Shown one piece after another: positions 1-40,483 of a stretch of DNA of 40,483 nt (position 1 is the stretch's first letter; each line of letters starts with the position of its first letter). The DNA lies in the NCBI GenBank assembly GCA_013151335.1, contig JAADIJ010000045.1:1-40483 (forward strand), given 5' to 3'. Under the pieces are notes generated by a model. That model ran no database searches, had not been told where the DNA came from, and worked only from the letters and a program-made list of their open reading frames with translations. A program made the position numbers and the translations under genes. The stretch is from Alphaproteobacteria bacterium. GTDB taxonomy: Bacteria > Pseudomonadota > Alphaproteobacteria > Rhodobacterales > Rhodobacteraceae.

Positions 1-484
1 CATCCGCACCGATCAGGATTTTGGTGGTACGTTGAGGGCCATTTTCGATTGGTAATGTCGCCTGATCAAAGCCAATGGCCACACCGGTCACAGATTTACC
101 AAACAGGATGGTGACGCCGTGGCGTTTGCACGAAGCTGCCAAAAGCTCAATTAAATCAACGCGGTGCATCAATAGATAAGGCGTATTGCCAGCCCGCGCG
201 GCGCTCTGCATATCCAGGCGCAAAACTGGGTCGCCGCCGCGGTAATCGTGAAGTTGAACGGCTTCAAGCTCCGTCCCCGCCTTGGCGACGCGCCGCCCCA
301 GATCGAGCGCCTCAAACACCGCCGTCGCATTGGGAGTGATTTGCAAACCGGCCCCGACCTCGGCCAATTCAGGGGCTTGATCGAGCACGGTCACGCGCGC
401 TCCACGCCGCGCCAGCGCAATCGCCACCGTGAGGCCACCAATGCCCGCCCCTAAAACCGTGATACTTTTGCCGCCAACTGCCAT
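1..484 (-). CDS. FAD-dependent monooxygenase, N-terminal part (cut by window edge)
   Basis: Reading leftward from ATG at 482-484 the frame is open to base 1, giving about 161 residues of a protein whose C-terminus lies outside the window. It starts with a Rossmann FAD-binding fold: VLGAGIGG, then a run ending in VLDQ, the expected GxGxxG and acidic strand end. It continues with EVGAGLQITPNA, typical of the salicylate hydroxylase/UbiH-type flavoprotein monooxygenases (class A). Such enzymes use NAD(P)H and O2 to hydroxylate aromatic substrates; the actual substrate cannot be read from the sequence. An AAAGG ribosome-binding site lies 7 bases before the ATG. The gene follows dksA on the same strand after 72 bases, so the two may be co-transcribed. 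Confidence 0.85.
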   Translation of the reverse strand, partial: MAVGGKSITVLGAGIGGLTVAIALARRGARVTVLDQAPELAEVGAGLQITPNATAVFEALDLGRRVAKAGTELEAVQLHDYRGGDPVLRLDMQSAARAGNTPYLLMHRVDLIELLAASCKRHGVTILFGKSVTGVAIGFDQATLPIENGPQRTTKILIGAD

Positions 485-556
485 AGGCAAACCTTTAACG
501 CAAATCACCGGCGCGTTGAAACCCCGGTGATCGCCTTTATTCCGTGTTCACGCGTC

Positions 557-979
557 TCACTTGTCGCGATGAACCTTTTCTTTACGTTCATGCTGCTCTT
601 GCGCCTCAAGGCTGAGGGTGGCAATCGGGCGTGCGTCCAGCCGTTTCAGCGAAATCGGCTCGCCGGTTTCTTCGCAATAGCCGTAAGAGCCGTCCTCGAT
701 CCGGCGCAAGGCGGATTCGATTTTTGACACGAGCTTGCGCTGGCGATCACGGGTGCGAAGCTCCAACGCGCGATCAGTTTCTTCCGAGGCGCGGTCGGCC
801 ACATCCGGGATGTTGCGCGTCCCCGCCTGCATTCCCTCAATCGTGTCGCGATTTCCCTCAAGAATTCCGGTTTTCCATTCAGTCAGCTTGGTGCGAAAAT
901 ACTCAAGCTGGCGCGGGTTCATGAAAGGCTCTTCATCCCTTGGAATGTATCCAGCCTCAAGAACGGTTTGCGCCTTCAT
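557..979 (-). CDS. dksA: RNA polymerase-binding transcription factor DksA
   Basis: 140 residues. DksA binds in the secondary channel of RNA polymerase and, with ppGpp, resets transcription of rRNA and amino acid genes. The coiled-coil tip motif DVADRA (about residues 59-64) matches the functional DxxDxA tip, and the following helix (LELRTRDRQRKL) is very DksA-like. The C-terminal zinc-finger region keeps only the first cysteine (C102); the other three positions are T105, S123 and A126, so zinc cannot be held in the usual way. Cys-poor DksA proteins that still work are known in Rhodobacter. The ATG at 979 is preferred over an upstream in-frame start because GGAGG sits 5 bases before it. Confidence 0.93.
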   Translation of the reverse strand: MKAQTVLEAGYIPRDEEPFMNPRQLEYFRTKLTEWKTGILEGNRDTIEGMQAGTRNIPDVADRASEETDRALELRTRDRQRKLVSKIESALRRIEDGSYGYCEETGEPISLKRLDARPIATLSLEAQEQHERKEKVHRDK

Positions 980-1174
980 TCTATCCTCCCCAAGATATAG
1001 GTAACGCCGACTCACCTGCGATTTTTTGAAAATTGGCGGAGCCGCTGCGGTTCGATTACAGCAAACCGGCCCCCTTTGTCACCCCGTGAAATGCGCATCT
1101 TGAAGCTTCGTGAACGCGTGTTAAAGTCGCCACAGGTTCAAACTCACAAAAATCGCCAGAGGCTTCTAAGCATT

Positions 1175-2014
1175 ATGAAATTTACCGGTACTGAAAGTTA
1201 TGTGGCGACAGGTGATCTGACTGTTGCCGTTAACGCATCAATCGCTCTTGAACGCCCGTTATTGGTGAAAGGCGAGCCGGGAACCGGCAAGACAGAGCTG
1301 GCGCGGCAAGTGGCGCAAAGCCTCGATCTGCCGATGATCGAATGGAACATCAAATCCACCACCAAAGCCCAACAAGGCCTCTATGAATATGATGCGGTTT
1401 CACGGCTTCGCGACAGCCAGCTTGGCGAAGAAAAGGTTCATGACGTGGGCAATTACATTAAAAAGGGCAAACTGTGGGAGGCATTTGACGCGGATCAGAA
1501 ACTCGTGCTGCTGATTGACGAGATCGACAAGGCGGATATCGAGTTTCCCAATGATTTGTTGCAGGAACTCGACCGGATGGAGTTTTACGTCTACGAAACC
1601 GGCAAAACCGTCCGCGCGCGCCACCGCCCGATTGTGATCATCACCTCAAACAACGAAAAAGAGCTGCCGGATGCGTTCTTGCGCCGCTGTTTTTTCCACT
1701 ACATCCGCTTTCCCGACGAGAAAACCTTGCGCAAAATTGTCGACGTGCATCACCCCGGCCTGAAACCGGCATTGGTGACCGAGGCACTAACGCAATTCTT
1801 CGCCATTCGCGAAACACCGGGGTTAAAGAAAAAACCGTCAACCTCCGAGGTTCTCGATTGGTTGAAACTTTTATTGGTCGAAGATTTGTCGCCGGAGGAT
1901 TTAAGGCGGGATGGCAAGGACGCGCTGCCAAAGCTCCATGGTGCCTTGCTGAAAAACGAACAAGACGTACACATGTTTGAACGGCTGGCATTTTTGGCCC
2001 GAGGCCAACGATGA
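1175..2014 (+). CDS. MoxR-family AAA+ ATPase
   Basis: 279 residues from ATG 1175, which gives the usual family N-terminus (MKFTGTESYV); an upstream in-frame start would add 33 unrelated residues. Walker A is GEPGTGKT (residues 33-40) and Walker B is VLLIDEID (about 111-118), followed by sensor motifs. MoxR ATPases work with a von Willebrand factor A (VWA) partner as chaperones that insert metals or mature enzymes; this one resembles the CoxD-like branch. The matching VWA gene lies 2 kb downstream in the same operon (4012-5196). The stop overlaps the next start (ATGA), showing translational coupling. The client protein is unknown. Confidence 0.9.
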   Translation: MKFTGTESYVATGDLTVAVNASIALERPLLVKGEPGTGKTELARQVAQSLDLPMIEWNIKSTTKAQQGLYEYDAVSRLRDSQLGEEKVHDVGNYIKKGKLWEAFDADQKLVLLIDEIDKADIEFPNDLLQELDRMEFYVYETGKTVRARHRPIVIITSNNEKELPDAFLRRCFFHYIRFPDEKTLRKIVDVHHPGLKPALVTEALTQFFAIRETPGLKKKPSTSEVLDWLKLLLVEDLSPEDLRRDGKDALPKLHGALLKNEQDVHMFERLAFLARGQR

Positions 2015-2457
2015 GCGGCCTTATCATTCGCGAAATCCGGCCCGAGGACGAAAACGATTGGCGACGTCTCTGGACGGAATATTTGGTTTTTTATGAAAGC
2101 TCCGTTTCTGAAGAGGTCTACAAAACCTCTTTCGCCCGTCTGCTGAGTTCTGCAGACGATGACTTTCGCGGGTTTATCGCCGAACTTGATGGTCGCCCCT
2201 GTGGTTTGGTTCATTATCTCTTTCACCGCCACATGTGGAAGGTCGAGAAAACCTGCTATTTGCAGGATTTATACGCAGAACCTGCCGCGCGCGGGCATGG
2301 TGTCGGGCGCGCCCTGATCGAGGCGGTCTATGCGGCGGCCGATCAGGCCGAAGCCCCGGCGGTTTATTGGTTGACGCAGGACTTCAACCACACAGCAAGG
2401 CAGCTTTATGACCGGATTGGCAAACTCTCGCCATTTATCAAGTATATTAGGTCTTAA
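2011..2457 (+). CDS. GNAT family N-acetyltransferase
   Basis: 148 residues, start ATG overlapping the moxR stop (ATGA). The GNAT fold is recognisable: an N-terminal IREIRPEDENDW segment, a central beta strand region CYLQDLYAEPAARG, and the acetyl-CoA pyrophosphate-binding loop ARGHGVGRAL (R/Q-x-x-G-x-G/A pattern), then a helix and a C-terminal ARQLYDRIG motif. It should transfer an acetyl group from acetyl-CoA to an amine; the substrate is not evident. Its position inside a MoxR-VWA operon may be functional or simply shared transcription. The stop TAA directly abuts the next ATG. Confidence 0.88.
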   Translation: MSGLIIREIRPEDENDWRRLWTEYLVFYESSVSEEVYKTSFARLLSSADDDFRGFIAELDGRPCGLVHYLFHRHMWKVEKTCYLQDLYAEPAARGHGVGRALIEAVYAAADQAEAPAVYWLTQDFNHTARQLYDRIGKLSPFIKYIRS

Positions 2458-3837
2458 ATGATCAAACGTTTTCTTCCTCTTGCATTTTTGGCGCTAAGCG
2501 CCTGCGCGGCCTCTCCATTGACCGAGTTTCCGTCACGTGCCGTTGCGCCAGAGTTGAACCTGCCCCCAACTAAATCCTTCGCCAAGGCACCAAAACCGGC
2601 CAAGATACTCGAAGCGAACGCCGATCTCACCCGAGATTTTCTTGAGCTGTCATTCGAGATGGAGAGCGGCAAACCCATCAACATCTTCTCAAGATTTGAG
2701 CAGCCCATCACGCTGGCATTTGCCACACAGCCATCGCCGCTTTTCCAAGCGGATCTATCGCTGCTGCTGAGCCGGTTTCGTAATGAAGCTGGCCTGAACA
2801 TCCGCCAAACTAAAACCGGTCAAGACGCCAATATTGTCATTCAAACCCTTCCCAGACGCGTTTTGCGCAAAACCGTGCCGCAAGCCGCATGTTTCGTTGT
2901 GCCACGGGTCAAAAACTGGGCCGAGTTTCGCCAGAACCGCCGCACGGGCAAACTTGACTGGTCAACGTTAAAAATCCGTGAACGCGCAACAGTTTTTATT
3001 CCCGATGACATCGCTCCGCAGGAGGCACGCGATTGTTTGCACGAGGAAATAGCGCAGTCGCTCGGCCCATTGAACGACGTTTATCGCCTGCCAAAAACGA
3101 TTTTTAATGACGACAATCTCGTCTCGGTTCTCGGCAGTTTCGACATGTTAATGTTGAAGATTTACTATAGTGGCGAGCTGAAAAGCGGCATGAGTCGCGC
3201 TCAGGTGGCCAGCCTTTTGCCCCCCATTTTGAAGCGACTGCATCCAGAGGGCGAAACCCTTGCGCGCGACGGGGAAAAACCCACCCCGAGGAGCTGGATT
3301 GACGCCATTATCATCGCAACCGGCCCCGGCACCTCCAAGGCTCGTCGCTTGAGTAATGCCGCCAAGGCGGTCGCAATTGCGCGCAACAAAAACTGGCAGG
3401 ATAACCGTCTCGGTTTCAGCCTGTTCGCGCAGGGCCGACTTGCGCTTGGGCTTGAGCCTGATCTCGCGGTCGAAAGCTTCGCGCGCGCCTACACCACCTA
3501 TGCCAGCCTTTACGGGACCGACGATATTCATACCGCCCAAGTGGCGCTGCAACTGGCGGCATTCGCGCTCTCGTCCGGTGATTCGCAGTCTGCACTCAAA
3601 CTGATTAACCAAAGCTTACCGGCAGCGCAGCGCAGCCAAAATGCCAGCCTTTTGGCCACTCTTTTGATGATCAAGGCCGAAGCGCTGGATTTCGAGGGTC
3701 GGCGCGCTGAGGCGGCAACGGTTCGTATGGACAGCCTCGGCTGGGCACGATATGGCTTTGGAACCACCAATAAAATCCGCGCACGTTTGCGCGAAATCGC
3801 GGCGCTTCGAGCTGCCGACAAAAAACCGGAGGCCTAA
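2458..3837 (+). CDS. DUF2927-like lipoprotein with zincin-like HExxQ motif
   Basis: 459 residues. The N-terminus is a lipoprotein signal (MIKRFLPLAF then LSAC with Cys16 as the lipidated residue), so the protein should be anchored to the envelope facing the periplasm. The middle (about 55-260) resembles DUF2927 and contains CLHEEIAQSLG at 193-203: HExxQ, a zinc-metalloprotease-like motif with Gln in place of the second His. The last ~150 residues look like alpha-helical (TPR-type) repeats rich in Ala and Leu. The start directly follows the GNAT stop and its stop overlaps the next ATG (TAATG). Peptidase activity is inferred from the motif only. Family assignment rests on memory of Rhodobacterales proteins. 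Confidence 0.8.
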   Translation: MIKRFLPLAFLALSACAASPLTEFPSRAVAPELNLPPTKSFAKAPKPAKILEANADLTRDFLELSFEMESGKPINIFSRFEQPITLAFATQPSPLFQADLSLLLSRFRNEAGLNIRQTKTGQDANIVIQTLPRRVLRKTVPQAACFVVPRVKNWAEFRQNRRTGKLDWSTLKIRERATVFIPDDIAPQEARDCLHEEIAQSLGPLNDVYRLPKTIFNDDNLVSVLGSFDMLMLKIYYSGELKSGMSRAQVASLLPPILKRLHPEGETLARDGEKPTPRSWIDAIIIATGPGTSKARRLSNAAKAVAIARNKNWQDNRLGFSLFAQGRLALGLEPDLAVESFARAYTTYASLYGTDDIHTAQVALQLAAFALSSGDSQSALKLINQSLPAAQRSQNASLLATLLMIKAEALDFEGRRAEAATVRMDSLGWARYGFGTTNKIRARLREIAALRAADKKPEA

Positions 3838-4007
3838 TGGTAAGTCTGATCGCGTTTGTCATAGGACTCGTCTATGGTGGCTGGCGCGCGAAAAGGCGCG
3901 GCGGAAATTGGATGGATATGGTCCAATACGCATTGGTATTCGGCCTTATAGCGTTGGTAATCTCGCTGATATTTGTGGCTTTTGCTGGACGTCAGGGTTG
4001 GATCTGA
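3837..4007 (+). CDS. small membrane protein, 56 residues
   Basis: ATG at 3837-3839 overlaps the TAA of the lipoprotein gene (TAATG), and the frame ends with TGA at 4005-4007, 4 bases before the VWA start. The product begins MVSLIAFVIGLVYGGW, has a basic, Trp-containing linker (RAKRRGGNWMDM), then a second hydrophobic run of about 22 residues (YALVFGLIALVISLIF) and ends GRQGWI. That gives two likely membrane segments. The tight coupling on both sides and the clean hydrophobic pattern argue it is a real gene. I do not recognise a named family; function is unknown. Confidence 0.72.
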   Translation: MVSLIAFVIGLVYGGWRAKRRGGNWMDMVQYALVFGLIALVISLIFVAFAGRQGWI

Positions 4008-4011
4008 GCCG

Positions 4012-5196
4012 GTGTTTTTACCGCTATTCACCAACCTGAGAGACGCGAAATTACCCGTTAGCTTGCGCGAATATTTGGATTTTCTGGCAGCAGTCAAAAC
4101 CGGAATTATCCTCTATGATGTTGAGGGGTTTTACTACCTCGCTCGCGCAGCGTTGATCAAAGATGAACGAAACCTTGATAAGTTTGATCAAGTTTTTTCG
4201 GCGACCTTTAAGGGTTTGGAAACCATTTCGCTTCAGGATGTGATCAATGCGGTCGATATCCCCGAAGGTTGGCTGCAAAAAATGGCCGAAAAACACCTGT
4301 CGCCCGCTGAAATGGCCGAGATTGAGGCGTTGGGTGGCTTTGACAAACTGATGGAGACGTTGAAGCAACGCCTCGCGGAACAAGAGGGTCGTCATCAGGG
4401 CGGCAGTAAATGGATAGGAACGGCTGGAACTTCACCGTTCGGCGCCTTTGGCTATAACCCCGAGGGGGTGCGCATTGGTCAGGATAAGTCGCGTCACCAG
4501 CGCGCGGTGAAAGTATGGGATAAGCGTGAATTCAAGAACCTCGACGACAGCGTCGAGCTTGGCACGCGCAACATAAAGCTGGCCATGAAGCGTCTGCGGG
4601 TTTGGGCGCGTTCTGGCGCGGATGACGAGCTTGACCTCAATGGCACCATACGCGCGACCGCTGAAAATGGCTATCTGGATATCCAGACCCGACCAGAGCG
4701 TCACAATGCGGTTAAAGTCTTGCTGTTTTTAGATGTCGGCGGCTCGATGGATCCGTATATCCGACTGGTTGAGGAGCTTTTTTCCGCCGCAAAGGGCGAG
4801 TTCAAGCATCTGGAATATTTCTACTTTCACAACTGCCTTTACGAGGGGGTGTGGCGCGATAATGCGCGCCGCTGGACCGAGCAGACCCCAACTTGGGACA
4901 TTTTGCACAAATATGGAGCGGATTATAAATGCATTTTCGTTGGCGATGCCTCTATGTCCCCCTATGAAATCGCCTATCCCGGCGGAGCCAATGAGCATTG
5001 GAATGCCGAGGCGGGTCAAGTTTGGCTCGATCGCGCCCTCAACACTTGGAAAAATAATATCTGGATCAACCCGTTGGCGGAAAAACATTGGAAATACACC
5101 CACTCGATCCAGATGATTCGCGAAATTTTTGGCTCGCGCATGTTTCCTATGACCCTGAAAGGCATCGAACTCGGCATGAAAGATCTGGTGCGATAA
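4012..5196 (+). CDS. VWA domain protein, CoxE-like partner of MoxR
   Basis: 394 residues from GTG 4012, giving the family N-terminus FLPLFTNLRDAKLPVSLREYL; an ATG at 3973 would overlap the small membrane gene by 35 bases and add 13 unlike residues. Residues ~235-394 form a von Willebrand A-type domain starting FLDVGGSMDP (241-248), a metal-binding (MIDAS-like) site where the usual DxSxS is DxGxS, as I recall for this family. The segment after it (EFKHLEYFYFHN) is well conserved in it too. With the MoxR ATPase upstream this makes a MoxR-VWA pair, expected to act in maturation or metal loading of another enzyme. Confidence 0.88.
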   Translation: MFLPLFTNLRDAKLPVSLREYLDFLAAVKTGIILYDVEGFYYLARAALIKDERNLDKFDQVFSATFKGLETISLQDVINAVDIPEGWLQKMAEKHLSPAEMAEIEALGGFDKLMETLKQRLAEQEGRHQGGSKWIGTAGTSPFGAFGYNPEGVRIGQDKSRHQRAVKVWDKREFKNLDDSVELGTRNIKLAMKRLRVWARSGADDELDLNGTIRATAENGYLDIQTRPERHNAVKVLLFLDVGGSMDPYIRLVEELFSAAKGEFKHLEYFYFHNCLYEGVWRDNARRWTEQTPTWDILHKYGADYKCIFVGDASMSPYEIAYPGGANEHWNAEAGQVWLDRALNTWKNNIWINPLAEKHWKYTHSIQMIREIFGSRMFPMTLKGIELGMKDLVR

Positions 5197-5280
5197 TGCG
5201 CGATTCTGTTACAACGCTGAAAGTATAGCGAATATGACGCGCCCGTTTGCCAAATTCCGACTGATCCCCATATATAGACA

Positions 5281-5964
5281 ATGCTGAAATTCACCCCCAT
5301 CCTGCTAGCAATCATTTGGGCCTATGTAATGGTCAGGTTTTCCACTTGGCGAACCGCGCGCGAGCTTGACGCCAAATCGAACCCATTATGCGACCCAAAA
5401 CTCGAGGCGTTGACCTCGCGCTTGGCGCAGGCGCTGGAGGTTCCTAAAATCAAGGTTAACATTTATGAAGTGGCGCCGGTAAACGGCTTGGCCGCGCCCG
5501 ACGGCCGGATTTTCATCACCCGTGGTTTTTTTGACAAATACCTCAAAGGCGACGTCACCGGCGAGGAGCTGACCAGCGTCATCGCGCACGAACTTGGGCA
5601 CGTTGCACTTGGACACTCACGGCGGCGGATGATCGATTTCTCTGGCCAAAATGCCATCCGAACGGCACTTGGCATGGTCTTGGGAAGAGTGTTGCCGGGG
5701 GTCGGATATTACCTCGCCAACCTGTTAACCACGATGTTGGCGGCCAGACTGTCACGACAGGACGAATACGAGGCCGATGCTTATGCCAGCGCTCTGCTGG
5801 TCAAATCAGGGATTGGACTTGCGGCGCAAAAATCTCTGTTTGTGAAGCTTGACGCGCTGACAAAGGGCGGCGGCGGTCAGATGGCCTGGTTGCTGAGCCA
5901 CCCCAAGACCCACGAGAGGATCAAAGCGATCGAAGCCCGAGAGGTCGCGTGGGGTCAGCATTAA
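5281..5964 (+). CDS. M48 family membrane-anchored metallopeptidase
   Basis: 227 residues. An N-terminal hydrophobic segment (residues 2-19) anchors the protein in the inner membrane. The zinc motif HELGH is at 103-107, with the third ligand in DEYEAD (Glu164) and a C-terminal LLSHPKTHERI stretch, all as in HtpX/Oma1-like M48 peptidases. Likely role is membrane or periplasmic protein quality control. It lies 84 bases after the VWA gene on the same strand. Its stop overlaps the convergent methyltransferase stop within a TTAA at 5961-5964. Confidence 0.9.
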   Translation: MLKFTPILLAIIWAYVMVRFSTWRTARELDAKSNPLCDPKLEALTSRLAQALEVPKIKVNIYEVAPVNGLAAPDGRIFITRGFFDKYLKGDVTGEELTSVIAHELGHVALGHSRRRMIDFSGQNAIRTALGMVLGRVLPGVGYYLANLLTTMLAARLSRQDEYEADAYASALLVKSGIGLAAQKSLFVKLDALTKGGGGQMAWLLSHPKTHERIKAIEAREVAWGQH

Positions 5965-7160
5965 TCGAGTCGAAAAAACAATGACTTAAGGTACGTTGAT
6001 TCAGCAAGTGCGGTATGCGCGGGATGATCGGGGCCCGCTTCGCCGGTGTGAAGGAGAGCCGCAAATCGACCGGCTTTACCGATGCCGCGCAAGCACGCAT
6101 CGCGAAACCGGGCAAGATCGGCGGCGTGCGAACAAGAGCACAAAACCAGATACCCACCGGGCGAAACCAGCGCCGCCCCAGCGCGCGCAACCCGCGAATA
6201 AGCCCGCAATCCAGCCTCGAGCGCCTGACGATTGGGCGCAAACGCTGGTGGGTCACAAACGACCAGATCAAACTTTCGCCCCTCGCTGGCAAGATCGGCC
6301 ATGACGTTAAAGGCATCACCCTTTACTGTGGAAAATTGCGCGGAAAACCCGGATTTTTCGGCCCCGAGAGCAGCAAGCGCCAAAGCGGGGGCCGACCCAT
6401 CAACACACAGTGCCGACTTCGCGCCCGCCGCCAGCGCGGACAAGGCAAATCCGCCAACATGGGAAAACACATCCAGAACCTCAAGACCTTGCACCAAACG
6501 AGAGGCAAAGGCATGATTTTCGCGTTGGTCATAAAATATTCCGGTTTTTTGGCCGCCTAAAAGATCGGCGAGATACACCGCTCCGTTCATCTTAACCGGT
6601 ACCGGCTTGTCGATCTTGCCGGTCAAAATAACCGTTTCCTCGACCAACCCCTCCAGTTGCCGCGCCCTACCCATGCCGTTTTTCAGCACAGATTTCACGC
6701 CTGTAACCGCAACCAGCGCAGCTACCAGATCATCAAGCATCGTTTCCGCCCAAGCCGCATTTGGCTGCAACACCGCCACATCGCCAAAACGGTCGATGAT
6801 CACACCCGGCAACCCGTCGGCCTCGGCGTGGATCAGACGATAAAACGGCGCGTAATAAAGGGTTTCGCGTAAAGTCAAAGCATGTCGCAACCGCCGTTCC
6901 AGCCACGCGCGATCAATCGGTTTGGCGACGTCACGCTCCATCATCCGGCAGATGATTTTGCTCTCGGCATTGAATGCGCACAACCCGAGGGGTTGGCGAT
7001 CCGCCGTTTGCAGCTCGACAATCGTGCCGGCCTCGATGTTGCGGGTACGACGATCAAGTACGAGTTCGTCGGCGAAAACCCACGGAAATCCGAAGCGGAT
7101 TTTCTGCGGAGATTTGTTTGGTCGCAATCGGACCACAGGAAAGGAGGAAGGGTGTGTCAT
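5961..7160 (-). CDS. class I SAM-dependent rRNA methyltransferase, RlmI-like
   Basis: 399 residues, close to the ~396 of E. coli RlmI (23S rRNA m5C methyltransferase). An N-terminal PUA-like domain (about 8-75) precedes a Rossmann methyltransferase domain. Visible motifs: QKTGIFYDQREN (204-215), the SAM loop VLDVFSHVGGF (228-238), CDPPAFA (302-308) and CSCSH (341-345), which carries the cysteine expected in m5C methyltransferases. The target base is inferred from family, not shown. No partner gene is adjacent; 127 bases upstream without a gene separate it from the broken lipoprotein gene that reads toward it. Confidence 0.85.
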   Translation of the reverse strand: MTHPSSFPVVRLRPNKSPQKIRFGFPWVFADELVLDRRTRNIEAGTIVELQTADRQPLGLCAFNAESKIICRMMERDVAKPIDRAWLERRLRHALTLRETLYYAPFYRLIHAEADGLPGVIIDRFGDVAVLQPNAAWAETMLDDLVAALVAVTGVKSVLKNGMGRARQLEGLVEETVILTGKIDKPVPVKMNGAVYLADLLGGQKTGIFYDQRENHAFASRLVQGLEVLDVFSHVGGFALSALAAGAKSALCVDGSAPALALAALGAEKSGFSAQFSTVKGDAFNVMADLASEGRKFDLVVCDPPAFAPNRQALEAGLRAYSRVARAGAALVSPGGYLVLCSCSHAADLARFRDACLRGIGKAGRFAALLHTGEAGPDHPAHTALAESTYLKSLFFRLD

Positions 7161-7287
7161 CCCCTCCTCCTATCGGTTTATGCGCCAGCGTCAATGCCCC
7201 CAAAGACGTCCTGTTCGTATTTGCCCCTCGCGCGCCCTTTACCCGCGCTTGCGCATTTTGGTATCGGCCCTTCGTGTTACCCCGAAG

Positions 7288-7886
7288 TTAAGCCCCCAGA
7301 TATTGCCGCATCACCGATGCGATCTCGCGACTTATGCGAACCTTTTGCGTGTCCCCGCGCATCTCTGCATCTATCGCTTTTTGACCCCCAAATGCCTTTA
7401 GTTTAATCTCGATCGGCACAGGATCGACCAGCACCATATTGGTCGCAACATCGCGAATGGGTACGTCGAAAAATATCGCATGCGTACCACCTACGGTTGC
7501 GTGCGCCTTTTGGCTCAGCGCATGAAATCGCTTGACATTGATGTCGAGATAGATGGCTTGCGTCCCTAGAAGGCCGCTTGCGAGGCTGCGAGGTCAATGA
7601 TATCCTCGATTTGAACACGGCGATCACCGTAAGGATCGCCGCGCCAGACAATATCCGCGTTGGGAATGAGGCGGTTTGCCTCGGAAACTGACAAGCTATC
7701 GGCGACATTTACGCGCACATCCTGCACATGCCATTTCAGACTGCGAGAGCTTTTAACCAAGGTCGAACTGCTTTGGGCGAGAGATGGCAGCTGCTCCAGA
7801 GGCAGGCTGCGCGTGGTGACCACGGTGCTGCATCCCGCAAAAAGCGCTATGGTGGCAAATGCCAAACTTTGTTTTCCGCCAAACAT
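7288..7886 (-). pseudogene. lipoprotein gene interrupted by a one-base frameshift
   Basis: Translation starts at ATG 7886 with AAGGAG 6 bases before it. The N-terminal 106 residues contain a lipoprotein signal ending LFAGC (Cys19) and the segment ADIVWRGDPYGDRR, then meet TAG at 7566-7568. In the next frame (codons from 7560, beginning QAIYLDINVKRFHAL) the sequence stays open for about 90 codons to TAA at 7288-7290, including VGGTHAIFFDVPIRD and IKLKAFGGQKAIDAE. The two parts together (about 199 residues) resemble Rhodobacterales lipoproteins I recall as DUF6778. One missing base near 7569-7575 explains everything. It is either a recent inactivation or a sequencing error. Confidence 0.75.
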
Positions 7887-8057
7887 CTTTTGCTCCTTAA
7901 GAAGAGAGAGCCTTCTTGGTGTTTCGAGCGAGGTTAATGAAAGGTGAAAACGGCAAAAATGCGCCAATGACGGAACAATTGTGTGATTTCCGCTAATTTA
8001 GAAACAGTAGATCGGCATGGTGAGTACCAAAGGTGAATCTTCAACATCTTGAAATAG

Positions 8058-8624
8058 TTATAAAAATCTCGGAAGACTGCCATGTTCGGCGGCGTTCTTG
8101 AGCCAGTCAAACAAATGCGCCCCGACGGAGCGAAAGCAAATGACGCTCAGAGTTTCCTCGTCGCTCAGCCAAAAAGCGGCCGCAATCTGGCCGATGCGTG
8201 AACGCCTGATTTCACCGAGCTTAAAGCTCCGCCGCGACAAATCAACCGGCGCGCCTTTGGCAATGACCTCGCGCACGCCAGCGCCGGACAGCGTAAACAT
8301 CGCGCGCGCATCCGAGACATTTATCGCCAAAAAATGTGCTCCCGCCAGAGCCGCATCAAGCTTGGCCACAAGCGCGTCTGCGTGCTGATACTCGCATAAC
8401 AACAATAGCTCGTCGGGCGACATCCACGCAACTGCACCCTGTTTGCCCTCCTTAATCGCGCGCGTTTCAGGAAGGGCAAGACCGACCACCGATTTAACCG
8501 CAGCGGCCAGCTTTTCGTCCGACAAATCGCCACGCAGAGTGATCATTCCGCGCAAACCCGCCTCTGTGATCGTGACCTCGCCTTGATAGGTTGCACCACC
8601 CAAGACTGAAACCGCTTTAGACAT
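8058..8624 (-). CDS. soxG: sarcosine oxidase subunit gamma
   Basis: 188 residues from ATG 8624, chosen over an upstream in-frame codon because AAGGAG precedes it; it overlaps the soxA stop by 8 bases. The sequence (ITEAGLRGMITLRGDL, then WMSPDELLLL, INVSDARAMFTLSG, and a C-terminal FDWLKNAA) matches the gamma subunit of heterotetrameric sarcosine oxidase, which has a folate-enzyme (GcvT/YgfZ-like) fold. The complex oxidatively demethylates sarcosine to glycine, H2O2 and 5,10-methylene-tetrahydrofolate in the cytoplasm. Last gene of the sox operon. Confidence 0.92.
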   Translation of the reverse strand: MSKAVSVLGGATYQGEVTITEAGLRGMITLRGDLSDEKLAAAVKSVVGLALPETRAIKEGKQGAVAWMSPDELLLLCEYQHADALVAKLDAALAGAHFLAINVSDARAMFTLSGAGVREVIAKGAPVDLSRRSFKLGEIRRSRIGQIAAAFWLSDEETLSVICFRSVGAHLFDWLKNAAEHGSLPRFL

Positions 8625-11600
8625 TTTGCCGCTCTCCTTCCTTGTCAAGAAACACCGGATCAACCACCGTGGCGCTGATGACCTGCCCCTCCCCTACGGG
8701 AAATTTCAGGGTTTCGCCCATGCGCTGGCTGCCGCCTTTGATTAGCGCCATGGCAATGGAGTGGCCAAGCGTGGGCGAATAATAGGTGGAGGTGACGTGG
8801 CCGATGATATTTTCCATCCCGTTGGCCCGCTTTTCACCCTCAACCGCATGGGCCGCGTCGGGCAGTACGGTTTGTGAATCTTCAGTCAGCAGGCCAACCA
8901 GTTGTTTTCGGTTTGGGTCGGTCATATGGCTGCGCTGCTGCGCGCGTTTGCCAAGAAAATCGGTTTTCTTTTTGGAGATCGCCCAGCCAAGATTGAGATC
9001 TTGCGGAATAACCGTGCCGTCGGTTTCGTCGCCGATCATGATAAAGCCCTTTTCGGCGCGCATCACGTGCAAGGCCTCGGTGCCATAAGGCGCGATCCCG
9101 AAGGCCTCGCCCGCCGCAAGAGCCGTGTCCCAAAATGCCTGACCTTGCGACGCCGGAACCGCGATTTCGTAAGACAGTTCGCCCGAAAACGAGATGCGAT
9201 AAGCGCGCGCGGGAATGCCTGCGATCTCGCCGTCAACAAAGCCCATGAAGGGCAGGTTTTCGCGGCTGACATCCATGCCACCCATAGCTTGAAGCACCTG
9301 ACGCGCCTTGGGGCCGACGAGGCCGATCTGGGCATATTGCTCGGTCAGATTGGCAGTATAAACCTTCCAATCCCACCATTCGGTTTGCAACCACTCCTCC
9401 ATCCAGGCGTGAATTCGATCCGACCCACCAGATGTTGTGTGACACAGGAACGTATCTTCGGACAGGCGCGCGACCACGCCGTCATCGGTGAGGAACCCAT
9501 TTTCGGTGCACATCAGGCCATAACGGCAACGCCCGACCTTCAGGCTCGACATCATGTTGGTGTAAAGCATGTCCAGAAACTTGCCGGCATCCGGGCCTTT
9601 TACGAGGATTTTTCCCAGTGTGCTGGCGTCAAGCAAACCAACATTTTGCCGCGTGTTAAGGATTTCGCGGGTAACGGCATCGGCGACGGTCTCATTGGTT
9701 TTCTGAAAACAATAGGGCCTGCGCCAATCGGCGACCGGCTCCCAAAAGCCGCCATGTGCGTCAATCCAGTTGTGAATCGGCGAGCGGCGCACCGGCTTGA
9801 ACAGATCACCTCGCGCATCACCGGCAATCGCGCCAAAGCTGATCGGGTGATAAGGTGGGCGAAATGTGGTGGTGCCAACGCTCGGAATTTCCGCGTTCAG
9901 GCTGTCAGCAAGCACGGCTAGTCCGTTGATATTACTCAACTTACCTTGATCCGAGGCCATGCCAAGCGTGGTGTAGCGTTTGGTATGTTCAACGCTTTCA
10001 TAGCCCTCTTGCGCAGCCAATTGTACGTCCGACACTTTGACATCGTTTTGATAATCAAGCCAGGTTTTCATCCGTAATTTCCGGCTCGCCCCTTGAGGCA
10101 TTAACCAAACCGGCAACAATGGCTGCTCGAGCTCAGAGTGGGCTTTGGCGGTTGATTTAAGCGCGCTCACCCGTGCGCCAACCTCTTTGGCTGCGCGTTT
10201 TCCGGCTGCAAAAGCGTCGTTCAGAGCCGATGTCGCGTCCAAAAAACCGTTGGCGGTTCCTGCCGCCAGCACAAAGCCCGCACCATCCGCGCCAAGTGGC
10301 GGGCGTTTGGGATCAGGGCGGAACATGGCTTGATCGGCGTCCCAATCGAGCTTGCCGCCGCAATGGGACCACAGGTGCACGACCGGCGACCAACCGCCGG
10401 ACATGGCGACGGCATCGCAGGGGATTTCTTCAAGCGGGGTACCTTCTCCGGCCTGCATGCACAGGGTTACGCCCTCGACTTTTTTGCCGCCAAGCACGCG
10501 ACCGACCGCCTTGGCGCACTCAACGCGAATGCCCAGATCGCGGGCTTTTTGCGGTAACTCGCCGCTCGCCTCTGGTCGTGCGTCAATGATCAGAGGCACG
10601 CTCAAACCCGCCTCGACCAAGGCGATGGCGGTGCGGTAAGCGTCGTCATTATTGGTCACGACCACGGTGCGGTCGCCTGCGCTAACGCCGAAGTTTTTGA
10701 CGTAATCGCGCATGGCACCGGCCAGCATAACGCCGGGTATGTCATTGCCCGCAAAGGATAAAGGCCGCTCAATCGCGCCGGTCGCGATCACGATACGCTT
10801 GGTGCGAATGCGCCACAAACGATGGCGCGGACCGGGCAAATCCGGCGCGTGATCGCTTAAACGCTCATAGCCAAGCGCGTAGCCGTGATCATAAACGCCC
10901 GCGCCCATCATGCGGTTGCGGGTCTGGACATTGTCCATTGTCGCCAACTCGGCCAACGTCTGCGCGACCCACTCCGAGGCGGCTTTGCCATCGATTTCAA
11001 CCCCGTCAACAATCGCGCGGCCGCCAAAATGGGCGGTTTGCTCGACCAGCAAGACCGTGGCCCCGGCGCGCCCGGCCTGAAGGGCCGCCTCAAGACCGGC
11101 AATGCCGCCACCAACCACCAGCAAGTCAACATGGGCGTAGAAATATTCATAGCGGTCCGCGTCGGGCATTTCGGGCGCGCGGCCAAGACCGGCAGCGCCG
11201 CGAATGATCGGCTCAAACAGGTGCTTCCACGCAGCGCGCGGATACATGAAAGTCTTGTAGTAAAACCCTGCGGGAAAAAACCGCGACATCATTTTATTGA
11301 CCGCGCCCACGTCAAATTCAAGGCTCGGCCAGTGGTTTTGGCTCGTGGCCGTTAACCCCTCAAACAGCTCGGTCGTGGTGACGCGCTGGTTTGGTTCAAA
11401 CCGCCCGCCTTTACCAAGGCCAACAAGAGCGTTTGGCTCTTCGGGGCCCGCCGCCATGATGCCGCGCGGGCGGTGATATTTGAACGAGCGCCCGACCAGT
11501 GTTTGCCCATTGGCGAGCAAAGCCGAGGCCAGAGTATCGCCCCAAAACCCCTTCATGGGCTTGCCGTTGAAAGTAAAGCTCAGAGGCTTGGTGCGGTCGA

Positions 11601-11634
11601 TCAGGTTGCCGGAATTGGCCAAACGTGTGCTCAT
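8617..11634 (-). CDS. soxA: sarcosine oxidase subunit alpha
   Basis: 1005 residues, the normal size. The N-terminal ~90 residues form a ferredoxin-like 2Fe-2S-type fold (FNGKPMKGFWGDTLASALLA, later FKYHRPRGI), followed by an NAD-binding oxidoreductase domain with VVGGGIAG at 173-180 and a second FAD/NAD segment around VIATGAIERPL. The C-terminal ~400 residues are a GcvT-like folate domain (AEKGFIMIGDETDGTV). ATG at 11634 lies 2 bases after the soxD stop with GGGAGGG upstream. Works with SoxB, SoxD and SoxG. Confidence 0.95.
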   Translation of the reverse strand: MSTRLANSGNLIDRTKPLSFTFNGKPMKGFWGDTLASALLANGQTLVGRSFKYHRPRGIMAAGPEEPNALVGLGKGGRFEPNQRVTTTELFEGLTATSQNHWPSLEFDVGAVNKMMSRFFPAGFYYKTFMYPRAAWKHLFEPIIRGAAGLGRAPEMPDADRYEYFYAHVDLLVVGGGIAGLEAALQAGRAGATVLLVEQTAHFGGRAIVDGVEIDGKAASEWVAQTLAELATMDNVQTRNRMMGAGVYDHGYALGYERLSDHAPDLPGPRHRLWRIRTKRIVIATGAIERPLSFAGNDIPGVMLAGAMRDYVKNFGVSAGDRTVVVTNNDDAYRTAIALVEAGLSVPLIIDARPEASGELPQKARDLGIRVECAKAVGRVLGGKKVEGVTLCMQAGEGTPLEEIPCDAVAMSGGWSPVVHLWSHCGGKLDWDADQAMFRPDPKRPPLGADGAGFVLAAGTANGFLDATSALNDAFAAGKRAAKEVGARVSALKSTAKAHSELEQPLLPVWLMPQGASRKLRMKTWLDYQNDVKVSDVQLAAQEGYESVEHTKRYTTLGMASDQGKLSNINGLAVLADSLNAEIPSVGTTTFRPPYHPISFGAIAGDARGDLFKPVRRSPIHNWIDAHGGFWEPVADWRRPYCFQKTNETVADAVTREILNTRQNVGLLDASTLGKILVKGPDAGKFLDMLYTNMMSSLKVGRCRYGLMCTENGFLTDDGVVARLSEDTFLCHTTSGGSDRIHAWMEEWLQTEWWDWKVYTANLTEQYAQIGLVGPKARQVLQAMGGMDVSRENLPFMGFVDGEIAGIPARAYRISFSGELSYEIAVPASQGQAFWDTALAAGEAFGIAPYGTEALHVMRAEKGFIMIGDETDGTVIPQDLNLGWAISKKKTDFLGKRAQQRSHMTDPNRKQLVGLLTEDSQTVLPDAAHAVEGEKRANGMENIIGHVTSTYYSPTLGHSIAMALIKGGSQRMGETLKFPVGEGQVISATVVDPVFLDKEGERQNV

Positions 11635-11636
11635 GT

Positions 11637-11957
11637 TCAAAAGCCCTCCCAGTCGGGGCGTTTCTTTTTAATCTTGTTAATCAGTGTCTTAGGGGGGGAT
11701 ACCGTCTGCGCCGAATAGGTGCCGAACACCTCCAGCGTCATGGTATCGCGCGCGGCGTGAAACCACTTGCCGCAGCCAAAACTGTGGCGCCAACGCTCAA
11801 AATGCACCCCGCGCGGGTTTTTCTTGTGAAACAGATAGGCCTCGAACGCATCGTCTGACGCTTCGGCCCCGTGACGGGTGATATGCGCCTCGCCGCCGGG
11901 GGCGAGGTCGGTTTCGTCGGCGTCAATGCCACAATAGGGGCAGTGCAAAATCAACAT
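11637..11957 (-). CDS. soxD: sarcosine oxidase subunit delta
   Basis: 106 residues. It opens MLILHCPYCGIDADETD, the Cys-x2-Cys start of the zinc-binding delta subunit, with the other ligands expected in FHRNP-like and HSFGCGKWF regions; here YLFHKKNPRGVHFERWRHSFGCGKWF is clear. The protein is a small structural zinc subunit of the four-part sarcosine oxidase. It is followed 2 bases later by soxA. An AAAGG lies 8 bases before the ATG. In most relatives soxB directly precedes soxD; here a 171-residue gene lies between. Confidence 0.93.
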   Translation of the reverse strand: MLILHCPYCGIDADETDLAPGGEAHITRHGAEASDDAFEAYLFHKKNPRGVHFERWRHSFGCGKWFHAARDTMTLEVFGTYSAQTVSPPKTLINKIKKKRPDWEGF

Positions 11958-11989
11958 GGCGTGGCCTTTCTGTTAACGTCGTGATCGGC

Positions 11990-12505
11990 TCATTGGTTCA
12001 GCCATTTCTGACAATCGAGCAGGCCTTGCTGCACGTTGCCTTTCTCTGCGAGATCAATGCGAAAACTGTCGTCGAGGCCCACCAGTTCGACATTCACGCT
12101 CGAGCTGATTTTGACCTCGTGAAACAGCGCCGGGATGCTGGAGCCAATGCCAAGGCGCGCCTGCAAGGTCTTGTCGCGCAAGGTAAGTTTCAGCGCGACG
12201 CTTTTGCCATCTGGAAACCGAAACCGGATCTTCTGCATGCTGCCATCGGTGGTCACGTCGGGGTGGCTGACCAGCAAAAACAGGCTCTTTTTTGGCCGCC
12301 AGTAGAGCGCGAGACCGACAGGTTTATCGCTGGCGGATTGAAGATTGGTTTGCGCCGTACAGGAGCGGTCGGCGATTTTGCCGCGAAGCTGGAATGCGCC
12401 GCGATTGTCAAACATGGTCGCCTCCTTGGCGGAGATGTGCAGAGGGGCCACAACAGACAGGGCCAAAATGGCTGGTGCAAGCATCAGGCGTTTGAGCTTC
12501 AGCAT
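11990..12505 (-). CDS. predicted periplasmic protein inside the sox operon, unknown function
   Basis: 171 residues from ATG 12505, which has AAAGGA 8 bases upstream; a longer frame exists but its first 77 codons overlap soxB antisense-like sequence and lack a start signal. Residues 1-26 are a Sec signal peptide (basic start, LAPAILALSVVAPLHISA). The mature part is beta-rich with two cysteines (C49 in DRSCTAQ and C165 in LLDCQKW) that could form a disulfide linking both ends. The layout recalls IalB-type periplasmic proteins but I cannot assign it firmly. It sits between soxB and soxD on the same strand, 79 bases after soxB and 32 before soxD. A link to sarcosine use is only inferred. Confidence 0.8.
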   Translation of the reverse strand: MLKLKRLMLAPAILALSVVAPLHISAKEATMFDNRGAFQLRGKIADRSCTAQTNLQSASDKPVGLALYWRPKKSLFLLVSHPDVTTDGSMQKIRFRFPDGKSVALKLTLRDKTLQARLGIGSSIPALFHEVKISSSVNVELVGLDDSFRIDLAEKGNVQQGLLDCQKWLNQ

Positions 12506-12584
12506 GGGATTTCCTTTGTCGCAACCAGTGCCGCGAGCGAAAGTCCGGCCCGCGCTGGTAAGTTGGAATGGTAAAATGCTCTGC

Positions 12585-13832
12585 TCAATGCGCCACCCCC
12601 GCCGCCACGCTTTCGTCGATAAACCGCCCCTCGCGGAAACGCTCCAGACCAAAGCCCGCCGCGAACTCGTCGGGCTCGCCCTTGGCCATGGTCGCGGCCA
12701 TCGACCAGCCAGAGCCGGGAATGGCTTTGAACCCACCCGTGCCCCAGCCGCAATCGATAAAGCAATTGCCGAGCGGGGTTTTGCCGATGATCGGCGAGCG
12801 ATCCCCTGTCATGTCGACGATCCCGCCCCATTGGCGCAGCATCTTGAGGCGGCTGATCATGGGGAAGGTCTCGATCAGGGCGCGAACGGTCTCTTCAACA
12901 TGATGAAAACTGCCGCGTTGGGTGTAGTTGTTAAAGCCGTCGGCCCCACCGCCGATCACCATTTCGCCCTTGTCAGACTGGCTCATATAGCCGTGAACCG
13001 TGTTGGCCATCACCACCACATCCATGCAAGGTTTGATCGGCTCAGAGACCAGCGCCTGCAATGCAACACTCTCGATCGGCAGCCTGAAACCGGCCATTTC
13101 AGCCAGATGACCGGAGTGGCCAGCGACAATCAGGCCGAGCTTATCGCAAGAGATCGCACCTTTCGTGGTCTCAACCCCGGTGACTTTTCCCGCCGTTTGA
13201 TTGATGCCGGTAACCTCGCATTTCTGCAAAATATCCATGCCCATATCGCTGCACGCCCGCGCGTAACCCCACGCAATCGCGTCATGGCGCGCAGTGCCGC
13301 CACGAGGCTGCCAAAGTGCGCCAAGAACCGGAAAGCGCGGACCACGAAGCTCGATGATCGGCAGCAGTTTCTTGACCTCAGTGGGCGAGATAAACCGGGT
13401 CTCAACCCCTTGCAAACGATTGGCATGTTCCGTGCGTTTATAGCCGCGAACCTCGTGCTCGGTTTGCGCCAGCATCATCACCCCGCGTGGGCTGAACATG
13501 ATGTTATAGTTCAAGTCTTGGGACAGGGTTTCATAAAGCGAGCGGGATTTCTCGTAAATTGCCGCGCTCTCGTCTTGTAAATAATTAGAGCGGATAATGC
13601 TCGTGTTACGCCCGGTATTGCCGCCACCAAGCCAACCTTTCTCGATGATCGCCACATTGGTGATGCCGTGATTTTTGCCGAGATAATAGGCCGTCGCCAA
13701 ACCATGCCCTCCGGCCCCGACGATGACCACATCATAGTGTTTTTTCGGCTCGGGGGCCCGCCCTGCCCGCCCCCATCCGGTATGGAATCGCATGGCCTCG
13801 CGAGCGATGGCAAAGGCTGAATAGCGTCTCAT
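12585..13832 (-). CDS. soxB: sarcosine oxidase subunit beta
   Basis: 415 residues, start ATG 13832 with GGAG upstream and the family N-terminus MRRYSAFAIAREAM. The FAD-binding site is VVIVGAGGHGLA (35-46), followed by EKGWLGGGNTGRNTSIIRSNY. ARHDAIAWGY contains His183, matching the histidine that carries covalent FMN in SoxB proteins. The C-terminal RQWGGIVDMTGDRSPIIG is typical of the glycine oxidase-like D-amino-acid oxidase superfamily. This subunit carries the catalytic flavins that oxidise sarcosine. First gene of the operon on this strand. Confidence 0.95.
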   Translation of the reverse strand: MRRYSAFAIAREAMRFHTGWGRAGRAPEPKKHYDVVIVGAGGHGLATAYYLGKNHGITNVAIIEKGWLGGGNTGRNTSIIRSNYLQDESAAIYEKSRSLYETLSQDLNYNIMFSPRGVMMLAQTEHEVRGYKRTEHANRLQGVETRFISPTEVKKLLPIIELRGPRFPVLGALWQPRGGTARHDAIAWGYARACSDMGMDILQKCEVTGINQTAGKVTGVETTKGAISCDKLGLIVAGHSGHLAEMAGFRLPIESVALQALVSEPIKPCMDVVVMANTVHGYMSQSDKGEMVIGGGADGFNNYTQRGSFHHVEETVRALIETFPMISRLKMLRQWGGIVDMTGDRSPIIGKTPLGNCFIDCGWGTGGFKAIPGSGWSMAATMAKGEPDEFAAGFGLERFREGRFIDESVAAGVAH

Positions 13833-14175
13833 ATTGGCAACTCCCCCCAAACAACGGTAGTTAATACCGGCGAAATCTGGCCTATCGCCTGGCGCGATTT
13901 CGCTGCAAGTTAACTCTACTTGCGCCGATCGGGTCAACTCGCCAATGCTCAAGGCGTCATAATACGGGGATTTAGCGACATTCCTTCACGTTGTTGCCCA
14001 AACTCGCCCCAACCTGAGGCCTTTGGTCCAGCGCGCCACGGCCTGCGCTGATTTGCGGCAAGATGCACCTTTCGCGCCTCTAACTAATTGGCTAAAACTT
14101 TCCCGAAGTTAGCCGTCGTAGGTATCAGCCTATGCTCGGCCTTACCCGGTCTTACCCGCCCTTAAAGGAGCCGAA
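13833..14175 (+). other. 343-base gene-free divergent control region, soxB / ccmI
   Basis: No credible gene. The region holds the control signals of the two diverging operons. A possible soxB promoter lies at 13908-13937 (separate entry). At 14090-14114 GGCTAA-AA-CTT, a five-base loop, then AAGTTAGCC form a 9-bp stem with a two-A bulge. CTTACCC occurs twice with a 3-base gap at about 14141-14157. The ccmI ribosome-binding site AAAGGAG is at 14164-14170. Confidence 0.6.
13908..13937 (-). promoter_or_regulatory. possible promoter of the sox operon
   Basis: Read on the minus strand: TTGACC (13932-13937), 18 bases, TTAACT (13908-13913). The -35 is close to consensus, the -10 weak. It would start transcription about 65 bases before soxB. 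No operator could be recognised. Confidence 0.35.
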
Positions 14176-15408
14176 ATGGAATTTTGGATCATCGTCGCGC
14201 TGACCAGCGTCATCGTCACTCTGGCCGTCGCATGGCCTTTGCTGAGAGCGCCCAAAAAATCGACAGAACTGACCGATGACTATGATATGCGCGTTTACCG
14301 AGATCAGTTGAGCGAAGTTGATCACGATCTAGCGCGCGGCGTGTTATCCGAAGAAGAAGCCAAGCAGGTTCGAACCGAAGTTTCCCGTCGAGTACTGGCT
14401 GCCGATGCCTCCGCGAGCACGAGCGCGGCTGAAATCCGCATCGACAGTTCGCGCAAGACCAATTTGACAGCACTTGCGGTGATGGCAGTCTTTCTACTTG
14501 GCGGTGCCAGCGGAACTTATTACCTGATCGGTAGCGCCGGTACTGCGGATCAACCGTTGGCTCAGCGACTATCGGCATTACAGACCGCGCGCGACAATCG
14601 CCTCTCGCAAAAAGAGGTCGAAACGCGGGTTGGCAATATCACCGAGATGGAAGACAAGGCCACCGACGACTATAAAAAGCTCGTGGCCAAGCTGCGCGAG
14701 GCGGTTAAACAGCGCCCCGATGATTTACGCGGCCTTAACTTTCTGGTCCAGAACGAGGCCCGCCTTGGGCGGTTTGCGGCAGCTCACCAAGCAAAATCGC
14801 GCGCGATTACGATATCGGGCAGCAAAGCGACCGGGACTGATTACACCGATCTCGCCGAGCTGATGATCATCGCTGCCGGAGGCTATGTCTCGCCCGAAGC
14901 CGAGGCAGCGCTGGCACAAGCGTTCGCCAAGGACCCAGAGGATCCGCGCGCACGCTACTATTCCGGACTGGATCTGGCCCAGAACGGGCGCGCCGATATC
15001 GCCTATAAGGTTTGGATTAATTTGCTCGATGAAGGGCCGGAAGACGCGCCCTGGATCGCGCCAATCCGTGGCCAGATCGCGGATGTTGCCCTCATGGCCG
15101 GTATTCGGCTGGCCCCCCCTCCCCCTCTGGCCGGGCCGACCGCCGATCAGATCAAAAACGCCGCTAATATGAGCGAGAAAGATCGCCGAAAACTGATCAA
15201 TGGCATGGTGCGCCAGTTATCCGAGCGTCTGGCCTCGGGCGGTGGCACGGCGGATGAATGGGCGCGCTTGATCCGTGCTTATGGCGTTCTCGGCGAAACC
15301 GAAAAGGCCAAGAAAATCTGGGGTGAAGCCAAGCTGAAATTCGCCTCCAACGCCAAAGGGCTGGGCCTGATCAAAGAAGCCGCGACCAGCGCCGGGGTTG
15401 CCGATTGA
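14176..15408 (+). CDS. ccmI: c-type cytochrome biogenesis protein CcmI
   Basis: 410 residues, start ATG with AAAGGAG 5 bases upstream. Two membrane segments (about 3-23 and 96-118) flank a cytoplasmic loop with YDMRVYRDQLSEVDHDLARG, the CcmI hallmark, and SRRVLAAD. The large C-terminal part faces the periplasm and contains TPR-like repeats (for example ARYYSGLDLAQNG). CcmI holds apocytochrome c and hands it to the haem ligation complex CcmFH. It is followed by ruvX with a 4-base overlap, so the two are translated together, though their functions are unrelated. Confidence 0.93.
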   Translation: MEFWIIVALTSVIVTLAVAWPLLRAPKKSTELTDDYDMRVYRDQLSEVDHDLARGVLSEEEAKQVRTEVSRRVLAADASASTSAAEIRIDSSRKTNLTALAVMAVFLLGGASGTYYLIGSAGTADQPLAQRLSALQTARDNRLSQKEVETRVGNITEMEDKATDDYKKLVAKLREAVKQRPDDLRGLNFLVQNEARLGRFAAAHQAKSRAITISGSKATGTDYTDLAELMIIAAGGYVSPEAEAALAQAFAKDPEDPRARYYSGLDLAQNGRADIAYKVWINLLDEGPEDAPWIAPIRGQIADVALMAGIRLAPPPPLAGPTADQIKNAANMSEKDRRKLINGMVRQLSERLASGGGTADEWARLIRAYGVLGETEKAKKIWGEAKLKFASNAKGLGLIKEAATSAGVAD

Positions 15409-15893
15409 ACTCAATCTTTGAGGATATTGCCGAGTTTGCACCGCATATCACACCGGGACGCGCGCTGGCTGGGCTTGACCTTGGCACAAAAACCATCGGC
15501 GTCGCGGTATCCGATCTGCTGTGGTCGGTGGCAACCCCGCTCAAGACCGTTCGGCGGCGCAAATTCACCCTTGATGCCGCCGAGCTGATCGCGATTTTCG
15601 ATCAGCGCGCGATTGGCGGCATAATTCTCGGCCTGCCCAAAAATATGGACGCAACCGAGGGGCCGCGCTGTCAATCCACCCGCGCATTCGCGCGAAACCT
15701 GTCACGCCTGACCCCCCTGCCAATCACATTTTGGGACGAGCGCCTGTCCACAGTCGCTGCCGAACGCGCCTTGCTGGAGGCCGATACATCGCGAAAACGC
15801 CGCGCCGAAGTCATTGATCACGTCGCCGCTGGCTATATTCTGCAAGGGGCGCTGGACCGTCTGGCGCATTTGCAAAACGAGGCCGCAACGTGA
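15405..15893 (+). CDS. ruvX: Holliday junction resolvase RuvX/YqgF family (pre-16S rRNA nuclease)
   Basis: 162 residues. The RNase H-like fold begins GLDLGTKTIGVAVSD with the catalytic Asp25, continues GIILGLPKNMDATEGPRCQSTRAF and FWDERLSTVAAERALLE with a catalytic Glu, and ends in AEVIDHVAAGYILQGALD. Start is a TTG that overlaps the ccmI stop (TTGA); no ATG lies near, and the family N-terminus (FEDIAEFAP) demands a start here. YqgF-type proteins process the 5' end of 16S rRNA; resolvase naming is historical. Confidence 0.93.
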   Translation: MNSIFEDIAEFAPHITPGRALAGLDLGTKTIGVAVSDLLWSVATPLKTVRRRKFTLDAAELIAIFDQRAIGGIILGLPKNMDATEGPRCQSTRAFARNLSRLTPLPITFWDERLSTVAAERALLEADTSRKRRAEVIDHVAAGYILQGALDRLAHLQNEAAT

Positions 15894-16117
15894 GCGACGA
15901 CATCTGGCAGCGCGACGAAATCGAAAGCCCGTGCCAGAAAATCTGCCTCGTTCACGAGGCCTCGGGCCTGTGCATCGGTTGTTTACGCACCCGCGCAGAG
16001 ATCGCCGGTTGGTCGCACATGACCTCGCCGGAGCGTCAAGCCATCATGGCGGATCTACCTGCCCGAACCAAAAAACTGCGCGGAAAACGCCGTGGAGGTC
16101 GCGCAGGTCGCGTGTAA
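15890..16117 (+). CDS. DUF1289 domain protein
   Basis: 75 residues from GTG 15890, overlapping the ruvX stop (GTGA). Four cysteines in SPCQKIC and CIGCLRTRAEIAGW define the DUF1289 family of short proteins, probably metal-binding. The C-terminus is very basic (RGKRRGGRAGRV), which could contact nucleic acid. The function of the family is unknown. Confidence 0.9.
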   Translation: MSDDIWQRDEIESPCQKICLVHEASGLCIGCLRTRAEIAGWSHMTSPERQAIMADLPARTKKLRGKRRGGRAGRV

Positions 16118-16183
16118 GTTTTTTGTTGATCCAGCGCGTGACAGAGCGCTTGAGGAGGTCTAACCTTAAATCAGGGGGAGATT

Positions 16184-16873
16184 ATGCGGGCTGTTTTGGG
16201 CGGAGTTGTGCTGGTGTTGCTGTTTGTGCTCGTGCGCAGCAGCAAGATTTTTGACGGCAGCTTGGTCGGGATCAGCCCGATCGTTTTCGGTTACGGCGCG
16301 TTATTTGCCGCCGGGATTGTCACCTCCGAATTATTCCGTCCCTTGCTCGCAGCCCTCGCACCCTCATCGCGATTCGTGATGGTGGCGCTGATGGCCGGGC
16401 TGGTCTGGTTCGCCATTGAGCAGGCGCGCTTGGCCGGAACCATTCCCGATGCGGTCCTTGGTCTGAACCGACCCTCCGCCTCGGCGGGTGGAAGCCAGCC
16501 GCCGCCGAGCACCCGGATTCCGGTCGCTTGGGACGGAGTTTATCGCGCGGTCGCGCAGGTCAATAAAACCAGCCTTGGCGTGGTCATCGACACGGCAACC
16601 CCGCTGGTGATCTTGCAATATGAAGAGGCCGAGCGTCTGGGATTTGAGCCCCAGAAACAAGAGTTCACCACCCGCCTGACGGTGTCTGACCGCAAGATCA
16701 ACGCCGCCCTTTACTTGCTATCGTCGGTCCGACTTGACGGGATCGAACTGTTCGGCGTGAAAGGGGCCATCGCCCAAAAAGGCGCGTTGCAAACCAGCCT
16801 GATCGGCCTCTCGTTCCTCAACCGCCTCTCGGCATTTGGCCTCGCAAATGGTCAGATGGTTTTGCGCCAATAG
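16184..16873 (+). CDS. retropepsin-like aspartic protease family protein, TIGR02281 type
   Basis: 229 residues, ATG with GGGGGAG upstream. Three hydrophobic segments in the first 85 residues anchor it in the membrane, then a proline-rich linker (about 98-113) leads to a soluble retropepsin-like domain. The expected catalytic loop DTGA(T/S) reads DTAT (136-139, in VVIDTATPLVIL): the Asp stays, the Gly is lost. The following AERLGF and the C-terminal LIGLSFLNRLSAFGLANGQMVL fit clan AA proteases. Activity is therefore doubtful. It follows DUF1289 after 66 bases. Confidence 0.78.
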   Translation: MRAVLGGVVLVLLFVLVRSSKIFDGSLVGISPIVFGYGALFAAGIVTSELFRPLLAALAPSSRFVMVALMAGLVWFAIEQARLAGTIPDAVLGLNRPSASAGGSQPPPSTRIPVAWDGVYRAVAQVNKTSLGVVIDTATPLVILQYEEAERLGFEPQKQEFTTRLTVSDRKINAALYLLSSVRLDGIELFGVKGAIAQKGALQTSLIGLSFLNRLSAFGLANGQMVLRQ

Positions 16874-16900
16874 GATTATTTTGTCTGATTTCGGCGCGAT

Positions 16901-17725
16901 CTAAGCCAGCAATGCTTTGCGCAACATGTTGAGCGCCATCACCATAATGAAAAACGCAAACACCCGCTTCAGGGGTTTCGGATTCATGGAATGGGCCAGT
17001 TTCACGCCAATCGGCGCGGTCAGCAACGTCATCGAAATCACGGTGATAAACGCCGCGATATTGACCTGCCCGACCATAAATGGCGGTCGGCCCTCAACAG
17101 GTGTACCCGTCAGCAAAAACCCGATCACGGAGGGGGCGGCGATGATCACTCCGAACCCAGCCGAGGTCGCAACCGCGCGGTGAATTGGCACGGAATAAAG
17201 GCTCATCAACGGCACCCCGAACGAACCGCCCCCGATCCCCATAAGCACCGACAAAAACCCGATTGTCGGCGAGACCACGCCGCGTGCAATCCCGGCAGGC
17301 ATGGCCAATCCCAACCGCCACTCAGGCCGCCCGAATGCTAGATAAAGCCCTATTATCAAACCGATAACCCCGAACACCATCATCAGAAACTCGGACCTTA
17401 AGCCTTTGGTCGCCAGCATTCCGGCCACCGCCCCAAGCCCAATACCGACCGACCAGCGCTTTAATATCTCCCAGTCCACCGCGCCCTTTTTGTGATGGCT
17501 CAGTACCGAACGGATCGAGGTAAATACGATGGTCGCGAGCGATGTCGCCAAGCTGATTTGCATCAGGTTTGGACTGTTATAGCCAAGGCCGGACAGGGCA
17601 AAATAAAAGGCCGGAACTAGGATAATACCGCCGCCGACACCCAGAAGTCCCGCGACCACTCCGGCAAAGGCTCCGATCGCCAGAAGCAGCAGCAACATGG
17701 GCAAAATACTCGCAAATTCAGGCAT
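16901..17725 (-). CDS. TauE/SafE family sulfite/anion exporter
   Basis: 274 residues from ATG 17725 (AAAGGAG 6 bases upstream). About eight membrane helices in two related halves, each with a glycine-rich family motif: GVVAGLLGVGGGIILVPAF and FLSVLMGIGGGSFGVPLMSL. TauE/SafE proteins export sulfite, sulfoacetate or other organic anions; the substrate here is unknown. It starts 28 bases after the dusA stop and is probably in the same transcript. It converges with the retropepsin-like gene, leaving 27 bases between the stops. Confidence 0.9.
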   Translation of the reverse strand: MPEFASILPMLLLLLAIGAFAGVVAGLLGVGGGIILVPAFYFALSGLGYNSPNLMQISLATSLATIVFTSIRSVLSHHKKGAVDWEILKRWSVGIGLGAVAGMLATKGLRSEFLMMVFGVIGLIIGLYLAFGRPEWRLGLAMPAGIARGVVSPTIGFLSVLMGIGGGSFGVPLMSLYSVPIHRAVATSAGFGVIIAAPSVIGFLLTGTPVEGRPPFMVGQVNIAAFITVISMTLLTAPIGVKLAHSMNPKPLKRVFAFFIMVMALNMLRKALLA

Positions 17726-17753
17726 TGGACGCTCCTTTAACCTGCGCCATTGG

Positions 17754-18761
17754 TCATAATTGCGGCGCACTCTGCAAGCCCTGATCGGGCGAAACCGCCG
17801 CTAATGCCTCTAAAATCAAGGCAGGCCCCGCGCCGTCAAGATGCGCACCCTCTGACAATATTCGCCGCCATTTGCGCGCGCCCACACGACCGGCAAACAG
17901 GCCGAGCATGTGACGGCTAATCTGATTGAGGCGACCGCCCGCGTTCAGATGCGCGTCGATATAGGGTAGCATATCAATCACCGCTTGCTGCGCAGATATC
18001 TGCCGCTTAACGCCAAAAATCCGCCTGTCCGCCTCCAGCAATATCGCCGGATCATGATAAGCGGCGCGCCCGATCATGACCCCGTCAAGGCCCTGATCCA
18101 GAAATCCCAACGCTTGATCAAGCGACGTAATCCCGCCATTTATCACAACCTCAAGGGCCGGAAACATGCGTTTCATATCGAGTACCAATTGCACATCAAG
18201 CGGTGGCACATCGCGGTTTTGCTTGGGCGAAAGCCCTTCAAGCCAAGCCTTGCGCGCGTGAATTGCAAAGCTCGTCACACCGACGTTGGCAACCGTCTGC
18301 AAAAAATCCGGCAAGATATCGCGCGGTATCTGGTCATCAATCCCGATGCGACACTTCACCGTAATCTCGGCCCCGCGCGACGCCTCTTTCATCGCGACCA
18401 CACACTCGGCAACCAGCGCGGGCGTTGCCATCAAAGCCGCACCAAAACACCCGGACTGAACCCGATCCGACGGGCAGCCCACATTGAAATTGATCTCGTC
18501 ATAGCCAAACTCATTGGCAATCGTGACGGCGGCGGCAAGTTGTTCGGGATCGGACCCTCCCAATTGCAAGGCCACCGGATGCTCGGCGGCATCAAACCCA
18601 AGCAACCGCTCCGCATCCCCATGCACGATCGCCGCCGCGGTCACCATCTCTGAATAGAGCAGAACCTCTCGGCTAAGCTGGCGATGAAAATAACGACAAT
18701 GCCGGTCGGTCCAGTCCATCATCGGCGCAACGGACAATTTTTTATCTAGTTTTTTCAGCAT
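17754..18761 (-). CDS. dusA: tRNA-dihydrouridine(20/20a) synthase DusA
   Basis: 335 residues. FMN-dependent reduction of uridine 20/20a in the tRNA D-loop. The TIM-barrel start LSVAPMMDWTDRHCRYF is characteristic, and NFNVGCPSDRVQSGCFGA (92-108) carries the catalytic Cys96 in the DusA-specific form. VVINGGITS and GVMIGRAAYHDP provide the FMN phosphate site. First gene of a two-gene minus-strand unit with the TauE/SafE exporter, transcribed away from tRNA-Asp. Confidence 0.94.
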   Translation of the reverse strand: MLKKLDKKLSVAPMMDWTDRHCRYFHRQLSREVLLYSEMVTAAAIVHGDAERLLGFDAAEHPVALQLGGSDPEQLAAAVTIANEFGYDEINFNVGCPSDRVQSGCFGAALMATPALVAECVVAMKEASRGAEITVKCRIGIDDQIPRDILPDFLQTVANVGVTSFAIHARKAWLEGLSPKQNRDVPPLDVQLVLDMKRMFPALEVVINGGITSLDQALGFLDQGLDGVMIGRAAYHDPAILLEADRRIFGVKRQISAQQAVIDMLPYIDAHLNAGGRLNQISRHMLGLFAGRVGARKWRRILSEGAHLDGAGPALILEALAAVSPDQGLQSAPQL

Positions 18762-18984
18762 GTTATGCTATATATCATTTGCGTTCTATTTAGCAATCAC
18801 AAAAACGCGACGGGCGCAGAGGCTGCGCCGTGTGGACAGATTGCGCGCATTGAAACTTTGCGTTTTGCTCAAATCCACCGCACACGACCCAAGCTTAGGC
18901 CCAGTTTGCGAACTTGTTTCTCTGGGCACGAGCCGGAAATCAAGCCTCGCCTGCGAATATTATCCAGACCGCAGACAGAACCGC

Positions 18985-19013
18985 TTGACGGCTATGGCGA
19001 GTGGACATACAAC
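18985..19013 (+). promoter_or_regulatory. promoter of tRNA-Asp
   Basis: TTGACG (18985-18990), 17 bases, TACAAC (19008-19013): a near-consensus housekeeping promoter. A start near 19020 would leave a 33-base 5' leader before the tRNA. Confidence 0.55.
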
Positions 19014-19052
19014 CGCGCTCACGCTGTGGCCTTTTGGCTGCGGATGTCAGTA

Positions 19053-19129
19053 GCGGTTGTAGCTCAGCTGGTTAGAGTGCCGGCCTGTCACGCCGGAGGT
19101 CGCGGGTTCGAGCCCCGTCAACCGCGCCA
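19053..19129 (+). tRNA. tRNA-Asp (anticodon GTC)
   Basis: 77 bases including an encoded CCA (19127-19129). The acceptor stem GCGGTTG (19053-19059) pairs with CAACCGC; D-arm GCTCAGCTGGTTAGAGT is standard; the anticodon stem CCGGC/GCCGG encloses loop CTGTCAC with anticodon GTC at 19087-19089; the T-arm has GGTTCGAGC. The discriminator base is G, as required for Asp. A run of six T follows CCA directly. Confidence 0.98.
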
Positions 19130-19151
19130 TTTTTTCTCACAAGGGTGTTTC

Positions 19152-19373
19152 ATGCGAAGAATTACCAACCTTATCTCGTTGAAAAACCTGATTGTTCTGA
19201 CAATCTTTCTGGGGCTGGCCCCGTTCTTGCCCGAACCGCATATCTGGCAAAAGCTGAAAATGTTGACCCAGGGTACGCTCGGCAATCCGCGCGACATCCT
19301 TGATCTGCTCTTTCACATCACACCATTGGCTTTTTTGATTCTGAAACTGTCGCTGGATCGCAAAAAAACCTGA
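19152..19373 (+). CDS. small membrane protein, 73 residues
   Basis: ATG 19152 with AAGGGTG upstream. It has two hydrophobic stretches (about LIVLTIFLGLAPF and LDLLFHITPLAFLILKL), separated by EPHIWQKLKMLTQGTL. Similar short proteins with LGLAPFxPEPH occur in Rhodobacterales next to tRNA-Asp and are often labelled RND transporter, a name their size does not support. It could be read from the tRNA promoter if the T-run at 19130 does not stop transcription. Function unknown. Confidence 0.78.
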   Translation: MRRITNLISLKNLIVLTIFLGLAPFLPEPHIWQKLKMLTQGTLGNPRDILDLLFHITPLAFLILKLSLDRKKT

Positions 19374-19380
19374 ACTGGCG

Positions 19381-20073
19381 CTATAATCTGGTGGTCATAC
19401 GGTAACCCGGCGCATAGGCGAGCCTGACAAAAGTTACCGAAACTTGTTTGATCCGGGTTAACCTTTCGGTCACAAACAGCGCTTTGCCAACGGTGGTATC
19501 AAGAGCTTCAGCCTCGGCCTCGTCGGCGTTCTTGGCCAAAAACGTAATCTCGCCACCGCTTAGGGGCGCGTTTTGTACCAGCCATTCGTTCACGCTGACA
19601 CGCGAGAAATCCGCCGACCGGATACCGGGCACTGCGGCCATGTTGATCCATCGGTCCTCGTATAAGTAGGGTTGGTCATTTGACAAATGTAATGTGCGGA
19701 TATGCAGGGTTTCTGCATGAATATCGAGCTTCATCAAAGCCTGAATAAAACTGGGGGCCAAGACATGAGCTTTCTGAAGGATTGCGTGGCGATAGACCCC
19801 GCCCAGAGCCTCGATTTCGCGCCGGATCACCGCAATATCAAAGGTCGCTTTGTGGACCGGATCGGGGCTGACGCGGGTGCCGGCTTTGCGACGGCGCTCC
19901 AAGATGCCGGTTTCGGCCAACTCGCGCAAAGCGCGGTTGACGGTCGCGCGCGCGCAGCCAAACTCTGCCGCCAATGCAACCTCGGAGGGGATTAAATCGC
20001 CGGGCCTCCAGACACGGGCGCGGATGCGGTGCAGGACCTCGGTTTGTATCCGTTGATAGGTTATCCCGCTCAC
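19381..20073 (-). CDS. hutC: histidine utilisation repressor HutC, GntR family
   Basis: 230 residues from GTG 20073, which overlaps the hutF stop (GTGA) and has GAGG 9 bases upstream; a longer frame only reads into hutF. The N-terminal winged helix-turn-helix (TYQRIQTEVLHRI, then PSEVALAAEFGCARATVNRAL and a wing with RRRKAGTRV) is GntR type, followed by a UTRA ligand domain (about 85-230) as in HutC/FarR. HutC represses hut genes until urocanate binds. Location inside the hut cluster supports the name. Its likely operator is at 21457-21478. Confidence 0.9.
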   Translation of the reverse strand: MSGITYQRIQTEVLHRIRARVWRPGDLIPSEVALAAEFGCARATVNRALRELAETGILERRRKAGTRVSPDPVHKATFDIAVIRREIEALGGVYRHAILQKAHVLAPSFIQALMKLDIHAETLHIRTLHLSNDQPYLYEDRWINMAAVPGIRSADFSRVSVNEWLVQNAPLSGGEITFLAKNADEAEAEALDTTVGKALFVTERLTRIKQVSVTFVRLAYAPGYRMTTRL

Positions 20074-21434
20074 AAGCCGGACCTCAATTTGCGTAAGCTT
20101 TGACGATAAGCGGCAGTGATCTCCGCCTCGCGAATATGTTGCCCGCCTCTGATCAAATGCCGCCCCGCCGACCATAGGTTTCGCACCAAATGATTGCCAT
20201 GCGCAAACAACCAGGTGTCGAGGAGCCGTTCCCCCCTCAGACCCTCAAAATCCGGATGGCTGGTATCGATTTCCACGATATCAGCCCATTTCCCTTTTGT
20301 GATCACACCACTGTCACGGGCCAGTGCCTGCGCGGACCCCGTGGCCGCATACTGGTATATCTGGCGTCCTGTCGAGGCTGTGTGGCCCCCGAATGCCGCG
20401 CGACAATGATCGCGCAAACGCTGCGAATATTCCAACGTTCGAATCTCTTCTGTCAATGATATCCGTATGTTACTATCCGTTCCTAATCCAAAAATACCCT
20501 GCTGATTGAGGTAATTCACCCCGTCAAATATACCGTCCCCAAGATTTGACTCAGTGATCGGGCAAAGTCCGGCCACCGCGCCAGACTTTGCGAGATCGCG
20601 GCTTTCTGTCTTGGTCATTTGCGTGGCATGGATCAGACACCAGCGCCGATCTACATTAAAATGCTTGAGCAGCCAGTCCACCGGCCGCGCGCCTAGATGG
20701 ACCTTGACCTCGTCTACTTCGGCCAATTGCTCTGCTATATGAATATGCAGTGGAGCGCCCGGAAACATCTGGGTAACCGCCCCAAGTGCGTCGGGCGAGA
20801 CCGCGCGCAGCGAGTGGGGCGCGACGCCCAGTCCACAGTCCGACGGCAGGTCATTCACACTTGTCGAGCAGGCCGATAATAGGCGTTCAAATTGCGCAAG
20901 CATCAGCCTAAATCGCATCTGCCCGCCCGTCAGTTCGCGCCCGTCACACCCCCCTTGGGTGTAAAGAACCGGCAGATGCGTCAGGCCGATGCCGCTCTGT
21001 TCTCTGGCGGCAAATATCCTGTGGCTCAGCTCTGCCGGATCGTCATACGCCGCGCCATCCGGTTGATTGTGCAGATAGTGAAACTCGCCTACAGAGGCAA
21101 AACCGACGCGCAGCATCTCCATCTGCGCGAAGGCGGCAATCGCCTGAATATCGGCGGGGGTCAGCACCTTAAGGAAGCGGTACATCAGCTTGCGCCACGT
21201 CCAAAAGCTATCATTAGCATCCGGCCCTTGGCATTCGGTAAGTCCGGCCATTGCCCGCTGAAACGTGTGTGAATGGAGGTTCCCTTGCGCGGGTAAAACC
21301 AGCGCCAAGGCCCGTCCTTGTCGTTCTTGATCGGGTATCACGGAGGCGATTCGTCCGTCTTTGCCAATCTTGATCAACACCTTTTCGGCCCAGCCATCGG
21401 CGGTAAGTGCCTGTTCGGCCCACAGAATTTCCAT
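20070..21434 (-). CDS. hutF: formimidoylglutamate deiminase HutF
   Basis: 454 residues from ATG 21434, giving the family N-terminus MEILWAEQALTADGWAEKV; an upstream ATG at 21473 has no ribosome site and lies in the promoter. The amidohydrolase metal motif is GNLHSHTFQRAMAG (HSH at 54-56), with HIHIAEQ, CLIHATQ and the zinc/Asp strand LGTDSN further on. It converts N-formimino-L-glutamate to N-formyl-L-glutamate plus ammonia, the step that defines the five-enzyme histidine route. It is divergent to hutI and translationally coupled to hutC. Confidence 0.94.
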   Translation of the reverse strand: MEILWAEQALTADGWAEKVLIKIGKDGRIASVIPDQERQGRALALVLPAQGNLHSHTFQRAMAGLTECQGPDANDSFWTWRKLMYRFLKVLTPADIQAIAAFAQMEMLRVGFASVGEFHYLHNQPDGAAYDDPAELSHRIFAAREQSGIGLTHLPVLYTQGGCDGRELTGGQMRFRLMLAQFERLLSACSTSVNDLPSDCGLGVAPHSLRAVSPDALGAVTQMFPGAPLHIHIAEQLAEVDEVKVHLGARPVDWLLKHFNVDRRWCLIHATQMTKTESRDLAKSGAVAGLCPITESNLGDGIFDGVNYLNQQGIFGLGTDSNIRISLTEEIRTLEYSQRLRDHCRAAFGGHTASTGRQIYQYAATGSAQALARDSGVITKGKWADIVEIDTSHPDFEGLRGERLLDTWLFAHGNHLVRNLWSAGRHLIRGGQHIREAEITAAYRQSLRKLRSGL

Positions 21435-21448
21435 CTCGCATACCCGGA

Positions 21449-21478
21449 TTGACAAGTTAATATGTGCAGACATAATAA
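21449..21478 (+). promoter_or_regulatory. promoter of hutI-hutH-hutU
   Basis: TTGACA (21449-21454), 18 bases, TAATAA (21473-21478). The -35 is a perfect consensus. Transcription would start near 21485, 27 bases before the hutI ATG. Confidence 0.65.
21457..21478. promoter_or_regulatory. candidate HutC operator
   Basis: Inverted repeat TTAATATGT-GCAG-ACATAATAA, eight of nine pairs matching, with the inner arms TATGT/ACATA perfect. The core TGT-N4-ACA has the same geometry as the TGTATATACA-like sites of HutC proteins. It overlaps the -10 of both hut promoters, as expected for a repressor site. Confidence 0.55.
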
Positions 21479-21484
21479 TGTTAA
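21457..21484 (-). promoter_or_regulatory. promoter of hutF-hutC
   Basis: Minus strand: TTAACA (21479-21484), 16 bases, TATTAA (21457-21462). It faces and overlaps the hutI promoter almost completely, so both directions can be controlled from one site. Start would be near 21450, leaving a leader of about 15 bases. Confidence 0.5.
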
Positions 21485-21511
21485 GTCTGGATTTAGCAAG
21501 AGAGTCCCGAA

Positions 21512-22717
21512 ATGTCCGTTACCCTGCTTACCAACTGCCAAGTCGCGCAGATGACCGCCGAACGCCCCTATGGTCTGATTCCTCGCGGAGCTGTTGCGCT
21601 TAAAGACGCCCTGATCGACTGGGTCGGGAGCGAGGACGAGCTTCCTACGCGCTATTCCGCCGCAAAAACCCACGATCTTGGCGGGCGGCTGGTCACCCCG
21701 ACGCTGATTGATTGCCACACCCATCTGGTTCACGGCGGGGACCGCGCACGCGAGTTTGAGATGCGGCTTGAGGGCGCGGATTACCAGGAAATTGCCAAAG
21801 CTGGGGGCGGGATCGTCTCGACCATGACCGCCACCCGAAGCGCCGATTTTGACGACCTGCTGGCGCAAAGCCTGCCGCGGCTTGACGCGCTGATCGCCGA
21901 AGGGGTGGCTGTGGTCGAGGTGAAATCCGGCTACGGGCTGACCATTCCCGACGAGATCAAAATACTGCGCGTTGCCCGCAAGCTGGCCGAGCTGCGTCCG
22001 GTGCAAATCAAGACAAGCTGGCTTGCCGCCCACGACATCGCGCCGGAATATCAGGGGCGCAGCGACGCCTATATCGACGAGGTTGCCATCGCTGGATTGC
22101 GCGAGGCCAAGGCTTTAGGACTGGTCGATGCGGTAGACGGGTTTTGCGAGGGGATCGCCTTTTCGCCGGCCCAAATTGCACGCCTGTTTGATGTGGCTGG
22201 CGAGCTTGGATTGCCGGTGAAGCTGCACGCCGAGCAGTTGTCAAATCTCGGCGGGGCGGCGCTTGCTGCCTCCTATAAGGCGATTTCGGCGGATCATTTG
22301 GAGCATCTGGATCAGGCCGGAATTGAAGCGATGGCGCGGACGCAAACGGTGGCAGTTCTGCTTCCGGGGGCATTTTTTACCCTGCGCGAAACCCAAATTC
22401 CGCCGGTTGACGCCTTACAAAAAGCCCAAGTTCCGATCGCGATCGCAACGGATGCAAACCCCGGCTCTTCGCCACTCTACTCGCCGCTGTTAACCATGAA
22501 TATGGCCGCAACCCTGTTTGGTTTAACTCCGCAAGAAGCGCTGGAGGGTATGACGCGTCACGCGGCAAGTGCGCTTGGATTAGCCGGTGAAACCGGAACG
22601 ATAGAGGCAAGCAAGCGTGCCGATCTGGCGATCTGGAACGTCAAACACCCCGCCGAGCTGGCTTATCGGATGGGGTTTAATCCGCTTTTCAAGACCATTA
22701 TCGGAGGCCGGATATGA
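21512..22717 (+). CDS. hutI: imidazolonepropionase HutI
   Basis: 401 residues. Metal-dependent amidohydrolase that opens 4-imidazolone-5-propanoate to N-formimino-L-glutamate. Metal site [12 protein letters not shown] (68-79), then [30 protein letters not shown] and [10 protein letters not shown], all family signatures. AAGAGAG lies before the ATG. The stop overlaps the hutH start (ATGA). Confidence 0.96.
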
Positions 22718-24240
22718 GGCTGATCCCGGCGCAAGTTTCCCTTGAGAAAATCCGTGCAATTTATTGCGGGGATCAGGTGGAAATCGGCCGAAACTGCCGC
22801 AAAGCTGTTGAAAAAGCTCACGAAATAATCAGGGCCGCTGCGTTAGGCGACGCGCCAATTTACGGCGTCAACACCGGATTTGGCAAGCTCGCATCGGTCA
22901 GGATCGCCAGCAGGGACACCGAGAAACTGCAACGTAACCTGATCCTCAGCCATGCGGCAGGTGTCGGCACGCCGCTGGCAACGAACCTGGTGCGATTGGT
23001 GATGGCGCTCAAGATGATGTCGCTGGGTCGGGGGGCATCGGGCGTTCGCTGGGCGGTTATCGTTCAGATTGAGGCTATTCTCAACAAGGGCGTGATCCCC
23101 GTCATCCCGTCGCAAGGTTCGGTCGGCGCGTCGGGCGATCTTGCGCCACTTGCGCATATGGCGGCGACTATGATTGGCGAGGGGCAAGCGCAGTATAAGG
23201 GCGAAACTCTTGTGTCGGGCGAGGCGTTGCGCCGGGCGGGGTTGGCACCGATTACGCTTGGCCCCAAAGAGGGGTTGGCGCTGATAAATGGCACCCAAGT
23301 TTCGACGGCCTTGGCGTTGGCCGGTCTGTTTGATATCTGGGATTTGGCGCTCAGCTCGCTGGTCACCGGAGCCATGTCAACCGAGGCGGCGATGGGATCA
23401 AGCGCGCCGTTTCGCCCCGAGATCCATGCGTTGCGCGGCCAACCCGGACAGATCGATGCGGCGCGCTGTTTGCGCGAGCTTCAGGATGGCTCGGCCATTC
23501 GCGAGAGCCACCGCGCAGGTGATGAGCGTGTGCAAGACCCCTATTGCATTCGCTGTCAGCCGCAAGTTTTAGGGGCAGCGCTTGACGTACTGCGCCAAGC
23601 GGCGAATGTGCTTGAAATCGAGGCCAATGCGGTGACAGATAATCCACTGGTGCTGCCTGATGGCTCTATCGTTTCGGGCGGGAATTTTCATGCCGAGCCG
23701 GTGGGATTTGCCGCCGATCAAATCGCGATGGCGGCCTCGGAAATCGGCGCGATTGCGCAACGACGCATCTCGTTGCTGGTCGATCCATCGCTGTCTTTTG
23801 GCCTGCCTGCGTTCCTGTCGCCCAATCCGGGACTTAACTCTGGCATGATGATCGCCGAGGTCACTTCGGCGGCTTTAATGAGCGAAAACAAGGCCTTGTC
23901 CAACCCGCGCGTGGTGGACAGCACCCCGACCAGCGCCAATCAGGAGGACCATGTCTCGATGGCATGCCACGGTGCGCGGCGCTTGGGCGAGATGGCCGGG
24001 AACCTCGCTGGCATCATCGGCATCGAAGGCTTGACCGCTGCCCAAGGCATCGAGCTGCGCGCGCCGCTCAAGACCAGCCCGGCGCTGGCGCAAAAGCTGA
24101 AACAGGTACGCGAGGTCAGCACGATGCTAAGCGACGATCGCCTGATGGCCCCCGAAATTGCCGCCGTCGTTACCCTTGTCAAACAAGGCGGATTGCTGCC
24201 TGACCACCCGCCACAATTGAAGGAAACCTCCCATGTCTGA
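22714..24240 (+). CDS. hutH: histidine ammonia-lyase HutH
   Basis: 508 residues, standard length. Removes ammonia from L-histidine to give trans-urocanate. The Ala-Ser-Gly triad that forms the MIO cofactor is at 139-141 in [20 protein letters not shown] (50-57) and QEDHVSM near the C-terminus are also diagnostic. It overlaps hutI by 4 bases and hutU by 8. Confidence 0.96.
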
Positions 24241-25927
24241 CCCAAAATTTGGCCCGCGCCACAACACGCGCACCATCAAATCCCCAACCGGCCCGGAACT
24301 GACGTGCAAAAGCTGGGCGACCGAAGCGCCGTTTCGGATGATCCAGAACAATCTCGATCCCGAGGTTGCCGAAAATCCGCATGAGCTGGTGGTTTACGGC
24401 GGCATCGGTCGCGCGGCGCGCACTTGGGCGGATTTTGACCAAATTACGGCCAGCCTGAAAGCCTTGAACGGGGACGAGACCTTGCTGGTTCAGTCGGGTC
24501 GTCCGGTCGGCGTTTTTCAAACCCATAGCGAGGCACCTCGGGTTCTAATCGCCAATTCCAACCTCGTTCCCGCGTGGGCCAACTGGGATCATTTCAACGA
24601 GCTCGACCGCAAAGGCTTGATGATGTACGGGCAGATGACCGCCGGTTCGTGGATTTATATCGGCACCCAAGGCATCGTTCAGGGTACGTTTGAAACCTTC
24701 GCCGAGGCCGGGCGGCAACACTATAATGGCGACCTCACGGGGCGGTGGATTTTGACCGCAGGCCTTGGCGGAATGGGCGGCGCACAGCCCTTGGCGGCGG
24801 TGATGGCGGGCGCGTGCTGTCTGGCGGTCGAGTGTAATCCTGAAAGTATCGATTTTCGTTTGCGCACGCGATATCTCGACGAAAAGGCCGAAACGCTTGA
24901 TCAGGCGCTGGAGATGATCTCGCGTTGGACGGCGGAGGGCGAAGCCAAATCCGTCGGGCTTTTGGGCAACGCTGCCGACATTTTCCCCGAGCTGTTTGCC
25001 CGCGGAATTCGCCCCGATATGGTTACCGACCAGACCTCCGCCCATGATCCGATCAACGGCTATCTGCCTCAAGGTTGGAGCATGGGGGAGTGGCGCCAAA
25101 AGCGTGAAACCGCCCCCAAAGAGGTTGAGGCGGCGGCGCGCGCGTCGATGAAAACCCATGTGGCCGCGATGGTGGATTTCGCAAAATCCGGCGTGCCGAC
25201 ATTTGATTATGGCAATAATATCAGACAAGTCGCCAAAGACGAAGGGCTGACGCAGGCGTTTGATTTCCCCGGTTTTGTCCCGGCCTATATCCGCCCGCTA
25301 TTTTGTCGCGGCATCGGCCCGTTCCGCTGGGTCGCGCTGTCTGGTGATCCCGAGGACATCTATAAGACCGACCAAAAAGTCAAAGAGCTGATGCCTGACG
25401 ACAAGAACCTGCATCACTGGCTTGACATGGCGCGCGCGCGCATTGACTTTCAGGGATTGCCCGCGCGGATTTGCTGGGTCGGCCTTGGAGATCGGCACCG
25501 TTTGGGGCTGGCGTTCAACGAAATGGTCGCAAGTGGCGAGCTGAGCGCGCCAGTGGTGATCGGGCGCGACCACTTGGACTCAGGCTCGGTTGCCTCGCCA
25601 AATCGCGAAACCGAGGCCATGCGCGATGGCTCGGACGCCGTCAGCGACTGGCCGCTTTTGAACGCGCTTTTGAACACCGCGAGCGGGGCCACTTGGGTCA
25701 GCCTCCATCACGGCGGCGGCGTCGGCATGGGCTATTCGCAACATGCGGGCATGGTGATTGTCGCCGATGGTACGGCGGATGCGGCGCGCCGTCTGGATCG
25801 CGTCCTGTGGAATGACCCGGCGACGGGGGTGATGCGCCATGCGGATGCCGGATATTCAGAGGCGATTAAATGCGCAGAGCAACGAGGGCTGGACCTGCCT
25901 AGCCTCAAGTCGCGTCAAAACTTTTGA
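24233..25927 (+). CDS. hutU: urocanate hydratase HutU
   Basis: 564 residues. NAD-dependent hydration of urocanate to imidazolonepropionate. The N-terminus [35 protein letters not shown] (NAD-binding) and the C-terminal [17 protein letters not shown] are family signatures. It is the last gene of the hutIHU operon. No hutG (N-formylglutamate deformylase) follows, so the final step must be encoded elsewhere. The TGA stop lies inside a palindrome shared with the convergent gene. Confidence 0.96.
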
Positions 25928-25941
25928 GGGCGCGCCCCTCA
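25925..25941. terminator. palindrome over two convergent stop codons, possible two-way terminator
   Basis: TGAGGG-CGCGC-CCCTCA. The left TGA is the hutU stop and the right TCA is the stop of the YbjN-like gene read on the other strand. The stem is GC-rich and would form in either transcript, but no T-run follows on either side, so intrinsic termination is uncertain. Confidence 0.4.
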
Positions 25942-26433
25942 GCCCTCGTCCATCGCCTTGCGAAAACGATCAACGAAGGTTTGGATGAGTTCGGGAAATT
26001 GTAGCGCTTTTAGGCGGATATATTCGCGATCAACCCCGCCGCGCAGATCGAAAACCAAGTCAATCCCGACCTGACGCTCCTTGACGTTTATATAGGCGCG
26101 CCCCAAAAATTCGGTGTCGTTATAGCTGTTGATGGTTTGATAATCTTTCAGGGTAATATCCCGATCAAGATTGAAATTAGCGAACAAAAACAAAATGCTA
26201 CAGTTTTCGGCAGCACATTCCGCCGCTTCGGCATGAAATAAATACCCACCGCCCTCCATTGATGCATAAGCCCCGCCCAACTGCTCGGACTTAGTCATTT
26301 TCGGCGTGTAGCCCGCAGATTTTAATATCTCTTCAAGCGATGTAGCCGAGACGCCCCTGGTCACTTGCGCAACGGCTCCGTCAGTAAAACCTACCCCAAA
26401 AAAGAGACCAATAACCAATAAAATACGCAGCAT
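25939..26433 (-). CDS. secreted YbjN-domain protein
   Basis: 164 residues with a Sec signal peptide (MLRILLVIGLFFGVGF, cleavage near AVA-QV). The remaining domain (LEEILKSAGYTPK, then YLFHAEAAECAAENCSILFLFANF and a C-terminal FVDRFRKAM) fits the YbjN/type III secretion chaperone-like fold found in many short alphaproteobacterial proteins. Two nearby cysteines (AECAAENC) could form a disulfide. Function unknown. It is on the same strand as argF, beginning 59 bases downstream of it. Confidence 0.72.
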   Translation of the reverse strand: MLRILLVIGLFFGVGFTDGAVAQVTRGVSATSLEEILKSAGYTPKMTKSEQLGGAYASMEGGGYLFHAEAAECAAENCSILFLFANFNLDRDITLKDYQTINSYNDTEFLGRAYINVKERQVGIDLVFDLRGGVDREYIRLKALQFPELIQTFVDRFRKAMDEG

Positions 26434-26492
26434 GACGGCCCCTCACCAATACAATCAAGTCAGAAATAGGATAACCACAAAATCGTTAAAAA

Positions 26493-27419
26493 TCAAACCC
26501 CCAGACAATAGCGCAGGATCGCTTTTTGCGCGTGCAGCCGATTTTCCGCCTCGTCGAAAATGACCGAGCGCGGGCCGTCCATGACCTCGGAGGTCACCTC
26601 TTCGTCGCGATGCGCGGGCAGGCAATGCATGAACAAAGCGTCGGGTTTGGCGGCGGACATCAGCTCGTCATTGACCTGATAGGGGCGCAGTTGGTTGTGG
26701 CGACGTTCGCGCGCGGATTGGCTGTCGTGCATGGAAACCCACGTGTCCGTGACCACCAGATCGGCCCCCTCCACCGCCTTCATCGGGTCACGTTCAACCG
26801 TGATATTCACGCCAGATTTGCGCGCTTCGCCCAGAAATTCGGCCTCGGGATCAAGCTGCGACGGGCCGGTGAAGGTGAGGTCGAACCCGAATTGCCCCGC
26901 CGCCTGCACCATCGAGGCGCAGACATTATTGCCATCCCCTGACCACACGACCTTGCGCCCGGCAATGGGGCCGCGATGCTCTTCATAGGTCAAAACATCG
27001 GCCATGATCTGGCAAGGATGGGTGCGGTTTGTGAGGCCGTTGACCACCGGAACCGAGGCGTATTCGGCCATCTCCAGCAGGGTTTCTTCCTCAAATGTGC
27101 GCATCATGATCAGGTCCACATAGCGGCTGAGAACCCGCGCGGTGTCGGCAATGGTTTCGCCATGGCCAAGCTGCATATCCGCACCTGACAGCACCATCGA
27201 CTGGCCTCCCATCTGGCGCACGCCCACATCAAAACTGACCCGCGTGCGGGTGGACGGCTTTTCAAAAATCAGCGCGACCATGCGTCCGTCAAGCGGGCGA
27301 TCCTGATCGGGCGCGCCGCGCGGCTGGCCCGCTCGTGCGGTTTTCATCGCCAGCGCCATGTCCAAAATGCCGCGCAGGTCGTCCTTTGAGGTTTTGTTAA
27401 TGTCCAGAAAATGCGTCAT
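26493..27419 (-). CDS. argF: ornithine carbamoyltransferase
   Basis: 308 residues. Joins carbamoyl phosphate and ornithine to citrulline, in arginine synthesis. Carbamoyl-phosphate binding STRTR at 56-60, HPCQ at 134-137, and the ornithine-side HCLPAHR at 265-271 are all intact. The ATG overlaps the argD stop by 4 bases, so the two are translated together. Confidence 0.97.
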
Positions 27420-28594
27420 AAGTTCACCTCGATCAAAGTAGCCGCCTTGTCCAGCCGCGACACGGCCTCGACCAAATCGCTTTCGCTGATGTTGAGCGCG
27501 GGCAGAATTCGTATCACGTTTTGCCCACCGGGCACGGTCAGAACCTGCTCGTCATAGCCCGCGTTTACCACCTCGGTATTTGGAACCTTGCAGACAATAC
27601 CGAGCATCAGGCCAAGCCCGCGCACGGCCCCGAACACGTCGGGATGGGTGGCGACCAGAGCCTCCAATTGTTGGCGCAGAAATCCGGCGCGCCGGTTGAC
27701 CGTGGCCAAAAACTCGTCGCGTGTCACGATCTCCATCACCTTGAGACCAACCGCGCAGGCCAGTGGATTGCCGCCAAAAGTGGAGCCATGCGTGCCCGCA
27801 ACCATCCCCGCCGCCGCCCGATCGGTGGCCAGACATGCGCCCAGCGGAAAGCCTCCGCCAAGACCCTTGGCGATCGCCATAATATCGGGTGTCACCCCGG
27901 CATATTCATGGGCAAACAGGCGCCCCGTGCGCCCGACCCCGCATTGGATTTCGTCCATGATCAACAGCAAACCATGGGCGTCGCACAGCGCGCGAAGCCC
28001 TTGCAAAAACGCATCTTCAGCGGGCACAATCCCGCCCTCGCCCTGCACGGGTTCAAGCAAAATCGCCGCCGTCTTGTCACCAATCGCCGCCTCGGTTGCC
28101 GCCAGATCGCCAAACGGCACATGGCTGAAACCGGGGAGTAGCGGGCCAAATCCGGCAACCAGCTTCTCGCTTCCGGCGGCGGCAATCATGCCAAGGGTTC
28201 GACCATGAAACGCCGCTTGAAAGGCAATGATATCGGTCTTTTCAGGCTGGTTGATATGGCTGAAATATTTGCGCGCCATCTTCACCGCACATTCCATCGC
28301 CTCGGTGCCGGAATTGGTGAAAAACACCTTATCGGCAAAGGTCTCATGAGCCAGAACCTTGGCCAGACGCTCTTGATTTGGGATGCGGTAAAGGTTCGAT
28401 GTGTGCCAAAGTGCGCCGGCCTGCTCACTCAAAGCCGCCGCCAGCTCTGGATTGGCATGGCCAAGCGCGTTCACGGCTATTCCGCCGCCAAAATCAAGAT
28501 ATCGCAGACCATTTTCTTCGGTCAACCAGCTCCCCTCGCCCTTGACAAAAGACAGGGGTGCGCGCGCGTAGGTGGGTAAAACGGCAGAGGTCAT
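27416..28594 (-). CDS. argD: acetylornithine aminotransferase
   Basis: 392 residues. PLP enzyme of class III that converts N-acetylglutamate semialdehyde to N-acetylornithine; family members can also act in lysine synthesis. [17 protein letters not shown] (92-108), [15 protein letters not shown] (210-224), and the PLP lysine K243 in [14 protein letters not shown] are clear. AAAGG lies 9 bases before the ATG. The 247 bases upstream, to the ABC permease stop, hold no gene and should contain the argDF promoter, which I could not place firmly. Confidence 0.95.
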
Positions 28595-28841
28595 AATCGA
28601 AACCTTTCGGAGTAAGGCCCTCGGTTTGGCGTAAACTCAAGGGCGAGTCAATTCGGGGGGATTTAGGGGGGTGCAACGAGGTGACGGCGGTAAATATCGC
28701 CAAGCCCCATGGGCGGCGAACGAGGATCAATCAGCGTCGGCGTCGCGACAATTGTGATGTGTTTACCAGTGTCATTTTACGCGGCTTTCGCTCCATTAGC
28801 CTTCCTTGCGTAACGGCGAATTCCCCCCATGTAAAGCGCGA

Positions 28842-29648
28842 TCAGCTTTTCAGGCGAAAGCCTGTGGAAAACCACCGCCAGCACCATATTCCCAAGCCGA
28901 GCGTCAACGCGCCCACATAAAGTGCGCCGTTCACAGGCGACGCGTCAGACACGCCGATAACCCCGTATCTGGTGCCGTCGATCAGATAGAATATCGGGTT
29001 GAATTTGGTGATCACCAGCAAGGTCGGCGGCAGGATATCGATGGAATAAAACGTACCCGACAAAAAGCTCAGGGGCGTGACGATAAAGTTGGTGATCGCG
29101 TTCATCTGGTCAAACCGATCCGAGACGATCCCCGCCAGCACACCGATCAACGCCATCATCGCGCTACCAAGCAGCACAAAAAGCAGGGTCCAAAGCGGAT
29201 GCGCAATACCCACGCCAAGGATCGGAAAAGTCACGATAGCGACCGCACTGGCCACGATCAGCCCGCGCACGACCCCGCCCATAGTATAGCCGATCACCAG
29301 CTCGATGGGGGACAGAGGCGGCATCAGCGAATCAACGATATTGCCTTGGATTTTGGAGACCACCAGCGAGCTGGCCGTGTTGGCAAACGCGTTCTGGATC
29401 ACCGTCATCATCAAAATGCCGGGCGCAAGGAAATGCGCGAAAGAGACACCCATGACCTCGCCACGACGAGAGCCGATCGCCAGATCAAACACCAGCAAGA
29501 ACAAGCCCGCCGTGATCAGAGGCGCCAACACCGTTTGGGTCCAGATCGAGGTAAACCGCACCACCTCGCGCTCTGTCAGTGTATAAAGGCCCAGCCAGTT
29601 GACCCGGCCAAAACGTCTGTTTCCCATGTTCCAACTCGTGGGTTTCAT
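28842..29648 (-). CDS. ABC-2 type transporter permease
   Basis: 268 residues from ATG 29648 (GGGCAGG upstream); an internal ATG at 29627 is an alternative. Six membrane segments and the conserved block FLAPGILMMTVIQNAFANTASSLVVSKIQGNIVDSLMPPLSP identify the ABC-2/NodJ-like export permeases. The C-terminal FNPIFYLIDGTRYGVIG is typical too. The ATP-binding partner is not adjacent in this window, which is common for this Rhodobacterales protein. It is transcribed divergently from gcrA. Confidence 0.88.
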   Translation of the reverse strand: MKPTSWNMGNRRFGRVNWLGLYTLTEREVVRFTSIWTQTVLAPLITAGLFLLVFDLAIGSRRGEVMGVSFAHFLAPGILMMTVIQNAFANTASSLVVSKIQGNIVDSLMPPLSPIELVIGYTMGGVVRGLIVASAVAIVTFPILGVGIAHPLWTLLFVLLGSAMMALIGVLAGIVSDRFDQMNAITNFIVTPLSFLSGTFYSIDILPPTLLVITKFNPIFYLIDGTRYGVIGVSDASPVNGALYVGALTLGLGIWCWRWFSTGFRLKS

Positions 29649-29721
29649 GCGCCTGCCCTTCTCATAGTGTCGCCCATATTGTCGCCCAATTTCTCTGTTG
29701 CAAAAACCTGCACCGATGATC

Positions 29722-29749
29722 TTGTAACCGCCCTGACAACAGTTACAAT
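29722..29749. promoter_or_regulatory. symmetric two-way promoter/operator between ABC permease and gcrA
   Basis: Perfect 7-bp inverted repeat TTGTAAC-N13-GTTACAA (29722-29728 and 29742-29748). On the plus strand it reads TTGTAA, 16 bases, TACAAT (29744-29749), a good promoter for gcrA. By symmetry the minus strand reads TTGTAA, 16 bases, TACAAG, facing the permease. It could also be a regulator site with half-sites two helical turns apart. Confidence 0.5.
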
Positions 29750-29815
29750 GGGGGGAACAAAAATTTCGCGGGCCCGAGCGAGTGTTTCGCCGCCGCAAAT
29801 GCTGGAGCAAACGAG

Positions 29816-30394
29816 ATGTCCTGGACCGATGAACGCGTAACCGTGCTTAAATCCATGTGGGGAGAAGGCAAAAGCGCCAGCCAGATCGCCAAAGAACTGG
29901 GCGGTGTGACCCGCAACGCGGTGATCGGCAAGGTCCATCGTCTGGGCCTGTCCAACCGCGCCACCACCTCGGCCAAGCCTGTCACCAAGGAAAAACCCTC
30001 CGCCAAGGCTGCGCCAAAAGAAGCGGCGCAAAAGCCAAGTGCGGCCAAGACCGACCCGCCAAAGCCTGAACCAAATGCGATTATGCGCGTGGGTCCGATC
30101 CCGCCGCGCCGCCCGATCATCAAGGCCGGTCAGCCTTTGCCGCCGCAACCCTCGGCCAACGAGATCAGCGCCGAGGCGCTGGCCAATGTCAAAGAAATCG
30201 AAAAATCGGCCCGCCGCCTTACGCTGATGGAGCTGACCGAGCGCACTTGCAAATGGCCGGTTGGCGATCCGGCGACCGATGATTTCTGGTTCTGCGGCCA
30301 TCCGGTTCAACAGGGCAAACCTTATTGCGAGGCCCATGTCTCGGTTGCGTTCCAGCCGATGTCATCGCGTCGCGACCGGCGCGCCTCGCGTTAG
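29816..30394 (+). CDS. gcrA: GcrA cell cycle regulator
   Basis: 192 residues. The N-terminal helix-turn-helix SWTDERVTVLKSMWGEGKSASQIAKELG, then VTRNAVIGKVHRLGLSNR, is the GcrA signature. A long Ala/Pro/Lys linker (about 50-125) leads to a C-terminal domain with RTCKWPVGDP, FWFCGHP and PYCEAHV, which binds sigma70. In Caulobacter GcrA activates promoters carrying GANTC methylated by CcrM, so this genome should also encode CcrM. It is preceded by the symmetric promoter at 29722-29749. Confidence 0.95.
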   Translation: MSWTDERVTVLKSMWGEGKSASQIAKELGGVTRNAVIGKVHRLGLSNRATTSAKPVTKEKPSAKAAPKEAAQKPSAAKTDPPKPEPNAIMRVGPIPPRRPIIKAGQPLPPQPSANEISAEALANVKEIEKSARRLTLMELTERTCKWPVGDPATDDFWFCGHPVQQGKPYCEAHVSVAFQPMSSRRDRRASR

Positions 30395-30409
30395 AGCGCG
30401 CACGATTTG

Positions 30410-30886
30410 ATGCTGAAAGCGCGGAAAGTTGCCCGTAAAACCGGCAAATCCACGCAATATGCGGCGCTGTGTTTTCGCATGCACAAACGTCGGGGCCTCG
30501 AAATTCTACTGGTGACAAGTCGCGGCACGGGCCGGTGGATTCCACCCAAAGGCTGGCCGATCAAAGGCAAATCTCCGGGGCTGTCGGCCGCCGTTGAGGC
30601 GTTTGAGGAGGCTGGGGTCAGGGGCCGCGTGCAAAAAACCGCCCTCGGTCGATATCGCTATCATCAGAGCGGCGATCAAGAGACGAAGCCCGCGTCAGAG
30701 GCCTATATCTTCCCGCTCGAGGTCCGGCTTCATGCCGGGAAGTTCAAAGAAAAGGGTCAGCGCAAGATCAAATGGTTCAGCCCGAAAAAAGCCGCCAAAC
30801 TGGTGCGCGAACCAAAGCTCAAAAAGATCATCCGTGGCTTTGACCCGACGATATTGCCGCGACCGCTCAAGAAAATGGTCAAATAA
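30410..30886 (+). CDS. NUDIX hydrolase
   Basis: 158 residues from ATG 30410. The Nudix helix lies at about 47-70 (PKGWPIKGKSPGL, then AAVEAFEEAGV) and keeps the two catalytic glutamates; the spacing is that of diphosphoinositol-polyphosphate-like bacterial enzymes starting PKGWP. Very basic overall. Likely hydrolyses a nucleoside diphosphate-X or polyphosphate compound; substrate unknown. It follows gcrA after 15 bases, probably in the same transcript. Confidence 0.9.
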   Translation: MLKARKVARKTGKSTQYAALCFRMHKRRGLEILLVTSRGTGRWIPPKGWPIKGKSPGLSAAVEAFEEAGVRGRVQKTALGRYRYHQSGDQETKPASEAYIFPLEVRLHAGKFKEKGQRKIKWFSPKKAAKLVREPKLKKIIRGFDPTILPRPLKKMVK

Positions 30887-30952
30887 AAGTCGCTTGAACG
30901 GACTGAAATTAACGTTATCTAAAGTATTAAGTGGGGTTAATAGAAAGCAGCC

Positions 30953-31381
30953 ATGATCCGCTACACGCTCAAATGCAAACAAGGCCACAGCTTTGACAGC
31001 TGGTTCCAGTCCGCTGACGGGTTTGACCTGCTGCAATCGACAGGCATGGTATCTTGCGCGATTTGCGGCGACGGCACGGTGGAAAAGGCGATCATGACTC
31101 CGCGCGTGCAGACCGCGAACGCCCCAAACCCCTCCACCAAGGGGGCGCTGGCAAAACCGGCCTCGCCGCAAGAACAAAAGCTCAAGGATCTGCGTCAGAA
31201 AATCGAGGCGAACTCTGAAAATGTCGGCTCGGAATTCGCCCGCGAGGCCCGCGCTATCCACGAAGGCGACGCCCCCGCGCGCGCCATTATCGGCGAAGCC
31301 AAGTTCGAGGAGGCCAAAAGCCTGATCGACGACGGCATCCCCGTGGCCCCCTTACCGTGGTCGGGGCGCAAAACCGACTAG
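30953..31381 (+). CDS. DUF1178 family protein
   Basis: 142 residues. The N-terminus MIRYTLKCKQGHSFDSWF with C8 and CAICG (residues ~36-40) forms a possible zinc ribbon, followed by VEKAIMTPRV; the C-terminal IIGEAKFEEAKSLIDDGIPVAPLPW is the DUF1178 signature. Function unknown. It lies 66 bases after the NUDIX gene. Confidence 0.92.
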   Translation: MIRYTLKCKQGHSFDSWFQSADGFDLLQSTGMVSCAICGDGTVEKAIMTPRVQTANAPNPSTKGALAKPASPQEQKLKDLRQKIEANSENVGSEFAREARAIHEGDAPARAIIGEAKFEEAKSLIDDGIPVAPLPWSGRKTD

Positions 31382-31724
31382 GGTGCCTGATCTTAATTCT
31401 TCACATATTAACGGCACGAACCTCCATCAACCTTCGAGACAAGGGCCGCGCCGGACCTTGGGGTGGCGCATTACGGTATTTGATGGATGGATTGGCATCT
31501 CAACCCGTTGATCCTTCACGATTTTCACTGATGTTGCATCGCGCCTCCCCGGGGGGAAGGTCCGGCGCGGCGCGGCCTATCAGCCGGGCGGTACAGGGTG
31601 GAAAAGGCGGCGCTTCTAATGTGAACTTTAATTTCAGAACACTAACGTCTCCCCCTCCCCTAGCCCTTGCTCTTGGAAGCACGCGCGCATAAAAGGCCAA
31701 AAAGCAGTTGAAAAGGTCCACGAC
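31382..31724 (+). other. 343-base gene-free leader before lysC
   Basis: No credible gene: the only open frame is compositionally odd and has no start signal. The stretch contains a long inverted repeat at 31445-31571 (separate entry). AAAAGG at 31711-31716 is the lysC ribosome site. I do not recognise a known riboswitch class. Confidence 0.6.
31445..31571. repeat. long-range inverted repeat, possible structured RNA or small element
   Basis: GCCGCGCCGGACCTT (31445-31459) is the exact reverse complement of 31557-31571: 15 pairs, mostly G-C. Just inside, GGGGTGGCGC (31460-31469) pairs with GCGCCTCCCC (31541-31550) at nine of ten positions, leaving a six-G bulge at 31551-31556. The loop is about 71 bases. 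Such a stem of some 24 pairs is far beyond chance. No direct repeat flanks it and no T-run follows. Confidence 0.65.
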
Positions 31725-32963
31725 ATGCCCCGCCTTGTCATGAAATTCGGCGGCACTTCGGTGGCCGATCTTGAGCATATCAAAAACGCCGCCAGCAAGG
31801 TGAAACGCGAGGTAGAGAACGGCTTTGAGGTCATCGTTATCGTCTCGGCCATGTCGGGCAAAACCAACGAGCTGATCGCTTGGGTTGATGAGACCTCGGC
31901 GATGGTTGACGCCCGCGAGTATGATGCGATCGTGTCCTCGGGCGAGAATGTCACCGCAGGTTTGATGGCGCTGAGCCTGCAAGAAATGGGTGTGCCTGCG
32001 CGCAGTTGGCAGGGCTGGCAGGTGCCGCTAAAGACCACCTCGGCCCACGGCGCGGCGCGAATCGAGGAAATCCCCAGCGAAAATCTTGACGCCAAATTCC
32101 GCCAAGGCATGCAGGTGGCGGTTGTCGCCGGATTTCAGGGCATTGGCGCAGATGGGCGAATTACGACGCTTGGTCGCGGCGGCTCTGACACCACCGCCGT
32201 CGCTTTTGCCGCCGCGATGAAGGCCGAGCGCTGCGATATTTATACGGATGTGGACGGGGTCTATACCACCGATCCCCGCATCGAGAAAAACGCCCGAAAG
32301 CTTGACAAAATCTCTTATGAAGAGATGCTGGAGCTGGCCTCGCTTGGTGCCAAAGTGCTGCAAACCCGCTCGGTCGAGCTGGCCATGCGCTTTAAGGTGC
32401 GCCTGCGGGTGCTCTCCAGTTTCGAGACAGCAACTGACAATTCCGGCACATTGGTGTGTGACGAGGAGGAAATCATGGAAAACAACGTCGTATCAGGCGT
32501 CACCTATTCACGGGACGAGGCGAAAATGACGCTGGTGTCGGTCGCCGACCGCCCCGGCATCGCCGCTGCGATCTTCATGGCGCTGGCCGAGGCCGGGGTT
32601 AATGTGGACATGATCGTGCAAAACATCTCGGAAGAAGGGCGCACGGACATGACATTTTCCTGCCCCACCGATCATGTGGCGCGTGCCCAAGCCGCCGTAG
32701 ACACGGCTAAATCCAGCGGCGACATCAATTTCCACGGCCTGATCGCCGACATGGATGTGTGCAAAATCTCGGTCGTGGGCATTGGCATGCGCAGCCATGC
32801 TGGGGTCGCGGCCAAAATGTTCGAGGTGTTGTCGCGCGAGGGCGTGAACATCAAAATCATCACCACCTCGGAGATTAAAGTTTCTGTGCTTGTGGACCGG
32901 AAATATATGGAATTGTCGGTCCAAGCCCTGCATGATGCTTTTGAATTGGGAAAAACAACCTAA
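31725..32963 (+). CDS. lysC: aspartate kinase
   Basis: 412 residues. Phosphorylates aspartate, first step to lysine, threonine and methionine. KFGGTSVAD (7-15) is the kinase start; GRGGSDTTAVAFAAA and DVDGVYTTDPRI form the ATP/aspartate site. Residues ~265-410 are two ACT domains for feedback inhibition. An internal in-frame ATG at 32475 has a strong ribosome site. ptsP begins 12 bases after the stop. Confidence 0.96.
   Translation: MPRLVMKFGGTSVADLEHIKNAASKVKREVENGFEVIVIVSAMSGKTNELIAWVDETSAMVDAREYDAIVSSGENVTAGLMALSLQEMGVPARSWQGWQVPLKTTSAHGAARIEEIPSENLDAKFRQGMQVAVVAGFQGIGADGRITTLGRGGSDTTAVAFAAAMKAERCDIYTDVDGVYTTDPRIEKNARKLDKISYEEMLELASLGAKVLQTRSVELAMRFKVRLRVLSSFETATDNSGTLVCDEEEIMENNVVSGVTYSRDEAKMTLVSVADRPGIAAAIFMALAEAGVNVDMIVQNISEEGRTDMTFSCPTDHVARAQAAVDTAKSSGDINFHGLIADMDVCKISVVGIGMRSHAGVAAKMFEVLSREGVNIKIITTSEIKVSVLVDRKYMELSVQALHDAFELGKTT
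32475..32963 (+). other. possible internal start giving an ACT-only LysC beta chain
   Basis: ATG at 32475 (Met251) is preceded by AGGAGG with a 5-base gap. The product would be 162 residues covering only the ACT domains, as in the alpha2-beta2 aspartokinases of Bacillus and Corynebacterium. The Shine-Dalgarno also encodes Asp-Glu-Glu-Glu, so it could be chance. Confidence 0.4.
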
Positions 32964-32975
32964 GAAACTGGGGCA

Positions 32976-35223
32976 ATGGCCGAAACTACCGGATCGCGAT
33001 CCCGCAATCTTTTGAAACGCCTTCGCGACACGCTCGCTGAAGAGGGCGAAGGGCAAGAGCGCCTCGACCGCATCACCAAACTGATCGCCAGCGCGCTTGG
33101 GGCCGAGGTCTGTTCGATTTATCTGATGCGCGACGCCGAAACGCTGGAGTTGTGCGCAACCGAGGGTCTCAACCCGCAATCTGTGCATATCACCCGTTTG
33201 CGTATTGGCGAAGGTCTAGTGGGGCGGGTCGCGCGTAAGGCCCACGCTATCAACACCGAGGACGCCACCCACGAGACTGGATTTCGCTATATGCCGGAAA
33301 CTGGCGAAGAGGTGTTCTCGTCGTTTTTAGGTGTGCCAATTCAACGACTTGGCGAGATGCTGGGCGTGTTAGTGGTGCAAGGCCACGAGCCGCGCGCCTA
33401 TACGGATGACGAGGTTTACGGCCTTGACGTGGTGGCAATGGTCATCGCCGAGATGACCGAACTTGGCGCATTTGTCGGCGAAGGGGCCGCCCTTTCGGCC
33501 CCGCACCAGCACGCAGTCACCTTTCACGGCGGGGTCGCCCAGGAGGGCAGTGCCGAAGGGCGGGTGCTTGCTGCTGCACGAGCCGCAAATCGTCATCGCC
33601 AACCCTGTCGCCGACGATCAAACGGTTGAAAAAGCCCGCCTGCATGAGGCGATGGACACGCTTAAAGGCGATGTTGACGATATGCTAAGTTCGCAACTGG
33701 TTGCGGGCAGCGACGAGCATAAACATGTGCTTGAGGCCTACCGCATGTTCGCCAATTCGCGCGGCTGGATGAGCCGTATGGAGGAGGGCATCCGCTCGGG
33801 CCTCGCCGCCGAGGTCGCGGTGGAGCGCGAGCAATCCGCGACCCGTGCGCGCATGGCCCGTGCGAGCGACGCCTATTTGCGCGAGCGATTGCACGATCTT
33901 GATGACCTCTCCAACCGCCTGTTGCGTCTGTTGACCGGACAAGGTCAAAGATCTGCCGAAGACATCCCCGAAGGCTCAATTGTGGTCGCGCGCAATATCG
34001 GTCCGGGCGAACTGTTGGAATATGGCAAGAAAATCAAAGGGATCGTGCTGGAGGAAGGCTCGGTCGGCTCGCACGCGACCATCGTGGCGCGCGCGATGGC
34101 GATCCCTCTGGTGATCCACGCCGACAAAATCACCCGCGAAGCCCTAAACGGCGACCTTTTGCTGGTGGACGGCGATCAGGGGATCGCCCATCTCAGACCC
34201 GAAGACAGCGTAGCCTCGGCCTTTCGCGACAAAATCGAAATGCAGGCGGCCGCGCAGGAAAAATACCGCTCGATCCGCCGCAAACCCGCGACCACGCTGG
34301 ACGGGCAAACCATCACGCTCAACATGAATGCGGGCCTGATGGTCGACCTGCCGAGCCTTGAAAGTTCGGGCGCCGACGGGGTCGGTCTGTTTCGCACCGA
34401 GCTGCAATTTTTGATGCGAAGCACAGTGCCAAAACGTGGCGAGCTGGCGGCTCTTTATGACTCGATCATGAATTCCGCTCGCGGTAAACCTATTATTTTC
34501 AGAACGTTAGACATCGGTTCGGATAAAGTCCTGCCCTATATGAAGCGCGAGGACGAGCCAAATCCGGCTATGGGTTGGCGCGCAATTCGGCTGGCGCTGG
34601 ACAAAAGTGGCGTGATGCGGATGCAATTGCAGGCGCTGATCCGGGCGGCAAATGGCCGACCACTTAAGATTATGTTTCCCTTTGTCGCCCAGTTTGAGGA
34701 ATTCACCGACGCGCGCACACGGGTGTTGCACGAGTTGGACCGCGAGCAATCGCTGGGGCATGTCATCCCCCAAGACGTCGAAATCGGCGCGATGCTGGAG
34801 ACCCCCTCGCTGGCATTTGCGCCGGACCAATTCTTTGAGATGGCCGATTTTATCTCCATCGGCGGCAATGATCTCAAGCAGTTTTTCTTCGCCGCCGACC
34901 GCGAAAACGAGCGGGTGCGTCGGCGCTATGACACCCTTAATGTCAGTTTTTTGTCGTTCATCGAACAGATTTCCAAACGCTGCGACGACCTCGGAACCCC
35001 GGTTAGTTTTTGCGGCGAGGACGCCGGTCGCCCGGTTGAGGCGCTATGTTTTGCCGCCATGGGATTGCGATCCTTATCCATGCGCCCGGCCTCAATCGGT
35101 CCGGTCAAACATCTGCTGCGCCGCGCCAATCTCAACGAGGCCCGCGCGGTCATAGAAATGGCCCGCGCCGAGGGAGAACAATCGGTGCGCGCCGCGGTCA
35201 TGAAATGGATCGAAACGCTATAA
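32976..35223 (+). pseudogene. ptsP: ptsP, PTS-Ntr enzyme I, with a frameshift after codon 197
   Basis: The first frame (32976-33566) encodes a GAF domain (RITKLIASALGAEVCSIYL, then LRIGEGLVGRVAR and FSSFLGVPIQRLGEMLGVLVVQ). At 33567 one base too many moves the rest into the next frame, which runs LLLHEPQIVIANPVADD through the phosphohistidine domain (EGSVGSHATIVARAMAIPLVI) and the PEP-binding barrel (GVGLFRTELQFLMR, FISIGGNDLKQF) to TAA at 35221-35223. Joined, the protein is about 748 residues, the normal size for PtsP. Both halves are well conserved, so the indel is recent or a sequencing error. An internal start could yield a GAF-less enzyme. PtsP passes phosphate from PEP to NPr in the nitrogen PTS. 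Confidence 0.85.
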
Positions 35224-35556
35224 ACGCCGAGGGGTCAACATGGTCAGTGGCCAAAAATGCAGCTATCCATTGGCCGACAGGGCATTACATGCCCAAGAAG
35301 GGGTCGGCGATGCCTGAACTCGGCGCGCTAGGAAACACGCCTCCAAGTTCGCCAGATGTGAGCTTGCGCAGGGTCTGAAAGACGCAGAAGTGAAAATCTC
35401 GATGGACGGCAAAGGCGCTGGCTCGATAGCCGCATGATCGAGCACCTGCGGCTCTTTGACTGCGTCGCACGCAAAGTTCGCGCCATTCCTGCGATCTGTC
35501 ATCTATGCAATTCACGACGATTTCGGGCTGAGCGAGCTGGTACGTGACCGCAAAAT
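35224..35556 (+). other. 333-base gene-free stretch between ptsP and sufS
   Basis: Convergent spacer. All six frames are broken by stops into pieces under 100 codons without ribosome sites. Two short plus-strand pieces look protein-like (KFARCELAQGLKDAEVKISM around 35350-35400, and SVIYAIHDDFGLSELVRDRK around 35494-35553) but lie in different frames. It may be a decayed gene; I cannot name it. No hairpin terminator was seen. Confidence 0.4.
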
Positions 35557-36777
35557 TCAGCCGAACAAGTCGTGGCAAAGTTCAAGCGCGTCAACCAATG
35601 CATCGACCTCGGCCTTGGTATTATAAAGGCCAAACGAGGCGCGGCAGGTGGCGGTGACGCCGAGATGTTGCATCAAAGGTTGGGCGCAATGATGCCCCGC
35701 ACGCACGGCGATGCCGCGCTGGTCAACCACGGTGGAGATGTCATGGGGATGGGCACCACCATTGAGCGTGAACGAAAATATCGCGCCTTTGGTCTTGGAA
35801 TTTCCTTGTATATTCAACCAGTTAAGGCCTGAAAGTCGGGATTGGGCATAGTCGCGCAAGCCATGCTCATGCGCGGCAATATTGTCAAGACCAAGCTCCA
35901 TCATATACTCAAGCGCCACCCCGAGACCGATCATTTGCACGATGCCCGGCGTGCCTGCCTCGAATTTATGCGGCGGGTCATTATAGGTGACCATTTCGCG
36001 GCTGACATCGCGGATCATGTCCCCGCCGCCCATGAAGGGACGCATTTCGGCCAAACGCTCGCGACGAATATAGATCGCGCCGGACGCGGACGGGCCGTAA
36101 AGTTTGTGGCCGGTGATAGCGAAGAAATCACAGCCGATATCTTGGACGTCAATCGGCATATGCACGCTGGATTGACTGCCATCGACCAGCACCGGAATGC
36201 CCTGCGCATGAGCACCGGCGCAAATCGTCTTCACGTCAACCACGGTCCCCAGCACGTTTGACATGTGGGTCACCGCAATCAGCCGGGTTTTAGGAGTGAT
36301 GGCGGCGAGAACCGCGTCAGGTTCAAGATCGCCGTTCACATCAGTCTCGACCCATTTCAGAACCACGCCCAAGCGCTCGCGCAGAAAATGCCACGGCACG
36401 ATATTGGCGTGATGCTCCATGACGCTGAGAATGATCTCGTCACCAGCCTTGAGCCTCGGCGCGGCCCACGCATAAGACACCATATTGATGCCCTCGGTGG
36501 TGCCAGAGTTGAACAGAATCTCGTCCTCATGAGCGGCATTGAGAAAGCGTTTGAGGGTGCCGCGCACCGCCTCGTATTTGTCGGTCGCCAGATTTGACAG
36601 AAAATGCAGGCCGCGATGCACGTTGGCATATTCCTCGGCGTAGCCCCGCGTCACCGCGTCAATCACCGCACTCGGCTTTTGCGCCGATGCACCATTATCC
36701 AGATAAACCAACGGCTTGCCGTGCACAGTTCGCGCAAGGATCGGAAAATCCGCGCGGATTTTTTCAACATCAAACAT
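35557..36777 (-). CDS. sufS: cysteine desulfurase SufS
   Basis: 406 residues from ATG 36777, two bases after the preceding stop; 406 is the standard length. PLP lysine K225 in ITGHKLYGPSASG; RAGHHCAQPLM (359-369) and the sulfur-carrying Cys378 in CRASFGLYNT mark the group II (SufS) enzymes. It removes sulfur from cysteine for Fe-S cluster assembly on the SufBCD scaffold. It ends the visible suf operon. sufE was not found in the window. Confidence 0.95.
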   Translation of the reverse strand: MFDVEKIRADFPILARTVHGKPLVYLDNGASAQKPSAVIDAVTRGYAEEYANVHRGLHFLSNLATDKYEAVRGTLKRFLNAAHEDEILFNSGTTEGINMVSYAWAAPRLKAGDEIILSVMEHHANIVPWHFLRERLGVVLKWVETDVNGDLEPDAVLAAITPKTRLIAVTHMSNVLGTVVDVKTICAGAHAQGIPVLVDGSQSSVHMPIDVQDIGCDFFAITGHKLYGPSASGAIYIRRERLAEMRPFMGGGDMIRDVSREMVTYNDPPHKFEAGTPGIVQMIGLGVALEYMMELGLDNIAAHEHGLRDYAQSRLSGLNWLNIQGNSKTKGAIFSFTLNGGAHPHDISTVVDQRGIAVRAGHHCAQPLMQHLGVTATCRASFGLYNTKAEVDALVDALELCHDLFG

Positions 36778-36779
36778 GT

Positions 36780-37361
36780 TCAGGCCCCCATTGCCCCCAT
36801 TCCAATCATTGCCAGCAGAAATATGATGAGAAACGAGGTCGCAAACGCCGTGGCAATCATACCGGCGAAGACTTTGAGCAACGACGAGAACCCATGCAGC
36901 TCGGCGACGAAATTTACGAAAACCCATACCGCAAAAATATTGGCCAGCGCAGTCAGGGCCTGCGCCAGCGGCGCGGATAAAACAAGCACCGGGACCAAGA
37001 CAATCTGCAGCAGCAGCATGATGAATTGCAGCCAGACGGTGATGGCCAACGACTGGTTAAGATCACCTTTTCCACCGAAAATCCGACCTGCAGCAAACAC
37101 CACCACAACCGTCACCAACAGCGTAATCATCTGCACAAACGCGAGCAGGATCGGGTTGCTCAGCAGCACATAAACAAAGGCCATACCCGGCACGCTGCTG
37201 AACGGCGTCAGCAAAAATGTGAGGATTGCGCCCAGTGCCACCACCAGTATCGCCAGCTCAAGCGACAGGGAAAAAGGAGGGGTATGCGTCAACAGCGCCC
37301 CCGCCGCCCGACGCGGTTGGGTCGCCGTCATCCGCACGAGCACCTTAAGTGTTTGAAACAT
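36780..37361 (-). CDS. YIP1 family membrane protein (third of three)
   Basis: 193 residues, about five membrane helices, with the short motif FGGKGDLNQSL (95-105). YIP1-domain bacterial proteins have no established function. Stop and sufS start are 2 bases apart (TGAACATG), and the start lies 12 bases after the preceding gene, so it belongs to the suf transcript. Confidence 0.82.
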   Translation of the reverse strand: MFQTLKVLVRMTATQPRRAAGALLTHTPPFSLSLELAILVVALGAILTFLLTPFSSVPGMAFVYVLLSNPILLAFVQMITLLVTVVVVFAAGRIFGGKGDLNQSLAITVWLQFIMLLLQIVLVPVLVLSAPLAQALTALANIFAVWVFVNFVAELHGFSSLLKVFAGMIATAFATSFLIIFLLAMIGMGAMGA

Positions 37362-37373
37362 CCACGACTGCCT

Positions 37374-38057
37374 TCAGATCATCCCTCTGGCATGAAAATA
37401 CATGCCCGCGATCAGGCCCACAAGCGAAACAACCGACATTGTCAGGAAAAGCGGCGAAACTTTGCGAAAACCTTGCGCACGCGCGACCGCGACTGAAACA
37501 TACCACACGAAAGGCAGCACTCCGAGCCAGTAGGGCGGCATGGAAATCCAGTCAGCACCGAAAATCGGGTAGCTGGCCTCAAGGTTGGTGAACAGGACCA
37601 GAATCAGAGCGGCCAAAATGCCAAATGGCGCGGTTACAAATGCGCCCCAGAACACGGCAATTCGGGTATTGCGCCAAGTCCCGCGCCCTCCGCAAAGGCG
37701 GCAAAGCGCGCCCAGAACCATCGCGAAAATATATAGACCGACGGTGCGGCCAACCATGGCCAAAACAAACAGGGCACCGATTTCAACCGAGATCAGACTG
37801 ACCCCTGCCAAGTTTGGCACCACTATGGCTTTGAGCGTCCATGACATGAAAAACGCCAAATCCGTGCTGAGTAATAGCAGCAGAAGATAAGGCTCGCTGG
37901 GCTTTTCGGTGATCAGACGCCGGGTCGAGGCCGACATGTTGAACCACGCAAACAGCACCTGATAGGTCAGGGTATATTCGCCCAGCTTGTTGCGGCGCTC
38001 GGGTTGAGGATAGGCCCGGTTTGAACCCGGCAAAGGGGTATAATCTGGTGCGTACAC
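37374..38057 (-). CDS. YIP1-like membrane protein (second of three)
   Basis: 227 residues from GTG 38057 (TAGGTAAG upstream). A soluble N-terminal stretch of ~55 residues, rich in Pro and Tyr, precedes about five membrane helices. The motif CGGRGTWRNTRIAVFW (122-137) corresponds to GGKG in its two neighbours. ATG at the codon for Met41 is an alternative start. Function unknown. Confidence 0.75.
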   Translation of the reverse strand: MYAPDYTPLPGSNRAYPQPERRNKLGEYTLTYQVLFAWFNMSASTRRLITEKPSEPYLLLLLLSTDLAFFMSWTLKAIVVPNLAGVSLISVEIGALFVLAMVGRTVGLYIFAMVLGALCRLCGGRGTWRNTRIAVFWGAFVTAPFGILAALILVLFTNLEASYPIFGADWISMPPYWLGVLPFVWYVSVAVARAQGFRKVSPLFLTMSVVSLVGLIAGMYFHARGMI

Positions 38058-38146
38058 GGCACTTACCTATAGTCTCAGGCCCCCGCCCTGTGACGCGTAG
38101 CTGTGCCAGACAATTGAGACAAATTTATGTCGATTGCGCGGTAGAT

Positions 38147-38650
38147 TTAAGGTTGGGACGCTGGTTTTTCGGCGGACGGGCGCTCCATCACGATCAGGAA
38201 CGTGAGCCAGACGTAGAGGAAAAATATCGCTCCCAAGCCCGAAATCACGGCTTGTACGAGTGGCGGCAGCGACGACTCTCTGGCGATTTCGATCAATATT
38301 ACAACGGGTTGCAGGGCAACAAGCGGCCAAAATAGTGCATATCTGGCCCCGGCACCCGTACCTTTTCCTCCCACCAGATAAGCGATGAAACGGCTGACAA
38401 TAGCGATGAAATAAAAGAACAGTGGGCCAAACAACATCGAGGTTGCAAATTGCGCGGCAATCAGGCGGCGCACCGCCTCGGCCCCCAAATCCTGCGAGAC
38501 CAGGTCCGGCAATCGCGAAAAAAGCGACACTAGTGCCGCCAGTAAAAGATAGGCCAGCAAGGTCGGCTCGCCCGCAATCGCGCCCTTGTTTCGACGCGCA
38601 ACGCGAGCCGGAAACAAGTAGGTGTCGACGATGTCGTGCCAGATCGCCAT
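38147..38650 (-). CDS. YIP1 family membrane protein (first of three)
   Basis: 167 residues, ATG 38650 overlapping the sufD stop (TGATG). Four to five membrane helices, motif VGGKGTGAGARYALFW (93-108), and a polar C-terminus (ERPSAEKPASQP). Shares the GGxG motif and layout with the next two genes, suggesting ancient duplication. Function unknown, but coupling to sufD points to a role with, or just co-expression with, Fe-S assembly. Confidence 0.82.
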   Translation of the reverse strand: MAIWHDIVDTYLFPARVARRNKGAIAGEPTLLAYLLLAALVSLFSRLPDLVSQDLGAEAVRRLIAAQFATSMLFGPLFFYFIAIVSRFIAYLVGGKGTGAGARYALFWPLVALQPVVILIEIARESSLPPLVQAVISGLGAIFFLYVWLTFLIVMERPSAEKPASQP

Positions 38651-39936
38651 CACGAATGGTGCCGCTCAACCCACGCCTCCAGCCGGGCGCGAATATCATC
38701 GCGGATTTCCTCGTTTTCAATCTCGTCCAAGGCCTCAAGTAAAAACGCCAGTACCAGCATATCTTGAGCCAAACGGCGCGGAACGCCGCGAGAAATCAGG
38801 TAAAACAGCGCATCCTCGTCAATCGCCCCGACAGTGGAACCATGCGAGCAGACCACGTCATCGGCGTAAATCTCAAGCTCGGGCTTGGCCAAAAATTGCG
38901 CATCCTCGTCCAGCAATAACCCTTGGCTAATCTGATAGCCATCGGTTTTCTGCGCGGTGGGTTTGACCAGAATTTTGCCCTGAAAAACCCCGGTCGCACC
39001 ATTGCGCAAGACCTTCTTGAACACCTGACGGCTCTCGCAATTGACACCCTCATGGGTGATGAAAATCGTGTCATCCTGATGAAACACCCCATCACCTGCC
39101 GAGGCTCCGGCGATGGTCGCGTGGGCATCATCGCCGAGCATCTCGATCACACACTCGTTGCGTGTCAGCGCGCCATTCATGGTTAACGTAAAGCTTTTAA
39201 ACGAGCTTTTCTGCCCGAGACGCGCGAAGATATGGGTTAGCGCGATCCGCTCCTGATCACGCCCCTGCATGCGAATATGATGAAATGACGCTCCGTCCGC
39301 GACGTCGACTTCCATCAGTTTATTGACGCGCGCCGCAACGGCCCCGCTCTCCAGCAGGGTTAGATCTCCGCCAGTTTCGATCTTGATCACATGGTGAATA
39401 ATCGCGTCCGCTGCGTGCGCGCTACGGCGATATTCAATGCTGACCGGGCGCGGCACCTGACCCGTTATCCGCATCAGCAAACCCTCAGTAGCGGTGGCGG
39501 TATTCAACGCCCCAAGCGGTCGCGCGACCGGAGTTTGGCCGCGCGCCTCCAACACCCCGTAAAGCTCGCGCGCCCAGTGGAGGTCTTGGGTTTGGGCCGC
39601 GTTTAACGGCTCGATCTCCAGAAATTCCATGAGCAAAGGGTCCGACGCGGCGGTATCAAACACCCCGTCGATAAACACAAGGCGCAGGCAATCCACGCCG
39701 TGAAACGCAACCGTATCGTCGGGCGCAAGAACTTCGGCAGGGTCGGCATCCGCAGCGATCAGGCGGTCGGGTCGGGGGAATTTCCAATACTCATCGCGAC
39801 GGCCGGGCAGCCCTTGCGCCACCAGCCGCCGAAGCGCCGATTTGCGGCTTTCGCTGATCCACGCGCCACCTTTAGGGATCGCCAGATTATCAAGGCGCAT
39901 GTCGGCTCCGGCCTGCTTTATACCAAGTGCGGGCAT
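38650..39936 (-). CDS. sufD: Fe-S cluster assembly protein SufD
   Basis: 428 residues. Part of the SufBC2D scaffold. The N-terminal helical region has GLPGRRDEYWKFPRPD; the beta-helix core ends in GVNCESRQVFKKVLRNGATGVFQGKILVKPTAQKTDGYQ-like sequence, and SHGSTVGAIDEDALFYLISRG is the SufB/SufD C-terminal signature. The start overlaps the sufC stop (TGATG). Confidence 0.94.
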   Translation of the reverse strand: MPALGIKQAGADMRLDNLAIPKGGAWISESRKSALRRLVAQGLPGRRDEYWKFPRPDRLIAADADPAEVLAPDDTVAFHGVDCLRLVFIDGVFDTAASDPLLMEFLEIEPLNAAQTQDLHWARELYGVLEARGQTPVARPLGALNTATATEGLLMRITGQVPRPVSIEYRRSAHAADAIIHHVIKIETGGDLTLLESGAVAARVNKLMEVDVADGASFHHIRMQGRDQERIALTHIFARLGQKSSFKSFTLTMNGALTRNECVIEMLGDDAHATIAGASAGDGVFHQDDTIFITHEGVNCESRQVFKKVLRNGATGVFQGKILVKPTAQKTDGYQISQGLLLDEDAQFLAKPELEIYADDVVCSHGSTVGAIDEDALFYLISRGVPRRLAQDMLVLAFLLEALDEIENEEIRDDIRARLEAWVERHHS

Positions 39937-40483
39937 CAGGCGACCTCGGCCAATAAATCGGCATAACCGTTGTTTTCAACCTCAAGCGCGAGGTCCGGCC
40001 CACCGCTTTTGATGATCTTCCCGTCGGCCATAATATGCACCACGTCCGGCTTAATATGATCAAGCAAGCGCTGATAATGGGTGATGACCAAGAACGAGCG
40101 GTTTCCGTCGCGCAGCGCATTCACCCCTTCGGCCACCAGCTTCATCGCGTCGACATCAAGCCCGCTATCGGTCTCGTCAAGAATGCACATCTTGGGGGCC
40201 AGCATCGCCATTTGCAGGATTTCATTGCGCTTTTTCTCGCCACCTGAAAAGCCGACATTGACCGGACGCTTTAGCATTTCCGCATCTATTTTCAATGACT
40301 TGGCCGTGGTTCGGATCAGTTTCAGAAAATCCGCCGCCGACAACTCGTCTTCGCCGCGCGCCTTGCGTTGAGAGTTCACCGCTGTTCTCAGAAAGGTCAT
40401 ATTGCCCACGCCGGGGATTTCGACCGGATACTGAAACGCCAAAAACAAACCGGCAGCAGCGCGATCTTCAGGCTCCATTCCCA
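39936..40483 (-). CDS. sufC: Fe-S cluster assembly ATPase SufC (5' end outside window)
   Basis: About 182 C-terminal residues; the frame is still open at the window edge, so the N-terminus with Walker A is missing. LFLAFQYPVEIPGV marks SufC; the ABC signature SGGEKKRNEILQ, Walker B CILDETDSGLD and the switch His in VITHYQRLLD are present. It powers the SufBCD scaffold. A Met in the frame at 40476-40478 is internal, not the start. Confidence 0.95.
   Translation of the reverse strand, partial: GMEPEDRAAAGLFLAFQYPVEIPGVGNMTFLRTAVNSQRKARGEDELSAADFLKLIRTTAKSLKIDAEMLKRPVNVGFSGGEKKRNEILQMAMLAPKMCILDETDSGLDVDAMKLVAEGVNALRDGNRSFLVITHYQRLLDHIKPDVVHIMADGKIIKSGGPDLALEVENNGYADLLAEVA

Follow-up and report, generated by a model that had tools for sequence, protein, structure and literature searches.

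A conserved palindrome in the hutF-hutI gap as candidate HutC operator overlapping a predicted two-way promoter

The hut locus and its intergenic palindrome

The window, by which we mean the whole analysed stretch of 40,483 nucleotides of an alphaproteobacterial contig, carries two divergent groups of histidine utilization genes. The minus strand encodes hutF-hutC and the plus strand hutI-hutH-hutU, and each gene product scores above the cut-off of its family model (Table 1). The gap between the starts of hutF and hutI is 77 bp long. The hutF start at 21434 was read from the sequence and agrees with tblastn; the first ATG of the ORF caller, at 21473, would lie inside the predicted operator and was rejected, as tblastn fits 21434 instead. 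At the distal end of hutF, the probable GTG start of hutC at 20073 overlaps the hutF stop codon (GTGA), which makes it likely that both genes are co-transcribed. The encoded repressor consists of a GntR (PF00392) and a UTRA (PF07702) domain, both above the gathering score, and is the sole protein of the assembly above the TIGR02018 cut-off; ten further GntR-like matches in the genome all stay under it.

Table 1. Genes and predicted regulatory elements of the hut locus in the window
Feature	Position	Strand	Basis or remark
hutC, repressor	19381-20073	-	TIGR02018 254.5 bits, cut-off 220
hutF, formimidoylglutamate deiminase	20070-21434	-	TIGR02022 524 bits, cut-off 413
hutI predicted -35 TTGACA	21449-21454	+	TTGAC left of the core in 86/130 loci
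predicted HutC operator core TATGT-GCAG-ACATA	21461-21474	.	conserved in relatives; full arms 21457-21478
hutI predicted -10 CATAAT	21471-21476	+	in the right operator arm; 16 bp spacer, 11/12 consensus
hutF predicted -10 TATTAT	21472-21477	-	five base pairs common with the hutI -10
hutF predicted -35 TTGCTA (less certain)	21494-21499	-	9/12 scan match; CAA in 58/86 class A loci
hutI, imidazolonepropionase	21512-22717	+	TIGR01224 426 bits, cut-off 298
hutH, histidine ammonia-lyase	22714-24240	+	TIGR01225 670 bits, cut-off 539
hutU, urocanate hydratase	24233-25927	+	TIGR01228 953 bits, cut-off 375

Two side observations concern the surroundings of these genes. In the window, hutH and hutU overlap at 24233-24240, and they are adjacent also in four congeners (L172-L175), whereas about 0.85 kb separates them in many relatives, a space in which we would expect hutG; no HutG (TIGR02017) was found above the cut-off of 278.75 in the genome of the window, the best match reaching 108 bits at G000:C56. 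Moreover, a tRNA-Asp (gtc) at 19053-19129 on the plus strand sits within an automatically called 202-aa ORF that matches no Pfam family and is unlikely to be a gene.

All letters quoted by an earlier sequence-only reading of this DNA are found at 21449-21484, and the inverted repeat that it described there is real: TTAATATGT-GCAG-ACATAATAA occupies 21457-21478, with eight of the nine arm positions pairing around an asymmetric GCAG centre. An exact TATGT-N4-ACATA occurred in 0.02% of 20,000 dinucleotide shuffles of the hutF-hutI intergenic region, and the whole 3.29 Mb assembly contains this single exact copy. With one mismatch allowed, the core is found at 35 other places, compared with 17 for the reversed pattern, and these places were not retained as further HutC targets, as they are mostly chance-like. 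A second full operator to the right, which was noticed by eye (TAAGT-CTGG-ATTTA, 21481-21494), has three mismatches in ten positions and was dropped.

Conservation of the palindrome and the promoter elements around it

Altogether 155 hutI loci were examined, namely the window, 80 loci from named genomes, which are the best kept of at least 576 confirmed relatives, and 74 loci from further genomes of the family and the genus to which the window belongs. For the latter, 66 of the 125 other genomes over the HutI cut-off in the family sample were used (60, a further 5 and one congener; 59 were left out), and eight additional congeners were added. A divergent hutF (137 loci) or hutC (7 loci) adjoins hutI in 144 of the 155 loci, the window included. 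As merging was limited to identical 58-base flanks, which reduced these 144 to 141 rows, near-duplicates remain among the 141 regions, and the window itself is counted both there and among the 130 regions mentioned below.

The exact core is present in 105 of the 141 distinct intergenic regions (shuffled mean 0.03), and when one mismatch is allowed, the number rises to 130 (shuffled mean 0.78). The palindrome centred on GT-N4-AC is thus conserved at hut operons, and dozens of genera keep the centre together with the arms, the relatives that share it including named members of the Rhodobacteraceae and Hyphomicrobiales, among others. The sequence-only reading had proposed such a comparison as one of its checks and had named a lack of conservation among the outcomes that would speak against it; with 130 of 141 regions, it is not refuted on this count. 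An additional right half-site word lies at core +27 to +32, i.e. 21 bp or two helical turns downstream, in 20 of the 130 loci; the window does not have it. Where present, it might allow additional HutC subunits to bind.

The promoter elements were profiled in the 130 loci that remain when the 11 rows with two or more mismatches are excluded. In 86 of these loci (window included), TTGAC is found at most 22 bp to the left of the core, compared with 0/130 for the other strand and 4/130 for the reversed word. The most common offset is -12 (38 loci), which is also that of the window, and in 52 of the 86 loci the word is at -12, -13 or -14, corresponding to spacers of 16, 17 and 18 bp to CATAAT. The 86 loci with TTGAC left of the core are referred to as class A and the other 44 as class B; as class A is defined by TTGAC, the share of TTGAC within it is no evidence, and what supports the hutI -35 element is the fraction of 86/130, the offset peak and the co-occurrence with an element on the right side that is described below.

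In a promoter scan of 21300-21620 that demanded A2 and T6 in the -10 element, as did the scan of the relatives, two promoter-like pairs were detected, compared with 0.2 in shuffled sequences. The plus-strand pair, TTGACA-N16-CATAAT (21449-21476), matches the consensus in 11 of 12 positions and predicts a hutI start at about A21483, a position occupied by A in 56 of 86 class A loci. In the relatives, the plus-strand scan gave matches in 51 of the 86 class A loci, compared with a mean of 12.8 and a maximum of 19 for shuffled flanks, in which only the base make-up was preserved, and 31 of the 47 class A matches listed (51 in total) have the CATAAT layout. The sequence-only reading had combined the same -35 element with TAATAA at a distance of 18 bp. 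Its TTGACA is well supported by the relatives, but CATAAT at 16 bp is the better -10 element: at least four of six letters match TATAAT at the CATAAT position in 76 of the 86 class A loci, compared with 44 at the TAATAA position, when no single letter is demanded.

The situation is less clear on the minus strand, where the second pair of the scan, TTGCTA-N16-TATTAT (21499-21472), matches in 9 of 12 positions and predicts that hutF transcripts begin within the operator, at about 21465 (an A on this strand). CAA, the minus-strand TTG, begins at core +36, +37 and +38 in 36, 13 and 9 class A loci, respectively, together 58 of 86, and these positions give spacers of 16, 17 and 18 bp to TATTAT. An average position has CAA in about 3 loci, and the next highest peak is 17 at +27. 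The two -35 elements tend to occur together, as the right TTG is found in 49 of the 56 loci that have the left TTG at -14 to -12, compared with 12 of the 74 others; with one genome per genus, the numbers are 26/29 and 8/28. In a pair test on a quick FastTree tree of 121 HutF rows, 3.6 of 9 independent pairs changed in the same way and 0.1 in opposite ways, a trend that agrees with the co-occurrence but is not significant (median p 0.125), and shared ancestry may account for the co-occurrence. Among the loci whose left TTG is at -14 to -12, both key -10 letters are present in only 36 of 56. Minus-strand matches were obtained for 30 of the 86 class A loci, with a mean of 14.9 and a maximum of 28 for shuffled flanks, which is a weaker signal than on the plus strand, and 18 of the 26 class A matches listed (30 in total) are at the TATTAT position. 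In 53 of 57 loci, 6-20 bases separate the right TTG element from a following in-frame start (26-52 bases in the other 4), and the element may in part be the ribosome binding site of hutI.

What alternative exists for this assignment of the hutF promoter? The sequence-only reading had placed it at TTAACA-N16-TATTAA, with the -10 element in the left arm of the palindrome. The HutC operator would then still be common to both operons and the promoters would overlap, but they would have no -10 element in common. This placement also matches in 9 of 12 positions and thus ties with the TTGCTA pair in the window; the scan listed only the latter because the final T of the -10 element was demanded, which made TATTAA, as well as the TAATAA proposed for hutI, unscorable. 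When that rule is omitted and spacers of 16-18 bp are permitted, the TTGCTA placement outscores the TTAACA placement in 65 class A loci out of 86, is outscored in 8 and ties in 13. By mean class A score over 44 positions, the TTGCTA placement is highest and the TTAACA placement third, which still is a point in favor of the latter, as are a mild bias in columns 18-23, a stronger conservation of the left arm in class A, and the occurrence of T[CT]AA at core +20, where a TTAACA -35 element needs it, in as many class A loci (15 of 86) as at +35. However, TCAA is found at +20 in 4 loci and at +35 in 15, the -35 element reaches four of six matches in 12% of class A at the TTAACA place and in 38% at the TTGCTA place, and a start that would then be expected at about 21450 would leave hutF with a leader of only some 16 nt. 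The TTAACA placement, although as good as its competitor in the window, is thus poorly conserved, and we regard it as unlikely.

With TTGCTA and TATTAT as the preferred hutF elements, the two -10 elements oppose each other in a characteristic way. The letters -7T and -11A of the two directions pair reciprocally at 21476 and 21472, as judged from the predicted starts and the sequence letters, T is found at -18 for both predicted starts (21483 and 21465), and these starts are 18 bp apart. Common -7T/-11A pairs and T at -18 are the sequence features by which bidirectional promoters are defined in the available text of PMC10268837, and the hutF-hutI gap has both.

Association of the palindrome with HutC

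The presence of HutC-like proteins was scored in 75 genomes at an E-value of 1e-40 or better. Such a protein was detected in 72 of them, with 71 above the cut-off, and only three genomes were without it (G014, G004, G194). Among the 71 genomes with the divergent layout, the core with at most one mismatch is present in 66 of 69 that have HutC and in neither of the two that lack it (Fisher p 0.004, uncorrected for descent); the exceptions with HutC are G062, G008 and G254. The third HutC-less genome, G004, has no divergent hutF, and no site with up to two mismatches was found in the 600 bp before its hutI. The site thus follows hutC, as far as three available HutC-less genomes permit such a statement.

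Rearranged loci are informative as well. In the congener G252, in which the operons are apart, hutH and hutF-hutC have an exact operator between them (L205), and a second operator precedes hutI-hutU elsewhere (L177). Among the 11 hutI loci without a neighboring divergent hutF or hutC, 8 retain the site before hutI and 3 do not. Five Ruegeria loci (L041, L049, L050, L064, L070) have the hutF-hutI divergon, with hutC adjoining hutF in all five, and contain the core only at three mismatches, in a palindrome region that differs and matches poorly, and it may be that their HutC operator has drifted. When hutC is apart from hutF, an exact site precedes it in L206, but no site with at most one mismatch was found before hutC in eight other stretches (L209, L210, L214-L219), and therefore self-control through the operator is not universal.

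The palindrome is, on this comparative evidence, very probably the HutC binding site. HutC presence and absence, the two copies in G252 and the hutI loci without neighbors together favor a single type of HutC site for both operons, and one operator common to the two is a well-supported interpretation. This was also the proposal of the sequence-only reading, and it remains the best one. It could in principle be that the site controls hutI only, and that hutF-hutC are merely adjacent and transcribed from a weak or distant promoter, which would agree with the weakness of the minus-strand promoter and with the separated hutC genes of several genomes that have no site before them. Yet hutF-hutC of G252, away from hutI, are preceded by an exact operator that is common with hutH, and a divergent hutF has been retained at 137 of the 155 hutI loci, with the site at up to one mismatch in 130 of the 141 divergent regions, and such a restriction to hutI therefore appears quite improbable to us. 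Even less probable is that the palindrome just reflects an AT-rich promoter or serves a different repressor of the GntR type, in whose favor the ten sub-cut-off GntR-like matches in the genome can be cited, since the GT-N4-AC centre and its arms are conserved across dozens of genera, the palindrome is missing in HutC-less genomes, and the HutC-subfamily consensus given in the available text of PMC4494728 matches.

A putative two-way switch and its relation to known systems

The sequence elements, their conservation and their link to hutC are direct observations, and they are likely best explained by a 77-bp gap in which a single HutC operator is combined with one two-way promoter that has a shared -10 element. 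TTGACA (21449-21454) would drive hutI-hutH-hutU and TTGCTA (21499-21494 on the minus strand) would drive hutF-hutC, and both directions would use a -10 segment, CATAATA at 21471-21477, that coincides in part with the operator's right arm. As long as urocanate is absent, a HutC dimer bound to 21457-21478 would cover the shared -10 segment together with the predicted hutF start and would thereby block both operons, including hutC itself. Urocanate that is derived from histidine would then release HutC and free both directions. Mutual exclusion of the polymerases at the shared -10 segment, which the sequence-only reading had proposed, is sterically likely, but according to the available text of PMC12825309, basal transcription from five bidirectional promoters of E. 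coli is too low for polymerases to compete.

Several parts of such a mechanism are already known from other systems, namely the operators of divergons, the presence of HutC in Alphaproteobacteria, and bidirectional promoters. In operators of the HutC subfamily, GT and AC are separated by four bases, and a single central site usually regulates both operons of a divergon (Suvorova et al. 2015, PMC4494728, as far as its available text goes). The locus described here resembles these divergons in the type of regulator, the GT-N4-AC palindrome and the nearly central position of the site; in that text, however, sites are placed relative to genes and not to promoter boxes, and a shared -10 element in an operator arm finds no mention there. 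HutC orthologues are reported for all alphaproteobacterial groups that were studied in PMC5343134, to judge from the accessible part of that paper. In Pseudomonas, HutC binds TGTA-N2-TACA between the divergent hutF and hutCD, the promoters overlap, hutC is autoregulated, and urocanate dissociates the HutC complexes (PMC12977541, available portion). The arrangement in the window is similar in that a candidate HutC operator lies between divergent hut genes and overlaps the predicted promoters, but while hutF faces hutCD in Pseudomonas, hutF-hutC here faces hutI-hutH-hutU, and therefore all hut genes that were found at the locus would depend on one site. For Brucella abortus, which like the window represents an alphaproteobacterial hut promoter with HutC, it has been described that urocanic acid induces the hut promoter and the HutC protein (PMC3328445); the portion of that account which is available contains no operator or promoter map, in contrast to what can be drawn here.

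As for the promoter, bidirectional promoters have divergent starts at distances of 7-25 bp, most often 18 bp, and use one common -10 element with reciprocally paired key letters and T at -18 (PMC10268837 and PMC12825309, in their accessible parts). At the acrA/acrR bidirectional promoter of E. coli, the local repressor acts on both genes, according to the same portion of PMC12825309. The hut gap would be comparable, as its two starts, which are predictions, are likewise 18 bp apart on a common -10 element, and as a local repressor would act on both operons. The difference from acrA/acrR is that the repressor is HutC and that the arm of the palindrome itself carries the shared -10 element. None of the literature matches listed joins HutC with a bacterial bidirectional promoter. 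To this, our analysis would add the footprint traced through many relatives and the interpretation of an operator arm as shared -10 element.

Since the shared -10 element overlaps the operator, the locus would be a clean case for the control of a bidirectional promoter by a repressor; apart from this overlap, it would be ordinary catabolic control. If the model is true, single-base changes at 21472 and 21476 should reduce transcription in both directions. A guess from one sequence is thereby turned into an arrangement, a proposed single self-regulated switch for histidine breakdown, that is open to tests in a whole family of bacteria.

The layout does not extend to all relatives in the same form, as 44 of the 130 loci (class B, e.g. 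L058, L074, L164) have no external TTGAC and therefore need another one. Their operator centre mostly is ATAG or CTAG and is strongly oriented (ATAG 18 versus CTAT 2), TA is frequent at core +29/30 (84% and 89%), and many of these sites are closer to hutF. This suggests, as a lead, that in class B the operator itself supplies the hutI -35 element (TAGACA); among the plus-strand scan matches in class B, only 3 of 10 support such an operator-supplied element. It is quite possible, though we propose it with reserve, that the repressor arm holds the shared -10 element, that this arrangement is kept across many genera, and that it has repeatedly been swapped for the TAGACA layout; operator and core promoter would then form one co-evolving element that switches the catabolic pathway together with its repressor. 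On the quick HutF tree, the class A/B label changes at least eight times.
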